From contig SEEV01000035.1 in assembly GCA_004211695.1 (NCBI GenBank), forward strand, positions 1 to 64,000: 64,000 nucleotides of DNA, in the 5' to 3' direction. Origin of the DNA: Rhodococcus sp. (in: high G+C Gram-positive bacteria). GTDB taxonomy: Bacteria > Actinomycetota > Actinomycetes > Mycobacteriales > Mycobacteriaceae. The notes under the pieces are model-generated. The model ran no database searches and had not been told where the DNA came from. It worked only from the letters and a program-made list of their open reading frames with translations. Below, in pieces: positions 1 through 64,000 of the stretch (its first letter is position 1; every line of letters begins with the position of its first letter). A program made the translations under genes and the position numbers.

Positions 1-56
1 TCGGGAAACCATTCCCGAAACTCCTGATACGTACGCGGGTAGTCCACGCCACCCAC
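1..56 (-). mobile_element. IS1595-type transposase, 5' end only
   Basis: Read on the minus strand, a frame opens with GTG (47, or 56 in frame) and runs off the left edge of the window. It encodes DYPRTYQEFREWFP, which resembles the start of IS1595-family transposases (typical openings contain YP.TY.EF..WFPD). Only about 18 codons are visible, so the family call rests on this short match. The end of the element would lie between here and the alkB promoter, but I cannot see the second terminal inverted repeat. The element sits beside the rearranged alkB/aroG/ABC region and could have contributed to it. Confidence 0.5.
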
Positions 57-112
57 CGGGCCCTCAGCTGCCAAATCCACTTGACCAGCATAGGTCCACT
101 TAAGCAGATAAG

Positions 113-143
113 CAGTACATACGTTCGAATCTCGAGGTAGTAT
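113..143 (+). promoter_or_regulatory. alkB promoter with SOS-box-like site
   Basis: The right half of the site at 113-128 reads ATACGTTCGA, matching the actinobacterial LexA box (TCGAAC-N4-GTTCGA) in its right arm. The left arm matches in only 3 of 6 positions. A -10 hexamer TAGTAT at 138-143 lies 7 bases before the ATG at 150, so the transcript would be leaderless or nearly so. LexA control of a DNA-repair gene is plausible, but the left arm is weak. Confidence 0.35.
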
Positions 144-149
144 GGCCGC

Positions 150-761
150 ATGACTTCCGCGGATGCGCGGTACGCGCTCCAGGCCTCGCTGTTCGACGAC
201 GCGTCGGGCGGTGTCGAACTGGGCGAACTCGGAGCCACGGTGACTCGCCGCCGGCTGACGGCCGGGGCGTGGGTGGATGTGCGGCCCGCGTGGCTGACCG
301 GGTCCGACGACCTGTTCACCACGCTCGCGGAGACGGTGCCGTGGAACGCGGAGCGGCGCCAGATGTACGACCGGGTGGTGGACGTGCCGCGCCTCGTCCG
401 GTTCTACGGCGAGGGAGAGGCGCTCCCCGACCCGCTACTGTCGGCGGCACGCGACGCCCTGAGCAGGCACTACCGGCCGGAGCTGCGCGAAGACTTCGCG
501 ACGTCGGGTCTGTGCTTCTACCGCGACGGCTCCGACAGCGTCGCCTGGCACGGCGACGACACCGGCCGCAGCCGCACCGAGGACACGATGGTGGCCATCC
601 TCTCGCTCGGCACCGCGCGACCGCTTCTGCTGCGACCGCGCGGCGGCGGGCACTCGATCCGGTACTCGCTCGGCCACGGTGACCTGCTGGTGATGGGTGG
701 TTCCTGCCAGCGCACCTGGGAGCATTGCGTACCGAAGAGCACCCGCCCGCTCGGGGCGCGC
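150..761 (+). pseudogene. alkB: AlkB-type 2OG-Fe(II) dioxygenase, 3' truncated
   Basis: This encodes about 204 residues of an AlkB-family DNA/RNA demethylase, which removes alkyl groups oxidatively using Fe(II) and 2-oxoglutarate. The iron ligands are present: the HxD of AWHGDD near residue 134 and the second His in RTWEHCVPK near residue 191. Family members end shortly after this point with an R-x-S-x-x-F-R segment that binds 2-oxoglutarate. Here similarity stops at LGAR (about 761), and the frame runs on as low-complexity translation antisense to aroG. The gene is therefore fused tail-to-tail to aroG and has lost the last 2-oxoglutarate-binding Arg. Activity is unlikely. An assembly chimera cannot be excluded. 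Confidence 0.75.
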
Positions 762-762
762 C

Positions 763-1649
763 GCGATGTCGTCGAGGACGTCGACCTGCTTCTCGTGGTT
801 CTTGCTGCTGTTGCCGTGGCTCGCGTCGATCACGACCCGCTCCGGCAGACCGGCCTTGCGCAGCCGGGCAACGGTGTCGGCGACGGTCTCGGCATCGTAG
901 TTGGGTCCGTCGCTGCCGCCGCGGAGGATGACGTGGCAGTCGGGGTTGCCGACGGTCCGGATCAACGCGGCCTGCCCGTCGAGGTCGGTCCCGGGGAAGA
1001 CGTGGCTCGCCGCCGCCGCACGGGTGCCGTCGACCGCGACCTGCACGTCACCCTCCGTCGAATTCTTGATTCCGACGGGCATGGACAGGGCACTGCACAG
1101 CTGCCGGTGTACCTGGCTGGCCGCGGTGCGGGCACCGATCGCGCCGTAGGTGACCAGGTCTGCGATGTACTGCGGCATGATCGGGTCGAGGAACTCGCAC
1201 CCGACCGGAAGTCCCAGCGAGGACACGTCGAGCAGCAGCTTGCGACCCATGCGGATGCCGGTGTCGATGTCGAACGTGCCGTCCAGGTGGGGGTCGTTGA
1301 GCAGGCCCTTCCAGCCCAGCGTGGTGCGCGGCTTCTCGAAGTAGACCCGCATGACGATGTGCAGTTCGTCGCGCAGTTCCTCCGCCTTCGCGGCGAGCCG
1401 GCGGGCGTAGTCCATGGCGGCGGCCGGATCGTGCACCGAGCAGGGTCCGACGACGACGAGCAGGCGGTCGTCGTCGCCGTTCAGCACGTTCACCGTGTCG
1501 GCGCGGCCGGAACGAACGGTCGCGGACGCGACGTCGTCGGGGGCATGCTCGGCACGGACCACGGACGGGGCAACCAGTGGGCTGATGCTCACGGTGCGCT
1601 GGTCGTCCAGCCGATCACTGCTGGTAGCGGTGTCGAGAGTGACAGTCAT
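763..1649 (-). pseudogene. aroG: class I DAHP synthase, 3' truncated
   Basis: DAHP synthase condenses erythrose-4-phosphate and PEP in the first step of the shikimate pathway. About 295 residues are intact, with VVGPCSVHD (Cys near residue 70) and DASHGNSSK (metal-binding His near residue 275). Similarity ends after KQVDVLDDIAAR. The family is about 350-360 residues long, and the lost C-terminus carries the remaining metal ligands (Glu302 and Asp326 of E. coli AroG). Downstream, the frame reads antisense to alkB for about 105 codons. The protein should be inactive. The gene keeps its own leader with a candidate attenuator, so a functional regulated gene was broken. Confidence 0.8.
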
Positions 1650-1669
1650 GGGTTCGGGTTCCTGTTCTC

Positions 1670-1780
1670 AGGCCGGCCCTCGAAGACTGTGAAGATTCCC
1701 GCGAGCCGGTCTGTAATCCGGCTCTGGGGTGGAAGAAGTCAGCGCGTGGTTACGCCGACCGGCCCACCCGGGGCCGGCCT
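1670..1780 (-). promoter_or_regulatory. candidate transcription attenuator of aroG
   Basis: In the transcript the segment at 1770-1780 (within the leader peptide) can pair with that at 1670-1680: the arms AGGCCGGCCC and GGGCCGGCCT are complementary over 10 of 11 positions. A separate hairpin at 1703-1724 (GAGCCGG/CCGGCTC, 7 bp, 8-base loop) lies between them. Such mutually exclusive pairings downstream of a short aromatic-rich reading frame are the layout of ribosome-mediated attenuation. No long U-tract follows, so which hairpin acts as terminator is unclear. Confidence 0.45.
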
Positions 1781-1807
1781 GCTAAACCAGAAATATGCGC
1801 GCTGCAT
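1739..1807 (-). CDS. aroG leader peptide (22 aa, Tyr-Phe-Trp-Phe)
   Basis: A 22-codon frame begins with ATG at 1807 and ends with TGA at 1741-1739, 90 bases before aroG. It reads MQRAYFWFSRPAPGG and then a short tail. The run Tyr-Phe-Trp-Phe contains codons for all three aromatic amino acids whose synthesis begins with DAHP synthase. This is what a leader peptide sensing charged aromatic tRNAs would look like. Its ATG lies only 4-6 bases from the junction with the ABC gene, so its promoter and ribosome-binding site have been lost. Function is inferred from position and composition. Confidence 0.6.
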   Translation of the reverse strand: MQRAYFWFSRPAPGGPVGVTTR

Positions 1808-1812
1808 GGCGC

Positions 1813-2601
1813 AAGACCACCACGGTCGACATGGTCCTCGGCCTGTGCCGGCCCACGTCCGGCGAGGTGTCCGTCTTCGGCACCGACCCGCGCACCGCGA
1901 TCGCGAGGGGCCTCGTCTCCGCGGTGATGCAAACCGGCGGTCTGCTGAAGGAGTTGACGGTCGAGGAGACCGTCCGGCTCACGGCCAGCCTGTTCGCCGA
2001 CACGAGGCCCGTGGACGAAGTGCTCACCCGGGCCGGGATCGCGGATCTCGCGAACCGGTTGGTGGGCAAGTGTTCCGGCGGACAGCAGCAGCGACTGCGG
2101 TTCGCGATGGCGCTGCTCTCCGACCCCGAACTGCTGATCCTCGACGAGCCGGCGACGGGCATGGACGTCGAGGGCAGGCGCGACTTCTGGTCGGCGATCC
2201 GTGCCGACGCCGACCGCGGCCGGACCGTCGTCTTCGCGACTCACTATCTCGAGGAGGCCGACGCGTATGCAGACCGGATCGTGTTGGTACGCAAGGGGAA
2301 AGTGGTGGCCGACGGCACCGCGGCCGAGGTGAAGGCGCTGGCCGCGGGGCGCACGGTGCGCGCTCACTTCCCCGGCGCCGACCAGGACCAGTTGTTCGCG
2401 ATTCCCGGTGCCGACAGCATCGAAGTACGGGGCGACAACGTGCTCGTCCACTCGCGGGACACCGACGCCGTCGCGCGTCATCTCCTCACGCAGACGCCCG
2501 CCTGCGACCTGGAAATCATCTCCCGGGGTCTCGAGGACGCGTTCATCGCGCTCACCTCCGACGACTCCGACGACTCCGACACGGAAGGACAGAACGCATG
2601 A
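1813..2601 (+). pseudogene. ABC-2 type exporter ATPase, 5' truncated
   Basis: This is the ATPase of a drug/lipid exporter of the DrrA/NatA kind. It keeps the signature [16 protein letters not shown], Walker B LLILDEPATGMD and the H-loop in FATHYLEEAD. Similarity starts at KTTTVDMVLGLC, so about 40 N-terminal residues including the GPNGAG part of the P-loop are missing. The only nearby start (ATG 1795) adds unrelated residues. Without the P-loop glycines it should not bind ATP. The stop overlaps the permease start (ATGA), the usual operon arrangement. The junction at about 1811 coincides with the end of the aroG leader. Confidence 0.75.
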
Positions 2602-3374
2602 CCACCCTCGCCGCCGACCGCCGCGTTCCCCCGCTCGGCGGCCTCAACACGACCCTCCTCGGGCTGGAAGTACTTCGGCTGCTGCGCAATCGGCGCACGA
2701 TGATCATCACGCTGGTGATGCCCGTCGTCTTCTTCCTCATCTTCGGCCTGAACCCCGACTACGCCGGTGAGAGCGCGGGCAACGGAAACGTGTCGGCGTA
2801 CGTGATGATCAGCATGGCGCTGTACGGCGCGATGATCGCCACCACCAGCGGCGGCGCAATGGTGTCGGTGGAACGAGCGTCGGGCTGGAGCCGGCAACTG
2901 CGGCTCACGCCGCTGTCCCCCGGGGTCTACATCTTCGTCAAAGTGCTCGTCGCGATGATGCTGGGGCTGCTCGCCGTCGGCGTCGTGTACACCGTCGGCG
3001 CATTCACATCCGTCCATGTGGACACCTCCCTGTGGTTCACGACGGCCCTGATCACCTGGCTGGGTTCCGCGGTCTTCGCGGCCTTCGGCCTCTTCATGGG
3101 CTACCTGTTGCCGAGCGAGAACGTCATGCAGATCCTCGGCCCGGGCCTCGCGGTGCTCGGCTTCGCGGGCGGCCTGTTCATGCCGCTGCAGGACGGCTCG
3201 GTGTGGGCGTCGATCGCGCAGTTCATGCCGACCTACGGGCTCAGCCAGTTGGTGCACGCGCCGCTCACCGGCGACGCGATGCAGTGGGCGTGGCTGATCA
3301 ACGTCGCGGTGTGGCTGGTGATCTTCGTCGGCGGCGCGGCGTGGCGGTTCCAGCGCGACACCGAGCGAGTGTGA
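2598..3374 (+). CDS. ABC-2 type exporter permease
   Basis: This 258-residue inner-membrane protein pairs with the preceding ATPase. After a cytoplasmic N-terminus it has the ABC-2 pattern: a first membrane span at LVMPVVFFLIFG, a soluble stretch, the GWSRQLRLTPLSP coupling region, then about five hydrophobic segments to the end. It starts at ATG 2598, overlapping the ATPase stop by 4 bases. The two-component system follows 10 bases after its stop, as in DesKR/BceRS-like exporter operons that respond to membrane or antibiotic stress. The exported substrate cannot be deduced. With the partner ATPase broken, the exporter is probably not functional as encoded. Confidence 0.85.
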   Translation: MTTLAADRRVPPLGGLNTTLLGLEVLRLLRNRRTMIITLVMPVVFFLIFGLNPDYAGESAGNGNVSAYVMISMALYGAMIATTSGGAMVSVERASGWSRQLRLTPLSPGVYIFVKVLVAMMLGLLAVGVVYTVGAFTSVHVDTSLWFTTALITWLGSAVFAAFGLFMGYLLPSENVMQILGPGLAVLGFAGGLFMPLQDGSVWASIAQFMPTYGLSQLVHAPLTGDAMQWAWLINVAVWLVIFVGGAAWRFQRDTERV

Positions 3375-3384
3375 CGGCGGTATC

Positions 3385-4509
3385 GTGACTTCCGTGACCA
3401 ACCCCGACGGCCCCGTCGTGACCAGACGATGGGGCCGCTTCGGCTTCCTGTTCGCCGCCGCGTGGACGGTGTTCCTGGCCCAGCCGTTCCTGGACGGCTG
3501 GGCCGATCACGATCACGTCCGCGGCTGGATCGCGATGGCCGCCACCCTCACCTTCGCGGTCACCTACCTCGGGATGTTCCGGTGGTCGCATACCTGGCGG
3601 GCGCACAACGAGTTTCGGCCGCCGCTGAACCAGGCGATCCCGCTCATGGTGGCCCTGTTCGCGCTCGCGGCCGTCATGGTGGTGGCCGTCGGATCGTCGG
3701 GACTGTCGGCCGCCGTGTTCCTCGCGGTCTCCGCGATCATGCTGCTCCCCGCATGGCTCGGCGGACTCACCGCATTGAGTGTCGCGGCCCTGGTCGAGGT
3801 GATCTCGTCGGTCATGGACTGGGGGTCGGGCACCGGACTGTCGCTGGGCGTGTGCGCGGCGGCATTCGCGATGTTCGGGGTGACCAAGCTGATCAACCGC
3901 AACATCGAACTGGTCCGGGAGCGGGAGGAGAGCGAACGCCTCGCCGTGCAGGAGGAACGCACCCGGATGGCCCGCGACCTCCACGACATCCTCGGCCATT
4001 CCCTCACCGTCATCACCGTCAAGGCCGAACTCGTGGGCCGTCTACTCGACCTCGACCTCGACCGCGCCCGTACGGAAGTCGCCGACCTGGAACGCCTTTC
4101 CCGCGACGCCCTCGCGGACGTCCGGCAGGCGGTGCAGGGCATCCGGGGGCTGTCGCTCCCGATGGAGATCGCCAGGGCCGCGGAAGCGTTGCGGTCCGCG
4201 GGAATCGAGGCCGACATGCCCAACAGCACCGAGTCGGTGCCGACCGGCCTGCGCGAGTTGTTCGCGTGGACGGTGCGAGAAGGCGTCACCAACGTCGTCC
4301 GGCACAGCGGGGCGACACGCTGCTCGGTGACGGTCGGCGAACACGAGGTCACCATCGTCGACGACGGCTCGGGCTGCAGTGAATCCGCGCACGGGAACGG
4401 GTTGGTGGGCCTGCGGGAACGCGCGGCCGCCGCCGGAGCGCGCGTCGTCATCACGCATCCACAGCCCGGCGGATTCTCGTTGCAGGTGCTGAGAGAAGAG
4501 GTCTCGTGA
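3385..4509 (+). CDS. NarL/DesK-type sensor histidine kinase
   Basis: This is a 374-residue membrane kinase. It has about five hydrophobic segments in residues 14-165, then a HisKA_3 dimerisation helix with EERTRMARDLHDILGHS (phospho-accepting His200). A HATPase_c domain follows with REGVTNVVRHSG (N box) and DDGSG...GNGLVGLRER (G boxes). The short extracytoplasmic loops suggest sensing within the membrane, as in DesK. GTG 3385 was taken as start; GTG 3394 is an alternative. The stop overlaps the start of the response regulator, so the pair is translationally coupled and lies in one operon with the ABC-2 genes. Confidence 0.9.
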   Translation: MTSVTNPDGPVVTRRWGRFGFLFAAAWTVFLAQPFLDGWADHDHVRGWIAMAATLTFAVTYLGMFRWSHTWRAHNEFRPPLNQAIPLMVALFALAAVMVVAVGSSGLSAAVFLAVSAIMLLPAWLGGLTALSVAALVEVISSVMDWGSGTGLSLGVCAAAFAMFGVTKLINRNIELVREREESERLAVQEERTRMARDLHDILGHSLTVITVKAELVGRLLDLDLDRARTEVADLERLSRDALADVRQAVQGIRGLSLPMEIARAAEALRSAGIEADMPNSTESVPTGLRELFAWTVREGVTNVVRHSGATRCSVTVGEHEVTIVDDGSGCSESAHGNGLVGLRERAAAAGARVVITHPQPGGFSLQVLREEVS

Positions 4510-5114
4510 CGATCCGGTTGCTGCTCGCCGACGACCAGGCCCTCGTCCGCGGCGCCCTCGCGGCACTGCTCGACCTCGAACCGGATCTGACGGTCGTCGC
4601 GGAGGTCGGGCGCGGCGACGAGGTGGTCGCGGCGGCGCGCGAGCACTCCCCCGACGTCGCACTCCTCGACGTCGAAATGCCCGGGCTGGACGGAATCGCC
4701 GCGGCGGCGGCCTTGCGCGCCGCGGTGCCGCAGACCCGGGTCCTGATCGTCACGACGTTCGGTCGTCCCGGCTATCTCCGCAAGGCGTTGCAGGCGGGGG
4801 CGTCGGGATTCGTCGTGAAGGACACCCCGGCCCGGCAACTCGCCGACGCTGTCCGGCGCGTCCATGCCGGTCTGCGCGTCGTCGACCCGACGCTGGCCGC
4901 CGACAGCCTCGTCAGCGGGGAGTCGCCGCTCACCGACCGCGAAACCGACGTCCTGCGCGCGGCACGAGACGGTGCCCCCGTCGCGTCGATCGCCGCGGGA
5001 CTCTTTCTGTCCGCCGGCACGGTGCGCAATCATCTCTCCTCGGCGATCGGCAAGACCGGCGCCAGCACCCGCGCCGAGGCCGTCCGCGTCGCGGAGTCGA
5101 ACGGCTGGCTGTAG
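4506..5114 (+). CDS. NarL/DesR-type response regulator
   Basis: This 202-residue regulator partners the adjacent kinase. The receiver domain (residues 1-120) has the acidic pocket ADD (8-10), phospho-acceptor Asp55 in LLDVEMPG and Lys near 104 in VVKDTP. The LuxR-type helix-turn-helix (about 138-200) contains LTDRETDVLRAA and SAGTVRNHLSSAIGKTG. It starts at GTG 4506, overlapping the kinase stop. It probably activates its own ABC exporter operon. A hairpin of the GTGAGTGGTTGACGAG family lies immediately downstream. Confidence 0.92.
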   Translation: MTIRLLLADDQALVRGALAALLDLEPDLTVVAEVGRGDEVVAAAREHSPDVALLDVEMPGLDGIAAAAALRAAVPQTRVLIVTTFGRPGYLRKALQAGASGFVVKDTPARQLADAVRRVHAGLRVVDPTLAADSLVSGESPLTDRETDVLRAARDGAPVASIAAGLFLSAGTVRNHLSSAIGKTGASTRAEAVRVAESNGWL

Positions 5115-5180
5115 GCCCTCCGGGCTCGTGAGTGGTTGACGAGTCCAGGGACCCCTTAACCACGCACGGGCCGGAGGCCT
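5113..5180. repeat. GTGAGTG palindromic repeat, copy 1 (terminator-like)
   Basis: This is an imperfect inverted repeat immediately after the response regulator stop. The left arm includes GTGAGTGGTTGACGAGTCC and the right arm GGACCCCTTAACCACGCAC, flanked by further complementary bases (AGGCC...GGCCT). It shares its core with the perfect copy at 7847-7892. It could terminate the two-component operon. Confidence 0.6.
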
Positions 5181-5254
5181 ATGCTGGCCTGTGCAGCTGG
5201 TTCGCCCGGCCAGGTCGTGAGGAGCCCCGAAGACCGGACCGGGCGTCGAAGCAC

Positions 5255-5430
5255 GCCGCACCCTTCTGGGTTCGGGGTGTGAGAGGGAACCCGGTGAGAA
5301 TCCGGGACTGTCCCGCAGCGGTGAGTGGGAACGACCGCCGTCATCATGCACTGGGCACCAGCCTGGGAAGCGACGGCCACTAGGTCCGGTGGATTGCGCC
5401 GGGTGCCCGCGAGTCCGAAGACCTGCCGAC
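5255..5430 (+). ncRNA. cobalamin (AdoCbl) riboswitch of metE
   Basis: The segment carries the conserved cobalamin-riboswitch blocks in order: GAGAGGGAACCCGGTGAGAA, then GGACTGTCCCGCAGCGGTGA, the GCACTGG...CCTGGGAAGCGACGGCC stretch, and the terminal AGTCCGAAGACCTGCC. A small GC hairpin (CGGGCAC/GTGCCCG, about 5436-5451) follows before metE. In actinobacteria this element represses the B12-independent methionine synthase when B12 is available, and the location here fits exactly. The outer boundaries are approximate. Confidence 0.92.
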
Positions 5431-5572
5431 TGTGTCGGGCACGCCGTGCCCGTCGGTCCACCGCCTCGGGGAATGGGCGTGTAGATCTCCACGTGCCGTG
5501 GGCTGCCCTGCGGCCGAGAGGTGTACCCGTTTGCCGGTGGTGGCCCTCCACGCAACAGCACATGGAGACACC

Positions 5573-7834
5573 GTGACTGCTATTTTCACCGCGACCGTAC
5601 TGGGCTCACCTCGTATCGGTCCGAATCGCGAACTCAAGAAGGCCGTCGAGGCCTACTGGTCGGGCCGGCTCGACCGCAGCCGACTCGACAGCGTCGGCGC
5701 CGAACTGCGACGGCAGACCTGGACGGCTCTGCGGGACGCCGGCCTCGACTCGATTCCCGTGGGCACGTTCTCGTATTACGACCACGTCCTCGACACCGCG
5801 GCCATGCTCGGCGCCCTGCCCGACCGCGTGGCCGGCATCGAGAACGAACTCGACCGGTATTTCGCCTCGGCCCGCGGCACCGACACCGTCGCACCGCTCG
5901 AGATGACCAAGTGGTTCGACACGAACTACCACTATCTGGTGCCGGAGATCTCGCCGTCGACGACGTTCGCCCTGGACCCGTCGAAGATCCTCGCCGAACT
6001 GGACGAGGCTCTTGCCCTGGGCATTCCGGCCCGACCCGTCGTGGTGGGTCCGGTCACGTTCCTGCTGCTGTCGAAGGCGGTCGGCTCGGACGCACCCCTT
6101 CTCGACCGCCTCGACGAACTGCTCCCGCTGTATGCGGATCTGCTCGGCAGGCTCGCCGCCGCCGGCGCCGACTGGGTGCAGATCGACGAGCCCGCGCTGG
6201 TCTCCGATCGCACACCCGAGGAAATCGAGGCAGCCACGCGGGCTTACGACGCGCTGTCCGCGGCCCCGTCACGTCCGGCGATCCTCGTCGCGTCCTACTT
6301 CGGGAGCCTGGGCGACGCGCTTCCCGCGCTCGCCTCGACCGGCGTCGAGGGACTGTCCGTCGACGTGGTGGCCGGATCCGATTCGCTCGCTTCGGTTCCC
6401 GAGCTGACCCGCAAGCACGTCGTCGCCGGCGTCGTCGACGGACGCAACATCTGGCGCACCGACCTGGATGCGGCGCTGGCCTCGCTCGGCACCCTCCTGG
6501 GAAGCGCCGGTTCGCTCGCCGTCTCCACGTCGTGCTCGCTGTTGCACGTCCCGTACACGCTCGACGCGGAAACCGGGCTCGACAAGGCGCTGCGGTCGTG
6601 GCTGGCGTTCGGCACCGAAAAGGTGCGCGAGGTCGTCACTCTCGGCACGGCACTGACCAGCGGCCGGGAGTCCGTCGAGGACGACTTCGCGCTCGCCCGG
6701 GCGGCGGCGTCCACCCGCAGGACCGACCCGCGACTGCGCGATGCAACCGTTCGCGCCCGGCTGGACGTGCTCACCGCGTCCGACCCGGGACGCAGCCCCG
6801 CGGCGCAGCGGCGGGACGCCCAGTCGGCGTTGGAACTGCCGCCGCTGCCGACCACGACCATCGGTTCCTACCCGCAGACCACGCAGATCCGCGTCGCCCG
6901 CGCGGCACTGCGCAAGGGTGAGATCGGTGAGGCCGAGTACCTGGACCGGATGCGTGCCGAGATCGCCGATATCGTTGCGCTGCAGGAGAAGCTGGACCTC
7001 GACGTCCTGGTCCACGGCGAGCCGGAACGCAACGACATGGTGCAGTACTTCGCCGAACAGCTCGACGGGTTCTTCGCGACGGACAACGGCTGGGTGCAGT
7101 CGTACGGCTCCCGGTGCGTGCGTCCGCCGATCCTGTACGGCGACGTGCGACGGCCGAACCCGATGACCGTCGACTGGATCACGTACGCGCAGTCGCTCAC
7201 CGGGCGCCCGGTCAAGGGAATGCTCACCGGTCCGGTGACGATCCTGGCGTGGTCGTTCGTGCGCGACGACCAGCCGCTGGCCGACTCCGCCAACCAGGTG
7301 TCGCTGGCCATCCGGGACGAAACGGTGGACCTGCAGGGCGCGGGCATCCGGATCGTGCAGGTGGACGAGCCGGCGCTGCGCGAACTGCTGCCGCTGCGGG
7401 CGGCGGATCAGCCCGCGTACCTCGACTGGTCGGTCGGCGCGTTCCGGCTCGCGACGTCGGGGGTCGCGGACTCGACACAGATCCACACCCACCTCTGCTA
7501 CTCGGAGTTCGGTGAGGTCATCGAGGCCATCGCGAGGCTCGATGCCGACGTGACGTCCATCGAGGCGGCCCGCTCGCACATGGAGGTGCTCGGCGACCTC
7601 AATGCCGTCGGCTTCGACCTCGGCGTCGGCCCGGGTGTGTACGACATCCATTCGCCGCGGGTGCCCAGCGTCGGGGAGATCGCCGCGTCACTGCGGGAGG
7701 CACTGAAGGCGGTGCCGGTCGAACGACTGTGGGTCAACCCCGACTGCGGCCTGAAGACCCGCGGTAAGGCAGAGGTCGAGGCATCGCTGCGCAACCTCGT
7801 CGAGGCTGCTCGGCAGGTGCGCGCCGAACTGTAG
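5573..7834 (+). CDS. metE: cobalamin-independent methionine synthase
   Basis: MetE (753 residues, full length) transfers the methyl group from 5-methyltetrahydropteroyl-triglutamate to homocysteine. The N-terminal barrel occupies about residues 1-350, the catalytic C-terminal barrel 420-750. The zinc ligands are visible in [10 protein letters not shown] (His and Cys near 640), SIEAARSH and [10 protein letters not shown] (Cys near 725). GTG 5573 is preceded by GGAG and gives [20 protein letters not shown], the normal family start. The upstream cobalamin riboswitch implies it is off when B12 feeds a MetH-type enzyme. A perfect hairpin of the GTGAGTG family follows the stop. Confidence 0.97.
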
Positions 7835-7846
7835 GCGGCTCCGCCG

Positions 7847-7892
7847 CCTGTGAGTGGTTGACGAGTGTCTGGACTCGTCAACCACTCACAGG
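7847..7892. repeat. GTGAGTG palindromic repeat, copy 2 (perfect, metE terminator)
   Basis: This is a perfect 20-bp inverted repeat with a 6-base loop: arms CCTGTGAGTGGTTGACGAGT and its complement, loop GTCTGG. It lies 12 bases past the metE stop and before the promoter of the next operon. It has the strength of a terminator but no T-tract, and its core sequence recurs elsewhere in the window. Confidence 0.8.
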
Positions 7893-7905
7893 CGCGTCAG
7901 CGCCA

Positions 7906-7961
7906 TTGCTTATATCGTGAGTGTGTGCTCATAATATGGGTGTACCTGTGACAGCAGTCAC
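7906..7961 (+). promoter_or_regulatory. promoter and candidate IclR operator of the hydroxy-acid operon
   Basis: A sigma70-like pair TTGCTT (7906-7911) and CATAAT (7930-7935) with an 18-base spacer stands in an unusually AT-rich stretch. Just downstream is the inverted repeat GTGACAGCAGTCAC (7948-7961), placed to act as an operator near the transcription start. The convergent IclR gene at the far end of the operon is the obvious candidate regulator. This is positional inference. Confidence 0.5.
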
Positions 7962-7989
7962 TGCCCGCCTTCTCGATAAGGACGCGCAC

Positions 7990-9420
7990 ATGTCAGATGT
8001 AGGAATCCTGATCAACACCGCGGTCGCCGTAGCGGCGGTGGTTCTGTTGATCGTGCGTTTCAAGTTCAACCCGGTGGTGTCGCTGGTCGTCGGCTCCGCC
8101 TACCTCGGCCTCACGACGGGACTCGGCACCGCCGAGACGGTGGAGGTCATCAGCACCGGTTTCGGCGACATCATGGCCGAAGTGGGACTTCTGATCGCCT
8201 TCGGCGTCCTGATGGGCGCCATGCTGAAAGAAATGGGCGCCATCCAGCGCCTGGTCGGGACGCTATTGCGCGTCTTCGGGCCGAAACGAATGCCCTATGC
8301 GCTGTCGCTGACCATCGCGACGCTGCTGCAATCCATCTTCCTCGACGTCCTGCTCGTCATCTCGGCGCCACTCGCCCGCAACCTCGCACCGAAGGTCGGC
8401 CGGGTCGGCACCGCACGCATGGCCACCGCCCTCGCCATCGGCCTGGAGTGCGGCATCGTGCTCATGGTTCCCGGCGTCGGAGCCCTCGCCCTCGCCGGAC
8501 TTCTCGGTGTACCGCTGGGCAAGATGCTGATCTGCGGCTTGATCCTGGTGATCCCGACCGTCGCGATCTCGGTGGCGATCATGTCGTTCCTGTTCACCCG
8601 CGGTTGGTGGAACCCGGACAAGGACGAGGAGCACTTCCATCAGACGGTCGTCGACGACGAGGAAGAGACCTGGCCCGACGGCGGAAGCGGCGGGACCGCT
8701 CCTCGGCCCGACACCGGCGGGGGCGTCGCCCAGGCCCAACGCACCGTGGCCGTCACGACCGAGCGGACGCAGCACGAACGTCCCCTGATCCTGCTCCTCG
8801 CTCCGCTGCTCCTCTCGCTCCTGCTCATCGCGACCGGCGCGATCCTGGACATCGCCGAGATCAGCAACCCGGTCGTCTCGTTCATGGCGGAGCCGCTCAT
8901 CGCGCTGCTGATCGGTCTGATCGGCACCAGCTTCGTCGGACGGATCACCGTCGGGCAGCATCGCGTGCAGAAGGCGATCGCCAGCGGTTTCAGCGAGAGC
9001 GGCCAGATCCTCATCCTCACCGGTGTGGGCGGGTCCCTCGCCGCGACGATCGCCGCCGCCGGACTCGGCGACATCCTCGGCAAGTACTTCACCGCCAATC
9101 ACGCGGCTCCGCTGCTGATGGTCTGGGTGATCGCCGCCGTCCTGCACATCGCCGTCGGTTCCGTGACGATCTCCGCCATCACCGCGGCCGGCGTCCTCGC
9201 ACCCATCGCGCCAACCCTCGGCCTCGACCCCGTCCTCATCGCCCTCGCCGCCGGCGCCGGTTCCCTGTTCGCGGTGCACGTCACCAGCAACACCTTCTGG
9301 CTGCTGCAATCCTTGATGGGTCAGACCACACGCGGCACGCTGAAGACGTGTTCGGTGGGAGTATCAGTGGCATCGGTCGTCGCCATACTGCTCGTCCTGC
9401 CCATGAGCCTCGTTCTCTGA
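7990..9420 (+). CDS. GntP-family organic acid permease
   Basis: This 476-residue membrane protein of the gluconate:H+ symporter family imports sugar acids or small hydroxy acids. It shows about twelve hydrophobic segments. A long hydrophilic loop near residues 215-260 (WWNPDKDEEHFH...ERTQHERP) is rich in Asp, Glu and Gly, longer than in typical GntP proteins. The conserved ISAITAAGVLAP and AAGAGSLFAVHVTSNTFWLLQ stretches are near the end. ATG 7990 was chosen because MSDVGILINTAVAVAAVVLL opens directly into the first span; ATG/GTG codons upstream add a non-family tail. It is first gene of the operon and probably brings in its substrate. Confidence 0.88.
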   Translation: MSDVGILINTAVAVAAVVLLIVRFKFNPVVSLVVGSAYLGLTTGLGTAETVEVISTGFGDIMAEVGLLIAFGVLMGAMLKEMGAIQRLVGTLLRVFGPKRMPYALSLTIATLLQSIFLDVLLVISAPLARNLAPKVGRVGTARMATALAIGLECGIVLMVPGVGALALAGLLGVPLGKMLICGLILVIPTVAISVAIMSFLFTRGWWNPDKDEEHFHQTVVDDEEETWPDGGSGGTAPRPDTGGGVAQAQRTVAVTTERTQHERPLILLLAPLLLSLLLIATGAILDIAEISNPVVSFMAEPLIALLIGLIGTSFVGRITVGQHRVQKAIASGFSESGQILILTGVGGSLAATIAAAGLGDILGKYFTANHAAPLLMVWVIAAVLHIAVGSVTISAITAAGVLAPIAPTLGLDPVLIALAAGAGSLFAVHVTSNTFWLLQSLMGQTTRGTLKTCSVGVSVASVVAILLVLPMSLVL

Positions 9421-9445
9421 GCGTCACTATCAGTTAAGGATCACC

Positions 9446-10699
9446 ATGTTCTCCGACAACACCATTCGGCCACTCGACGGAGTGCGGGTACTCGAGCTGG
9501 GCAATTACATCGCCGCCCCGACGGCGGGCCGGATGCTCGCCGACTTCGGCGCCGAGGTCATCAAGGTCGAACGCCCCAAGACCGGCGACGAACTGCGCAA
9601 CTGGCGGCTCTACTCCGGCGACACCTCGATGCTGTACCGCACGATCAACCGGAACAAGAAGTCGATCGTGCTGGATCTGCGCACCGAGGAGGGCCGCAAG
9701 CTCGTCCTCGACCTCGCCGCCCGGTGCGACATCCTGCTGGAGAACTTCCGGCCCGGCACCCTGGAGAAATGGGGCATCGGACCGGACGCGCTGAACGCGG
9801 CCAATCCCGACCTGGTGATAACCCGGATCTCGGCGTTCGGGCAGACCGGGCCGATGTCGCAGCGACCGGGGTTCGCCGCGGTCGCGGAGGCCGCGGGCGG
9901 ATTCCGCGAACTCGTCGGCGACCCGGACCGCCCCCCGGTGCGGGTGGGGGTGTCGATCGGCGATTCGATCGCCGGCCTCTACGCGGCGTTCGGGGCGGTG
10001 ATGGCCCTGTTCCAGCGCGAGGCCGCGAAGGTCGCCGGAACGCAGGGCCCGTCGCTGCCGCATCGGATCATCGACGTCGCGCTCAACGAATCGATCCTGT
10101 CGATGATGGAGTCGCTGATCCCCGACTACCTCGCGTACGGCATCAAACGCGAACGCGTCGGCGGACGGATGGAGGGCATCGCCCCGTCGAACGCGTACAC
10201 CTGCAACGACGGCAACAGCATCATCATCGCCGGCAACGGTGACGCCATCTTCCAGCGCTACATGGAAACGATCGGCCGCCCCGACCTCGGCGCCGACCCC
10301 GACCTGTCCACCAACGCCGGACGGTGGGCGCGCCGCGACGAACTCGACACGGCAATCGGTGAGTGGACCATCCAGTACTCGCGCGACGAGGCGCTGAAGA
10401 TCCTCGATTCGGCCGGGGTGCCCTCGGGTCCGATCAACACGGCCGCCGACATCTGCAGCGACGAGCAGTACGCGGCCCGCAACATGATTCAGCAGTTCAC
10501 CGTCGACACCGGTGAGGCCGAGCCGAAGCAGGTCGGGTTCCCCGGCATCGTCCCGGTCATCGGCGGACAGTCGCTGCCCATTCGCAGCGTCGGACCGGAC
10601 CTCGGTGAGCACACCCGGGAGGTCCTCGAAACCCTGCTCGGCATGACCCCGGAACAGATCGACACCATCGTCAACGACACAGTAGGTGGCACCTCATGA
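9446..10699 (+). CDS. class III (CaiB/BaiF) CoA-transferase
   Basis: This 417-residue enzyme transfers CoA from a donor such as succinyl-CoA or acetyl-CoA to a carboxylic acid. It begins with the family start PLDGVRVLELGNYIAAPTAGRMLADFGAEVIKVE. The catalytic aspartate is Asp173 in VGVSIGDSIAGLYAA, and NEPFRPGTLE-type text (LLENFRPGTLEKWG) is at 98-110. The internal segment AGTQGPSLPHRIIDVALNESI corresponds to the dimer-interlocking region. It follows the permease by 25 bases and overlaps the lyase gene by ATGA. In this context it should activate the imported acid so that the next enzyme can cleave it. Confidence 0.92.
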   Translation: MFSDNTIRPLDGVRVLELGNYIAAPTAGRMLADFGAEVIKVERPKTGDELRNWRLYSGDTSMLYRTINRNKKSIVLDLRTEEGRKLVLDLAARCDILLENFRPGTLEKWGIGPDALNAANPDLVITRISAFGQTGPMSQRPGFAAVAEAAGGFRELVGDPDRPPVRVGVSIGDSIAGLYAAFGAVMALFQREAAKVAGTQGPSLPHRIIDVALNESILSMMESLIPDYLAYGIKRERVGGRMEGIAPSNAYTCNDGNSIIIAGNGDAIFQRYMETIGRPDLGADPDLSTNAGRWARRDELDTAIGEWTIQYSRDEALKILDSAGVPSGPINTAADICSDEQYAARNMIQQFTVDTGEAEPKQVGFPGIVPVIGGQSLPIRSVGPDLGEHTREVLETLLGMTPEQIDTIVNDTVGGTS

Positions 10700-11634
10700 C
10701 GCAGACCTTCGAATCACGCACCCTGCTCCGCGACGTCACGTTGCGTGACGGATTGCAGTTGACGGGCAAGATGCTGCCCACCGCCCGCAAGCTCGAGATC
10801 GCGCGGCGACTCCTGGAACTCGGTGTGCCCGCCCTCGAGATCGGGTCGATGGCCCGCCCCGACCTGGTCCCGCCGATGGCGAACACCGTCGAGGTGATCT
10901 CGGAACTGACCCCGGAGGAACTCGAGCACTGCTGGGTGTGGGTGGCGACGCCCCGGCACGTGGAGAAGGCCGCCGCCGCCGGCGCCCGCCATTTCCAGTA
11001 CTGCTTCTCCGCCTCCGATTCCCACAACCAGGCGAACATCGGGCGCTCCACCGACGACAGTCTCGCCGCGATGCCCACCGCGATCGAACTCGCACAGGAG
11101 GTCGGCGGGAGCATCCAGTTGTGCATCGCGACGTCGTTCACCTGCCCGTTCGAGGGCCGGGTGCCGGAGCAGCGGGTGATCGACATCGCGAACGATCCGC
11201 GCGCGCACGGCGCCGTCGACGTCGTCATCTGCGACACCCTCGGCCAGGCCGTCCCCGCCGAGGTGTACTCGCTCGTCTCCCGGGTCCGGCTGGAAACCCC
11301 GCAGCGCGGAATCGTCTATCACGGTCACGACACCTGGGGTCTGGGAGTCGCGAACAGCCTCGCCGCGGTCGCGGCCGGCGCGATGACCGTCGACGGCGCC
11401 CTCGGCGGACTCGGTGGCTGCCCGTTCGCGCCCGGCGCCAGCGGCAACACCGCCAGCGAGGACCTGCTGTTCGCCACCCGCCCCGACTGGCTGACCCCCA
11501 CCATTTTCGGCTCGCTCGTGGAACTGTCCGAGAAGACGCTCGCGGAACTCGGCGAGGCCAACCGGTCCAAGGCCGCACAGGGCGCACGCTCCAACGCCAC
11601 CGCGTTCGAGTGGGTCATCGGCGGCGGCCGATGA
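10696..11634 (+). CDS. HMG-CoA lyase-like DRE-TIM aldolase
   Basis: This 312-residue member of the HMG-CoA lyase family cleaves a 3-hydroxy-acyl-CoA into a shorter acyl-CoA and a keto acid. The barrel start RDVTLRDGLQ (12-21) carries the metal/base residues. SFTCPFEGRV follows at 147-156, ICDTLGQA at 178-185, the metal-binding HGHD at 209-212, and the flexible-loop Cys242 in GGLGGCPFAPGA. The start overlaps the CoA-transferase stop. Because the neighbours are a hydroxyacid dehydrogenase and glycerate kinase rather than ketone-body genes, the keto product is more likely hydroxypyruvate than acetoacetate (inference). Confidence 0.9.
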   Translation: MTQTFESRTLLRDVTLRDGLQLTGKMLPTARKLEIARRLLELGVPALEIGSMARPDLVPPMANTVEVISELTPEELEHCWVWVATPRHVEKAAAAGARHFQYCFSASDSHNQANIGRSTDDSLAAMPTAIELAQEVGGSIQLCIATSFTCPFEGRVPEQRVIDIANDPRAHGAVDVVICDTLGQAVPAEVYSLVSRVRLETPQRGIVYHGHDTWGLGVANSLAAVAAGAMTVDGALGGLGGCPFAPGASGNTASEDLLFATRPDWLTPTIFGSLVELSEKTLAELGEANRSKAAQGARSNATAFEWVIGGGR

Positions 11635-12626
11635 GCGACGCCCGGTTCTACGTCACCACCCCGATCCCCGAACCCGGTCTCACGCTGCTGCGCGCCGCGG
11701 GCAGCGTCCACGTCCCCGACGAGTTGCCCGACGCCGCGCAGCTCCGGGACGCGTGCGTGTCCGGGGATTACGACGTGGTCGTCTCCCAGCTGCGCGACGC
11801 CTTCGACGCCGACCTCCTGGCCGCCGCGAAGATCCGCGGCATCTCCAACTACGCGGTCGGGTTCAACAACGTCGACATCGACGCGGCCACCGCCCACTCG
11901 ATCCTGGTCGGCAACACCCCCGGCGTGCTCACCGACGCCACCGCCGACGTCGCGATGCTGCTGATCCTCGCCACCGGCCGCCGGGCGGTGGAATCCGACA
12001 CGTTCGTCCGCGCCGGAAGGTTCACCGGATGGGAGCCGAATCTTCTTCTTGGCCAGGATATCTCGGGGCGCACCCTCGGGCTCGCGGGCTTCGGGCGTAT
12101 CGCACGTGCCACCGCGAGACGGGCACTCGCGTTCGGCATGCGGGTGCTGTTCTGCCCCCGGCCTCCCGGTGACCGGCCGGTGCCGGACGAGGAACTCGGC
12201 GAGTTCGCCGGACACGTCACCCACACCGACTGGGACACCCTCGTCACCACCAGCGACTATCTCTCCCTGCACGTTCCGCTGAACGAGCAGACCCGGCACC
12301 TGGTGGACGCGGACGTGTTGCACGCGATGAAGCCGACCGCGATCCTCGTCAACACCGCGCGCGGTCCCGTCGTCGACGAGGCCGCCCTCGTCGACGCCCT
12401 GAAATCCGGGGAGATCGCCGGGGCCGGGCTGGACGTCTACGAGGACGAGCCCGCGCTCGCACCCGGCCTGGCGGATCTACCCAACACCGTCCTGCTCCCG
12501 CACGTCGGCAGCGCCACCGTCGCCGTGCGGTCCGAGATGTCGCGGCTGTGCGCCGAGAACGCGGTGGCCATGGCGCAGAACCGGATCCCGCCGCATCCGG
12601 TCAATCCGGAAGCGTGGACGTCGTGA
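11631..12626 (+). CDS. D-2-hydroxyacid dehydrogenase (hydroxypyruvate/glyoxylate reductase type)
   Basis: This 331-residue NAD(P)-dependent enzyme reduces 2-keto acids to D-2-hydroxy acids. The catalytic triad is visible as Arg244 (VNTARGPVVDE), Glu271 (GLDVYEDEP) and His291 (LLPHVGSAT). The nucleotide-binding loop reads LAGFGRIARA (152-160), a GxGxxA variant of the usual GxGxxG. The start overlaps the lyase stop (ATGA), and the kinase start overlaps its stop. Next to a glycerate kinase, reduction of hydroxypyruvate to D-glycerate is the natural assignment, though glyoxylate would also fit the family. Confidence 0.9.
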   Translation: MSDARFYVTTPIPEPGLTLLRAAGSVHVPDELPDAAQLRDACVSGDYDVVVSQLRDAFDADLLAAAKIRGISNYAVGFNNVDIDAATAHSILVGNTPGVLTDATADVAMLLILATGRRAVESDTFVRAGRFTGWEPNLLLGQDISGRTLGLAGFGRIARATARRALAFGMRVLFCPRPPGDRPVPDEELGEFAGHVTHTDWDTLVTTSDYLSLHVPLNEQTRHLVDADVLHAMKPTAILVNTARGPVVDEAALVDALKSGEIAGAGLDVYEDEPALAPGLADLPNTVLLPHVGSATVAVRSEMSRLCAENAVAMAQNRIPPHPVNPEAWTS

Positions 12627-13615
12627 CGGTCCTCGTCGCCCCCGACAGCTTCAAGGGCACCTACACCGCGGCCGAGGTCGCCGACGCGATCGGTGGCGGC
12701 GTCGAGTCGGCGGGCGGAACCGCGATCCGGCTGCCCGTCGCCGACGGCGGCGAGGGCACCCTCGACGTTCTCACGGTCCCGCTGGGATTGCGTCCGGTCG
12801 TCGCCCGGGCTCGCAACCCGTGGGGTAGTCCGTGCCGGCCGGCATACGGGCTGTCCGAAGACGGGACGGCGGTCATCGAGATCGCCGCCGCCTCCGGGAT
12901 CACGACACCCCACGACGGTCCCCGCGACGCGGTCACCGCCACCACGTATGGCACGGGCATGCTCATCGCCGACGCCGCCCGGCGCGGTGCCCGGCACATC
13001 GTCGTCGCGGCCGGCGGCTCGGCCACCACCGACGGCGGCACCGGAGCCATCGCCGCCATCGAGGCCGGCGGCGGACTCCGGGGCGCATCCCTGACCGTGC
13101 TCACCGACGTCACCACCCGATACGTCGACGCCGCCACGGTGTTCGGACCGCAGAAGGGCGCCGACCCCGGCACCGTGCAACTCCTCACCCGACGCCTCGC
13201 GGCGAAGGCCCAGGCGCTGCCGCGCGACCCGTCCGAAGTCGACGGCACCGGCGCGGCCGGCGGATTCTCCGGCGGCATGTGGGCCCGGTACGACGCCGAA
13301 CTACGCTCGGGCGCCGACTACATCCTCGACGCGATCGGCTTCGACATCCTGGTCGGCGACGCGTCGGCCGTCGTCGTCGGCGAGGGCAGGCTCGACGGGC
13401 AGACGAAGGCCGGCAAGATCATCTCCGCGATCCTCACCCGCGCCGGCACGACACCCGTCTATGCCGTCGTCGGCTCCGTCGGCGACGACCTCGGCGAGTA
13501 CCGGTCCCGATTCGCCGACGTCCTCGTCGCCACGGACCGCGACGCCATGCACGACGCCGGCCGCACCGTCGCGGCCCGGCTCACGACGGGTAGCGGCCAC
13601 CCAGCGTCCGGGTGA
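12623..13615 (+). CDS. glycerate kinase (GlxK/GarK type)
   Basis: This 330-residue glycerate kinase phosphorylates D-glycerate, in this family normally to 2-phosphoglycerate, which enters lower glycolysis. The N-terminal VTVLVAPDSFKGTYTA and ADGGEGTLDVL are diagnostic. GGSATTDGGTGA (about 132-143) and VVGEGRLDGQTKAGKI are other conserved blocks. GTG 12623 overlaps the dehydrogenase stop (GTGA); GTG 12614 is an in-frame alternative. The 3' end overlaps the convergent iclR gene by 35 bases. As the last enzyme of the operon it defines glycerate as a pathway intermediate. Confidence 0.92.
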   Translation: MTVLVAPDSFKGTYTAAEVADAIGGGVESAGGTAIRLPVADGGEGTLDVLTVPLGLRPVVARARNPWGSPCRPAYGLSEDGTAVIEIAAASGITTPHDGPRDAVTATTYGTGMLIADAARRGARHIVVAAGGSATTDGGTGAIAAIEAGGGLRGASLTVLTDVTTRYVDAATVFGPQKGADPGTVQLLTRRLAAKAQALPRDPSEVDGTGAAGGFSGGMWARYDAELRSGADYILDAIGFDILVGDASAVVVGEGRLDGQTKAGKIISAILTRAGTTPVYAVVGSVGDDLGEYRSRFADVLVATDRDAMHDAGRTVAARLTTGSGHPASG

Positions 13616-14366
13616 CCTTCTCGGCGCTGCCGACGAGCAGATCCACCCACTTCTCGCACTGCTCGCGCGGCATGCGGAGCGTCGGCCCGCTGATCGCGAG
13701 AGCTCCGAGCACGTCGGCGGACGAATCGAACACGGGCGCAGCCAATCCCGACGCGCTGTCTTCCCGCTCCCCGGCAGTGATGGCGTACCCGTCGGCCCGG
13801 GCCTGGTGGATCAGCTCGCGCAGCACGGTTGTGTCGGTGACGGTGCCCTCGGTCATCGGCTCGATGGGGCCAGCCAGCACCTGTTCGGTGAGGTCCGGGT
13901 TCCACGCGAGCAGCACCCGGCCCGCCGAGCCCGCGGGGAGCGGGACGATCTTCCCGACGTACATGTTCCGTCGCAGCGCGTGCTCGGTCTCCGCGATCGC
14001 CACGCACACGCGGTAACCCTGCTCCACCCGGAAGAAGCTGGCGGTCTCGCCGGTGGCGTCGCGGATCTCCTTCAGCACCGGGGTGACGACAGCCAGCACG
14101 TCGAGCCCCTTGGTGGCCGTCGCGGCCCAGAACGCCATCTTCACGCCGATCCGGATCTGGTCGCCCGTGCGGTCGAGGAACTCCTGCGCCACCAGGTTGC
14201 TGACCAGCCGTTGGACCGTCGACGTCGGCAGACCGGTGGCCTGGTGGATCTCACCGAGGGTCATCGACGGCCGCGACAGGCTGAACGCATCGAGGATCTC
14301 CGTGATCTTGCTCAGCACCAGCAACGGTTGGTGCTTGGAAGTCAATTCGCCGTCATCCGCTCGCAT
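13581..14366 (-). CDS. IclR-family regulator of the hydroxy-acid operon
   Basis: This 261-residue regulator has an N-terminal winged helix (about 15-80: LSKITEILDAF, TLGEIHQATGLPTSTVQRLVSNL) and a C-terminal IclR effector domain with GSAGRVLLAW and AITAGEREDSASGLAAPVFD. ATG 14366 gives the shortest start that keeps the full winged helix; an upstream ATG at 14432 lies inside a repeat. It is convergent with, and overlaps, the glycerate kinase gene, and probably controls the promoter at 7906-7961. The effector is likely the operon substrate or a catabolite. Confidence 0.9.
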   Translation of the reverse strand: MRADDGELTSKHQPLLVLSKITEILDAFSLSRPSMTLGEIHQATGLPTSTVQRLVSNLVAQEFLDRTGDQIRIGVKMAFWAATATKGLDVLAVVTPVLKEIRDATGETASFFRVEQGYRVCVAIAETEHALRRNMYVGKIVPLPAGSAGRVLLAWNPDLTEQVLAGPIEPMTEGTVTDTTVLRELIHQARADGYAITAGEREDSASGLAAPVFDSSADVLGALAISGPTLRMPREQCEKWVDLLVGSAEKVTRTLGGRYPS

Positions 14367-14396
14367 ACCCCCGACGATAGTCGCCCCCACCAGCAC

Positions 14397-14436
14397 GTGA
14401 GTGCCAACGAACGGCGGAACACACTTCGGCACTCAC
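14397..14436. repeat. GTGAGTG palindromic repeat, copy 3
   Basis: The arms GTGAGTGCC (14397-14405) and GGCACTCAC (14428-14436) form a 9-bp stem, with a longer imperfect inner part containing AACACACTTC. It lies upstream of iclR (minus) and 254 bases before the next plus-strand gene, so it is not obviously a terminator here. That makes this copy more informative than the others about a possible non-terminator origin. Confidence 0.6.
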
Positions 14437-14689
14437 CTGGGGCGAATCGACTGTCGCCACAGGAGCGGGGATGTGGTACTTATTGAAGATGCTCGATTCC
14501 AAGTCGACGAAAGGCGCATGAGCGCCCACCGAGATTTCTCTCCGACACGATGGTTCGGGGAATTCATCCGCGCATTCGACGCGCGTCGATCCGTGCCCAC
14601 ACGGTGCCGCGACCCGTCCACCCCACGACGCACGGGTTTCCACCCCTCATTTGTGATGCCATTCAACGACTTCGAGGAAGGAGGTACAC

Positions 14690-15157
14690 ATGAAGTTGGC
14701 TGAGGCACTGGCCGAACGCGGCGACCTGACACGCCGGGTGGAGCAGCTGAAGTCGCGCATCCTCACCAATGCGCGGCACCAGGAGGGCGAGTCGCCGGCG
14801 GAGGACGCGGCGGCACTGCTCCTCGAACTCGAGGAGGTCCTGGACCGCACGGAGGTCCTCGTCAGGCGCATCAATCGGACGAATACTGCTGCGCCACTGG
14901 GCGACGCGACCATCACGGACGCGTTGGCCCGCCGGGACATGCTCCGAATTCGGCACCGGGTGGTGTCCGCTGCCGCGGATGCCGCGTCGGGGCGTGAGCA
15001 GGACCGATACGGCAGGCAGCTCCGCTCCGAGCTCGTCTTCGTCGCCGCGCTGCCCGTGAGGGATCTGCGACGGCGGTCCGACGATCTGGCCCGGCAGATC
15101 CGGGAGATCGATCTGCAAGTGCAGAAGGAGAATTGGGAAGTCGAGTTGCTCGACTGA
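14690..15157 (+). CDS. DIP1984-family conserved protein
   Basis: This 155-residue, highly charged helical protein matches the DIP1984-type family known from actinobacteria and some Gram-negatives, for which I know no established function. It opens MKLAEALAERGDLTRRVEQLKSR and contains LLLELEEVLDRTEVLVRRIN and LRRRSDDLARQIREIDL, which look like coiled-coil helices. The start is well supported by GGAGG at 14680-14684, six bases before the ATG. It stands alone, with about 250 bases on each side containing only palindromic repeats and no gene I can support. Confidence 0.85.
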   Translation: MKLAEALAERGDLTRRVEQLKSRILTNARHQEGESPAEDAAALLLELEEVLDRTEVLVRRINRTNTAAPLGDATITDALARRDMLRIRHRVVSAAADAASGREQDRYGRQLRSELVFVAALPVRDLRRRSDDLARQIREIDLQVQKENWEVELLD

Positions 15158-15373
15158 CTTCCACTGGGTAGCAGGTAACCGTTTCCGGAGGCGAGCATAT
15201 ACCGCGGTCGGCGGCAATCCGGCCACCTTCTCCGCGCGGAGGGCGGCGCACCCCGGGCACACCCCGGATCACAGTGCAGCCCTGCACAACGCACAGGTGA
15301 CGGTGCACGATTCACACCTCAACACCGGGTGCTGATTCGGAAACGGCGAGGGCGGGCAAGGGGCCTACCCACA

Positions 15374-15419
15374 CAGGTGAGTGGCAAAGCGTGCCGGAGG
15401 ACACTTTGCCACTCACCTG
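15374..15419. repeat. GTGAGTG palindromic repeat, copy 4 (clpC terminator)
   Basis: A perfect 16-bp stem has arms CAGGTGAGTGGCAAAG (15374-15389) and CTTTGCCACTCACCTG (15404-15419), with the loop holding CGTGCCGGAGGACA. It sits 6 bases downstream of the minus-strand clp gene stop and is well placed as its terminator. Confidence 0.8.
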
Positions 15420-15424
15420 CGGTT

Positions 15425-17845
<2,421 letters not shown>

Positions 17846-17863
17846 TCCTCAGCCTCCTAATAA

Positions 17864-17884
17864 GTTGAGCGTTACTCACTCAAC
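17864..17884 (-). promoter_or_regulatory. HAIR element (HspR operator)
   Basis: The sequence GTTGAGC-GTTACTC-ACTCAAC matches the HspR-associated inverted repeat CTTGAGT-N7-ACTCAAG at 11 of 14 arm positions and is itself symmetric outside the central bases. It lies 19 bases upstream of the clp start codon, overlapping the expected promoter. This implies repression by HspR at normal temperature. Confidence 0.7.
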
Positions 17885-18000
17885 TAACGTGCCAGTCCCA
17901 CGATCAATTCCCGACGGCGGTAGATGTGAGCGTGGTCACGGGGAGGCGCCATAGCAGTGCCGACCCAGTGCAACGACGAGCGGAACCCCGATCTTCCCGC

Positions 18001-18671
18001 TCACGACAGGGAGCGTCCGAGAAGGTCGAGCACTCGGGTCGCCTGGTCGCTGGTGGGATCGAGATCGGCGCGGAAGTCGGCGACGCTGACACCCACGAGT
18101 CGAGGTGACCGCGCCAGTGGGGCGACGACGTCGGCGAGTTGACCCCAGTCGAGGCCTCCCGGCTGGGGGTACGTCACTGCACCGAGCGACTCGGGGTCCA
18201 GCACATCCAGGTCGAGGTGCAACCAGACCCCATTGCCTGTGCCGGCCAGCCATTCGGCAGACTGCCGACCTGCGGCGATCGCGTCACCCGCGCCCGTCGG
18301 CGCGTCGATGCGGCGCAGGTCGGGTGGCAACCGGGCCAGCTCGGCGGCGGACGCCGCGTCCAGACACTCGGTGCGATGACCGATCAGAACGGTGTCGCTC
18401 GCCCTCACCATCGGGGGCGTCCCGGCCAGCGTGATCAACGCGTCGGCACCCACTCCGGTGAGCACCGCGAACTCCATGTCCGCCGTCTCGCCCGTGTCCG
18501 AGGACGGTCCGTCGAGATAGTCCGGGTGCCCGTCGACGAACCACAGTCCCGCCGAACCCAGGTGCCTGCGCAGAGCGGGCCCCGAAACGCGTGCGGGGCT
18601 GTCTGTTCGCCGCGAGCCGAGCCGGAGCAATCCCACGGTGCGCCCAGCAGGAACGAGCCGGCAGCATCCAC
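18001..18671 (-). pseudogene. arginase/agmatinase-family gene with internal deletion
   Basis: Two parts of an arginase-family protein are found in different frames. The N-terminal part (about 18671-18590) reads VDAAGSFLLGAPWDCSGSARGEQTAPHAFR, the usual first strand of these ureohydrolase-fold enzymes. The C-terminal part (about 18590-18001) reads LRRHLGSAGLWFVDGHPDYLDG and HLDLDVLDPESLGAV, with Mn ligands DGHPD and DLDVLD. The roughly 75-80 residues that should lie between, including the GGD-H metal site, are missing, and the frame changes at the join (about 18578-18590). The gene cannot encode a working enzyme. Confidence 0.7.
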
Positions 18672-18687
18672 CAGGCGCTTCGCACCC

Positions 18688-18727
18688 GTGCGCCTTTTTG
18701 GTAGCTGGAACAACCGGAAAGGCGCAC
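18688..18727 (-). terminator. terminator after the AsnC gene
   Basis: A perfect 10-bp stem GTGCGCCTTT/AAAGGCGCAC spans a 20-base loop that has its own small stem. It begins 14 bases past the asnC stop on the minus strand. It has no clear U-tract. Confidence 0.5.
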
Positions 18728-18740
18728 AGGCGCGCAGCGC

Positions 18741-19754
18741 CTACGCCCCTGACCACGGCACGACATGCATGGGCAGTTCGTCCTCGTCGAACACCCGGCC
18801 CATGCGCTTCCGGACGCCGAGGACCAGGCACCGGTCGAGGATGCTGACCGCGGGCAGTTTCTGCTCGACGACGGCCTCGAGCCCCTCGACGTCGGACAGT
18901 TCACGCAACCACACCGATACGAGCAGATTGGCGGGCCCGGCGACCGACAGCACCGTCCGCACCGCAGGCAGCCCACTGAGGTTGGCGCCGACCCGGACCA
19001 TCTGGGCGGCGGAGACCCGGAGGAAGTACCACGCGCAGACCGGATACCCCGAGGCCCACCGCGGCATGTCCGTGCGGAGTTCGAATGCCCCGGACGCGAG
19101 TGTCGCGCTCAGCCGTTCGCGCGCACGCCGCGTGGAGATTCCCAGCGCCTCCGCGACCGTCCGTGTGGTCGCGCGACCGTCGCGGGACAGGATCGACACG
19201 ATGTCGCGCTCGGCGACGGGCGGACGAGTGAACATCGCGGAGAGTCGCGCCGCGTCGCGGTGCCGGGCAGCGTCGATCGCACTCGCCTCATCGGCGTCGA
19301 GGGCACGGAGACGCCACTGCGAGGCCCCGGAGATCGTGGTGACGATCGGGTGCGTGCGGACAGTGCGGACGTCGGGGATGCTCGCGATCCGGGAGACGAC
19401 ATACCGCTTGAACGCGGTCGGGTCGTGACAGCCGACGGTGAGGATCAGGTCGCGACCGCCCGAGGCGACGTCGATGGACATGCACTCGCTGTCCTGGGAC
19501 AGCTCGGTGATCACGGTGTCGATCGACCCTGCGACGCATTCGACCTCGACGATCGCGCCGCGTGCGGTCTCGAACATCGGTGGCTGGGCGGTCACCCAGG
19601 CCATGCCCCGTTCGGTCAGTCCGGACCACCGCCGCGCGAGCGTGACCGGGTCGGCGTCGAGGATCGGGCCGAGTTGCGACCACGGCGCCCGCGGCCATAC
19701 CTGCAGCGCGTGAATAAGTCGAAGTTCGTCCTCCGTGGGCGTCTTCTCCTGCAT
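18741..19754 (-). CDS. double Lrp/AsnC-type regulator
   Basis: This 337-residue protein holds two AsnC units in tandem, about twice the normal length. The first helix-turn-helix is near residues 8-55 (DELRLIHALQVWPRAPWSQLG), followed by an RAM-like domain with VECVAGSIDTVITEL. The second unit has the better helix-turn-helix, ERDIVSILSRDGRATTRTVAEALGISTRRARERL (about 180-213), and a second RAM domain to about 310. It is transcribed divergently from an MFS carrier and an M20 peptidase, so it probably senses an amino acid or acylated amino acid handled by them. An inverted repeat lies in the shared promoter region. Confidence 0.85.
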   Translation of the reverse strand: MQEKTPTEDELRLIHALQVWPRAPWSQLGPILDADPVTLARRWSGLTERGMAWVTAQPPMFETARGAIVEVECVAGSIDTVITELSQDSECMSIDVASGGRDLILTVGCHDPTAFKRYVVSRIASIPDVRTVRTHPIVTTISGASQWRLRALDADEASAIDAARHRDAARLSAMFTRPPVAERDIVSILSRDGRATTRTVAEALGISTRRARERLSATLASGAFELRTDMPRWASGYPVCAWYFLRVSAAQMVRVGANLSGLPAVRTVLSVAGPANLLVSVWLRELSDVEGLEAVVEQKLPAVSILDRCLVLGVRKRMGRVFDEDELPMHVVPWSGA

Positions 19755-19778
19755 ATCGGTGGCTCCTCAGGTACAAAA

Positions 19779-19799
19779 TCTGCGCATCTACACCGCAGA
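19779..19799. promoter_or_regulatory. candidate AsnC operator
   Basis: The inverted repeat TCTGCG-N9-CGCAGA lies 25 bases upstream of the asnC start, in the 141-base divergent region between asnC and the MFS gene. This is the position expected for an autoregulatory site that also controls the divergent operon. Confidence 0.4.
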
Positions 19800-19895
19800 A
19801 ACTCACTCACCCAACACTCGGACGCATCGATTCGGTCGTTTCGCTCATATTGTCATGTCGCCACGTCAGGGCGACCCACCACCTGGGAGTCACAC

Positions 19896-21383
19896 ATGGG
19901 AGCACCCCACATCGGCGCCGGTCCGGATGGGCGCCTCGGCGCCGCGCCGGATGGGCGCCTCGGCGCCGCGGCCGGTTTCGTCGGATTCCTCTTCGCCATG
20001 GAACTGTCCAGCGGATTCCTCCAGGCATGGTTCAGCCCGGTCCTCTCGGCGATCGGTGAAAAGTACTCGGTCGGTCCCGCCGACCTCAATTGGGTGCAGA
20101 CGAGTTATCTGCTCGCGACCGCGGTTCTCGTCCCGCTACTCGCGAAGATGGGAGACCGGTACGGGCACAAGAGGATGCTCGTCGTCGCAACAGCGATGGT
20201 CACCGTCGGCAGCATCGTGTCGGCGCTGGCCCCGACCTACGGGATCTTCATCCTGGGCCGGGCGATCACGGGCGCACTCGCGGCGTTCCTGCCCCTCGAG
20301 TTCGCGATCGTGCGTGAGCGCGCCGGGGAACAGTCGGGGAAGGCGATCGGATTGCTGGTCGGCGGGCTCACGCTCGGCGCCAGCGTGGGCGTCGTCCTGT
20401 CCGGGATCCTCGCGTCGTTCCTGAGTCTCACTGTGCTGCTTCTCGTTCCGGCGATGCTCATGGCGTTCGCGCTCGTGGTGGTGGTCTTCTTCGTACCGGA
20501 AACGACGGCCCGCACGACCGGCCGCCTCGACTGGGCCGGCGCGGTCCTGCTCGGTGCGGGACTGGCGTTCGCGTTGTTCGCGATCAGCACCGGCAACAGG
20601 TTCGGGTGGTCGTCGAGTCCAGTGCTGGGCGGACTCCTGCTCGGCGGCGCGCTGCTCGCCCTGTGGGTGATGCTCGAGCGGCGCGTGGCCTCACCGCTGG
20701 TCGATTTCGCGATGCTCTCCGGCCGCGCGGGCGTCGGACTACCGATCCTGCTCGCGGCCCTGTTCGGAGCGCAGCTGTTCGGCAGCCAGACCCCGATCGC
20801 CCTCTTCGTGGGCACCGACCCGGCGGCGGCCGGATTCGGGCTAGGCCTGACGTCGTCGATGATCGGGCTGGTCCTCGTGTTCGCGTCGATCGCGGCGTTC
20901 GCCGGCACGTTCGTCGGACCGCGGCTCGGCGCGCGGGCCGGCGACGTCACGGCCGTCATCGTCGGCGCCGTCACCGCCGCACTGGGCTACGCCCTGCTCA
21001 CGGTGCTGCACTCGGACACCGTCAGCGTTCTCGCGTGGCTCGTGGTGTCCGGGCTCGGTAACGGCATCATCATCGCCGCCCTCCCCAACGTGGTGGTGGC
21101 GCGGGCGCCGCGGGACTCGGTCGGCATCGCGTCGGGCCTGTACAACAGCGCCCGCACGGTGGCCGGCGCCATCGCCGGCGCCAGCTTCACGGCGGTGATG
21201 TCCGGGTTCACGGCGACGCTCGACGGCGGGTCCGTGATCACGAGTGAGGCGGGATACCAAGCCGTGTGGGTGATCTGCGGGCTCCTCTCACTCGCCGTTG
21301 CCGGCCTCGCCGTGGTGACCCGCGGCCCGGCGCCCGACCGCGACGCATCCACAGCCCCTGCCGCCGAGCCCGCCGAAGCGTAG
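19896..21383 (+). CDS. MFS transporter (DHA2-like)
   Basis: This 495-residue major-facilitator protein has about 14 hydrophobic segments. The A motif is GDRYGHKRMLVVA near residues 87-99, and the segment ITGALAAFLPLEFAIVRERAGEQSGKAIGLLVG is typical of the drug:H+ antiporter-2 group. ATG 19896 was chosen; the open frame extends far upstream but only antisense to asnC. Residues 10-25 contain an exact duplication, PDGRLGAA twice, from a 24-bp tandem repeat at 19923-19970. It forms an operon with the following amidohydrolase (30 bases), so it may import that enzyme's substrate or export the product. Confidence 0.85.
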   Translation: MGAPHIGAGPDGRLGAAPDGRLGAAAGFVGFLFAMELSSGFLQAWFSPVLSAIGEKYSVGPADLNWVQTSYLLATAVLVPLLAKMGDRYGHKRMLVVATAMVTVGSIVSALAPTYGIFILGRAITGALAAFLPLEFAIVRERAGEQSGKAIGLLVGGLTLGASVGVVLSGILASFLSLTVLLLVPAMLMAFALVVVVFFVPETTARTTGRLDWAGAVLLGAGLAFALFAISTGNRFGWSSSPVLGGLLLGGALLALWVMLERRVASPLVDFAMLSGRAGVGLPILLAALFGAQLFGSQTPIALFVGTDPAAAGFGLGLTSSMIGLVLVFASIAAFAGTFVGPRLGARAGDVTAVIVGAVTAALGYALLTVLHSDTVSVLAWLVVSGLGNGIIIAALPNVVVARAPRDSVGIASGLYNSARTVAGAIAGASFTAVMSGFTATLDGGSVITSEAGYQAVWVICGLLSLAVAGLAVVTRGPAPDRDASTAPAAEPAEA

Positions 21384-21412
21384 TCAGAGTTCCCCGGAGA
21401 GAAGGAAAGTTC

Positions 21413-22678
21413 ATGACCGACACTGCAATGACCGCAGACATCGACGCCCCCGGCGGCCCGCACGCGGCAGCGGAGGAGTTGAAGCGACGCGTCGAGGACA
21501 CCGTACTCGAGTGGCGCGACCGGCTCGTCGCCGCGAGCCACGATCTGCACGCCCACCCGGAACTCGCGTTCGAGGAACATCGTTCGGCGGCACTCGTCGC
21601 GGACCTGCTCCGCGACGCCGGGTTCGCGGTGGAGGTGGGTGTGTGGGGGCAGGACACCGCCCTGGAAGCCGTGTACGGCAGCGGTGAACTGACGGTCGTG
21701 GTGTGCGCCGAATACGACGCCCTGCCCGGCATCGGGCACGCGTGCGGCCACAACATCATCGCGACTGCCGGTGCCGGAGCGGCGATCGCACTGTCCCGGG
21801 TGGCGGACGAACTCGGACTGCGGGTGAAGCTTCTCGGGACCCCGGCCGAGGAGAAGGGAGCAGGCAAGGCGCACATGCTCGAGGCAGGCGCCTGGGAAGA
21901 CGCGACGGTGTCGGTGATGGTTCATCCCGGCCCCGGCGTGGTCGTGCCCACCGCGGGCAGCACGTCGCAGTCCCGCGACCGGTTCCGCGTCGAGTTCAGC
22001 GGGCGGGCGTCGCACGCGGCCGCCGCACCGACCGTGGGGATCAACGCGGGCGACGCGGCGACGATCATGCAGGTGTCGGTGGGACTGCTGCGGCAGCATC
22101 TGCCCGACACGGTGCGCGTCAGCGCCGTCACCCTGTCCGGCGGCGACGTCTCCAACATCATCCCGGCCTCGGCGGTCGTGGAGGCGGAGGTGCGGTCGTT
22201 CGACCTCGCGGAGACCGCCGAATTGAAGAAGAAGGTGCTCGCCTGCGTCGACGGCGCCGCGACGGCCACGGGATGCTCCTACACGGTCACCCCGGTCGAC
22301 CCGATCTACGAACCCCTCGTCCAGCACCCGTTCCTGGCAGACCGATTCGACGCCGCACTCGAGCATCGTGGCCGGGTGATGACACGCCGGGACGGCGGCG
22401 CACTGGGCGGCGGGTCGACCGACATGGGCAACGTCTCCCAGGCCGTCCCAGCGATCCACCCGTTGATCGGGGTAACGGGTTCGACGGCCGCGCCGCACAC
22501 GGCTGCGTTCGCGGCGGATGCGGTCACGCCGGGCGGCGACGACGCCATCGTCGACGGAGCCTACGCCCTGGCCGCGTCGATCGTCGACCTCGCCACCGAC
22601 GACGAGGCCAGGGCCGAGGTTCTCGAGCGGCAGCGCACTCGAGCCCCCGGCGCCACCCGCCGACCGGCCTACGCGTAG
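21413..22678 (+). CDS. M20-family amidohydrolase (AbgB/HipO-like)
   Basis: This 421-residue metallopeptidase-fold amidohydrolase has the metal-binding and catalytic features HDLHAHPELAFEEH (about 41-54), CAEYDALPGIGHACGHN (100-116) and the Glu pair in GTPAEEKGAGK (about 143-153). The dimerisation domain with GRASHAAAAPTVGINAGDAA occupies the middle. The p-aminobenzoyl-glutamate hydrolase and aminoacylase groups share this pattern, so it likely cleaves an N-acyl amino acid. ATG 21413 has GAAGGAAAG just upstream. It is the second gene after the MFS carrier and is presumably under the divergent AsnC regulator. Confidence 0.88.
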   Translation: MTDTAMTADIDAPGGPHAAAEELKRRVEDTVLEWRDRLVAASHDLHAHPELAFEEHRSAALVADLLRDAGFAVEVGVWGQDTALEAVYGSGELTVVVCAEYDALPGIGHACGHNIIATAGAGAAIALSRVADELGLRVKLLGTPAEEKGAGKAHMLEAGAWEDATVSVMVHPGPGVVVPTAGSTSQSRDRFRVEFSGRASHAAAAPTVGINAGDAATIMQVSVGLLRQHLPDTVRVSAVTLSGGDVSNIIPASAVVEAEVRSFDLAETAELKKKVLACVDGAATATGCSYTVTPVDPIYEPLVQHPFLADRFDAALEHRGRVMTRRDGGALGGGSTDMGNVSQAVPAIHPLIGVTGSTAAPHTAAFAADAVTPGGDDAIVDGAYALAASIVDLATDDEARAEVLERQRTRAPGATRRPAYA

Positions 22679-22753
22679 GCCCCGGCGGGGTGCGGCGCGG
22701 CCGGACATCGGGAAAGCCGCGCCGCCGCCCCGTCGCGGTTCTACGCTGAACGT

Positions 22754-24778
22754 GTGGTGGCTCTCGTGCGAGCGGTCCGGCGGCTGGCTCTGGGACGCCC
22801 CCTGCGCAGCGACGACCTCGGGGAGCAGTTGCTGACCAAGCGCCTCGCTCTCCCGATCTTCGCCTCCGACCCCCTGTCGTCCGTGGCGTACGCGACGCAG
22901 GAGATCCTGCTGATCCTGTCGCTGGGCGGTCTCGCGTACTTCTACCTGACGCCGTACCTGGCGGTCGGGGTGGTGGTCCTCCTCGCCGTGGTCGCGCTGT
23001 CGTACCGCCAGGTGGTGTTCGCCTATCCCAGCGGCGGCGGCTCGTACGAGGTGGCCACCAAGAACCTCGGACCGTCCGCCGGCCTGACGGTGGCGTCGGC
23101 ACTGCTCATCGATTACGTCATGACGGTGGCCGTGTCGGTCTCGGCGGGCGTCGACAATCTGATCTCCGCCGTGCCCGCCCTGAACACGCACCGGGTGGCG
23201 CTGGCCGTGGCGTTCGTCGTGCTGCTGACCGTGATGAACCTGCGCGGGATCCGCGAGTCGGGGACCACGTTCGCGTTCCCGACGTACGGGTTCATCGCCG
23301 GCGTGATGATCCTGATCGTGACGGGGTTCATCCGCGTCGCGGCCGGCTCCACACCCGTCGCCGAAAGTGCCGGGTACACCATCGAACCGGAACTGTCCGG
23401 GCTGACCGGACTGGCCCTCGTCTTCTTCGCGCTGCGCGCGTTCTCGTCCGGGTGTACCGCGCTGACGGGTGTCGAGGCGATCTCCAACGGGGTACCTGCG
23501 TTCCGTAAACCCAAGAGTGCCAACGCCGCGAAGACACTCATGGCGATGGCGGCCACGGCCATCGTAATGTTCTCGGGAATCACCGCCCTCGCCATCGTCG
23601 CGAAGGTGCACGTCGCGGTGAACCCATGCGACCTGATCGGGTTCGCCGGGAACTGCGAGACCGACCCGCAGCGCACCGTCATCGCCCAGATCGCGGCCGC
23701 CGTGTTCGGGGGCACCACCAACATCGGCTTCTTCTACGTCCAGGCCGCGACCGTCCTGATTCTCGTGCTCGCCGCGAACACCGCCTACAACGGATTCCCG
23801 CTGCTCGCCTCGGTGCTCGGCCGCGACCGCTACCTCCCCGTCCAGCTCAACACTCGCGGCGACCGGCTGGCGTTCAGCAACGGCATCGTGCTCCTCGCCG
23901 TGACCGCGGGTGGGCTGATCGTTCTGTTCGACGCGTCCGTCACCCACCTCATCCAGCTGTACATCCTCGGGGTGTTCACGTCCTTCACACTCAGCCAGGC
24001 TGGCATGGTCCGGCACTGGAATCAGGTGCTGGCAACCGAATCCGACGGCCGGGAGCGCCACAAGATTCGCGCTCGACGGGTGCTCAACGGCGCCGGCGCC
24101 GTCCTCACCGGCACCGTCCTGATCATCGTCACGATCACGAAGTTCACCCAGGGCGCCTACCTGGTGGTCATCGCGATGCCGATCCTGTTCTTCCTGATGC
24201 GAGGGGTGCGGCGGCACTACGACCGGATCGCGGCGCTCCTCGTCGTCGACGAGGACAGCTTCACCCTGCCCTCCCAGGTGCACACCATCGTGCTGGTGTC
24301 GGTGCTCAACAAACCCACCGCGCGGGCCCTGGCCTACGCCCGCGCCACCCATCCGACGACGCTCGAGGCGGTCACCGTGCTCAGCGCCAGCACCGGAGAA
24401 CTCAAGCGGGACTGGGAGAAGCACGAAGTCCCGGTACCCCTGAAAATCCTCGAATCGCCCTACCGTGAAGTCACCACTCCCATCGTGGGATACGTGAAGT
24501 CGGTCCGGAAACGGATTCCGGGAGGCGTCGTCACCATCTTCATCCCCGAGTACGTGGTGGGTCACTGGTGGGAACACCTGCTGCACAACCAGAGTGCACT
24601 GCGCCTCAAGGGCAGGTTGCTGTTTACCTCCGGGGTGATGGTCACGAGTGTGCCCTGGCTGCTGGATTCCGCCACCCGTGCCGGGGCACCGATCAGCAAG
24701 CCTGCACCGGGCGACATCCGGCGTGGGCTCCCGCCCGCCGCCGAGATCAGCGGAAAGTCGACTTCAGGTACTCCGTGA
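22754..24778 (+). CDS. kimA: KimA-type potassium importer (APC superfamily)
   Basis: This 674-residue protein resembles Bacillus KimA (YdaO), a high-affinity K+:H+ symporter of the APC fold. The start RRLALGRPLRSDDLGEQ, then LTKRLALPIFASDPLSSVAYATQEILL, SYRQVVFAYPSGGGSYEVA and DYVMTVAVSVSAGVDNLIS track the KimA sequence closely. Twelve membrane spans fill residues 30-500, followed by a cytoplasmic domain (about 500-650) like that of KimA. In Bacillus, KimA is inhibited by c-di-AMP; I see no riboswitch in the 75 bases upstream. GTG 22754 is the chosen start. The 3' end overlaps the convergent hydroxylase by 32 bases. Confidence 0.8.
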   Translation: MVALVRAVRRLALGRPLRSDDLGEQLLTKRLALPIFASDPLSSVAYATQEILLILSLGGLAYFYLTPYLAVGVVVLLAVVALSYRQVVFAYPSGGGSYEVATKNLGPSAGLTVASALLIDYVMTVAVSVSAGVDNLISAVPALNTHRVALAVAFVVLLTVMNLRGIRESGTTFAFPTYGFIAGVMILIVTGFIRVAAGSTPVAESAGYTIEPELSGLTGLALVFFALRAFSSGCTALTGVEAISNGVPAFRKPKSANAAKTLMAMAATAIVMFSGITALAIVAKVHVAVNPCDLIGFAGNCETDPQRTVIAQIAAAVFGGTTNIGFFYVQAATVLILVLAANTAYNGFPLLASVLGRDRYLPVQLNTRGDRLAFSNGIVLLAVTAGGLIVLFDASVTHLIQLYILGVFTSFTLSQAGMVRHWNQVLATESDGRERHKIRARRVLNGAGAVLTGTVLIIVTITKFTQGAYLVVIAMPILFFLMRGVRRHYDRIAALLVVDEDSFTLPSQVHTIVLVSVLNKPTARALAYARATHPTTLEAVTVLSASTGELKRDWEKHEVPVPLKILESPYREVTTPIVGYVKSVRKRIPGGVVTIFIPEYVVGHWWEHLLHNQSALRLKGRLLFTSGVMVTSVPWLLDSATRAGAPISKPAPGDIRRGLPPAAEISGKSTSGTP

Positions 24779-26363
24779 GCCCGTCGACGGCGACGGGACT
24801 CTGGCGGAATCCCAGATAGCCGTCCGGGCGGACGACGAACGCGGCGGATCCCTCGGCGCCGTACGCGTTCGCGAACTCGCCGTTGCTGTCCCGGACGAGG
24901 GGAAGGATCGTTTCCACGACCTCCGCGCCGGGTGAGGCGACGAGGTAGGTGTCGACGAGTCCGTGGGTCGCGGCGTCCGCCGACTTCGCTACCGCCTCCA
25001 ACAGTTCCAGTCCGCGCGAATCGACCGAGTCGTCGGCGTAGAGCAGCAACGTGTGGTTGGGGCCCGCGAGCAACGTGAACAGCCTGATGGGTGACATGAC
25101 CACGGCACGGGTCAGCCCGCGGGCATCGGGCGCCCGGCTACCGGGCTCGACCACCGCAGTCGAGGCCGGAGCCGCGACGATCGGACTGTCCGAGTAGTGG
25201 ATGAGAAGCTGCGCCTCGCGGCGGATCACGAAGTCGGGATCCGACGACCCCGCCCCGATGCCCTCCCGGGCGCTGCGCACCGTGCGTCCCACCACCTCCT
25301 CCCCGACCGGCCGCCGTTCGGCGTCGTAACTGTCCATCAGGTCGGGGGCGGCGGCACCGGACACGGCGAGCGCGACCTTCCACGCGAGGTTGTGCGCGTC
25401 CTGGATGCCGGTGTTCATGCCCTGCGCGCCGGTCGGTGGGTGAATGTGTGCGGCGTCGCCCGCGACGAACACGCGTCCGCGCCCGTAGGAGTCGACGATG
25501 CGGTGACTGATGCGAAACACGGAGGCCCAGCGGAGGTTCGACGCCCGCGTCGGCTCGGGCGACAGTCGGTCGATCACCGCCTGGATGTGGCTCAGCTCGG
25601 GTTTCGGTCCCGCTCCGAACCCGTGCTCGATCTTGTCGGCGGCGGGGGCGCCGGTGCCGGCGAGGTCGTCGGGCACCAGCATCGACATCCGATATCGCCG
25701 ATGCCCGGGCAGCGGAATGCACACGAGCAGATCGTCGGTCTCGCCGTCCGTCTGATGCATCGACCGGATTCCCCAGCCGCGGGGCATCGACCAGTCGACC
25801 TCGACGTCGCCGAGCATGTACTGCTCGGTGAACGCCCCGCCCTCGAAGGTGAGGCCGAGACCCTTCCTGACCACGCTGTGCGCGCCGTCGCAGCCGAGAA
25901 GGTACTGGATGCGGACGGTTTCGTCGCCGTCGGCGCCGGCCAGCGTGGAGGTCACCCCATCGTCGTCCTGTTCGAATGCCGTCAATCTCGTGCCACGTTC
26001 GATCGTCGTTCCGAACGTGGCCAGGTGTTCGGTGAGGATGCGTTCGGTCGCGTACTGGGGCAGCCCGACGAATCCGAACGGAATGTCGTCCGGAACCGTC
26101 ATTTCCAGACGGGATACCTCCTCGCCGTTGACGTACACGATCTGTCCGCGCATCTGGATCGACGCGTCCAGGACGTGCCGCAGCACGCCCAGGCTCTCGA
26201 AGACCTCGAGGCTGCGGGGCTGGATCCCCACCGCCTTCGCGTACTGCGGCGGTTCGAGCAGCGGATCGATGATGCGGCAGGAGACACCTTGCCTGCGCAA
26301 TTCGATCGCCGCCGTCAGACCCACGGGACCAGCTCCGACCACCAATACCTCGGGATGCACCAC
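24747..26363 (-). CDS. FAD-dependent aromatic hydroxylase (PheA/TfdB type)
   Basis: This is a flavoprotein monooxygenase of about 538 residues (FAD_binding_3 fold) that hydroxylates aromatic rings with NAD(P)H and oxygen. The dinucleotide motif LVVGAGPVGLTAAIELRRQG opens the protein. The DG motif LLGCDGAHSVVRKGLG is near residue 160, and the FAD ribityl motif RVFVAGDAAHIHPPTGAQGMNTGIQDAHNLAWK near 290-322. The last 130 residues are a thioredoxin-like domain as in phenol hydroxylases. GTG 26363 or 26360 gives the family start (VVHPEVLVVGAGP). It is monocistronic and no substrate is evident from the neighbours. Confidence 0.88.
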   Translation of the reverse strand: MVHPEVLVVGAGPVGLTAAIELRRQGVSCRIIDPLLEPPQYAKAVGIQPRSLEVFESLGVLRHVLDASIQMRGQIVYVNGEEVSRLEMTVPDDIPFGFVGLPQYATERILTEHLATFGTTIERGTRLTAFEQDDDGVTSTLAGADGDETVRIQYLLGCDGAHSVVRKGLGLTFEGGAFTEQYMLGDVEVDWSMPRGWGIRSMHQTDGETDDLLVCIPLPGHRRYRMSMLVPDDLAGTGAPAADKIEHGFGAGPKPELSHIQAVIDRLSPEPTRASNLRWASVFRISHRIVDSYGRGRVFVAGDAAHIHPPTGAQGMNTGIQDAHNLAWKVALAVSGAAAPDLMDSYDAERRPVGEEVVGRTVRSAREGIGAGSSDPDFVIRREAQLLIHYSDSPIVAAPASTAVVEPGSRAPDARGLTRAVVMSPIRLFTLLAGPNHTLLLYADDSVDSRGLELLEAVAKSADAATHGLVDTYLVASPGAEVVETILPLVRDSNGEFANAYGAEGSAAFVVRPDGYLGFRQSPVAVDGLTEYLKSTFR

Positions 26364-26476
26364 AGAACACCGCCTCGTCAGCAGGGACCGACCACCGATC
26401 AGTATGCGGGACCGGTGACGGGTGTGACCGGCGTTCGGGCCAGACCGGGCAACCGCTGATCGACCACACGGATCCG

Positions 26477-27241
26477 TCAGGTTCGCACGGCGGGGTGTCG
26501 CGGACGGCGGACGGCTTCCCGGCCCACCAGTTCGATGGTCACGGCCACGGCGCACGTCTGGGCCAGCAGCAGCCCGACGAGGACGAGGATCTGGACGGCG
26601 CCGGCCTGGACGGCGGACCCGCTGGCCAGCAGCACCCCGACGAACGCACCCGGCAGGGTGACCAGCCCGACGGTCCGGGTCTGATCGAGCCCGGGCAGCA
26701 ACGCATCCGAGGCGGCGGACCGTACCACCTCCATGCGGGCGTCGCGCACGGTGAGACCGAGGCTCAGCCCGGCCTCCACCTCACCCCACCGCTGGTCCAC
26801 CGCGTCGAGTCCGCGTTTCGCGGCGAGCGACGTCGCGGTCATCGCACCGCCGAGCACGATGCCACCGATGGGCACGAGGGCGACCCCCTCGAGGGGAACC
26901 ACCCGGCTCAGCAGCATCATCGGCAGGACCAAGCCCACCCCCGCGCCGAGGGACAACGCCAGCCATCCGGCGGACCATCCGGCTCGCGCGCGCCGGGCCG
27001 ACGTCGCCACGGCCGCCGCGAACATGACGACCAGCACGAGGATCGACGACCACAGGTGCGCGAGTGCGGCAGCCAGGATCAGTGACACCGCCGCGAGTTG
27101 GACAGCGCCCCGAATCGCCGCGCTCGGCACGACGAGTGGGCTGCCGAGACGGGTGATGCGGTAGATCACCGCCGCGCACACGACCATGACCGTGCACAGC
27201 ACAGCAAGCCCGACACCGGGATTCGCCAACGACGTACTCAC
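26477..27241 (-). CDS. fetB: FetB/UPF0014-type iron exporter permease
   Basis: This 254-residue integral membrane protein has about seven spans and the FetB signature region SAAIRGAVQLAAVSLIL and PIGGIVLGGAMTATSLAAKR, with TLPGAFVGVLLASGSAVQAGAVQILV near the end. FetB pairs with the ATPase FetA in E. coli to export iron and resist peroxide stress. No fetA lies in this window, so the ATPase must be elsewhere or the protein acts otherwise. Codon use and GC match the surroundings. Confidence 0.8.
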   Translation of the reverse strand: MSTSLANPGVGLAVLCTVMVVCAAVIYRITRLGSPLVVPSAAIRGAVQLAAVSLILAAALAHLWSSILVLVVMFAAAVATSARRARAGWSAGWLALSLGAGVGLVLPMMLLSRVVPLEGVALVPIGGIVLGGAMTATSLAAKRGLDAVDQRWGEVEAGLSLGLTVRDARMEVVRSAASDALLPGLDQTRTVGLVTLPGAFVGVLLASGSAVQAGAVQILVLVGLLLAQTCAVAVTIELVGREAVRRPRHPAVRT

Positions 27242-27371
27242 CCGGCTCAGTGTTCCAGGTTCCGGCGACCGACAGCTGTCGGATCAGTTCACGGCGGACC
27301 GGAGCATGGCACCGAGAGCCGGCCGGAGCCTGATTCGGCGGGCACTCCGTGTCGGCGTCCGCCTGCGGCGA

Positions 27372-27593
27372 CTACATCGTCTCGACGACGGTCCCCAGGT
27401 CGTGCACGTGCTCTTCGTCCGGCGATGTCGTGATCGGGGTGATGTCGCCGCGTGCGGTGTGTGCCATCGATCTCGCCTCGCCTGCGGCGAAGGCGACGGG
27501 TACGGCCACGGCAACGGACAGGAGTGCTGCTCCTGCGTCGAACACCAGGCGTGCGACTCCGAATGCACAGTTCGCTGTCTGTCGGATCGTCAT
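27372..27593 (-). CDS. small membrane-anchored or secreted protein
   Basis: This 73-residue frame starts at ATG 27593, seven bases after an AAGGAAGG ribosome-binding site. A hydrophobic stretch (about residues 13-32, VARLVFDAGAALLSVAVAVP) ends in an alanine-rich AFAAGEARS that could be a signal-peptidase site. The mature part is short and acidic (TTSPDEEHVHDLG). I do not recognise a family. Confidence 0.45.
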   Translation of the reverse strand: MTIRQTANCAFGVARLVFDAGAALLSVAVAVPVAFAAGEARSMAHTARGDITPITTSPDEEHVHDLGTVVETM

Positions 27594-27864
27594 CGTCCGC
27601 CTTCCTTCACCCGAGCCCACAGGACGTAGCGGACCACTCCCCTTTGCAAGATCATTACCCGTTCGACGGTACGAGGGGCCTGCACTACTCGCGAGTACCA
27701 AACCGACCAGATCGAACGGTTTTCCTCGTCGGCCGTCGGATCTTGGTCCGGAGACAGGGAAAGACAGGCACGCATCCAGGTAATTCGGCCGGTGCGCCCA
27801 GCCCGCACGGGGGCCACGCTGTAACCAGCGACACACACGACGAGCGTACTGGAGTAACGACGGC

Positions 27865-28269
27865 ATGGACCCACACACCGGACACCGGGGATATCACCTG
27901 GTTCAGACGCTCCGTCCGCATCCGGCACGGCCGGGGCAACTCGCACTGGATGCCGCTTCGACCAGGATCGGAATCCCGTGCACCCTCGGCGCGGGCGACC
28001 ACTCCGCCTTCGACAGCTCCGGCCTCGTCCAATGGGCGTACCGACAGGCGGGAGTGTCCGTTCCCCGCACCACCTACGAGCAACTCCGGCACGGGACGGC
28101 CGTCGACGAGAACAGCCTGCAGCCCGGTGACGTCATCCTCTTCTACGGGGGCGGCCACGCGGGACTGTATGCAGGCAACGACACCGTCGTCCATGCACCC
28201 GCCCCGGGACGGCCGGTTGCGCGAGTAGCCATGAATTCCATGTCGTTTCACGCAGCGCGCCGATACTGA
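27865..28269 (+). CDS. NlpC/P60-like protein with catalytic Cys replaced by Ser
   Basis: This 134-residue protein is clearly NlpC/P60-like: LALDAASTRIGIP, AFDSSGLVQWAYRQAGVSVPRTTYEQ, LQPGDVILF and GGGHAGLYAG. NlpC/P60 enzymes cut peptidoglycan stem peptides through a Cys in FDCSG; here it is Ser51 (FDSSG). The His (98, GHAGLY) remains. The usual YSWGAGGPSAFDCSG reads CTLGAGDHSAFDSSG, with several other substitutions. No signal peptide precedes the domain although these enzymes act outside the cell. It is either a degenerate copy or a pseudoenzyme. Confidence 0.7.
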   Translation: MDPHTGHRGYHLVQTLRPHPARPGQLALDAASTRIGIPCTLGAGDHSAFDSSGLVQWAYRQAGVSVPRTTYEQLRHGTAVDENSLQPGDVILFYGGGHAGLYAGNDTVVHAPAPGRPVARVAMNSMSFHAARRY

Positions 28270-28272
28270 CGA

Positions 28273-28320
28273 CGACAACGCCCCCGGCCGACCCGCACAG
28301 GGTGGCCGGGGGCGTTGTCG
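28273..28320. terminator. bidirectional terminator between the NlpC-like gene and lsr2
   Basis: A 17-bp perfect stem (CGACAACGCCCCCGGCC and its complement) spans a 14-base loop between two convergent genes. The outer part, CGACAACGCCCC/GGGGCGTTGTCG, recurs in the terminator at 61904-61947. Confidence 0.8.
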
Positions 28321-28340
28321 ACTACACGCTGACCCGGGGG

Positions 28341-28682
28341 TCAGTGAGCTGCGTTGTACGCTTCCTCGATCTGCGCAGGGATTCGCCCACGTGCGGACAA
28401 CTCGTAGCCCTCCGCCGTCGCCCATTCCCGAATTTCCTTGGCCTTCTGACGCCCCTGCGGCGGAACCACTGCGGGAGTGGACCGACGCTTCCTTCCCCCG
28501 ACCCGAGTTGCATGCTCGATGTAGTAGTCGAGAGTCTTGTGGAATTCCCTGGCGTTCTTGAGCTTCAGATCGATCTCGTAGTCGACGCCGTCGACAGAGA
28601 ACGGAATGGTCTCCCCCTTACCGTTCTTGATCGGAGTCCCGTCGATGTCGTCGATGCGTTCGACAACAACTTTGCGCGCCAC
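28341..28682 (-). CDS. lsr2: nucleoid-associated silencer Lsr2
   Basis: Lsr2 (113 residues, normal length) binds the minor groove of AT-rich DNA and silences horizontally acquired genes in actinobacteria. The N-terminal dimerisation domain MARKVVVERIDDIDG and SVDGVDYEIDLKLKNAREF leads through a basic linker (GGRKRRSTPAV) to the C-terminal DNA-binding domain with AT-hook-like RGR in SARGRIPAQIEEAYNAAH. It is convergent with the NlpC-like gene across a strong terminator. Confidence 0.97.
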   Translation of the reverse strand: MARKVVVERIDDIDGTPIKNGKGETIPFSVDGVDYEIDLKLKNAREFHKTLDYYIEHATRVGGRKRRSTPAVVPPQGRQKAKEIREWATAEGYELSARGRIPAQIEEAYNAAH

Positions 28683-28800
28683 AGTTCCACTCCTTCATCG
28701 TCGATAACCCGGGGAACACTACGTCGAAGTATTGTTCACCTGCCAATCCCCGACAGAGTTTTCTGATTGGAGCACCCTGTCATCCGGGTATGCGTGGGAC

Positions 28801-28998
28801 ATGACACCGAAGGACACATCCGGACCGAACACCACGAGCACCGACAGCGGCGCTCCGGGCGCGGACAAGGACGTGATGTCCGATCCCGCCGAGGACGACA
28901 AGGGTTCGGGCGCCGACTGGAGCGGCGAAGGTGGCGCGACCCCTGAGGGGCCCGCCACCGACACCGACACCGACGGCGAGCCGTCGACTGGAGACTGA
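28801..28998 (+). CDS. small acidic disordered protein
   Basis: This 65-residue frame is rich in Asp, Gly, Ser and Thr (GAPGADKDVMSDPAEDDKGSGADW, DTDTDGE). It has no predicted structure and no recognised family. ATG 28801 was chosen; an upstream ATG (28732) would add 23 residues. It lies divergent from lsr2 and ends 14 bases before the convergent transporter. Its composition is plausible for a real actinobacterial small protein, but the coding call is moderate. Confidence 0.4.
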   Translation: MTPKDTSGPNTTSTDSGAPGADKDVMSDPAEDDKGSGADWSGEGGATPEGPATDTDTDGEPSTGD

Positions 28999-29012
28999 CA
29001 CGGACGACTAGG

Positions 29013-30416
29013 TCACCAGGGGATCTGCCCCAGGACCACACCGATCACCAGCATCGACAGCGACACCAGCGCCGCGCGCCACAGCACCTTCTTGTGGTGG
29101 TCCGCCAGCGGAACACCGGCGAGGGTCACGAGCAGGAGGATGGCCGGGACGAGGGGGCTCTGCATGTGGAACGTCTGGCCGGTGATGGAGGCTCGGGCCA
29201 TCTCGACCGGCTCGATGCCGTACGTGGCCGCCGTCTCGGCGAGCACGGGCATCACGCCGAAGTAGAAGGCGTCGTTGCTCATGAAGAACGTGAACGGCAG
29301 GCTCAGGATGCCGGTGATGACGGCCAGGTGCGGTCCGAGCGCGGACGGGATGATCTCGAGCAGCCACTGCGCCATGGCCTCGACCATTCCGGTGCCCTGG
29401 AACACGCCGGTGAGAACGGCTGCGGCGAACACCATCGCGACCACGGAGACGATGCTCGACGAGTGGCGTGTGATCGCTTCCTGCTGCTCCTTGACCCGCG
29501 GGAAGTTCACCGTCAGCGCGATGGAGGCGGCCACCATGAACAGCACCGGAATCGGCAGCACGTCCATCACGAGGACGACGAGCAGCGCCACGGTCACGAG
29601 CGCGTTGAACCACAACAGCTTCGGTCGCAGCGTGGGCCGCTGGGGGTCGAGCCCGTCGACGAAGCCCTGGCCGTCGTCCGAGCCGGCGGCGCCGGAACCG
29701 CCGCCCGTGCGGGGTGTGTCACCGTTGCCGCCGGACTTGGCGCGGCTGCGGCCGGAGCCGGCCGAGACGAGGAGGCGCTCGTCGGTGAGCACGAGTGTGC
29801 CGATGCGGCGGCGTTCGCTGTAGCCGAGCTGGATGGCGAACAGCAACACCACGACCAGTCCGACCACGAGTGACGGGATCATCGGGACGAACACGTCGGA
29901 CGGTGAGATATTCAGCGCCGCGGCCGCCCGGACCGTCGGGCCGCCCCACGGAACGATGTTCATCGCGCCGTTCGCGAGGCCGGCGACCACCGTGAGCACC
30001 ACGGGGCTGACCTTCAGCTTCATGTACAGCGGCAGCAGTGCGGACGTCACGATGATGAACGTCGTCGACCCGTCACCGTCCAGCGACACCACCATCGCGA
30101 GCACCGCGGTACCTACCACGAGCCGCATCGGGTCGTTGCGCACGAGCCGGAGGATGAGTTTCACCAGCGGATCGAACAGGCCGACGTCGATCATGATCCC
30201 GAAGAAGATGATCGCGAAGAACAGCAACGCGGCGGTCGGCGCGAGCGACTTGATCCCGTCGGTGATCATGTCGCCGATGCCGAGACCCGCCCCGGCCGCG
30301 ATACCGAATGCGACCGGGACGGCGATCAACCCGACCACGGGAGTGGCCCGTTTGGACATGATCAAGAACATGAACACGGCCACCATCAGAAAGCCGAGTG
30401 CTACCAGCATTGCCAC
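29013..30416 (-). CDS. CitMHS-family carboxylate transporter
   Basis: This 467-residue permease belongs to the metal-citrate:H+ symporter family (Bacillus CitM/CitH). About eleven to twelve hydrophobic segments frame the conserved SLDGDGSTTFIIVTSALLPLY (about 110-130) and NGAMNIVPWGGPTVRAA (about 148-164). FFMSNDAFYFGVMPVLAETA is near 385. A Gly/Ser-rich cytoplasmic loop lies at 225-260. GTG 30416 follows AGGAG; ATG 30410 is an alternative. It is last in an operon headed by a TPP riboswitch, so the imported carboxylate may be linked to thiamine metabolism (inference). Confidence 0.88.
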   Translation of the reverse strand: MAMLVALGFLMVAVFMFLIMSKRATPVVGLIAVPVAFGIAAGAGLGIGDMITDGIKSLAPTAALLFFAIIFFGIMIDVGLFDPLVKLILRLVRNDPMRLVVGTAVLAMVVSLDGDGSTTFIIVTSALLPLYMKLKVSPVVLTVVAGLANGAMNIVPWGGPTVRAAAALNISPSDVFVPMIPSLVVGLVVVLLFAIQLGYSERRRIGTLVLTDERLLVSAGSGRSRAKSGGNGDTPRTGGGSGAAGSDDGQGFVDGLDPQRPTLRPKLLWFNALVTVALLVVLVMDVLPIPVLFMVAASIALTVNFPRVKEQQEAITRHSSSIVSVVAMVFAAAVLTGVFQGTGMVEAMAQWLLEIIPSALGPHLAVITGILSLPFTFFMSNDAFYFGVMPVLAETAATYGIEPVEMARASITGQTFHMQSPLVPAILLLVTLAGVPLADHHKKVLWRAALVSLSMLVIGVVLGQIPW

Positions 30417-30427
30417 TCCTCGCCTCG

Positions 30428-31632
30428 TCGACGAACTCGCCGAGGCTGCTCGGGTAGAGCGGCGGCATCAGATTGAACCCGTCGGCCCCGCCGCGGCGGA
30501 ACCACACCTCGATCTCGTCGGCGATCGACTCCGGGGTGCCGATCATGGTGCAGTGCCCGCCCCCGGCCGCCAGAGTGCCGAGCAGCGACCGCACGGTGGG
30601 GCGGTCCTTCTCGATGATCCGCAGGATGGTGTCGTACCGGCCCTGCGGTCCGGTGAACTCCGACAGCGGCGGCAACGCCGGAACGGGTGCGTCCAATTCC
30701 CAGTCGCTGCAGTCCTGCTGGACGAACATCGACAGCTGTGCCAGCGACTGCTCGACGGGCAGGAGCGCGTCGAGTTCCGCCTTCTTGCGGTGCGCCTCCT
30801 CGGTGGTCGATCCCACGTACGTCACGAGACCGGGCATCACCGTCACCGCGTCGGCGTCACGGCCGGCAGCGCGGATGCGCCGCTTCACGTCCTCGTAGTA
30901 ACTCTGCGCGGCCGTGAGGTCGTAGGCGACGGCGTAGATGCCCTCGGCGCAGCGGGCGGCCAGGTCACGGCCCTGATCGGACGCGCCCGCCTGGAACAGC
31001 ACCGGACGACCCTGCGGTGAGCGCGGCACGTTCAGCGGACCGTCCACGAGGAAGTGCTTGCCCCGATGCGCGACCGGCTTCACCTTGGCCGGATCCGCGA
31101 AGATGCCCTCCCGGTCGAGCACGAGCGCGTCCGGCTCCCACGAATCCCACAGAGCGAGTGCCACATCGACGAATTCCGCGGCACGCGAATAGCGATCGTC
31201 GTGCGGCGGCATCTCCTCGAGTCCGTGATTGCGCGCCTCGGCGTCGAACATGGACGTCACCACGTTCCAGCCGGCACGGCCGCCGCTGATGTGGTCGAGC
31301 GACGCCAGCATCCGGGCGGCGTGGAACGGCGTGTAGAACGTGGTGGACACCGTCGTCACCAGTCCGACCCGCTGCGTCGCCCGCGCCATCGCGGACAGCG
31401 CGGTGAGTGGTTCGAGGAACCACATGCCTCCGGACGCGGGGTCGCGCACCGAATGTCCGTCGGCGAAGAACACCGCGTCGAGGCAGCCCCGCTCCGCGGT
31501 CTGCGCCAACTCCTCGTAGTAGGAGATGTCGCAGAGTCGCTCCACCTGGGACGACGGGTGCCGCCACGCGGCGCCGTGGTGCCCGCAGCTGAAGAGGAAC
31601 GCGTTGAAGTGCAGTTGCCGGGTGCCGGTCAT
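30428..31632 (-). pseudogene. LLM flavin monooxygenase (NtaA/DmoA type), 3' truncated
   Basis: About 401 residues of an FMNH2-dependent luciferase-like monooxygenase of the nitrilotriacetate/dimethylsulfide/desulfurisation group. Typical blocks are present: HFNAFLFSCGHH, SGGRAGWNVVTSMFDAEARNHG, HRGKHFLVDGPLN, RPVLFQAGASDQGRDLAA and GFNLMPPLYPSSLGEFVDE. The family continues about 45 residues further. Here, right after FVDE, the DNA becomes the ribosome-binding site and start of the transporter gene, and the frame runs 118 codons out of phase through it. A 3' deletion is the simplest reading. Start ATG 31632 lies one base past the SDR stop. Confidence 0.65.
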
Positions 31633-31633
31633 G

Positions 31634-32398
31634 TCAGTCCTTGACCAGTCCGCCGTCGACGACAAGGTTCTGTCCGGTCACCGCACGCGACCACGGGGAC
31701 GCGAAGAACAGCACCGCGTCGGCGAACTCGTCCGGGGTGGTGACCCGCTGCAGCGGGGTGCTCGCCGCGATGAGGTCGAACACCTCGTCGGGGGTGGCGG
31801 CGCTGGCGTCGGTGGTGCGGAGCAACCCACCCGAGACCATGTTGACGGTGATGCCGTCGGGTCCGAGGTCGGCGGCGAGGGTGCGGGTCAGCGACAGCGC
31901 CGCGGCCTTGGCGGCCGTGTAGTCGTGGTATGGGACGACGGGGTTCTGGAACAGGTTGGTCCCGATGTTCACGATCCGGCCGAACCCGAGCGCACGCATG
32001 CCCGGCAACGCGGCCTGCGTGGTGTGCAGAGTCGCCTTCACGCTGCCGCGCAACTGCGAGTCGAAAGCGTCCCACGTGATGACGTCCGCCTTGTCCCGGG
32101 CGTCGCCGTTGAACGAGAAGTCGGCGAGGGCATTGTTGATCACCGTGGTCACCGGTGATCCGAAGTGCTCCTCGGCGGCAGCGAACAGCGTCGCCACCTC
32201 CGCGGCATCGGTGACATCGGCACGGAGGGCGACCGCGCGATCCGGGCCGAGTGACGCCGCGAGTTCCTCCGCCGCATCCCGGCTGTTCCGGTAGTTCACG
32301 ATCACCCGCGCGTTCTGCGCCGCGAACGACCGCACGATGGCGGCGCCCAGGCCGCGCCCACCGCCGGTCACCAGGACGATCTGCTTGTCGAGCTGCAT
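31634..32398 (-). CDS. short-chain dehydrogenase under TPP riboswitch
   Basis: This 254-residue classical SDR resembles FabG-type reductases. TGGGRGLGAAIV binds the cofactor, and HDYTAAKAAALSLTRTLA contains the Tyr-x-x-x-Lys. The usual NNAG is NNALADFSF, and LLRTTDASAATPDE lies in the substrate loop. ATG 32398 has GGAAGGTGA eight bases upstream. It is the first gene after a TPP riboswitch and directly precedes the LLM monooxygenase. From memory, SDRs of this type (sometimes called oarX) have been noted in thiamine regulons, but the substrate is not known to me. Confidence 0.85.
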   Translation of the reverse strand: MQLDKQIVLVTGGGRGLGAAIVRSFAAQNARVIVNYRNSRDAAEELAASLGPDRAVALRADVTDAAEVATLFAAAEEHFGSPVTTVINNALADFSFNGDARDKADVITWDAFDSQLRGSVKATLHTTQAALPGMRALGFGRIVNIGTNLFQNPVVPYHDYTAAKAAALSLTRTLAADLGPDGITVNMVSGGLLRTTDASAATPDEVFDLIAASTPLQRVTTPDEFADAVLFFASPWSRAVTGQNLVVDGGLVKD

Positions 32399-32460
32399 TG
32401 CTGTCACCTTCCGTTCGGTCGGCGACGAGACATCGGATGAGCGCATACGGCCGTCTCCGC

Positions 32461-32546
32461 GACATCCCTTCGCCGGAATTACCCAGTTCAGGTTCGACGG
32501 GTGTGTTCTCAGCCGACCGGATCGTCTCCGGGCAGCACCCCGTGTC
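32461..32546 (-). ncRNA. TPP riboswitch (THI element)
   Basis: On the minus strand the conserved THI parts occur in order: P1 strand GACACGGGGTGC, then GGCTGAGAACACACCCG, the TCGAACCTGAACTGGGTAAT block, and GCGAAGGGATGTC closing P1. It ends 62 bases before the SDR start codon. TPP binding should switch off the SDR-LLM-transporter operon by blocking translation or by terminating transcription. Confidence 0.93.
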
Positions 32547-32587
32547 ACTCGCGAACAGTGTAAGCCCAGTCACCACCTTCCCGTTCT

Positions 32588-32619
32588 TAGTTGTGCACAA
32601 CCTAGTTGTGTGCAACCAT
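32588..32619 (+). promoter_or_regulatory. tandem OhrR operators
   Basis: Two adjacent palindromes, GTTGTGCACAAC (32590-32601) and GTTGTGTGCAAC (32605-32616), stand immediately upstream of ohrR. They share the frame TAGTTGTG-(C/T)-(A/G)-CAACC. Their position over the promoter of a MarR/OhrR-family repressor gene fits autoregulation relieved by organic peroxide. Confidence 0.75.
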
Positions 32620-32622
32620 TCA

Positions 32623-33078
32623 GTGGTGACCGACAACCTCGCCCTCGACCGCCAGGTGTGCTTCGCCCTCTACTCGGCCTCCCGAGCCATGACGGCGAGA
32701 TACCGGTCGATGCTCGACACGTTGGGAGTGACCTACCCGCAGTACCTGGTGCTGCTGGTGCTCTGGGAACGGGACGGTCGCGGAGTCCGTGAGATCTGCG
32801 ACGCCCTCGACCTCGACACCGGCACCCTGTCGCCGCTGCTCAAGAGGCTCGACACCCTGGGCCTGGTCGAACGGCGGCGCGACTCGGCGGACGAGCGCCG
32901 CGTCGGAATCCACCTCACCGAGAAGGGTGCGGCCCTCCGCGCCGCAGCGGAGGGCATTCCCGCGGAACTCGCCCTCTCGACGGGCATGGACGTCGACGAA
33001 CTCGTCGCCCTACGCGACACCCTGTCGCGGCTCACCGAATCGCTCCACAGCTTCAACACCCCTACAGGAGAGAAGTAA
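32623..33078 (+). CDS. ohrR: OhrR-type peroxide-sensing repressor
   Basis: This 151-residue MarR-family regulator has the sensing cysteine near the N-terminus (Cys13 in [16 protein letters not shown]) and a winged helix containing [41 protein letters not shown]. OhrR releases DNA when this Cys is oxidised by organic hydroperoxides. The start is GTG 32623 (or 32626). The gene lies 2 bases upstream of ohr, its usual partner and target. Confidence 0.93.
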
Positions 33079-33080
33079 CC

Positions 33081-33503
33081 ATGAACATCGTCTACACCGC
33101 CGAAGCCCTCGCCACCGGAGAAGGCCGCAACGGTCACGCCCGCACGTCGGACGGCCGGCTCGACCTGAACCTCGCCATCCCCACCGAGATGGGCGGATCC
33201 GGCGACGGCACCAACCCGGAGCAGCTGTTCGCCGCCGGATACGCGGCGTGTTTCCACTCCGCCCTCCAGTTGGTCGGCCGTCAGGCCAAGGCGAACGTCG
33301 CCGACTCTGCCGTCGGCGCCCGCGTCGGCATCGGCGCCACGGACGGCGGCGGATTCGGACTCGCCGTCACCCTCGAGGTCTCGCTCCCCCACCTGCCGCG
33401 CGAAGAGGCGCTCGAGCTGACGGAGAAGGCGCACCAGGTGTGCCCGTATTCCAACGCCACCCGCGGCAACATCGACGTCACCCTCGAGGTCACCGAAGAC
33501 TGA
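33081..33503 (+). CDS. ohr: organic hydroperoxide reductase Ohr
   Basis: Ohr (140 residues) reduces fatty-acid and other organic hydroperoxides through a thiol pair. The peroxidatic Cys57 is in [13 protein letters not shown] and the resolving Cys121 in [13 protein letters not shown], both in their standard contexts. An AGGAGAGAA ribosome-binding site precedes the ATG. It is co-transcribed with ohrR. Confidence 0.96.
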
Positions 33504-33525
33504 GAGATCCCGCGCGGGCGTCGGG

Positions 33526-34404
33526 TCACCCGAACTTGTACTCGACGCCCGTCAGGTTCTCCGACAACGACCAGAGCGCCGCGGCGGTCTGCTCGTCGCG
33601 CGACTTCTTGTTGGAGCCCACCACTTTCGGGTGGCCACGCTGCTCGAACAGTCCGTCCGGCCCGATGTAACTTCCGCCGATCACGTCGGGGGCGGTGGCC
33701 GCGTACAGCATCGGCAGCGCTCCCATCTCGGCGGACTGCGCGAAGATCCGGTTGCCGACGGCCATCAGCTTGTCCTGCACGGACTCGGTGTGCGCCTGCA
33801 GATTGGTCGACGCGTATCCGGGGTGCGCCGCCACCGCCTTGACGGGCGACCCCGCCGCGGCGAGCCTGCGCTGCAATTCGTACGTGAACATCAGATTCGC
33901 GAGCTTCGACTGCCCGTACGCGCTCCACCGGTTGTACTTGCGGTGTTCCCAGTTGAGATCGTCGAGGTGGATCGTTCCCGCCTGATGCGCCGCACTCGAC
34001 ATCGTGGCGACACGATCGGTGATCTTGTCGAGCAGCAGTCCGGTCAGGGCGAAATGCCCGAGATGATTTGTGCCGATCTGCATTTCGAACCCGTCGGCGG
34101 TCTTGCGCTGTGGCACCGCCATCACGCCGGCGTTGTTCACGAGCACGTCGACGGACTCGACGCCCGCCGCGAACTCCCGCACGGAGGCGAGATCGGAGAG
34201 ATCGAGACGGCGCACCTCGGCGTTGGCGCCGATCGATCGCGCGACCACCTCTCCCTTGTGGATATTGCGGCAGGCGAGCACGACATGGGCCCCCGCCTTG
34301 CCCAGAGCCCGCGCCGCTACCTCCCCCAGACCGCTGTTGGCGCCTGTCACGACGAACGTGCGGCCGCGCTGATCGACGATGTCCGAAGCTGTCCACTTGG
34401 TCAT
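33526..34404 (-). CDS. retinol-dehydrogenase-like SDR
   Basis: This 292-residue SDR has the TGANSGLGEVAARAL cofactor motif, VDVLVNNAGVMAVPQ, the catalytic Ser in ATMSSAAHQAG and Tyr-Lys in YGQSKLANLMF. C-terminal GGSYIGPDGLFEQRGHPKVV is typical of the WWOX/RDH-like oxidoreductases common in actinobacteria. The substrate is unknown. It is convergent with ohr and not in an operon. Confidence 0.88.
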   Translation of the reverse strand: MTKWTASDIVDQRGRTFVVTGANSGLGEVAARALGKAGAHVVLACRNIHKGEVVARSIGANAEVRRLDLSDLASVREFAAGVESVDVLVNNAGVMAVPQRKTADGFEMQIGTNHLGHFALTGLLLDKITDRVATMSSAAHQAGTIHLDDLNWEHRKYNRWSAYGQSKLANLMFTYELQRRLAAAGSPVKAVAAHPGYASTNLQAHTESVQDKLMAVGNRIFAQSAEMGALPMLYAATAPDVIGGSYIGPDGLFEQRGHPKVVGSNKKSRDEQTAAALWSLSENLTGVEYKFG

Positions 34405-34444
34405 GGGGTCAACCCTACGGACGTCGGGACGCGGCGTGAACCCG

Positions 34445-36487
34445 TCACCACGCCTGCATTCCGACCAACGGCAGGTTGAGGAAACTCGGCCGGTCCGGCG
34501 ACAACGCGACGTGCTGCGGCTTCAGCTGACTGTCGGTCAGCATCGGTCCGAGCGGCAGATACCGGGGAATGCTCCCGGCGTACACGTCGACTCGCAGCCG
34601 GTGCCCCGGCGCGAGCACCGCGTCGGTGGGCGTGAAGTTGATGTCCACCGGCGTCACCTCGCCCGGCACCAGCGGCTGCCGGGACTCCACCGTCAGATAG
34701 TGGTGGGGCTCGGTGTAGTCGCCGTTCGCGGACTTCGTGCTCTTCGAATCGTCCACGGCCCGCAGGGAAGCGGTGAGGGCGCCGTTGGTGAGCGGTGTCG
34801 ACGTGCCGTCGGGAGCGACGTCGTTCAGGGTCACCGCCCAGAACCCGTCCGGGGCGTCGAGCACCGTCTCGAGATGCAGGTTGACCGGGCCCGACAGCTC
34901 GGTCGGCTGGGTGACGGGCGCACTGGTGAACGTGAGACCCTCGGCCTCGTTGAAGCGGGAGTCCTTGCTGCACACCGATCCGAGGACGACGGCGGCGCCC
35001 GCGGTGCCCTGTACGCCGTCGCGGGAGCAGAGCCCGCGCAGCCCCGGTGCGACGGTGAGTTGCGCTGCGTCGCCGGGTTTCGCCGCGACCAGGCTGCCGT
35101 CGTGCGCGGCGTGCCCGGCGGTGCCGCTGGGGGCGCCCGACAGGTACATCCGCTGATAGTCGACCCCGGCGCGCGGGAACTGATCGGTGGTGGTCCAGCC
35201 GTTGCCCTGCTGATACAGCGTGACCGGGCCGTACCCGTCGATTCCGTTGTCGATGCCCTTGAGCCACTTGTCGAACCACGCGCGTTCGAGGACGTCGAGT
35301 CGCGGCGGCGCACCCTGCTCACCGAAACCGCCGCCGAACGAGATGTGGTAGTCGTCGCTCATGATCAGCTGCTTCTCGCCGGCCGGCAGCGGGATGTCGT
35401 TGTAGACGCGCGGCTCACTGTTCGCGAAGATGTCGTGCCAGGCGCCGTACAGCATGGTCGGCACCTGAATGTTTCCCGCCTGCGCCTTGCGCTCCTCGTA
35501 GAACTGGCCGTCCTGCGCCACCCGCAGCGTGTCGGGGTCGAGATCGCCGATGTTCGTCGCGGTCATGGCCGCGATCAGCGCGGGAAACAGCGTCAGCGGA
35601 TCCCGCAACCGGTCCTGCAGCCATTGCTGGTCGAAGCGGCCCTGCGCGAGCGCCTGGACGTCGGGGACGAACTTGAGACCGTTGACCAGCGACAGCCACA
35701 GCGGCATGAATCCCACCCCGAGCCCGGCGCCGGTTCCGACGATGCCGCGGAGCAGATCGTTGCCCGGTTCGGTCGGGAAGATCGCCTTCAACGCCGGCGG
35801 CTGATGCCCCGCGGCCTGCAGCGAGTTGATTCCCGAGTACGACACCCCGGCCATGCCGACCGTTCCGTCGGACCAGCCCTGTTTGCTCATCCAGTCGATG
35901 ATCTCGACGGAGTCCTGCTGCTCGAGCGGGCCGAGCGCCTGCCATTCCCCCTGCGAGAACCCGGTGCCGCGCGCATCGACCACCACCTGGGTATAGCCGT
36001 TCCGAACGAGGTCGCGGTTGACGCCGAAGACACGCATGCCGCCCCCGGAGAGCACCTTCGCCGCTTCGCCGACACCGTCGAACGGTGTCCCGGCGAGGTC
36101 GAAGGAGTTGACCAGGTCCACCACGGTGTCCTCGAGGCCCGGCACCGCGAACACGGAATCGACGACGTTGCCGACCAGTTTCGTGTACGGCGTGACATTG
36201 AGGACCGAGGGCATCCTGGTGCCGATCGGCGTGCCGGAGGCGTCCGCGGGTCGATAGACGTTGGCCTTCAGCACCGTTCCGTCGCTCATCGTGATGGGAA
36301 CGTCCCAGTCGATCGCGATCACCGGGTATTCGGGTGGTGCGTCGACCGTCGCGTTCCACCGTGCGCCCGCCGCCCCGCCCGTCGGATCCGCCGACGCCGT
36401 CAGGCTCGGGACAGCGGCGAACCCCGCCGCCACTACCAGAGCCACTGCCACTGCCCCCGGGCGAAACGCCCCTCGACGCACGATCAC
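34445..36487 (-). CDS. secreted CocE/NonD-type (Xaa-Pro peptidase-like) hydrolase
   Basis: This is a 680-residue alpha/beta hydrolase of the X-Pro dipeptidyl-peptidase S15/CocE group. The N-terminus MIVRRGAFRPGAVAVALVVA...SLTASADP is a Sec signal with AxA cleavage near residue 33. The oxyanion/charge features VVVDARGTGFSQGEW and the nucleophile elbow VGMAGVSYSGINSLQAA (Ser near 215) follow. PGNDLLRG and GAWHDIF (acid/His region) are further on, and the C-terminal jelly-roll domain ends in VDINFTPTDAVLAPGHRLRVDV. It probably cleaves esters or amide bonds outside the membrane. Confidence 0.9.
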   Translation of the reverse strand: MIVRRGAFRPGAVAVALVVAAGFAAVPSLTASADPTGGAAGARWNATVDAPPEYPVIAIDWDVPITMSDGTVLKANVYRPADASGTPIGTRMPSVLNVTPYTKLVGNVVDSVFAVPGLEDTVVDLVNSFDLAGTPFDGVGEAAKVLSGGGMRVFGVNRDLVRNGYTQVVVDARGTGFSQGEWQALGPLEQQDSVEIIDWMSKQGWSDGTVGMAGVSYSGINSLQAAGHQPPALKAIFPTEPGNDLLRGIVGTGAGLGVGFMPLWLSLVNGLKFVPDVQALAQGRFDQQWLQDRLRDPLTLFPALIAAMTATNIGDLDPDTLRVAQDGQFYEERKAQAGNIQVPTMLYGAWHDIFANSEPRVYNDIPLPAGEKQLIMSDDYHISFGGGFGEQGAPPRLDVLERAWFDKWLKGIDNGIDGYGPVTLYQQGNGWTTTDQFPRAGVDYQRMYLSGAPSGTAGHAAHDGSLVAAKPGDAAQLTVAPGLRGLCSRDGVQGTAGAAVVLGSVCSKDSRFNEAEGLTFTSAPVTQPTELSGPVNLHLETVLDAPDGFWAVTLNDVAPDGTSTPLTNGALTASLRAVDDSKSTKSANGDYTEPHHYLTVESRQPLVPGEVTPVDINFTPTDAVLAPGHRLRVDVYAGSIPRYLPLGPMLTDSQLKPQHVALSPDRPSFLNLPLVGMQAW

Positions 36488-36628
36488 TACGAACCCCCGT
36501 GAAATCCTCCGATGACGCGCCTCAGCGACCAGTCAGGGTGGTCCGCGTCAGAAACTTACCGGATAGTAACCATGAGTCCCCCCGCGGTCAACGACGGATT
36601 TCCGCACCCTCTCGACTACCGTGACGGA

Positions 36629-37528
36629 GTGCCCGACGCCCCACTTCCCGTCCGCGACGGCCTCAACCCGACGCGGCTGAGAATGCCGGACACCGGCTCG
36701 TGGCCCACCGTGCTCGAGTACCTCGTCGCGCGGTTTCCGCACGACGAGACCCGCCTGCGCGAAAAGGTCGCCACGTCGGAAGTGGTCGACGAGCGCGGGC
36801 TGCCCATCACCGAGGACACACCGTTCGCGCCCCGCAGATTCGTGTACCTGTACCGGGATCCGCCGGTCGAGAAGCGGGTGCCGTTCGAGATCGAGATCCT
36901 CCACCGCGACGAGAACCTCCTCGTCGTCGACAAACCCCACTTCCTGGCCAGCACCCCGCGCGGCGCCTACGTGGCCGAGTCGGCGCTGGTCCGGTTGCGC
37001 CGAGACCTCGACCTGCCGGAACTGACGCCCGCGCATCGACTCGACCGATTGACCGCCGGGGTGCTGATCTTCACCGTGCGACGGGAGGTCCGGCGCGACT
37101 ACCAGTCGCTGTTCGATCAGCGCCGGGTGATCAAGGAGTACGACGCCGTCGCCAGGTACGACCCCGATCTCGCGCTGCCCGCCACCGTCCGCAGTCGCAT
37201 CGTGAAGGAGCGGGGTGTGCTCAAGGCGTACGAGGTTGACGGTCCCGCCAACAGCGAGAGCCGCATCGAACTTCTCGAGGTCCACGGCGACGCCGCGCGA
37301 TACCGGCTGCTGCCGCACACCGGCAAGACGCACCAGTTGCGGCTGCACATGAGTTCGCTCGGCATCCCGATCCACGGCGACAACTTCTACCCCGACTTCT
37401 ACGACGTTGCCGCCGACGATTATTCGACGCCGCTGCGGCTGCTGGCCCGGTCCGTCGAATTCGCCGACCCGATCTCGGGGGACCTTCGCCGCTTCACGAG
37501 CCGGCGCGCTCTCGACTGGCCGGGCTGA
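36629..37528 (+). CDS. RluA-family pseudouridine synthase
   Basis: This enzyme of about 299 residues converts uridine to pseudouridine in rRNA or tRNA. The catalytic motif is TPAHRLDRLTAGVLIFT, with the aspartate in HRLD. Family blocks HRDENLLVVDKPHFL and LPHTGKTHQLRLHMSSLGIPIHGD flank it. GTG 36629 gives a start close to the conserved PLPVRDGLNPTRLRMP; ATG 36572 in the same frame would add 19 residues. It precedes the CYTH-CHAD gene on the same strand, 45 bases away. Confidence 0.88.
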   Translation: MPDAPLPVRDGLNPTRLRMPDTGSWPTVLEYLVARFPHDETRLREKVATSEVVDERGLPITEDTPFAPRRFVYLYRDPPVEKRVPFEIEILHRDENLLVVDKPHFLASTPRGAYVAESALVRLRRDLDLPELTPAHRLDRLTAGVLIFTVRREVRRDYQSLFDQRRVIKEYDAVARYDPDLALPATVRSRIVKERGVLKAYEVDGPANSESRIELLEVHGDAARYRLLPHTGKTHQLRLHMSSLGIPIHGDNFYPDFYDVAADDYSTPLRLLARSVEFADPISGDLRRFTSRRALDWPG

Positions 37529-37573
37529 CCTCGCGTTCTTTCGCTCACCCCGGCCAGGCGGAAGGATGGTGAC

Positions 37574-39109
37574 ATGAGCACCGCAACGTCCGTCTCCGAA
37601 GTGGAACGCAAGTACGAAGCGACATCCGAGCAGCAACTCCCGGCCCTCTCGGGGCTTCCGGGTGTCGACGGTGAACCGCGACGCGACACCGTCCAGCTGT
37701 CCGCCCTGTATTACGACACGGGCGAACTCCTGCTGCTCCGCGCCGGAATCACCCTCCGCCGCCGGGAAGGCGGCGACGACGCCGGCTGGCACCTGAAGAT
37801 CCCGGCAGGCGCGGACGAGCGGACCGAATTGCAGCTGGAGCCCGACGCCGGCCACCCCGCGACGGAGGTGCCCCGGGAATTCGCGGAACTGCTCACGGCC
37901 GTCACCCGCGGCGCCGCACTGAACCCGGTCGCGCTCATCAGCACCGACCGCGAGCGGCAGCGACTCGTCGACGCGGCGGGGACGACGCTCGCCGAGGTCG
38001 TCTCGGACGTCGTGATCGCCGCCGTCCCCGAGGCGGGCACCGGATCCGACGAGCGGGTGTGGCGCGAGATCGAAGTGGAGCTCGCGGCCGGCGACCGAAA
38101 CCTGTTCGACGCCATCGACTCCCGGCTGACCGATGCCGGGATCACCCGGTCGGACGCGCCGTCGAAGTTGCGGCGGGCGCTCGGCGACGCGGTGACCGGC
38201 ACCCCGCGTCCCGCGCGCGGGAAGAAGCGGTCCGCTCCGCGGAAGCTGCTGCTCGAGTACCTGGCGGCGCAGAAGGATTCTCTCGTGACGGCCGACCTCG
38301 GGGTGCGGCGCGACCTCGAGGAGTCGGTGCACGACCTCCGGGTCGCGGCCCGGCGTATCCGGAGCGTCCTGCAGGTGTACGGGGCCGACCTGCGCGACCA
38401 GCAGACCGTCGACGAGTTGATCGTCGAACTCCGCTGGGTCGGCCAGGCCCTCGGCTCCGCCCGGGACACCGAGGTGCAGTGGAGCCGGCTGGTGGATCGG
38501 CTGGGCGACGCCGAGGAGATACCCGACCGCGAGGTCGTGCGGGCGCGCCTCGACGAGTACTTCTCGGGACTCGCCGCGACGGCCCGGCCCGCGGCTCTGG
38601 CGGCCCTGAACTCCCAGCGTTACCTCGACCTGCTCGCCGGCCTCGACACGTTCCTCGCCGCCGTCGAGGCGTCCGAGGGCGCGGGCCCGTCGAAGAAGAA
38701 GGTCGCGAAATCCCTGCGCACGATGTCGAAGTCCGTCCGCAAGCGCGTGCGGAAGGCGACGGCCGCAACCTCCCGGGGCGAGCGCGACGAGCTGACACAC
38801 CGAGCGCGCAAGCGCGCCAAGCGAATGCGCTATGCCATCGAGTCGACGCGGTCGCTGACACCGAAGGCGTCCGACCGCGCACACACGAAGTTCAAGGGCT
38901 TCCAGGACGTACTCGGCGAGTACCAGGATGCCGTCGTCGCACGGGACCACATCCTCGCGATGGTCGCGGAGGATCAGCATTCCGCCGAGTCGAGCCTGGG
39001 CCTCGGAATGCTGCTGCAGCGGGAACTCGATCGCGGCGACACCCTGGCGCCGCAACTGAAGCCCGAGTGGAAGACCGCGAGGAAGGCGGCCCGAAAAGTC
39101 TGGAAATAG
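37574..39109 (+). CDS. CYTH-CHAD domain protein
   Basis: This 511-residue fusion has an N-terminal CYTH triphosphate-tunnel domain (residues 1-205) with the metal-binding EVERKYE and TLRRREGGDDAGWHLKIP. A C-terminal CHAD domain (about 225-505) shows regularly spaced His and basic residues (VHDLRVAARRIRSV, RKRAKRMRYAIES, KFKGFQDVLGEYQDAV). CYTH enzymes hydrolyse triphosphates and CHAD domains bind inorganic polyphosphate, so a polyphosphate-linked role is likely. It precedes the universal stress gene by 46 bases. Confidence 0.93.
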   Translation: MSTATSVSEVERKYEATSEQQLPALSGLPGVDGEPRRDTVQLSALYYDTGELLLLRAGITLRRREGGDDAGWHLKIPAGADERTELQLEPDAGHPATEVPREFAELLTAVTRGAALNPVALISTDRERQRLVDAAGTTLAEVVSDVVIAAVPEAGTGSDERVWREIEVELAAGDRNLFDAIDSRLTDAGITRSDAPSKLRRALGDAVTGTPRPARGKKRSAPRKLLLEYLAAQKDSLVTADLGVRRDLEESVHDLRVAARRIRSVLQVYGADLRDQQTVDELIVELRWVGQALGSARDTEVQWSRLVDRLGDAEEIPDREVVRARLDEYFSGLAATARPAALAALNSQRYLDLLAGLDTFLAAVEASEGAGPSKKKVAKSLRTMSKSVRKRVRKATAATSRGERDELTHRARKRAKRMRYAIESTRSLTPKASDRAHTKFKGFQDVLGEYQDAVVARDHILAMVAEDQHSAESSLGLGMLLQRELDRGDTLAPQLKPEWKTARKAARKVWK

Positions 39110-39155
39110 GGCACAGTCGGGGAGTACGCACCAGCGTGACCGAAGGGAGCCAGAC

Positions 39156-40040
39156 GTGAGCACACCGGCCAGTCATTCCGTCGTCGTCGGCCTGGACGGA
39201 TCCGACGCCTCCACCGCCGCCGCCCTGTGGGGTGCCGCAGTCGCGTCGAAATGGGGTGCCACGCTGTCTCTCGTGCACGCGTTGCCGCAGGACGGCCCGC
39301 TGTACAGCCCCGCGGCGGTCATGCTGGAATCGCAATTCCTCAGCCAGCTCCGGGAGGACGGCGAGGCCATCATCGAGTCGGCGAAGAGACTGCTCGGACC
39401 GAAATTTCCCGGCCTGGACATCGAGACGACCATCAGTCCGGGTCCGGCGGGCACCGCGTTGCTCGAATCCGCCGACTGGGCCCGGTTGATCGTGCTCGGA
39501 TCCACGGGAGCGGGAGCGTTCCGTTCGGTGCTGCTCGGCTCGACCGCGCTGCACGTGACAAACCGGGCCGGGTGCCCGGTGACGGTGCTCCGGGGTGACG
39601 TCACTACACCGGACCAGCGTCCCGTGGTGGTCGGTGTCGACGGGAGCGACCTCAGCCGCGACGCGGTGGCGCACGCCTTCGAGGTCGCGTCGTTCTTCGA
39701 GGCACCGCTGGTCGCCGTCCACACCTGGCAGGGCTCCCCCACGCTCGGCGCGGGCGGCACCGGCATGCTCGTCGACTGGGATGCGGTGAAGCAGGAGGAG
39801 GAGGCGCTGCTCTCCGAGGGCCTCGCGGGCGAGTCGGAACGCTACCCGGACGTGGCCGTGACGAAGGTGGCCGAGCAGGGCGCCGCGGCGGACGTCATCC
39901 TCCGGCACGCGACCGATGCCCAGCTGATCGTCGTCGGCAGCCACGGCCGGGGACCGCTGCTCGGCGCGCTGATGGGCTCGACGAGTCAGAATCTGCTCCA
40001 CCACGGCACCTGCCCGGTCATGATCTGCCGGAACGAGTGA
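39156..40040 (+). CDS. tandem universal stress protein
   Basis: This 294-residue protein has two Usp domains (about 5-145 and 152-294). Each begins with VVVGLDGSDAS / VVVGVDGSDLS and ends with the ATP-binding G-x2-G-x9-G-S pattern (GSTGAGAFRSVLLGSTA and GSHGRGPLLGALMGSTS). Tandem Usp proteins are common in mycobacteria and rhodococci, often under hypoxia control, but I see no DosR box upstream. Confidence 0.92.
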   Translation: MSTPASHSVVVGLDGSDASTAAALWGAAVASKWGATLSLVHALPQDGPLYSPAAVMLESQFLSQLREDGEAIIESAKRLLGPKFPGLDIETTISPGPAGTALLESADWARLIVLGSTGAGAFRSVLLGSTALHVTNRAGCPVTVLRGDVTTPDQRPVVVGVDGSDLSRDAVAHAFEVASFFEAPLVAVHTWQGSPTLGAGGTGMLVDWDAVKQEEEALLSEGLAGESERYPDVAVTKVAEQGAAADVILRHATDAQLIVVGSHGRGPLLGALMGSTSQNLLHHGTCPVMICRNE

Positions 40041-40053
40041 CAGTCGCGAGGCC

Positions 40054-40791
40054 CTACGAGATGCCCGTCCCCACCAGCTGCCCGATTCCGTAGGTGACGA
40101 TCATCGCGAGCGCCCCGCCCAGCACTACGCGGAGCACCGCCCGGGTGCGCTTGGCGCCGCCGAGCGCGGCGCTGACGGTGCCCGTGAGTGCCAGCGCGAC
40201 CAGCACGGCGACGAACGCCACCGGAATGCGCAGCTGCACAGGCGGTAACAGGATCGCGAGCAGCGGGATGAGCGCGCCGAGCGTGAAGGACAGCGCCGAC
40301 GACGCCGCGGCCTGCCACGGGTTGGTCAGATCGTCCGGGTCGATGCCCAGTTCGACATCCACGTGGGCGGCGAACGCGTCGTGATCGGTGAGTTCGCGCG
40401 CGACCGTCCGGGCGGTCTCGTCCCGCAGACCCTTCTCCTCGTACATCGCGACGAGTTCCTCGAACTCGGCGTCCGGAGTCTCGGCGAGTTCGCGACGTTC
40501 CTTCGACAGCAGCGCGCGTTCGGTGTCGCGCTGGGTGCTCACCGACACGTACTCGCCGAGGGCCATCGACACGGCCCCGGCCGCGAGACCCGCGAATCCG
40601 GCGGTGAAGATCGCCGATCGCTCGGTGGTGGCCGCGGCCACCCCGACCACCAGGCCGGCCGTCGACACGATGCCGTCGTTGGCCCCTAGGACACCGGCCC
40701 GCAACCAGTTGAGGCGGCTCGCCAGACTGGGTGCGTGCGGCTCTCCGGGATGCCGCGCGGGCTCGGCCCGCTCGGCGTTCTCTGCTGACAT
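40054..40791 (-). CDS. VIT1/CCC1-family metal transporter
   Basis: This 245-residue membrane protein of the vacuolar iron transporter family moves Fe2+ or Mn2+. The family start LNWLRAGVLGANDGIVSTAGLVVGVAAA, then AGLAAGAVSMALGEYVSVSTQRD and a cytoplasmic Glu-rich metal-binding region (LAETPDAEFEELVAMYEEKG) are visible. Three further spans end the protein. It is convergent with the usp gene (13 bases apart). Confidence 0.92.
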   Translation of the reverse strand: MSAENAERAEPARHPGEPHAPSLASRLNWLRAGVLGANDGIVSTAGLVVGVAAATTERSAIFTAGFAGLAAGAVSMALGEYVSVSTQRDTERALLSKERRELAETPDAEFEELVAMYEEKGLRDETARTVARELTDHDAFAAHVDVELGIDPDDLTNPWQAAASSALSFTLGALIPLLAILLPPVQLRIPVAFVAVLVALALTGTVSAALGGAKRTRAVLRVVLGGALAMIVTYGIGQLVGTGIS

Positions 40792-40878
40792 GTGTTCAGG
40801 CTAAGGCGAAAAGGCCTGGCCGGATAGCCAGGCTAGGCTGCGCTCGGCAGCGGTGGCGCGTTCACGGCACACCAAAAC

Positions 40879-40892
40879 CAAGCAGTTGCTAG
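40879..40892 (+). promoter_or_regulatory. palindromic operator, copy A (CAAGCAGTTGCTAG)
   Basis: This site matches the perfect palindrome at 43768-43781 at 12 of 14 positions. It lies 38 bases upstream of the SDR start at 40931. Both copies are embedded in ACCAAGCA(G/A)TTGCT. A common TetR-type regulator is implied. Confidence 0.6.
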
Positions 40893-40930
40893 GTTAGGGA
40901 CGCGCCTCCCTCACACGCTTGGAGATCCTC

Positions 40931-41713
40931 ATGGCGATACCCGCCACCAGCACCCCACGACGTCCCTGCGCCGCACTGGTCACGGGCGGCACCGGCGGCA
41001 TCGGATCCGCCATTGCCCGGCAACTCGCAACCCTCGGTCACGACGTGGCCATCACCTACCGCTCCAACGCCGACGTCGCCGCGGACCTCGTCGGCGAGCT
41101 GGAAGGCCGGGGCGTCGCCGCGCAGGCCTTCTCCGCCGACCTCACCGACGAGCCCCGCGTCGCGAGCGTCGTGAAGCAGACCGTCGAACACTTCGGCGGC
41201 CTCGGCATCCTGATCCACGCCGCCGGACCGCACGTTCCCATGATCCACCTGTCCGAGGTCGCTCCCCGCGACTACGCCGAGCACCTCCAGCAGGAGGCGG
41301 TCGCGTTCTTCACCGTCGTCAGGGCCGCCCTGCCCGCGCTGCGGGAGGCGTCCGGTTCCGTCGTCGCGGTCACGACCGCGGCTACCAGCCGTTTCCCGGT
41401 GCGCGACGGACTCTCGCCCGGCACCAAAGGCGCGATCGAACAACTGGTCAAGGGATTCGCCGTCGAGGAGGGCCGCTACGGCGTCCGATTCAACTCGGTC
41501 GGCCCGGGAATGCTCACCGACGGCATGGCCGAGCGGCTGATCAGCTCCGAGGAACTCGATCAGCGCGCACTCGACGCCGCCATGAGCCGGATACCATTAC
41601 GAAGGTTCGGCACCGCCGCCGACGTCGCCGAGGCGGTCTGCTTCCTCGCGGGCGACCGGGCCGGGTTCGTGACGGGACAGAAACTCGACGTCGACGGCGG
41701 ATACACGGTGTGA
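40931..41713 (+). CDS. SDR with altered catalytic tyrosine
   Basis: This 260-residue SDR has TGGTGGIGSAIARQL at the cofactor site and a C-terminal GFVTGQKLDVDGGYTV like FabG. The active-site Tyr-x-x-x-Lys appears as Ser-Pro-Gly-Thr-Lys (DGLSPGTKGAIEQL), so the tyrosine is replaced. NNAG reads HAAGPHVP. ATG 40931 is preceded by GGAGATCC; TTG 40919 is a weaker option. It begins a plus-strand series (SDR, UPF0104 protein, SDR, ABC operon) and has an operator shared with the ABC operon. Confidence 0.82.
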   Translation: MAIPATSTPRRPCAALVTGGTGGIGSAIARQLATLGHDVAITYRSNADVAADLVGELEGRGVAAQAFSADLTDEPRVASVVKQTVEHFGGLGILIHAAGPHVPMIHLSEVAPRDYAEHLQQEAVAFFTVVRAALPALREASGSVVAVTTAATSRFPVRDGLSPGTKGAIEQLVKGFAVEEGRYGVRFNSVGPGMLTDGMAERLISSEELDQRALDAAMSRIPLRRFGTAADVAEAVCFLAGDRAGFVTGQKLDVDGGYTV

Positions 41714-41739
41714 TCACCGGCCATGTGTAATGGACACAT

Positions 41740-42801
41740 ATGACTGACGCCGAAGACAATCACCCGACGCCCCGCAGGCGTCGTGTCGAATGGGTAATCG
41801 GTGGCCTGCTCGTCGTGGTGCTCACGGTCGAGATCATCCTCATCTGGCCGGACCTGTCCGAGAGCGTCAGCAACCTCGGCGACCTCGAATGGGGGTGGGT
41901 GGCCGCGGCTGTCGTAGCCTCGTTGGCGTCGATGTCGAGCTTCGCCCGGGTGCAGCGCTGCCTGCTGGGCGTCGCGGGCGTGCGCATCAGGCAGCGGCAG
42001 TCGCTGGCGGTGACGTTCGCCTCCAACTCGATGAGCGTGACGCTGCCGGGTGGGCCGGTTCTCGCGACCACGTTCACGTACCGGCAGACGCGGCTCTGGG
42101 GTGCCTCACCGGTCGTCGCGACCTGGCAACTGGTGATGGCCGGTGTGCTCCAGGCGATCGGCCTTGCGCTCGTCGGCCTGGCGGGCGCACTGCTCGTCGG
42201 GGCCAAGACCAACCCGTTCTCCCTGATCTTCACGTTCGGCGGCCTGTGCGTCTTCCTGGTCGTGGCCCAGTACGCGGCATCGCGACCCGACGCGCTCGAA
42301 GGCGTGGGCATCACCGCGCTGCGCGGCGTCAACAGGCTTCGAAAGAAGCCGCCGCTGACCGGGGTTCGACAGTGGAAGCACATCGTGGACCAGATGAGCG
42401 CCGTGCGGATGGATCGCCGCGACACGGCCCGCGCATTCGGGTGGTCGCTGTTCAACTGGATCGCCGACGCGTCCTGTCTCGCCTTCGCGTGCTACGCGGT
42501 CGGCGCTCATCCCGGGTTCGCCGGCCTCGCCGTCGCGTACGCGGCGGGGAACGCCGCCGGTTCGGCCATACCGCTGCTGCCTGCGGGGCTCGGTGTCATG
42601 GACGCCGTGCTCGTCCCCGCGCTGACCGCCAGCGGCATGGCAGGCGCCGAGGCGGTGTCCGCGATCGTCGTCTACCGCCTGGTCAGTTTCCTGCTGATGG
42701 CCGCCATCGGCTGGATCGTCTTCGCGGTCCGCTTCCGGGGTGCCCAGCAGGACGAGGAGGGCCCCGACCTCGAACCGCTGTGGCATCGCGGCGGCAAGTG
42801 A
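41740..42801 (+). CDS. UPF0104/LPG-synthase-like membrane protein
   Basis: This 353-residue polytopic protein of the lysylphosphatidylglycerol synthase TM family (MprF N-terminal-like, YbhN) has about eight spans. Conserved segments are SFARVQRCLLGVAGV, FASNSMSVTLPGGPVLAT, the GNAAGSAIPLLPAGLGVMDAVLVP stretch and YRLVSFLLMAAIGWIVF. Such proteins flip or translocate lipids or serve as flippase-like modules. An inverted repeat TGTGT-N5-ACACA at about 41724-41738 overlaps its leader just before the ATG. Confidence 0.85.
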   Translation: MTDAEDNHPTPRRRRVEWVIGGLLVVVLTVEIILIWPDLSESVSNLGDLEWGWVAAAVVASLASMSSFARVQRCLLGVAGVRIRQRQSLAVTFASNSMSVTLPGGPVLATTFTYRQTRLWGASPVVATWQLVMAGVLQAIGLALVGLAGALLVGAKTNPFSLIFTFGGLCVFLVVAQYAASRPDALEGVGITALRGVNRLRKKPPLTGVRQWKHIVDQMSAVRMDRRDTARAFGWSLFNWIADASCLAFACYAVGAHPGFAGLAVAYAAGNAAGSAIPLLPAGLGVMDAVLVPALTASGMAGAEAVSAIVVYRLVSFLLMAAIGWIVFAVRFRGAQQDEEGPDLEPLWHRGGK

Positions 42802-42863
42802 ATCCGTCCCGCTGAGAGAGAAGACCCGGCCGGGACGGCCGTCGACGGCCCTACGGTCGACCC

Positions 42864-43691
42864 GTGACGGAACCGGACACGCGGGAGAAGCAGGTTGTCG
42901 TCGTCACCGGCGCAGCCTCGGGAATCGGGGCGGGAATCGCCCGGCACGCACACGCGAGAGGTATGCGCGTGGTGCTCGCCGACATCGACGCCGCCGCGCT
43001 GGAACATCTGGCCGCAGATCTGGGCGGGACCGCCCTCACCTGCACGACGGATGTCGCGGACTCGGGATCCGTCGACGCGCTGGCGGATCTCGCGTTCGAC
43101 GCGTTCGGCCGGGTGGACCTGCTCTTCAACAATGCGGGGATCATGCGAGCCGGATTCCTCTGGCAACTGCGCGAATCCGACTGGAACGCGGCCCTGGGGG
43201 TCAACGTCACGGGTGTCGTCAACGGGATCCGGGCGTTCGTTCCACGCATGATCGAGCAGGGCGGCACCGGCCGCGTCGTCAACACGTCCTCCGTCGGCGG
43301 ATTCGCGCCCGGCCCGATGATGTCGCCGTACAGCGCATCGAAGTTCGCGGTGGTCGCGATCACCGAGTGCCTGCAGATGGAGTTGAGCGTGGTCGGCGCC
43401 CCGGTGTCCGCCAGCGTGCTCGCGCCGGGGCCCGTCGTCACGTCCGTCTTCGACAACCCGTTCGGGGCCGTCTCCCATCCGGCCGTCGATCAGATGGTCG
43501 CGCAGATGCGCGCACTGCTGACCACCGACGGACTCGACGCGGACACGTTCGCCGAGAAGGTCTTCGAGGGCATCGCCCGCGGCGACTTCTGGCTCGCACC
43601 GCAGGGTGAGCACCTCGACACGATGGTGCGCCAGCACACCGCCACCATCCTCGAACGGCGGGAACCGGTGATCCGGCCGTCGTTCCGCTGA
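42864..43691 (+). CDS. classical SDR oxidoreductase
   Basis: This 275-residue SDR has VTGAASGIGAGIARHA, LLFNNAGIMRAG, the Ser in NTSSVGGFA and the catalytic YSASK in MSPYSASKFAVVAITE. The C-terminal substrate region (about 195-260) is longer than in FabG. It is intact, in contrast to the SDR at 40931. It lies upstream of the ABC operon and may act on the same substrate. Confidence 0.88.
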   Translation: MTEPDTREKQVVVVTGAASGIGAGIARHAHARGMRVVLADIDAAALEHLAADLGGTALTCTTDVADSGSVDALADLAFDAFGRVDLLFNNAGIMRAGFLWQLRESDWNAALGVNVTGVVNGIRAFVPRMIEQGGTGRVVNTSSVGGFAPGPMMSPYSASKFAVVAITECLQMELSVVGAPVSASVLAPGPVVTSVFDNPFGAVSHPAVDQMVAQMRALLTTDGLDADTFAEKVFEGIARGDFWLAPQGEHLDTMVRQHTATILERREPVIRPSFR

Positions 43692-43767
43692 GGCGGTTCG
43701 ACCAACCGCCCGCCGAGTGGGACATTCGACGGACACCGACCGTTAGTTCTGCTACCTTTTGCCGCAC

Positions 43768-43781
43768 CAAGCAATTGCTTG
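43768..43781 (+). promoter_or_regulatory. palindromic operator, copy B (CAAGCAATTGCTTG)
   Basis: A perfect 14-bp palindrome lies 25 bases upstream of the ABC substrate-binding protein start. Its CAAG/CTTG ends resemble the half-sites of KstR2-type TetR regulators, with a wider spacing. The KstR-like gene at 48483-49136 is the likely regulator. Confidence 0.7.
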
Positions 43782-43806
43782 CTTCTCTCACGTCAAAGGG
43801 GCGGTC

Positions 43807-45021
43807 ATGCGAATTCGATCCTCGGCTCTCACTGCGGCGCTCGCCGTGACGGCACTCGCGGTCACCGGATGCGCCGGGTCGGGCGCGGACGAGGCCGACG
43901 CCGCCGGCAGCCCGTACCGGGTGCTCGTGACCGGCGGCATCAGCGGGCAGGGCACGCTCGCCGCGAATGCTCAGACATCCGTGCTCTCAGCGAAGGCGAG
44001 CGCCGAGGCGGTCAACAGGTCCGGCGGCGTCGGTGGCCGGCAGGTGGAGATCACCGTGGTCGACGACGCGGGCGACGCCACCAACGCCGTGTCGAAACTG
44101 CGGGAGGCGATCGCGTCGGGCAAGAAGCCCGACCTCTTCCTCAACTCCGGCCCGTCGACCATCACCACCGCGACACTGCCGATCCTTGCCCAGAACAAGA
44201 TCCTGTCCTTCAACATCGGGCCGACCGAGGATTCGGCGAACCCGGAGAAGTACCCGCTCAACTTCGACCTGGCCTCGGGGCCGGCCGAAAACGCCGAGAC
44301 CATCGCGCGATACATCAAGGGCAAGGGATACCAGTCCGTCGGTGTCGTCCACAGCAGCAGCGCCTACGGCGAGGTCTTCGGGCAGGCTATGGAAGACGCG
44401 TTGAGCGGTGAAGGCGTGAGCGGCACCGGTTCCGAAGAGTACGACACCGCGGCACTGGACATGACGGCGCAACTGCAGTCGCTGAAGAACCGCGGCACCC
44501 AGGCGCTGGTCGTCGACGCCTACGGTGCGCCGCTCGGATACCTGCTCACGAGCCTTCAGCGACTCGACTGGAACATCCCGCTCATCGGAAACACCTCGGT
44601 CGCAGGGACGTCACTCGTCTCCAAGCCGGCACCGGACGGTGTGCTCGGCACTCCGGCCACGGCGAATCTCGTCATGCACGTCATGTCGAGCACGGTCTAC
44701 GACGCGTCGGACACCGCGGTCAACACGATGGTCGACAACATGAAAGCGATGGGCGACATCCCGTCGACGCTGATCCTCGCCGACAACTACGACGCGCTGC
44801 CCCTCGTCGCCGCCGCCGCGAACAAGGCCGGCTCGTCCGATCCCGAAGCCCTCGCCGACGCCCTCGAGAACCAGGAAGTTCTCGACAGCGCGGAAACCGC
44901 GTTCTCGCCGTCCTATCACTTCACGGCGGAGTCGCACGCGTCGAAGCCGGGCGACGAAGCGTACAAGTTCGTGCCTCCGAGCCCACTCCTCAACGGCCAG
45001 TACGGAAATCCGAGCGCCTGA
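43807..45021 (+). CDS. ABC transporter substrate-binding lipoprotein (branched-chain amino acid type)
   Basis: This 404-residue lipoprotein has the signal MRIRSSALTAALAVTALAVTGCAGSG with lipobox VTGC (Cys22). The mature part is a type I periplasmic-binding fold of the Peripla_BP_6/LivK group: AVNRSGGVGGRQVEITVVDDAGD, ARYIKGKGYQSVGVVHSSSAYGEVF and LILADNYDALPLVAAA. Members bind amino acids, amides, urea or aromatic and steroid acids, so the substrate is open. It heads an operon with two permeases and two ATPases; the SDR genes and KstR-like regulator nearby suggest a hydrophobic organic acid. Confidence 0.9.
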   Translation: MRIRSSALTAALAVTALAVTGCAGSGADEADAAGSPYRVLVTGGISGQGTLAANAQTSVLSAKASAEAVNRSGGVGGRQVEITVVDDAGDATNAVSKLREAIASGKKPDLFLNSGPSTITTATLPILAQNKILSFNIGPTEDSANPEKYPLNFDLASGPAENAETIARYIKGKGYQSVGVVHSSSAYGEVFGQAMEDALSGEGVSGTGSEEYDTAALDMTAQLQSLKNRGTQALVVDAYGAPLGYLLTSLQRLDWNIPLIGNTSVAGTSLVSKPAPDGVLGTPATANLVMHVMSSTVYDASDTAVNTMVDNMKAMGDIPSTLILADNYDALPLVAAAANKAGSSDPEALADALENQEVLDSAETAFSPSYHFTAESHASKPGDEAYKFVPPSPLLNGQYGNPSA

Positions 45022-45044
45022 CACTTCGACCACAGGAGATCCCG

Positions 45045-45902
45045 GTGACCATAGTCTGGTCGGGCCTCGCCCTGGGCGCGGTCTACACGCTCGTGGCGAT
45101 CGGCTACAACATCGTCTTCATCTCGTCCCACACGTTCAATTTCGCCCAGGCCCAGCTGATGATGGTGGGAACCTTCGTCGCCTACACCGGACTGGTCACC
45201 CTCGAATTGCCGGTACTCGTCGTCGCGGTGATCGCGACGGTCACGGTCGCGATCCTGGCCGGATTCGAAGAGATCATCGCGGTCCGGCCGGTGCGCGATC
45301 ACCAGAATCAGCTCGTCACCACTCTCGGGGCGGCGACGTTGATCAACGGTGCGACACAGCTGATCTGGGGAAGCGAACCGCTCACCGTGCCGTTCTTCGG
45401 TTCGAACGAACCGATCACGATCCTCGGCGGACGCGCTTACCCGGTCGAAGTGGTGCTGCTGATCCTGGCCGTCGTCGCGGTGATCGTCCTCGGCCAGGTC
45501 GGTAAGCGCACCATGACGGGTCTCGCGCTCCTCGGGATCTCCGAGGACCGCGAGGCCGCCCTGCTCCGCGGCGTGAACGTGCGAGCGCTCGCGCTCGGAG
45601 CGTTCGCCTTCTCGGGTGCGCTCGCCGGGTTCCTCGGGCTCTTCGTCGGTCCCAAGACCTTCGCGGTGGCCACGCTGGGTTCGGCGTTGGCCATCAAGGG
45701 CTTCGTGGCCCTGGCGATCGGCGGGTTCGGGTCGCTGCCCGGCGCACTGGTCGGCGGTGTCACCGTCGGGCTCGTCGAATCGTTCGCCGCGCTCGAAATG
45801 GGAAGCCAGTACAGCAACATCGCGGTCTTCGTGGTCCTGATCGCGATCCTCATGGTGCGCCCGGCCGGCTTGTTCGGCACGGTGCGGGAACGGGTGGTCT
45901 GA
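45045..45902 (+). CDS. ABC permease, LivH type
   Basis: This 285-residue inner-membrane permease has about eight spans. The family start WSGLALGAVYTLVAIGYNIVF and NFAQAQLMMVGTFVAY are typical. The coupling region GISEDREAALLRGVNVRALALGAFAFSGALAGFLG and the late ALAIGGFGSLPGALVGGVTVGLVES are also present. GTG 45045 lies 23 bases after the binding-protein gene. It pairs with the LivM half of the next protein. Confidence 0.93.
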   Translation: MTIVWSGLALGAVYTLVAIGYNIVFISSHTFNFAQAQLMMVGTFVAYTGLVTLELPVLVVAVIATVTVAILAGFEEIIAVRPVRDHQNQLVTTLGAATLINGATQLIWGSEPLTVPFFGSNEPITILGGRAYPVEVVLLILAVVAVIVLGQVGKRTMTGLALLGISEDREAALLRGVNVRALALGAFAFSGALAGFLGLFVGPKTFAVATLGSALAIKGFVALAIGGFGSLPGALVGGVTVGLVESFAALEMGSQYSNIAVFVVLIAILMVRPAGLFGTVRERVV

Positions 45903-45905
45903 ACA

Positions 45906-47726
45906 ATGCTGGTGTGGCGTCTGATTCGCTCGGTTCCGGGTTGGCTCTTCCCGCTGGCCCTCGGACTCCTCGTGCTGTTGTTGCCGGAGTTCGGTCTCGG
46001 CTTCGCGCTGTCCCGCCAGGTGCAACTGGCCTGCATCCTGGCGCTGGTGGTCAGCGGACTCAACCTGAGCCTCGGCTACGCGGGTGAACTCGCGCTCGGC
46101 CAGGCCGCGATGTATGCGGCCGGCGCGTACACCGCCGGGTTGATGTCGATCGCGGGGTACACCGACATCGTGGTGCAGTTGATCGCCTCGGGTCTCGTGG
46201 CACTGGCGGTCGGCATCGTCACCGGCATCCCCGGACTACGGCTCGGCAGCTGGTCGCTGGCGATGACGTCGTTCTTCCTCGTCCTCCTCGTCCCGGACAT
46301 CATCGCCGTCTTCGGGGACGCCACCGGAGGCCGGAACGGGCTCAGCGGGATCGAACCGGCGACCCTGTTCGGTGACACGATCGACGCCGACCGGTTCTAC
46401 CTGGTAGTCGTTCTCGTCGCCATCCTCTGGTTCGCGGTCATGCGTAACCTCGTCGTCTCCCGCCACGGCATCGCGTTCCGCACACTGAAGCAGAGCCCGG
46501 TCCTGGCCTCCTCGGTGGGTATCTCGGTATTCCGGATGAAGCTCCTCGGCTACGCGATCGGCGCGTTCCCCGCCGGGCTGGCAGGTGCCCTGTTCGCCAA
46601 CATCGACATGTACGTCTCCCCGGAGGCGTTCGGATTCACCTTCGCCACAGCGGTTCTGGCGGCCTGCATCCTCGGCGGGGCGACGAGCGTCTACGGTGCG
46701 GTGATCGGCGCGGCGATCATGCAACTCGGCCCGAACCAGTCCTCCGAGTTCCAGCAGTACGCCCTCGTCTTCTACGGCGGATTCCTCATCGTCGGCGGCG
46801 TCCTCCTCAGCGGTGGCCTGGCGAAGGTGGCGAAGCAGGTCACGGCACGGCTCGACCGGAAGGCAGGCCTGACAGGTCGCGGTGCACCGGTACGCGGGAC
46901 GGACACCTCTCGGCCCGCGACGGCGCCGATGTCGGGGCAGACACTCGTGGTCGACGGCATCTCGAAGGCCTTCGGCGGCAACCAGGCGCTCGACGACACC
47001 TCCCTCCGGGCGGAACCCGGCAGCGTCACCGCGCTGATCGGGCCCAACGGCTCGGGCAAGACCACCATGCTGAATATGATCTGCGGCTTCTACCGTCCCG
47101 ACAGCGGACGAATCCTCATCGGTGACAAGGAAGTCCAGGGCATGGCCCCGGAACAGGTCGCCAGAGTGGGTGTGGCACGAACCTTCCAGACGCCCAACAT
47201 CCCCGACGGCGTCACGGTGCTCGAGGCCGTGGCCTCGGGTCGGTACAGCACCGACCGGGTGTCGATGCTGCCGACGGTGTTGCGGCTCCCCCCGTACCGC
47301 AAGGTCCGTGCCCGCGACCTCGCCGAGGCGGAACGCGCCCTCGAAACGGTCGGCCTCGCGCACCTGCGAGACGAGACGGCCACCTCGCTTCCCCTGGGGA
47401 TGCGGAGGCTGCTCGAGGTCGCACGATCGGTGGTCGCCGAGCCGCGACTGCTCCTGCTCGACGAAGTGGCGTCCGGTCTCGACGAGGACGAGGTGGAGCG
47501 CCTCGCCGACCTGATCCGGCGACTCGGTCGCGCCGGCTGCACGATCGTGCTGGTCGAGCACAATTTCCGGCTGGTGCTCGCGCTCGCCGACACCATCGTC
47601 GTGCTGGCTCAGGGCCGCGTGATCGCAGCGGGCCTGCCGTCCGAGATCGAACACGACCCGCGCGTACTCAGCGAATACCTCGGCGTCGTCGCCGAAGACA
47701 CCGAACTGGCCGGAGAGGCGACCTGA
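45906..47726 (+). CDS. fused ABC permease-ATPase (LivM-LivG)
   Basis: This 606-residue protein joins a LivM permease (about 1-310: LNLSLGYAGELALGQAAMYAAGAY, GIAFRTLKQSPVLASSVGISVFRMKLLGYAIGAFPAGLAGAL) to a LivG ATPase (about 340-600). The ATPase half has Walker A LIGPNGSGKTTMLN (near 380), signature TSLPLGMRRLLEVARS (an SGGQ variant), Walker B LLLLDEVASGLD and the H-loop VLVEHNFRL. A Thr/Pro-rich linker of about 30 residues connects them. In most genomes these are separate genes. The signature LPLGMRR lacks the usual SGGQ, as often in LivG. The stop overlaps the next start. Confidence 0.92.
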   Translation: MLVWRLIRSVPGWLFPLALGLLVLLLPEFGLGFALSRQVQLACILALVVSGLNLSLGYAGELALGQAAMYAAGAYTAGLMSIAGYTDIVVQLIASGLVALAVGIVTGIPGLRLGSWSLAMTSFFLVLLVPDIIAVFGDATGGRNGLSGIEPATLFGDTIDADRFYLVVVLVAILWFAVMRNLVVSRHGIAFRTLKQSPVLASSVGISVFRMKLLGYAIGAFPAGLAGALFANIDMYVSPEAFGFTFATAVLAACILGGATSVYGAVIGAAIMQLGPNQSSEFQQYALVFYGGFLIVGGVLLSGGLAKVAKQVTARLDRKAGLTGRGAPVRGTDTSRPATAPMSGQTLVVDGISKAFGGNQALDDTSLRAEPGSVTALIGPNGSGKTTMLNMICGFYRPDSGRILIGDKEVQGMAPEQVARVGVARTFQTPNIPDGVTVLEAVASGRYSTDRVSMLPTVLRLPPYRKVRARDLAEAERALETVGLAHLRDETATSLPLGMRRLLEVARSVVAEPRLLLLDEVASGLDEDEVERLADLIRRLGRAGCTIVLVEHNFRLVLALADTIVVLAQGRVIAAGLPSEIEHDPRVLSEYLGVVAEDTELAGEAT

Positions 47727-48466
47727 TGAGCGAGCACACTTCGAAGCCCCTCCTGAGCCTGCGGAATCTGCAGTCGGGCTACGGCGACCTCCGGGTGGTG
47801 TGGGACGTCTCCCTCGACGTGTGGCCCGGGAAGGTCACCGCACTGCTCGGGCGGAACGGTGCCGGGAAGACCAGCACCCTGAGGGCCATCTCCGGACTGA
47901 ACAAGATCACGGCCGGGACCCTCGAGTTCGACGGCCGCAACATCGCGAAGATGGCGCCGCACCGGCGAGTTCGCCAGGGAATGGCGTACGTGCAGGAGGG
48001 GAAGCGGGTGTTCCACCGGCAAACCGTGGAACAGAACCTGATCCTCGGCGGCTACGTTCGCCGGATGCGGCGATCGGCCGTGCGCGACGAGGTGGACCGA
48101 ATCTACGAGCTGTTCCCCGTCCTCGGCCGCAAACGTAACCTCCTCGCGGGCGCCATGTCCGGCGGGCAGCAGCAGATGCTGGCGATCGGGCAGGCGTTGA
48201 TGGCGAACCCCACCCTGCTCCTCCTCGACGAGCCGTCCGGCGGCCTCGCACCCGTGATCGTCAACGAGGTGATGGAACGCGTGACGGCCCTCAAGGAGAC
48301 CGGGTTGGCGGTGCTTCTCGTCGAGCAGGCCGTCGACGCGGCGATGAGCGTGGCCGATCACGTCACGGTTCTCGACGTCGGACGCGTCGTCATGGATGCG
48401 GATGCCGGCGAGATCGACGACCGGGCGGTGCTGCGCGACGCGTACTTCGGACGCATCGGCAGCTGA
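47726..48466 (+). CDS. ABC ATPase, LivF type
   Basis: This is a 246-residue ATPase, second of the pair. Walker A LLGRNGAGKTSTLRAI (about 38-53), signature GAMSGGQQQMLAIGQALM (about 146-163), Walker B LLLLDEPSGGLAP and H-loop LLVEQAVDAAM are intact. The start overlaps the stop of the fused permease-ATPase. It completes a system of one binding protein, LivH, LivM-G and LivF, in four genes instead of five. Confidence 0.94.
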   Translation: MSEHTSKPLLSLRNLQSGYGDLRVVWDVSLDVWPGKVTALLGRNGAGKTSTLRAISGLNKITAGTLEFDGRNIAKMAPHRRVRQGMAYVQEGKRVFHRQTVEQNLILGGYVRRMRRSAVRDEVDRIYELFPVLGRKRNLLAGAMSGGQQQMLAIGQALMANPTLLLLDEPSGGLAPVIVNEVMERVTALKETGLAVLLVEQAVDAAMSVADHVTVLDVGRVVMDADAGEIDDRAVLRDAYFGRIGS

Positions 48467-48482
48467 CGGACGGAGACGTGCC

Positions 48483-49136
48483 TTACCCGCCGAGTCGCCG
48501 GAAGACGAGACGGACCGCCAGCCCGAGGTGGGCCATCACCTCGTCGACCGAGATGCGGCCCGCCACCCACGACACCAGGCTCGACATCCAGACGTCGCCG
48601 ATCACGCGGATGGCGTTCAACTGATCGTCGGAGATCCGCTCCACCCCGATGGTCTTGGCGAACATCTCGGTCATCAGGGCGCCGAACGCGTCCAGTTCGG
48701 CCGACGCCGACGCGTCTGCGAACATGAATGCGCGGACCAGGGCCTCATAGCGCGGCCGGTCCTTCTCCAGCACTTCCGTGTTCTTCCGGAGGACGAACAG
48801 GATCCGCTCGGACGGCGTGTCACCGGGGATCGCGACGTCCTCGAACCGGGACCGCATTCCCTCGAACACCATCAGCAGACCCATCACCAGCATGTGGTTC
48901 TTCGACGGGAAATAGCGGTACACGGTGCCCAGGGCGACCCCCGCCCGGTCGGCGATGGCCCGCATCTGCACGGCGTCGTACCCGCCCTCGGACGCAAGTT
49001 CCATCGCCGCGGCGACGATCCGCTGGTAACGCTCCCGCTGCGGGGCCTTCGCCCCACGCGAGGGCAGCTGCCCGTTGCGAAGCAACGACAACAGTCCGTC
49101 GCGGCCCGCGGTCAGCGGCTCTTCAGCACTGCTCAT
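48483..49136 (-). CDS. KstR-like TetR-family regulator
   Basis: This 217-residue TetR protein resembles mycobacterial KstR, the repressor of cholesterol catabolism. The helix-turn-helix region reads QRERYQRIVAAAMELASEGGYDAVQMRAIADRAGVALGTVYRYFPSKNHMLV (residues 36-88), and the ligand domain has TRAFVFADASAA-like text as VRAFMFADASASAELDAFG. ATG 49136 gives the KstR-like start. It is convergent with the ABC operon and is the best candidate for binding the CAAGCAATTGCTTG sites. KstR ligands are CoA thioesters of steroids, so a CoA-thioester effector is plausible. Confidence 0.82.
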   Translation of the reverse strand: MSSAEEPLTAGRDGLLSLLRNGQLPSRGAKAPQRERYQRIVAAAMELASEGGYDAVQMRAIADRAGVALGTVYRYFPSKNHMLVMGLLMVFEGMRSRFEDVAIPGDTPSERILFVLRKNTEVLEKDRPRYEALVRAFMFADASASAELDAFGALMTEMFAKTIGVERISDDQLNAIRVIGDVWMSSLVSWVAGRISVDEVMAHLGLAVRLVFRRLGG

Positions 49137-49260
49137 GGACGTCAGCCTAGCGACAGCCACCCCGGCGTCGTCGGGCGACGGCACCGGTTCCGGTGGTCCC
49201 AACGTCCGGATTGCGCAGGGCTCCCGCGGATACACTGACCTCGACCGCTGGAGGCTGCCC

Positions 49261-49539
49261 GTGCCCAGAGTTCATGTCGGACCCGAGGACCGTGTGATCC
49301 GGCTGCGCGACGGGCGCCTGATGGGTTGTGCGGAATCCGGCGACCCGGTGAATTCGTCGTCGTCAACGTCCACTGCGGCCTCGCCGGGCGTCTCGACGTC
49401 TCCTCGACCGTTTCGGTGTCATGGGGTGGTCGATAGGGCACCCGCCACCCTGAACATCCGCACGGGTGGGCACTTCATGGCGCACCTGCACTACGACGAG
49501 ATCTTCGTCACCCTGCGTCGCCGCTCGGAGTCCGTCTGA
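49261..49539 (+). pseudogene. decayed alpha/beta hydrolase
   Basis: Three pieces of one hydrolase lie in different frames. The N-terminus VPRVHVGPEDRVIRLRDGRLMGCAESGDP begins at GTG 49261 and, after a frameshift near 49350, continues FVVVNVHCGLAGRLDV. LDRFGVMGWSIG (about 49399-49435) is the nucleophile elbow G-W-S-x-G. NIRTGGHFMAHLHYDEIF (to 49539) is the C-terminus with the catalytic His region. About 200 codons between these pieces are missing. The gene is dead through several separate deletions. Confidence 0.65.
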
Positions 49540-49562
49540 CCCGGGGCCCGGTCGAGCCCGAC

Positions 49563-49614
49563 CCCCACGTGAGTGCGAATGTGTGCTCGGACACACTTTC
49601 GCACTCACGTGGGG
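49563..49614. repeat. GTGAGTG palindromic repeat, copy 5
   Basis: The arms CCCCACGTGAGTGCGAA and TTCGCACTCACGTGGGG flank an inner TGTGT/ACACA pair around a GCTCGG loop. It lies after the hydrolase pseudogene and before the terminator of the minus-strand tRNA cluster. It shares GTGAGTGC and GTGT...ACAC with copies 3 and 4. Confidence 0.8.
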
Positions 49615-49621
49615 AACAACG

Positions 49622-49659
49622 AAAAAACTCCGCTGTCGACGTTCTCGACAACGGAGTTT
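49622..49659 (-). terminator. terminator of the tRNA cluster
   Basis: On the minus strand, AAACTCCG-TTGTCGA-loop-TCGACA-GCGGAGTTT is followed directly by TTTC, a classical intrinsic terminator. It lies 13 bases past the 3' end of tRNA-Phe. Confidence 0.85.
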
Positions 49660-49672
49660 CACTGAATCGTGG

Positions 49673-49746
49673 TGGCCAGGGCCGGGATCGAACCGGCGAC
49701 CTTCCGCTTTTCAGGCGGACGCTCGTACCAACTGAGCTACCTGGCC
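49673..49746 (-). tRNA. tRNA-Phe (GAA)
   Basis: A 74-base cloverleaf with acceptor GGCCAGG/CCTGGCC, D-loop AGCTCAGTTGGTA, anticodon loop CTGAAAA (GAA) and T-loop GGTTCGATCC. The genome encodes CCA directly after it (49672-49670). It is the last tRNA of the cluster. Confidence 0.97.
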
Positions 49747-49778
49747 GGACGGCACCCGAACCGAATGCCTATCGCACG

Positions 49779-49807
49779 GTGTTGCCAATACCGGGTATTG
49801 GCAACAC
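49779..49807. repeat. perfect 29-bp palindrome between tRNA genes
   Basis: The arms GTGTTGCCAATACC and GGTATTGGCAACAC are perfectly complementary around one central G. It lies between tRNA-Asp and tRNA-Phe. The one-base centre suits a protein-binding DNA palindrome or a processing hairpin better than a terminator. Confidence 0.75.
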
Positions 49808-49812
49808 ACTTG

Positions 49813-49886
49813 CGACCCTGACGGGACTCGAACCCGCGACCTCCGCCGTGACAGGGCGGCGCGCTAACCAACTGCGCCACAGGGCC
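49813..49886 (-). tRNA. tRNA-Asp (GTC)
   Basis: A 74-base cloverleaf with acceptor GGCCCTG/CAGGGTC (one G-T pair), D-loop GCGCAGTTGGTTA, anticodon loop CTGTCAC (GTC) and T-loop GGTTCGAGTC. The discriminator is G and CCA is not encoded. Confidence 0.97.
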
Positions 49887-49982
49887 TTGCTTGTCCTGCT
49901 GTGCTTTACAAGTGTAAAGCGATACTGCGTGTCACTTTTTACTGCCGTCGAACCATACCGCATGCTCGACACCGGTCAAACG

Positions 49983-50055
49983 TACCCCCTACGGGATTCG
50001 AACCCGCGCTACCGCCTTGAAAGGGCGGCGTCCTAGGCCGCTAGACGAAGGGGGC
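49983..50055 (-). tRNA. tRNA-Glu (TTC)
   Basis: A 73-base cloverleaf with acceptor GCCCCCT/AGGGGGT, D-arm TCGTCTAGCGGCCTA, anticodon loop CTTTCAA (TTC) and T-loop GGTTCGAATC. CCA is not encoded. Its first 15 bases are also the last codons and stop of the tetR gene upstream on the same strand. Confidence 0.97.
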
Positions 50056-50628
50056 GAGGACCACTTCGAGCGATTCCGTGAACCGCTCGCCGAGGTCGCC
50101 CTCCAGGGCAGTCATGTCGGACATGTACCGCTGGCCGGCAAGAGACGCCGCCAGAACCCGGGTGAACTTCTCGGGGTCGGCGCCGGGGCGAAGCAGACCG
50201 TCGCGCTGAGCACGGACGGCGAACTCGTGCGCGGTGCGCCCCCAGACCTGCGAGCCGCCGGACTGCACGTCCGGATAGAACTCGGGTTCGACGATCAGCC
50301 GGAACTCCGCCCGGACGATGACACTCGAACGGAACAGCTTCGCGAGATCGAGAACGAAGCCGTGGAGAGCCTCGAAAGGCCCGATGTCAGTGCGACGCGT
50401 CCACCGGTCGGTCAGAGCAGAGAACTGCTCGATTCCGGACTGGAGGACGGCTCGGGCGAGTTCTTCCTTCGATTGGAAATGGAAGTACATCGCCCCTTTG
50501 GTGGCGTTCGAGCCTTCGAGAATCGTGTTGACCGACGCTGCCGCATAACCGCGCTTGGCGAACTCGATCGCGGCCGACTCCACCAGCGCAGCGCGAGTGC
50601 GTCGCGCACGCTCCTGTTGACGTGGCAT
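50041..50628 (-). CDS. gamma-butyrolactone-receptor-like TetR regulator
   Basis: This 195-residue TetR protein has the N-terminal pattern of ArpA/ScbR autoregulator receptors: QQERARRTRAALVESAAIEFAKRGYAAASVNTILEGSNATKGAMYFHFQSKEELARAVL. In streptomycetes these sense signalling butyrolactones and control antibiotic synthesis; other members respond to unrelated ligands. The C-terminal domain is less conserved, so the ligand is open. The gene ends inside tRNA-Glu (stop TAG at 50043-50041), so the two are probably on one transcript. An inverted repeat GTTTTGAAAAAAC (50714-50726) upstream may be its operator. Confidence 0.8.
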   Translation of the reverse strand: MPRQQERARRTRAALVESAAIEFAKRGYAAASVNTILEGSNATKGAMYFHFQSKEELARAVLQSGIEQFSALTDRWTRRTDIGPFEALHGFVLDLAKLFRSSVIVRAEFRLIVEPEFYPDVQSGGSQVWGRTAHEFAVRAQRDGLLRPGADPEKFTRVLAASLAGQRYMSDMTALEGDLGERFTESLEVVLAPFV

Positions 50629-50802
50629 TGCGGTGGATCCCTCTCCCAGATGTAGTAACCCCGCCCTTGCGCCCTGTCAGGACGAGCGCGGAGGCACACA
50701 TAACAGTATCCCCGTTTTGAAAAAACCGACACAGCAGTCTTCAAGACATTAAAACTCGCCTGTAACAAACCTGAGGAACTTTATGGGTTCGATATCGGAC
50801 CG

Positions 50803-50882
50803 CTGCCAAAAACACACCAAGTGGTATAATTTGGGTCGGCTCGGGTGCGCTGCAGGGGGTGCGCACCCGAGCCGACCTTTTT
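50803..50882 (+). ncRNA. promoter reading straight into a 17-bp hairpin with T5
   Basis: A consensus -10 TATAAT (50825-50830) with CTGCCA (50803-50808) 16 bases upstream stands in a locally AT-rich stretch. Four bases further a perfect 17-bp hairpin begins (GGTCGGCTCGGGTGCGC and its complement, loop TGCAGGGGGT, 50834-50877), followed by TTTTT. A transcript from this promoter would be about 45-50 bases and almost entirely hairpin. No gene lies between promoter and hairpin. It could be a small RNA, a roadblock before tRNA-Lys, or a terminator remnant. Confidence 0.5.
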
Positions 50883-50956
50883 CACCTCCACGCGGCGCGC
50901 CGTGTCGGGGGTGCTGTTTTCTCGGCCACAGTCCGCGCACTAGACTCTGGCTCCGC

Positions 50957-51029
50957 GCCCCTATAGCTCAGTTGGTAGAGCTACGGACTTTTAATCCGCA
51001 GGTCGTAGGTTCGAGCCCTACTGGGGGCA
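50957..51029 (+). tRNA. tRNA-Lys (TTT)
   Basis: A 73-base cloverleaf with acceptor GCCCCTA/TGGGGGC, D-loop AGCTCAGTTGGTAGAGC, anticodon loop CTTTTAA (TTT) and T-loop GGTTCGAGCC. CCA is not encoded. The top pair of the anticodon stem is an A-C mismatch. Confidence 0.96.
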
Positions 51030-51033
51030 CTCT

Positions 51034-51064
51034 CCCCTTACTCGGCACCATGCCGGGTAAGGGG
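51034..51064 (+). terminator. terminator of tRNA-Lys
   Basis: The stem CCCCTTAC/GTAAGGGG with inner CGGCA/TGCCG and loop CCA starts four bases after tRNA-Lys. No T-tract follows. It also lies after the stop of the convergent tetR gene and could serve both. Confidence 0.7.
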
Positions 51065-51076
51065 AATGAACGTCCA

Positions 51077-51676
51077 CTACCCGCCCGGCGCATCCTCCGC
51101 CGAAGGCATGCTGATCAGACGCCGAACCGCCTCGACTGCAGTCTGTCGTCGCTGTTCCACCGACCTTCCGCCCTCCCACTTCCGGCCGCCGCTGCCGGTG
51201 GTGGCGAGTGAGCGGGCGAGGTCGGTGATCACGAGCAGCAGTTCGCCGGCGTTCCACGACGGATCGATGAACCCCTCCTGCTGCCCGCGGCGGATTTCGG
51301 CTGCCTTGGGCCGGAGCGTGCGAATCCGCGCATCGCTGTCGGCGATCTCCTCGTGCATCTCCAGGTCGGCCCACTCCTGCAATCGCGCGTTCTCCGGGTG
51401 CGCCACGTAGTCGTCGAACAACCGGCCCGCATACCCTGGCAGGTCGTCGCCCCGCAACGCCGTCTGTTCCGTCGTCTCCGCGATCCATTGCTCGATGACG
51501 GCGGCGAACAGCGCCTCCTTGCTGTCGAAGTAGGCGTACAAACGGTCCTTGCTCGCGCGGGCGGCCTCCGCGATTCGGTTGATCCGGGCACCGGCGACTC
51601 CGTAGCGGGCGAACTCCTCCTTGGCCGCCGCGAGGATCCGGTCTCGCGTGGCTTCTCCCGCTGATCGCATGCCCAC
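51077..51676 (-). CDS. TetR-family regulator of the adjacent GXWXG/ADH operon
   Basis: This 199-residue regulator has helix-turn-helix TRDRILAAAKEEFARYGVAGARINRIAEAARASKDRLYAYFDSKEALFAAV (about 9-58) and a TetR C-terminal domain. Start ATG 51676 or 51670. It is divergent from the DUF4334 and alcohol dehydrogenase genes, and two matching palindromes fill the 115-base divergent region, a classical self-repressing arrangement. The effector is unknown. Confidence 0.88.
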   Translation of the reverse strand: MGMRSAGEATRDRILAAAKEEFARYGVAGARINRIAEAARASKDRLYAYFDSKEALFAAVIEQWIAETTEQTALRGDDLPGYAGRLFDDYVAHPENARLQEWADLEMHEEIADSDARIRTLRPKAAEIRRGQQEGFIDPSWNAGELLLVITDLARSLATTGSGGRKWEGGRSVEQRRQTAVEAVRRLISMPSAEDAPGG

Positions 51677-51694
51677 ATCCTAAATTGCCCGTTG

Positions 51695-51747
51695 CCGAAC
51701 AATCTGGTTCGGCGTAGCCTCCGAGGTTGCCGAACAGTTTGGTTCGG
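51695..51747. promoter_or_regulatory. tandem TetR operators
   Basis: Two palindromes, CCGAAC-AATCTG-GTTCGG (51695-51712) and CCGAAC-AGTTTG-GTTCGG (51730-51747), have centres 35 bases apart. Both are preceded by GTTG. They lie in the divergent promoter region of the tetR gene and the GXWXG gene. Confidence 0.8.
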
Positions 51748-51791
51748 AAACTGAGTGACCTGCTTGTCAGCACCCGACCCGAGGACTGCCC

Positions 51792-52265
51792 ATGAATATC
51801 GATCAGGCCCGCCGCACGTTCCACGCGCTTCGCGAGCGGGAGAGCGGAGTCTCCCCCGACGACCTCGACGCCGTCTGGGCGGCGCTCGACACCGTCCGGG
51901 CCGAAGACATCCTCGGTGCCTGGAAGGGCGACGACTTCGCCACCGGGCATCGCCTGCACGAAAAGCTGTTCGCGAGCCGCTGGCACGGAAAGACGTTCCT
52001 CTCGCTCGAAGACGCCAAACCCCTGATCTGCCGCGACGCCGACGGCAACCTCTTCTCCGACGTGAAGAGCGGCAACGGTGAAGCCAGCCTGTGGAACATC
52101 GAATTCCGGGGCGAGGTCACCGCGACCATGGTCTACGACAGTGCACCCATCTTCGACCACTTCAAGAGGGTCGACGACTCCACCCTCATGGGCATCATGA
52201 ACGGCAAGTCCGCACTGGTCCTCGACGACGGCAGGCACTACTACTTCCTGCTCGAAAGGGACTGA
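51792..52265 (+). CDS. GXWXG/DUF4334 domain protein
   Basis: This 157-residue protein has the GXWXG motif in DILGAWKGDDFATGHRLHEKL (about 38-58) and a DUF4334 domain to the end (LWNIEFRGEVTATMVYDSAPIFDHFKRVDDSTLMGIMNGKS). Its biochemical role is not known to me; members occur in bacteria and fungi, often next to oxidoreductases. It is the first gene of a pair with the alcohol dehydrogenase (64 bases) under tandem TetR operators. Confidence 0.85.
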   Translation: MNIDQARRTFHALRERESGVSPDDLDAVWAALDTVRAEDILGAWKGDDFATGHRLHEKLFASRWHGKTFLSLEDAKPLICRDADGNLFSDVKSGNGEASLWNIEFRGEVTATMVYDSAPIFDHFKRVDDSTLMGIMNGKSALVLDDGRHYYFLLERD

Positions 52266-52329
52266 GATCCGTACGACCGAGATCCGACCGGTGCCAGAAC
52301 CCGGACGTCGCGAAACCCGAGGAACAGCA

Positions 52330-53418
52330 ATGCAGATCACGGCAGCGGTCTCACGAGGCCCCGAGTCTCCGTTCACGCTGGAGTCGGTCCGACTCGACGA
52401 ACCGCGCGAGGACGAGATTTTGGTGCGCATCGTCGCCACCGGCTTGTGCCACACCGATCTGTTCGCCAAGGCGGCACTTCCCGCAGCCGTCGGCCCCGTC
52501 GTGCTCGGGCACGAAGGTGCCGGGGTCGTGGCGGACGTCGGATCGCGCGTGACCGGGGTGGCCCCCGGCGATCACGTGATTCTCAGCTACCGGCACTGCG
52601 GTGACTGCCGCCAGTGCCGCACCGCGGGTCCGGCGTACTGCGAGAACGCGCACCGGCTGAACAGTTCGGGCCGACGGGCGGACGGGTCGGCCACCGTCAC
52701 CCAGCACGGCGAACCCGTGCGCGCCGCCTTCTTCGGCCAGTCCAGCTTCGCCGAACACGTCCTCGCGACCGCCGACAACGTGGTCGTCGTCGACCGGTCC
52801 GTCGACCTGGCCGCCGCGGCTCCGCTCGGCTGCGGGTTCCAGACCGGTGCCGGTGCCGTGTTGAACGTGCTTCGACCGGAAAGTGATTCGAGCGTGGTGG
52901 TGTTCGGCGCCGGCAGCGTCGGGTTCGCCGCGCTGCTCGCGGCCCGGTCGGTCGGCGTCGCAACGCTTCTCGCGGTCGATCCGGTGCCCGCACGACGTGC
53001 ACTCGCGGAGGAGTTCGGCGCGACAGCGATCGACCCGGGGACGCAGGACGTGGTCGCCGAGATCCGTGCCGCGACCCGTGGCGGTGCCACCCACACCCTG
53101 GACACGACGGGGAACTCAGCCGTCATCGGTCAGGCGCTGGCGTCACTGCGGGCGCGGGGCAGCGCGGTGGTCGTCGGACTCGGCGCGCCCGAAGTGACCG
53201 TGAACATTCAGGACCTCATGCTGAACGGCAAGACTCTCCGCGGCTGCGTCGAGGGCGATTCGACCGTGCAGCAGTTCATTCCGCAGTTGCTGGCGCTCCA
53301 CGCGGAAGGAAAGTTCCCGTTCGACCGTCTCGTCACCCGATATCGATTCGACGACATCAACCGTGCCGTCGCCGATCAGGCCGCAGGCACGGTGATCAAG
53401 CCCGTACTGGTGTGGTGA
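52330..53418 (+). CDS. zinc-dependent alcohol dehydrogenase (aryl-alcohol type)
   Basis: This 362-residue medium-chain dehydrogenase oxidises alcohols, probably aromatic or allylic, with NAD+. Catalytic zinc residues are in GLCHTD (Cys-His) and GHEGAGVV. The structural zinc tetrad is HCGDCRQCRTAGPAYC. The Rossmann motif VVFGAGSVGFAALLAARSVG is near residue 190. ATG 52330 was chosen; the frame is open further up. It is co-transcribed with the GXWXG gene. Confidence 0.93.
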   Translation: MQITAAVSRGPESPFTLESVRLDEPREDEILVRIVATGLCHTDLFAKAALPAAVGPVVLGHEGAGVVADVGSRVTGVAPGDHVILSYRHCGDCRQCRTAGPAYCENAHRLNSSGRRADGSATVTQHGEPVRAAFFGQSSFAEHVLATADNVVVVDRSVDLAAAAPLGCGFQTGAGAVLNVLRPESDSSVVVFGAGSVGFAALLAARSVGVATLLAVDPVPARRALAEEFGATAIDPGTQDVVAEIRAATRGGATHTLDTTGNSAVIGQALASLRARGSAVVVGLGAPEVTVNIQDLMLNGKTLRGCVEGDSTVQQFIPQLLALHAEGKFPFDRLVTRYRFDDINRAVADQAAGTVIKPVLVW

Positions 53419-53422
53419 GGTC

Positions 53423-54028
53423 CTAGGGAGTGGCAGGTGACGGTCCGGCAGGCGGCCCGTCGCCGCCCGCCTGCACGTCTTTCGATTTCGCGTCTCTCCG
53501 CATGTCGGCGAGATCCTCACCGCGCTTGCGGTAGGTGAAGCTGACTCCGGCGACGCCGAGGAACAACACCACCCCGATGATCGCGCCGGCGAGCGACCCA
53601 CCGCGGAACCCGGGGGCATCCACGTCCATGATCCGCTCGCCCGCATGCGCCGCGCTGTTGCCGCCGAGCACCACGCTGAGGGTCAGCAGGTTGGGCAGCA
53701 CCACCAGCACCCCGACGATCAGCAACACGATCTGCATCGGCTTGAACCGGCGCCTGCGGAACAGCCGCCACGCCCAGCGGAACAGCAACAGGGGCAGCAG
53801 GGTGCACACGGTGCCGAACAGCAGGCCCCACAGGATGCCGCCCGCGAAGCTGCCGTCGGCCAGTCCGCCGACGTTCTGAGCCCACGCCCGCGGAAGGTAG
53901 GCGGCGAGGATGAAGTACGCGAGGACCAGTACGACCAGAAGAACAGCGATGCCGATGGCCTTCTTGGCCCACGCCGGCAGCCCCGACTTCGCGGGTGTCG
54001 TGGGGGATGCGCTGTTCTCGGTCGTCAT
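53423..54028 (-). CDS. conserved membrane protein
   Basis: This 201-residue protein has a Ser/Pro/Thr-rich N-terminus and four hydrophobic segments (AKKAIGIAVLLVVLVLAYFILAAY, GGILWGLLFGTVCTLLPLLLF, PMQIVLLIVGVLVVLPNLLTLSVVLGG, GGSLAGAIIGVVLFLGVAGVSF). A basic loop RWAWRLFRRRRFK stands between. I do not recognise a function; actinobacterial homologues exist next to YjbR genes. The ATG overlaps the stop of the upstream YjbR gene. Confidence 0.7.
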   Translation of the reverse strand: MTTENSASPTTPAKSGLPAWAKKAIGIAVLLVVLVLAYFILAAYLPRAWAQNVGGLADGSFAGGILWGLLFGTVCTLLPLLLFRWAWRLFRRRRFKPMQIVLLIVGVLVVLPNLLTLSVVLGGNSAAHAGERIMDVDAPGFRGGSLAGAIIGVVLFLGVAGVSFTYRKRGEDLADMRRDAKSKDVQAGGDGPPAGPSPATP

Positions 54029-54414
54029 GACTGGTCTCCCTGCGTCGGCAACGGTTCTTCGTCCAGCACCTGCTCGGCCAGTCGCTTCGGGGCGACCAGC
54101 GTGTACGACGTCCTGATCCACTCACGCAACTGCTCCCACCGTGGCCCGTCCGCGTCCGTGACGTCCAGTGCAACCCAGCCGTGTCTACCGAGACCGTATC
54201 CCGCGGGCTCCGCGCCCGGTTCGGTCGCGACCACCGCTTCGGCCTCGTCGACGGTCAGCTTCACCGTCAGCCGGGTGGCCTCCACATCACTGAACACGAA
54301 GTTCTTCCCCCGCACCCGGAACGTCGGATGCCCGTCCCATTGGGCGACGTCCACCCGCACGGCTTCGGGCAACTCGGCGACGATCTCTTCCACGCGGCTC
54401 ATGTTGTTGCCCAT
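54025..54414 (-). CDS. MmcQ/YjbR-family protein
   Basis: This 129-residue protein of the MmcQ/YjbR fold (a CyaY-like, DNA-binding-type fold) has VRVDVAQWDGHPTFRVRGKNFVFSDVE and GRHGWVALDVTDADGPRWEQLREWIRTSYTLVAPKRLAEQ. ATG 54414 or 54402 (MSRVEEIV) is the start. It is translationally coupled (ATGA) to the membrane-protein gene. Confidence 0.85.
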   Translation of the reverse strand: MGNNMSRVEEIVAELPEAVRVDVAQWDGHPTFRVRGKNFVFSDVEATRLTVKLTVDEAEAVVATEPGAEPAGYGLGRHGWVALDVTDADGPRWEQLREWIRTSYTLVAPKRLAEQVLDEEPLPTQGDQS

Positions 54415-54421
54415 GTGACGA

Positions 54422-54976
54422 TTGTCGGCAGCACCCAGACGTACCGCAACAGGCATAACGGACACCGGGGATTCACTGAGGTCGGAAGTCCGGGGGTGTC
54501 GACGACGAACCCCACCGACGAGGCAGGCATCAAGGGCATCGATCGACGACCTTCTGTCCCAGATCCCGATCAACCAGATCGCTCGGCAATTCGGCGTCGA
54601 CGAGGCCACCGCCGAAACCGCGGTGAAGTCGGCGCTGCCGACACTCGTCGGCGGGATCTGCGCGAACGCCGCCGATCCCAACGGCGCCGCGTCCCTGCAG
54701 AGCGCGCTGCACGATCACAGCGGCACGACGCTGCTCGACGGCGGCATCGACATCGAGCAGGTCGACACCGACGACGGCGACAAGATCGTCTCCAACATCT
54801 TCGGCAACGAACGTGAGCGGGTGGCGAGCACGCTCGGCGGAGTGGGCGGCGGCGGGGTGGGCAGCGGTAGCGGGGTGGGCAGCGGCACTGGCGTGGGCAG
54901 CGATCTGATGAAGCAACTGCTCCCGATTCTCGCGCCGATCGTGCTCGGCGGACTGCTCGGCGGCGGAAAGAAGTAG
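54422..54976 (+). CDS. DUF937-family protein with lost native start
   Basis: From residue 39 of the open frame this is a DUF937 protein: ASIDDLLSQIPINQIARQFGVDEATAETAVKSALPTLVGGI, then a Gly/Ser/Val repeat region (GGVGSGSGVGSGTGVGSD) and LMKQLLPILAPIVLGGLLGGGKK. Homologues begin MASIDDL; here the codon before GCATCG is AGG (54533), so the native ATG is gone. The only upstream start in frame is TTG 54422, next to yjbR. A different frame just upstream starts GTG TCG ACG ACG AAC (54496), as if another gene's 5' end had been joined here. Expression is doubtful. Confidence 0.65.
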   Translation: MSAAPRRTATGITDTGDSLRSEVRGCRRRTPPTRQASRASIDDLLSQIPINQIARQFGVDEATAETAVKSALPTLVGGICANAADPNGAASLQSALHDHSGTTLLDGGIDIEQVDTDDGDKIVSNIFGNERERVASTLGGVGGGGVGSGSGVGSGTGVGSDLMKQLLPILAPIVLGGLLGGGKK

Positions 54977-55004
54977 GACCGGAGGGCGCGGCGCGGTGCC
55001 GCCC

Positions 55005-56246
55005 TCAGTCGCCGTTCCGGCGGAACATGACGACGGACAACACGATCGCGACCACCAGCAGCGCCCCGACGAACCCCGCGGTCCCCACCCAGCCTGCCGC
55101 CGCGTAGGCCACGCCTGCCGCGGCCCCGGCGACGCTGGAGCCGAGGTAGTACGCGAGCAGATACAGCGCGGACGCCTCCGCCCGATGCTGGGTGGCAAGC
55201 CTGCCCACCCAGCCGCCGGCCACCGAGTGGGCACCGAAGAAACCACCCGTGAACAGCGCCATACCAAGGAGCACGAGCGGGAGCGAGTCGGGCACGGTGA
55301 GCGCGAGCCCGACCGCGGTCGTGCCCACCGCACCGAGAAGCACCCGGCGACGGCCGATCCGGTCGGACAGCGCGCCTGCCGCCGCCGAAGTGTAGGTGCC
55401 GGCCAGATAGAGCAGGAACACCAGTCCGACAACGCTTTCGGGAAGACCGAACGGCGCGGCGCTCAGCCGGAAACCGAGGAAGTTGTAGACCGAGACGAAT
55501 CCGCCCATCAGGATGAACCCGAGCGCGAACAACGTTCGCAACGCCGGATCACGCAGATGGGCAACCACGTTCGCGAGCACCGTTCCCGGGTCGACCCGCT
55601 GCCGAGCGAAGAACCGCGACGCGGGCAGCGTGCGGATCATCACGACGGCGAACACAAGCGCCAGTACCGCCGACGCTTCCATCGCCCACCGCCACGAACC
55701 GACATCGACGACGGCCGACGGCACCAGCCGTCCGACGAGACCACCGATCGTCGTTCCCGCCACGTAGCGGCCCATCGCCGCACCGAGATCCTTCGGATGC
55801 ACCTCCTCGGCGAGGTACGCCATCGCCACCGCGGGTATCCCGGCGAGCGCGACGCCTTGGATCGCCCGGCCCGCGAGCAGCAACCCGATGTTCGGGCTCA
55901 GCGGCAGCAGCAGACCCACGATGCACGCCACCAGCGCGGACAGCACCATCACACGGGTCCGCCCGTACCGCTCCGACAACACGCTGGCCGGGACGATGGC
56001 GACCGCCAGCAGTCCGGTGGTGACCGACACGGACAGCGCGGATACGGCCGGGGACACCTGGAAGCCGTCCGCGTACGCCGGCAGGAGCGCCTGCGCCGAG
56101 TACATGGAGATGAACGTCGTGAGGCCGGCTGCGAAGAGGGAGAGCGTGATGGTTCGGTAGCCGCGGGAGCCCCGTTCGTGCGGGCTCGGGGTGCCGGCCC
56201 GGACGGTCGCCCGGGCGGATGTGCCGCTGATCGAACCAGTGCTCAT
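55005..56246 (-). CDS. MFS transporter (YnfM/AraJ-like)
   Basis: This 413-residue MFS protein has twelve spans. Its typical text includes LPAYADGFQVSPAVSALSVSVTTGLLAVAIVPASVLSERYGRTRVMVLSAL (spans 2-3 with motif A) and AGIPAVAMAYLAEEVHPKDLGAAMGRYVAGTTIGGLVGRL (motif C-like). GALSDRIGRRRVLLGAVG is the second-half motif A. YnfM-type proteins export small molecules such as arabinose or drugs. It is monocistronic, with no regulator gene adjacent. Confidence 0.9.
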   Translation of the reverse strand: MSTGSISGTSARATVRAGTPSPHERGSRGYRTITLSLFAAGLTTFISMYSAQALLPAYADGFQVSPAVSALSVSVTTGLLAVAIVPASVLSERYGRTRVMVLSALVACIVGLLLPLSPNIGLLLAGRAIQGVALAGIPAVAMAYLAEEVHPKDLGAAMGRYVAGTTIGGLVGRLVPSAVVDVGSWRWAMEASAVLALVFAVVMIRTLPASRFFARQRVDPGTVLANVVAHLRDPALRTLFALGFILMGGFVSVYNFLGFRLSAAPFGLPESVVGLVFLLYLAGTYTSAAAGALSDRIGRRRVLLGAVGTTAVGLALTVPDSLPLVLLGMALFTGGFFGAHSVAGGWVGRLATQHRAEASALYLLAYYLGSSVAGAAAGVAYAAAGWVGTAGFVGALLVVAIVLSVVMFRRNGD

Positions 56247-56674
56247 TCATTACCTCCGCTCATGAGCATGCTGCTCGGAGAAGCTGAGCGGAACCCGGGG
56301 TGGCGATGTTCACACCTGGGGTGAAACATTCTCCCAGCACATTGACAGTCCGATGAACGTGCTGCCGCGCAACCCCCGACACGGCTCGAGATATGCCGCG
56401 GAATCTGTGGAACTCGACAAATCTGTGATCGTCCACAACTGTCCGCGCGTCGCTGTGATGATCTCTCCCTGGGATGATTACGCTGGTCACCGCACACGCA
56501 ACCACATCAGTACACTGTCATGTAACGGTTTGCCGCGTCGCGGCGACTCATCCCGGAAGGTCCATTACGGATCGGTAACTTCGACGGTTCCCGGGCCGCC
56601 GACGGCGTTTACCAACGTACTTACGGTGCCGTAGGCTGAACAAAGTCAAATTGAGCTCAATGGAGGCATTAAAC
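56247..56674. other. 428-base intergenic region with the desA promoter
   Basis: I see no supportable gene here. It contains stretches of lower GC (about 56330-56530) and a likely promoter for the desaturase: TTTACC (56608-56613), an 18-base spacer and TAGGCT (56632-56637), a common actinobacterial -10. The transcript would start near 56643. No recognisable regulator site was found. Confidence 0.5.
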
Positions 56675-57631
56675 ATGGCGAGGGATCTGACCCAACTCGA
56701 ACTGCTGCAGGAGTTGTCGCCGGTTGCAGAAGAGAACGTCAACCGCCACCTCTCCATGGCCAAGGAATGGCATCCCCACGACTATGTTCCGTGGGACGAA
56801 GGACGCAACTTCGCCGCGATGGGCGGCATCGATTGGGACCCCGAGCAGTCGCAGCTCGACGAGGTCGCCAAGGCCGCGATGATCACCAACCTCCTCACCG
56901 AGGACAACCTGCCGTCGTACCACCGCGAGATCGCAGAGAACTTCTCGCAGGACGGCGCGTGGGGAACCTGGGTCGGCCGCTGGACCGCCGAGGAGAACCG
57001 TCACGGCATCGTGATGCGCGATTACCTCGTCGTGACCCGCGCCGTCGACCCCGTCCAGCTCGAGCGCTTCCGCATGGAGCACATGACGAACGGCTTCGCC
57101 TCGCCTGCCGACGTCGACGCCGGCTTCCTCCACTCCGTCGCGTACGTCACGTTCCAGGAACTCGCCACCCGCGTCAGCCACCGCAACACCGGTAAGGCGT
57201 GCAAGGAACCGATCGCCGACAAGATGCTGCAGCGCATCGCCGCCGACGAGAACCTGCACATGATCTTCTACCGCAACATGTGCGGCGCGGCCCTCGACCT
57301 CGCGCCCGACCAGGCGCTCGAGGCCATCAACATGATCGTCCAGAACTTCCAGATGCCCGGCGCCGGCATGCCGAACTTCCGGCGCAACGGCGTGCTCATG
57401 GCCAAGCACGGCATCTACGACCTCCGCCAGCACCTCGAAGAGGTCGTGATGCCCGTTCTGCGCAAGTGGAACGTCTTCGAGCGGAACGACTTCACCGCCC
57501 GCGGCGAAGAGATCCGCGAGAGCCTCGGCAAGTTCCTCGAGAACCTCGAGGGCCAGGCCACCAAGTTCGAGGAGCAGCGCGACCGCATGCTGGCCCGTGA
57601 GGCCAAGAAGCGCGAGCAGAAGGCTTCGTAG
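56675..57631 (+). CDS. desA: acyl-ACP desaturase (DesA type)
   Basis: This 318-residue soluble di-iron enzyme introduces a double bond into acyl-ACP. The two iron motifs are RWTAEENRHGIVMRDYL (about 103-119) and RIAADENLHMIFYRN (about 188-202). Mycobacterial DesA1/DesA2 share this layout. ATG 56675 has GGAGG nine bases upstream. The C-terminus is a charged helix. It stands alone between its promoter region and a strong terminator. Confidence 0.93.
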   Translation: MARDLTQLELLQELSPVAEENVNRHLSMAKEWHPHDYVPWDEGRNFAAMGGIDWDPEQSQLDEVAKAAMITNLLTEDNLPSYHREIAENFSQDGAWGTWVGRWTAEENRHGIVMRDYLVVTRAVDPVQLERFRMEHMTNGFASPADVDAGFLHSVAYVTFQELATRVSHRNTGKACKEPIADKMLQRIAADENLHMIFYRNMCGAALDLAPDQALEAINMIVQNFQMPGAGMPNFRRNGVLMAKHGIYDLRQHLEEVVMPVLRKWNVFERNDFTARGEEIRESLGKFLENLEGQATKFEEQRDRMLAREAKKREQKAS

Positions 57632-57645
57632 CGCAAACAGCTATC

Positions 57646-57683
57646 CTGTGCCCGGTACCGGATTCGGTACCGGGCACAGTTTT
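57646..57683 (+). terminator. desA terminator
   Basis: A 15-bp stem CTGTGCCCGGTACCG/CGGTACCGGGCACAG with loop GATT is followed by TTTT. It lies 15 bases past the desA stop and is a strong intrinsic terminator. Confidence 0.92.
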
Positions 57684-57711
57684 GAATCCAGCACTTTCCC
57701 AGAGGTCGTCA

Positions 57712-58854
57712 ATGTCATCCCTTCGAATCGGATCGCTCGAGCTGCGCAGTCCGGTGGTTCTGGCCCCCATGGCCGGCATCACCAACGTCGCGTTCCGCAC
57801 GCTGTGCCGTGAGCTCGAGACGGAGCGCGCGGGCAGCACGTCCGGCCTGTACGTCTGTGAGATGGTGACGGCGCGTGCCCTGGTGGAGAGGCAACCCGGG
57901 ACCCTGCACATGACGACGTTCGGCCCGACCGAAACACCGCGATCGCTGCAGCTGTACACCGTCGATCCCGACACCACGTACGCAGCGGCCAAGATGATCG
58001 TGGACGAGAACATGGCCGATCACATCGACATGAACTTCGGCTGCCCGGTCCCCAAGGTCACCCGCAAGGGTGGCGGTGCCGCCCTGCCGTACAAACGCAC
58101 GCTGTTCGGCCGAATCGTCGCGGCGGCGGTGAAGGCGACCGAGGGCACCGACGTCCCGGTGACCGTCAAGTTCCGCGTCGGCATCGACGCCGAGCACCAC
58201 ACGCATCTCGACGCGGGCCGGATCGCCGCCGGCGAGGGCGCCGCCGCGGTCGCACTGCACGCGCGCACCGCCTCGCAGCGCTACTCCGGCACCGCCGACT
58301 GGAACGAGATCGCCCGCCTCAAGGAACATGTGACGGACGTGCCGGTACTCGGAAACGGCGACATCTTCGCTGCCGAGGACGCGGCCCGCATGATGGAGCA
58401 GACCGGGTGCGACGGCGTCGTCGTCGGCCGGGGATGCCTCGGCAGGCCGTGGCTGTTCGCCGAGCTGAGCGCGGCGCTGAACGGAAACCCGCAGCCCACT
58501 CCCCCCACCCTCGGCGAGGTGGCCGACATCATCCGCCGTCATGCCGAACTGCTCGCCGATCATCACGGGGAGGACAAGGGTCTGCGTGAACTGCGCAAGC
58601 ACGTGTCCTGGTACCTGCGGGGCTTCCCCGCCGGGTCGGAGCTGCGCGTCGCGATGGCCCTCGTGAGCACCCTCACCGAACTCGACGACCTCCTCGTCCA
58701 GCTCGATCCCACCATCCCGTTCCCCAAGGACGCCGAGGGACCGCGCGGACGGCAGGGATCACCCGGCACGGTCGCGCTCCCCGAGGGCTGGCTCGACGAC
58801 CCCGACGACTGCCTCGTTCCCGCCGGCGCCGACCTCATGCATTCTGGTGGTTAG
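57712..58854 (+). CDS. dusB: tRNA-dihydrouridine synthase
   Basis: This 380-residue FMN enzyme reduces uridine to dihydrouridine in the tRNA D-loop. It has VVLAPMAGITNVAFRTLCRE (16-35), catalytic Cys111 in HIDMNFGCPVPKVTRKGGGAAL, and the FMN-phosphate region PVLGNGDIFAAEDAARMM and GCDGVVVGRGCLGRPW. ATG 57712 gives the usual short N-terminus. It follows the desA terminator and is separately transcribed. DusB is the usual type in actinobacteria. Confidence 0.93.
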   Translation: MSSLRIGSLELRSPVVLAPMAGITNVAFRTLCRELETERAGSTSGLYVCEMVTARALVERQPGTLHMTTFGPTETPRSLQLYTVDPDTTYAAAKMIVDENMADHIDMNFGCPVPKVTRKGGGAALPYKRTLFGRIVAAAVKATEGTDVPVTVKFRVGIDAEHHTHLDAGRIAAGEGAAAVALHARTASQRYSGTADWNEIARLKEHVTDVPVLGNGDIFAAEDAARMMEQTGCDGVVVGRGCLGRPWLFAELSAALNGNPQPTPPTLGEVADIIRRHAELLADHHGEDKGLRELRKHVSWYLRGFPAGSELRVAMALVSTLTELDDLLVQLDPTIPFPKDAEGPRGRQGSPGTVALPEGWLDDPDDCLVPAGADLMHSGG

Positions 58855-58973
58855 CAGCACGAACGCGCGTCACCTCGCTACATGTGCGGAGCCCAGGCGT
58901 TCGATAAGTACTATGGCTGGAATCCGTCGGGGCCGACGGAGGTCCGAGTCGGCGGAGAGGTCAGGTTGCATCG

Positions 58974-61031
58974 GTGGGTGATGATCACAGTGCGGACTCA
59001 CCGACTCCCGAATCCCGGGCCCCCTGGGAGCGTCCTCTCGCGGACCGAAGCTACCGAGAAGCCCAGTCGGGACGGCGGCGGCTTCCGCAGCGACAGCCAA
59101 CTCCCGAGCGCCGGCCTCCCGAACCTTCCGCGCCTCCCGAGCACCGCGCGCAGGTAGAACGCACCGAACCGTCCCGCCACGACAGCGGCCGGATCGGTCG
59201 TCGCGCCGCGGGCGGTCCCACCGAAGCCCTCTCCGTGGCAGACCTGGTGAAGAAGGTCTCCGGAGACGACCCGAATAAACCGGATGAACCGAACAAGCCG
59301 GTCGAACCGAACAGACCGGACGATCCGGACAAGACGGAGACCATTCCCCCGATCGACGAGCGGCAGCCGCCGCCTCCCGGGGTTCCGCCACGCAAGACCA
59401 CTGCCGCGCCTCCGCCGCCGGAGCCGCCGCCGAACGCTCCCGAGCCCGAGTGGGTCGCGGATTCCGCCGAGACCACCGCCGCACCGCAGGTGGTCGGCAA
59501 CCCGGGTGTCACCCGCCTGGCCCTGAACAAGACCCGGAAACGGAAACGCCTCCGCGCGGCAGGACGTGCCGTCGTCGCTCTCGTGGCGGTGGTCGCGCTC
59601 GCCGGAACCGGCATCGTCTGGGGTTACCTCCGCTCCACCGAGGGCAAGTTCGACCAGATCGCTGCCCTCGACACCGAATCGACCGACATCGTCGACGCGG
59701 TCGGGCAGACCGGTGACGAGACCTATCTGATCGTCGGCACCGACACGCGTGCGGGTGCGAGCGGCGAGGTGGGTGCCGGCACCATCGACGATGCCGAGGG
59801 ATCCCGCGCCGATACGGTGATGCTGGTCAACATCCCAGCCGACCGGAGCCGGGTGGTCGCGGTGTCGTTCCCCCGCGACCTCGACGTCGAGCGGCCGGTC
59901 TGTCAGGGCTGGGACAACGACAGCGGCACCTACACCGAAGAGACTTTCCCCGCCGCAGACGGCGACAAACTGAACGCCACCTACGCGCTCGGCGGACCGA
60001 AGTGCCTGGTGAAGGTGATCCAGAAGATGTCGGGCCTGAAGATCGGCCACTTCGTCGGCATGGACTTCGCCGGTTTCGAGTCGATGGTCAACGAGATCGG
60101 CGGCGTCCGGGTCTGCACCACCCAGCCGCTCGAGGACGACGTGCTCGGCACCGTTCTGCCGCAGCCGGGCACCCAGATGCTCGACGGAAAGACGGCGCTG
60201 AACTTCGTCCGCGCCAGACACGTCGAGGCGGAGGGCAACGGCGATTACGGCCGCATCAACCGTCAGCAGAGATTCCTCTCCGCCCTGCTGCGGGGCGCTC
60301 TGTCCAGTCAGGTGCTGCTGAATCCCGGCAAGCTGAACGGCTTCATCAACGCCTTCACCCGCGACACGTTCGTGGAGAACATCGACACGAAATCGCTGGT
60401 CACGCTGGGTCGCTCCCTGCAGAACGTCGACGCGGGCGCGGTCACGTTCCTGACGGTCCCCACCGCGGGCACCACCGAGTGGGGCAACGAGATTCCCCGC
60501 ACCGACGACATCAAGGCCATCTTCCGCGCCATCATCGACGACGAAGCGCTGCCCGGCGAGAAGCGGGCGGAACCGCTGCCGTCCGCCCCGGAACCGCAGG
60601 CCGCGCCCACACCACCGTCGGTCCAGGCCGTCGACCCGTCCAGTGTCACCGTCCAGGTGTCGAACGCATCGGGTGAGTCGGGCCTGGCCGCGACCGTCGC
60701 CGACTCACTGGCCGCCGAGGGTTTCCAGATCTACAACGTCGGCAACTACACCGGAACCAGCAGCGGGACCGTCATCCGGTTCTCACCCGGCCACGAGGCC
60801 GAGGCGGCCACCCTCGCCTCGTCGTTCCCGGGCGCAGTGCTCGAGTCGACCACCGGACTCGGGACGGTCGTCGAGGTAGCCCTCGGTTCGAGCTTCTCCG
60901 GCACCGTGCAGACGCCGAGCCCGATCGACACTCCGCTCGACATGGCGGACGTGCGGGTCGGCCAGCCCGAGGACGTGGAAATCCCCGCCGACCTGGCCGT
61001 AGTCAACGCGGGCGACACGTCCTGCGACTGA
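58974..61031 (+). CDS. LytR-CpsA-Psr ligase with LytR_C domain
   Basis: This 685-residue cell-wall enzyme attaches arabinogalactan or similar glycans to peptidoglycan from lipid-linked donors. A long Pro/Arg/Asp-rich cytoplasmic region (1-195, with DEPNKPVEPNRPDDPDK) precedes one membrane span (about 200-220). The extracellular LCP domain (about 245-440) has VGTDTRAG, SRADTVMLVNI, VVAVSFPRDLDV and ALNFVRARHVEAEGNGDYGRINRQQRFL with the phosphate-binding arginines. The C-terminal LytR_C domain (about 555-650) starts VTVQVSNASGESGLA. GTG 58974 is the chosen start. Confidence 0.93.
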   Translation: MGDDHSADSPTPESRAPWERPLADRSYREAQSGRRRLPQRQPTPERRPPEPSAPPEHRAQVERTEPSRHDSGRIGRRAAGGPTEALSVADLVKKVSGDDPNKPDEPNKPVEPNRPDDPDKTETIPPIDERQPPPPGVPPRKTTAAPPPPEPPPNAPEPEWVADSAETTAAPQVVGNPGVTRLALNKTRKRKRLRAAGRAVVALVAVVALAGTGIVWGYLRSTEGKFDQIAALDTESTDIVDAVGQTGDETYLIVGTDTRAGASGEVGAGTIDDAEGSRADTVMLVNIPADRSRVVAVSFPRDLDVERPVCQGWDNDSGTYTEETFPAADGDKLNATYALGGPKCLVKVIQKMSGLKIGHFVGMDFAGFESMVNEIGGVRVCTTQPLEDDVLGTVLPQPGTQMLDGKTALNFVRARHVEAEGNGDYGRINRQQRFLSALLRGALSSQVLLNPGKLNGFINAFTRDTFVENIDTKSLVTLGRSLQNVDAGAVTFLTVPTAGTTEWGNEIPRTDDIKAIFRAIIDDEALPGEKRAEPLPSAPEPQAAPTPPSVQAVDPSSVTVQVSNASGESGLAATVADSLAAEGFQIYNVGNYTGTSSGTVIRFSPGHEAEAATLASSFPGAVLESTTGLGTVVEVALGSSFSGTVQTPSPIDTPLDMADVRVGQPEDVEIPADLAVVNAGDTSCD

Positions 61032-61050
61032 GCGTCCGATCAGCAGTGCC

Positions 61051-61068
61051 GTTCACCCCGCGTTCACC
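61051..61068 (+). promoter_or_regulatory. PHO box upstream of phoU
   Basis: Two direct GTTCACC units, 11 bases apart (61051-61057 and 61062-61068), form the actinobacterial PhoP-binding box. They lie 46 bases upstream of phoU, implying activation under phosphate starvation. Confidence 0.75.
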
Positions 61069-61113
61069 GTGTGATCGTGACTTGGTTTCCCGTGCACCGT
61101 AGGCTGTGACCTC

Positions 61114-61812
61114 ATGCGCGTGGCTTACAACGAACAGATGACCGAGCTTGCCGACCTGCTCGGCGAGATGGCGGGGCTTGCGGGGGTCGCCATGGAGCGC
61201 GCCACCCAGTCGCTGCTCCAGGCCGACCTCTCCCTCGCCGAACAGGTGATCGGCGAGCACGACAAGATCACCGAGCTCAGCACCATCTGCGAGGAGCGGG
61301 CCTTCGCCCTCCTCGCCCTGCAGGCACCGGTCGCCGGCGACCTCCGCTCCGTCGTCAGCGGAATCCAGATCGTCGCCGACATCGACCGCATGGGGGCGCT
61401 GGCTCTCCACGTCGCCAAGATCGCGCGCCGCCGACATCCCAACCACGTGCTCCCCGAAGAGGTCAACGGGTACTTCGCCGAGATGGGACGCATCGCCGTG
61501 TCCATCGGCGCCGCTGCCCGCGAGGTCCTCGAGACCCGCGACCCCGAGCGGGCCGCCCGCCTCCGAGAGGAGGACGAGGCGATGGACGACCTCCACCGGC
61601 ACCTGTTCACCGTCCTGATGGACCGCGAGTGGAAGCACGGCGTGGCCGCCGCGGTCGACGTCACCCTGCTCGGCCGGTTCTACGAGCGTTTCGCCGACCA
61701 CGCCGTCGAGGTGGGCCGTCGCGTGATCTTCCTCGTCACCGGCAAGCTGCCCGACGACACCGACCACGCCGTGGCCGACGCCGACAGCCTCACCTCGTAC
61801 CCGGAGCAGTAA
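61114..61812 (+). CDS. phoU: phosphate signalling protein PhoU
   Basis: PhoU (232 residues) links the PstSCAB transporter to the phosphate-sensing two-component system and represses it when phosphate is plentiful. Two three-helix repeats with the metal-binding E/D-x-x-x-D patterns are present: [16 protein letters not shown] (first repeat) and [20 protein letters not shown] (second). It is convergent with pstB rather than in the pst operon, and has its own PHO box. Confidence 0.96.
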
Positions 61813-61834
61813 ACTCCCCCAACCCTTTTCGCGC

Positions 61835-61877
61835 GAACGGGACGCTCGTACGGTCTGACCGTACGAGCGTCCCGTTC
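61835..61877. terminator. phoU-pstB intergenic hairpin 1
   Basis: A perfect 19-bp stem (GAACGGGACGCTCGTACGG and its complement) has a 5-base loop, TCTGA. It lies 22 bases past phoU and probably terminates it. Confidence 0.85.
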
Positions 61878-61903
61878 GTTCACCCGAAGTCACAGTCCGC
61901 AGA

Positions 61904-61947
61904 CGCGACAACGCCCCGACCGAAGATCCGGCCGGGGCGTTGTCGCG
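61904..61947. terminator. phoU-pstB intergenic hairpin 2
   Basis: A 15-bp stem (CGCGACAACGCCCCG/CGGGGCGTTGTCGCG) lies 10 bases past the pstB stop on the minus strand. The inner sequence CGACAACGCCCC repeats the stem of the terminator at 28273-28320. Confidence 0.85.
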
Positions 61948-61956
61948 TGTGTCGCT

Positions 61957-62733
<777 letters not shown>

Positions 62734-62776
62734 TACCGGCTCCCTACTGATTGGTGTTCGAGATCGAGTGTATGTG

Positions 62777-63685
62777 TCACTTGCTGCGGACCTGTGAGAA
62801 GTGGCCGACGACCTTGGCCGCGATGTTGAGGACGGCGATGAGGAGGATCAGCGTCAGCGCCGCGCCCCAGATGCGGTTGGTGCCGGCATCGGTCGGGTTG
62901 TTCATCTCGGCGACCATGACGCCGGGCAGCGTGCCCATCTCGCCACCGAACAGGTTGAAGTTGATGAAGGGTGCGTAACCCACGAGGATCAGCAGCGGTG
63001 CGGTCTCGCCCATCACCCGGGCCAGCGCCAGCATGACGCCGGTGATGATGCCCGGAAGTGCGGTGGGCAGCACGATCTTGGCGATCGTCTTCCACTTGGG
63101 AACACCCAGCGCGTACGACGCCTCGCGAAGGTCCTGCGGAACGATGCGGAGCATCTCCTCCGTGCTGCGGACGACGACGGGCACCATCAGCAGGACCAGG
63201 GCGAGCGCCACGGCGAATCCGGACTTGGGGAAACCGAACGTCGCGATCCAGAGGGCGTAGATGAACAGGGCGGCCACGATCGACGGGACACCGCTGAGGA
63301 TGTCGACCATGAAGGTCGTCAGCTTCGCCAGCCGCGACTTCCGGTCGGCGTACTCGACGAGATAGATCGCGACGAACAGTCCGAGCGGAATGGACAGCAC
63401 GGCGCAGACGAGGCCCTGCAGGATGGTGCCGATCAGCGCGTGATAGATACCGCCGCCCTCAGCCGAGGACGTGAGTCCGCTGAGCGAGTGGGTGAACCAG
63501 GTGGCCGACGTCAGGGCGGGAATTCCCTTGATGACGGCGGTGACCAGGACCCACACCAGTGGGATCAGCGCAACGAGCACCGCCAGCGTCACGAGGACGG
63601 TGGCCGCGAGGTCGGTGAGGCGTCGGCGTGCGCCGACTCCCTGGAAGGTGGGGGCCTTGACCGGCTTGTCGAGGGTCGCGGTCAT
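62777..63685 (-). CDS. pstA: phosphate ABC permease PstA
   Basis: PstA (302 residues) is one of the two membrane subunits. Six spans are seen, with the conserved [39 protein letters not shown] and the coupling loop [38 protein letters not shown]. It follows pstC by 3 bases. Confidence 0.97.
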
Positions 63686-63688
63686 GGG

Positions 63689-64000
63689 TCAGTCCTTCTT
63701 TCCTGCGATCACGGCGCGGGCCGCGGCGTTCACGACGAAGGTGAGTACGAAGAGCACCAGGCCTGCGGCGATGTAGGCGCCGGCCTGAATGTTGTTGTTG
63801 AACTCCGCGTAGCCGAGGGCGATCTTGGAGGCGATGGTGGCGCCGCCGTCGAACAGCGACCAGCCGAAGGACTGAGACGTGGTGCGCAAGATCAGGTACA
63901 GAGCCATGGTCTCACCGAGGGCGCGACCCAGGCCGAGCATCGATCCGCTGATATACCCGGACTTGCCGAACGGAATGATCGTGGTCCGCACGACTTCCCA
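63689..64000 (-). CDS. pstC: phosphate ABC permease PstC, 3' part
   Basis: The C-terminal 103 codons of PstC are present; the 5' part lies beyond the right edge. [33 protein letters not shown] is the conserved permease segment after the coupling loop, and [30 protein letters not shown] is the last span. The frame continues without a true start to the window end. Confidence 0.95.

Follow-up and report, generated by a model that had tools for sequence, protein, structure and literature searches.

Results

Organization of the locus

The window, a 64,000-nucleotide stretch of Rhodococcus sp. DNA, carries a TPP riboswitch aptamer followed on the same strand by genes coding for an SDR, an LLM flavin monooxygenase and a CitMHS-family transporter (Table 1). 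The aptamer scored 59.8 bits against the RF00059 covariance model (gathering threshold 54.3), with E-values of 3.2e-9 for the whole window and 2e-11 for the local stretch, which confirms the complete THI element that the original prediction placed ahead of the three genes. A scan of the stretch between the aptamer and the start codon for T-runs found none longer than one. Because of this absence of T-runs, and because a predicted hairpin covers the ribosome-binding site of the SDR gene, we infer that the riboswitch would exert translational OFF control.

Table 1. Coordinates of the features of the locus within the window.
Feature	Position	Strand	Basis
CitMHS-family transporter	29013..30416	-	TIGR00784, 483.7 bits (cut-off 259.7)
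Deletion junction, 194 bp absent relative to L038 (G004)	30422..30423	.	Comparison with L038
LLM flavin monooxygenase, NtaA/DmoA family	30423..31632	-	TIGR03860; final 28 residues gone
SDR, 254 aa	31634..32398	-	PF13561; NCBIfam NF006393 (named 3-oxoacyl-ACP reductase)
Predicted hairpin GTCGCC/GGTGAC over the SDR ribosome-binding site	32403..32426	-	MFE folding
TPP riboswitch aptamer (RF00059)	32448..32552	-	Covariance-model match, full model 1-105 of 105

The SDR passes the score of the classical SDR family (PF13561, 177.8 bits, cut-off 27) and matches NF006393/PRK08642 with 466.6 bits (cut-off 292). Its catalytic Tyr and Lys are kept in all 95 sequences compared, and the catalytic Ser position is occupied by Thr in 91 and by Ser in 4 of these 95, some of which come from near-identical genomes; Thr may substitute for the classical catalytic Ser. 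No match among PDB sequences was obtained at 1e-38, the sole threshold used. The thiamine context described below speaks against the name 3-oxoacyl-ACP reductase for this protein. Solved structures matched by the LLM include YtnJ/MoxC, nitrilotriacetate monooxygenase, DszA, dimethyl-sulfide and EDTA monooxygenases and riboflavin lyase, the best solved match being YtnJ (E 1.2e-98), which we take to be identical to CmoJ.

A 194-bp deletion truncates the LLM gene

The LLM of the window scored 505.6 bits against TIGR03860 (cut-off 279.7; 405-aa stretch scored), with a match that stops at profile position 399 of 422, so that the domain is incomplete. Intact versions were looked for and found, for example in a relative whose LLM reaches 551.2 bits and spans profile positions 1-422. 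Comparison with L038, a close relative whose LLM and CitMHS are respectively 98.5% and 98.9% identical to those of the window, revealed that the 194 bp lost comprise the C-terminal 28 residues of the LLM, its stop codon and most of the LLM-CitMHS gap, together with a CRP-like site upstream of the CitMHS gene. As a consequence, the LLM frame continues out of register into the CitMHS gene and ends, after 519 aa, with a stop at 30073. Both CGAGG copies of the region are retained and meet at the junction. This meeting of two copies, and the draft state of the assembly (1043 contigs, 74% complete), would fit an assembly error, with a normal operon in the real strain. We nevertheless regard such an error as unlikely, since the two sides meet cleanly and the reading frames are open, that of the LLM as far as the junction and those of the SDR and CitMHS as well. 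The C-terminus is missing, as originally noted, and its loss has probably killed the LLM step in this strain. The comparison supports the suggested recent loss of the pathway here.

The CitMHS transporter lies outside the conserved set

The transporter had originally been placed with the SDR and the LLM in a single TPP-controlled pathway importing and oxidizing a carboxylated compound, an arrangement suggested by the single riboswitch ahead of all three genes in this strain. However, a CitMHS gene lies downstream of the LLM gene in just 10 of the 18 genus loci retrieved with flanks; among the 80 named loci, of which 17 have flanks truncated by the end of a contig, 4 show this arrangement, every one of them in Rhodococcus. 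In 10/10 relatives the CitMHS gene is preceded by a separate intergenic region that contains a CRP/GlxR-like 16-mer, which is absent from the window; the LLM-CitMHS gap is kept in the 10 relatives with CitMHS, and the direct joining of the three genes is found in this strain only. CitMHS abuts LLM here only because of the 194-bp deletion. Sequence comparison hence indicates that the transporter is not a member of the conserved module or of the THI regulon; stripped of its own upstream region, it would have become the distal gene of the riboswitch-controlled operon in this strain. A common three-gene pathway is extremely improbable, which leaves the proposed uptake of a carboxylated compound unsupported.

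Conservation of the SDR and LLM pair behind TPP riboswitches

The TPP element precedes the same SDR gene, and is accompanied by the LLM gene, in 21 of the 28 genomes of the genus (Rfam scoring). The same set was found in other Actinomycetota and in beta-, gamma- and alphaproteobacteria, and the pair with its TPP element occurs on plasmids of Rhodococcus, Pseudochrobactrum and Mesobacillus, the Mesobacillus copy sharing ~50% identity. An upstream TPP element was present in 48 of the 80 named SDR loci, and LLM in 34 of these 48 (L092 and L105 were assigned by hand in these counts). Adjacency of LLM was associated with an upstream TPP element, 33 loci having both, 2 LLM only, 15 TPP only and 30 neither (Fisher p = 1.1e-8, with L092 moved to TPP in this table). 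Phylogenetic analysis separated the 42 LLMs of the set from 13 outgroup LLMs with a split support of 1.0, and neither an SDR match nor a TPP element was detected at any of the 13 outgroup loci. The SDR and the LLM behind a TPP riboswitch are, by these comparisons, a conserved module across several phyla. The shared TPP control foreseen by the original prediction therefore holds for the SDR and the LLM, in the genus and in other taxa, but not for CitMHS, which is no constant partner of the set behind THI elements elsewhere.

The association has exceptions. LLM is not adjacent to the TPP element and SDR gene at 14-15 of the 80 loci, and 30 of the 80 SDR homologues, 70-78% identical, have neither TPP element nor LLM, 20 of these 30 being assigned to Xanthomonadaceae/Lysobacteraceae by the titles of their records. 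Since such homologues exist, the SDR is not bound to the TPP element everywhere. Neighboring genes at several loci are related to thiamine or bear a TPP element themselves. Four loci have the SDR gene within TPP-thiM-thiE-(thiD) operons (family search done on one of the four). At 12 loci, all 12 with LLM, a gene of a 480-aa cluster with its own TPP element lies on the opposite strand; the one tested member is an SSS-family symporter. Finally, in Cryobacterium (L113 and L135), ABC genes including a THI5-like binding protein, named from sequence, and a TPP element adjoin the pair.

A regular-expression search for TPP elements recovered just 11 of 31 known loci and was replaced by our own covariance model, which is mostly sequence-driven, its consensus structure having only 11 pairs. 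It was applied to 87 of the 95 loci in L072-L166; the TPP status of L087-L089 comes from the regular expression, at positions that match genus loci scored by Rfam. Neighborhood genes were called with a hand-made gene caller that misplaced some of them (e.g. at L088), and clusters of neighboring genes were identified by family search on single representatives only.

Thiamine genes of pair-carrying genomes

Gene content was surveyed in 28 pair-carrying genomes, out of 36 named pair loci. ThiG is present in 27 of the 28. ThiC is absent from 12, with one further genome having a fragment only, and 15 have both ThiC and ThiG. No match to ThiM, the thiazole kinase, was found at E 1e-15 in 15 of the 28, although draft assemblies can miss genes. 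Eight genomes have ThiG without ThiC or ThiM, and 3 of these 8 are also without TenA. In another actinobacterial family used as a control (150 genomes), ThiG was present in 148 and ThiC in 76, leaving 74 without a ThiC match at 1e-40; an LLM match at 1e-120 was obtained in 48, only 3 of them as close as 69-72% and one of these 3 without ThiC. An enrichment of the ThiC-minus, ThiG-plus pattern among pair carriers was ruled out, as the pattern is common in the control family.

Discussion

The conserved SDR and LLM unit probably serves to recover part of the vitamin B1 molecule. This agrees with the original view that these genes act in salvage and not in an established step of thiamine synthesis. 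Since ThiG is kept in nearly all carriers whereas ThiC and ThiM are lost from many, the pyrimidine half is the target that we favor. We propose, with a probability of roughly one in three, that the two enzymes form a TPP-repressed salvage module for the pyrimidine (HMP) half of thiamine. At low TPP, the riboswitch would permit translation of the SDR, and of the LLM directly after it. Using reduced flavin supplied from elsewhere in the cell, the LLM would introduce oxygen at the methylene carbon of a pyrimidinylmethyl thioether, amine or sulfonate arising from thiamine cleavage by thiaminase I or sulfite, and release 4-amino-2-methylpyrimidine-5-carbaldehyde. The SDR would reduce this aldehyde to HMP with NADPH, and HMP would then feed the ThiD and ThiE reactions. 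Counting against this proposal, the SDR gene also adjoins thiM, a thiazole gene, 15 of the 28 carriers have both ThiC and ThiG, and the ThiC-minus, ThiG-plus pattern is common in the control family. Moreover, relatives of the LLM do not invariably yield a carbonyl, the solved matches including an alkane monooxygenase, and CmoJ depends on another enzyme for its sulfoxide. No flavin reductase gene was noticed within the SDR and LLM set.

Other functions of the pair must be weighed against this proposal. Handling of whole thiamine or TPP-like derivatives (oxidized, alkylated or antivitamin), for repair or removal when functional TPP is low, would suit the genomes that retain both ThiC and ThiG and would account for thiazole, pyrimidine and TPP-controlled transporter genes as neighbors. 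We consider this role rather unlikely, as a purely detoxifying enzyme would not need to be shut off by TPP and no phosphate-specific partner gene was noticed. Salvage of the thiazole half, in which the LLM would open or trim a modified thiazole and the SDR would give hydroxyethylthiazole for ThiM, is compatible with the thiM-containing operons and with the C-S bond cleavage carried out by LLM relatives; the lack of a ThiM match in over half of the carriers, even if drafts can miss genes, and the near-universal presence of ThiG make it quite improbable. An oxygen-dependent HMP route replacing ThiC could explain the carriers that have no ThiC match, yet ThiC coexists with the pair in 15 genomes, and ThiC is missing from about half of the control family, where close LLMs are rare. 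We give this last explanation very little credence.

If pyrimidine salvage is correct, it would provide a route by which some bacteria that have neither ThiC nor TenA obtain pyrimidine from broken thiamine, and would bring a flavin monooxygenase into vitamin B1 metabolism. For an SDR of the thiamine regulon, the comparison identifies an enzyme that often accompanies it, and the proposal supplies a reaction that can be tested. The broader idea of a new oxygen- and flavin-dependent salvage branch, in which a TPP-marked LLM subfamily from at least three phyla and a dedicated SDR would convert pyrimidinylmethyl adducts to the aldehyde and then to HMP in bacteria without ThiC and TenA, is tentative and somewhat more doubtful. 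The strain itself is an example of one small deletion that breaks an enzyme and puts an unrelated transporter behind a riboswitch.

A possible counterpart of the SDR is 'oarX', which Rodionov et al. reportedly described in 2002 as an SDR without assigned role that resembles 3-oxoacyl-ACP reductases and whose gene follows THI elements. The SDR of the window bears the corresponding NCBIfam name; oarX is not known to have an LLM partner. The TenA enzyme is hydrolytic and works without oxygen or flavin. TenA and thiXYZ, the latter a predicted HMP transporter according to PMC545781, are a TPP-controlled means of pyrimidine recovery, as proposed here for the SDR and the LLM. In the main text of a 2013 survey of TPP regulons, the words 'monooxygenase', 'dehydrogenase' and 'oxidoreductase' do not appear (PMC3766115). 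A search of open-licence literature yielded no description of a TPP-linked SDR and LLM pair.

No TPP element or SDR pairing is known for RcaE, a riboflavin monooxygenase/lyase that belongs to the same LLM family (PDB match 6e-65) and acts on a vitamin. According to PMC12746152, RcaE removes the riboflavin side chain oxidatively; its role is catabolic, unlike the salvage role proposed for the TPP-linked LLM. The closest chemical parallels are CmoJ/YtnJ and YxeK, members of the same family that carry out oxidative C-S cleavage leaving a carbonyl. CmoJ takes the S-alkyl-cysteine sulfoxide that another enzyme supplies and dealkylates it to an aldehyde (PMC10863075), and YxeK yields oxaloacetate and N-acetylcysteine (PMC9706529). 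Those enzymes operate in cysteine salvage from S-alkyl-cysteine and S-(2-succino)cysteine, together with an acetyltransferase and a deacetylase, whereas the LLM described here is accompanied by an SDR and a TPP riboswitch.

A riboswitch-linked gene set in the window

The original prediction of a complete TPP riboswitch ahead of an SDR gene, an LLM flavin monooxygenase gene (NtaA/DmoA family) and a CitMHS transporter gene was borne out: the genes by family searches, and the riboswitch by Rfam, which placed seven matches in the window.

Coordinates of the features discussed, by position in the window
Feature	Position	Strand	Basis
TPP aptamer	32552-32448	minus	Rfam, 59.8 bits, above gathering score
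SDR gene	31634-32398	minus	
LLM flavin monooxygenase gene	30423-31632	minus	
CitMHS transporter gene	29013-30416	minus	
Cobalamin riboswitch	5239-5444	plus	83.2 bits
ASdes sRNA	56993-57060	minus	Rfam, 80.4 bits

The aptamer lies 49 nt from the SDR start, T-runs are absent, and a predicted hairpin (GTCGCC/GGTGAC) spans the SDR ribosome-binding site. Comparable hairpins with different letters were found in Arthrobacter and Cryobacterium leaders, and some of the tested taxa are without one. We infer translational OFF control in Rhodococcus. The divergent upstream neighbors, ohr and an OhrR-like MarR gene scoring under the cut-off of its model, have no visible tie to thiamine. A second TPP element of the same genome (contig C741) lies at the start of a ThiC gene 96% identical to a relative's. 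Elsewhere in the window, the cobalamin riboswitch precedes an 800-aa ORF read from its sequence as the cobalamin-independent methionine synthase MetE, and ASdes, described by Rfam as a tuberculosis sRNA, is matched here in Rhodococcus.

Conservation of the SDR-LLM pair

RF00059 matched in all 28 genomes searched in the genus, above the cut-off in 27. Twenty genomes besides that of the window have a TPP element followed by an SDR that shares 74-99% identity with the window's copy, and in each of them LLM comes after SDR; counting the window, the module was found in 21 of 28 genomes. Five of the remaining seven have no SDR at any listed TPP locus; in the other two, G021 and G023, the check covered all but one TPP locus each.

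We also scanned genome contigs with the SDR and analyzed the best 80 of at least 550 confirmed loci, a sample of close homologues that shares some genomes with the genus search and in which contig ends cut 17 flanks; TPP elements were called with a model built in this analysis. As first scored, 33 loci had both TPP and an adjacent LLM, 2 LLM only, 14 TPP only and 31 neither. The element of L092 overlaps with the annotated start; placing this locus with TPP gave 33/2/15/30 (Fisher p = 1.1e-8), and counting the split LLM of L105 gave 34/2/14/30. On the SDR tree the TPP label needs 7 changes; 300 shuffles never gave fewer than 17. Two LLM loci had no TPP element of their own detected: at L115 just 489 bp of upstream sequence were available, and at L159 the one element found is on the opposite strand. 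In L105, L127, L132 and L154 the element precedes an operon rather than the SDR itself; family searches identified the intervening genes of L105 as hydroxyethylthiazole kinase, TMP synthase and HMP-phosphate kinase (HMP being the pyrimidine half of thiamine), and the other three resemble it by gene clustering, L132 without thiD.

By record title, the scan reached Arthrobacter, Cryobacterium, Dietzia, Williamsia, Alcaligenaceae and Oceanimonas, among others. L126, titled Sporosarcina and possibly mislabelled, has 66.5% G+C over 16.8 kb and was left out of the Bacillota. The 30 SDR homologues among the best 80 that have neither TPP nor LLM (for example L093, L094, L098, L101, L103, L109 and L128) are 70-78% identical; 20 are Xanthomonadaceae/Lysobacteraceae by title, and the SDR of L128 lies near carA and dapB.

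Thirty-one plasmid records had an LLM match, and eight regions were opened. TPP, SDR and LLM occur together on plasmids of Rhodococcus sp. DMU1, two Pseudochrobactrum and Mesobacillus foraminis (SDR 50%, LLM 52%, element of 82 bits, 36% G+C), the last being the sole Bacillota occurrence. The LLMs of Streptomyces nigrescens, Shinella, Mesorhizobium and Bradyrhizobium (48-51%) lack the TPP-SDR module in the regions opened. These four and nine LLMs (47-52%) from one actinobacterial family formed an outgroup of 13, none with a TPP element or SDR match within the few kb fetched. An unrooted FastTree tree separated them from the 42 LLMs of the set, which include L115 and L159, with a support of 1.0 (the rerooted print also gives 0.37 across the same branch). 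On this sample, the TPP-linked LLMs thus form a separate subfamily. We are very sure of the SDR-LLM module and of its TPP element.

CitMHS and the truncated monooxygenase

CitMHS did not hold up as a conserved partner: it lies behind LLM in 10 of 18 SDR-containing genus loci fetched with flanks, and in 4 of the best 80 SDR loci. In those 10 genus relatives LLM and CitMHS are kept apart by a gap that carries one 16-mer of the form TGTNNTCGCGATCACA, resembling a CRP/GlxR site; none is present at the window's junction.

The loss of the monooxygenase C-terminus was confirmed against L038, a close relative. The window is short of 194 bp, comprising LLM residues VIPVLQKRGLFRAQYETETLRDHLRGHR, the stop codon and most of the LLM-CitMHS gap, and two CGAGG copies, both retained, are joined. 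An intact relative's LLM covers the family model over 1-422 of 422, while the window's copy ends at 399; because the missing residues belong to the model, the window's LLM is probably inactive. The draft state of the assembly (8.47 Mb, 1043 contigs, 74% complete) leaves room for an assembly error, which we consider unlikely to explain the deletion. Broken LLMs were also seen in L105 (Arthrobacter sp. H14, split) and L142 (Citricoccus zhacaiensis, start missing and split), so LLM loss, or assembly error, may recur. Genome G629 carries the TPP-SDR-LLM unit twice (L170 and L171), the LLM of one copy being cut after about 140 residues.

Which half of thiamine the module may serve

Thiamine genes were searched in 40 whole genomes, namely 28 of the 36 named pair loci (all but L088-L091, L110, L114, L117 and L153) and 12 with SDR and no adjacent LLM, of which L128 and L147 are without TPP. 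Cut-offs were E 1e-3 for ThiG, 1e-80 (our reading) for ThiC and 1e-15 for ThiM. A TMP synthase match was present in all 40. Among the 28 pair-carrying genomes, ThiG was found in 27 (in two pieces in G689), ThiC was missing in 12 and a fragment in one more, and ThiM was missing in 15. Eight lack ThiC and ThiM and retain ThiG; such a host could not use hydroxyethylthiazole through the known kinase and would not need it, and would need pyrimidine. TenA is also missing at 1e-12 in three of the eight (L130, L143 and L162, a MAG).

ThiC absence was rejected as a hallmark of the pair because it is so frequent in a control family, that of G391, where 76 of 150 genomes have ThiC and 148 ThiG. On these counts, every second genome in the family should require pyrimidine or possess another route to it. 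LLM matched at 1e-120 in 48 of the 150, three at 69-72% identity and the others at 48-53%. The case for pyrimidine rests on excluding the thiazole alcohol and not on any enrichment, and genes may be absent from draft assemblies by chance; we are moderately sure that the module would serve the pyrimidine side.

Transport, novelty and proposed reaction

In 12 loci (L124, L130, L136, L140, L143, L148, L150, L151, L153, L159, L162 and L166) the pair is accompanied by an opposite-strand gene that is roughly 480 aa long and has a separate TPP element, directly divergent in some and with one extra gene between in others; the single member put to a family search is a sodium:solute symporter (SSS family). 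Next to LLM in L113 and L135 lie a TPP element and a set of ABC genes, one of which looks by its sequence like a THI5-like binding protein. The SSS-type and ABC genes are likelier candidate substrate carriers than CitMHS.

An SDR of the THI regulon (oarX) was reportedly noted by Rodionov in 2002. In the open-licence literature searched, we found no description of an LLM partner for it. TPP-controlled salvage is already known; its combination with an SDR-LLM pair of predicted role would be new.

All 95 SDR sequences retain Tyr and Lys, but 91 of them have Thr in place of the catalytic Ser. The pair is most simply read as an LLM that would leave an aldehyde and an adjacent SDR that would reduce it; a pyrimidine aldehyde would thereby gain two electrons and become HMP. 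Pyrimidinylmethyl adducts arise from thiaminase I and from sulfite. We give the exact reaction proposed here a probability of about one in three.

Twelve solved sequences matched LLM at 1e-20, the nearest being YtnJ/MoxC, then nitrilotriacetate monooxygenase and DszA, with dimethyl-sulfide and EDTA monooxygenases, hexachlorobenzene dehalogenase, alkane monooxygenase and riboflavin lyase further off. The alkane monooxygenase indicates that a carbonyl is not the sole outcome in the family. CmoJ, a YxeK/DszA homologue, converts an N-acetyl-S-alkyl-cysteine sulfoxide to an aldehyde, probably via N5-peroxyflavin (PMC10863075), YxeK oxygenates N-acetyl-S-(2-succino)cysteine, which decomposes into oxaloacetate and N-acetylcysteine (PMC9706529), and RcaE removes the ribityl chain of riboflavin by oxidative cleavage (PMC12746152).
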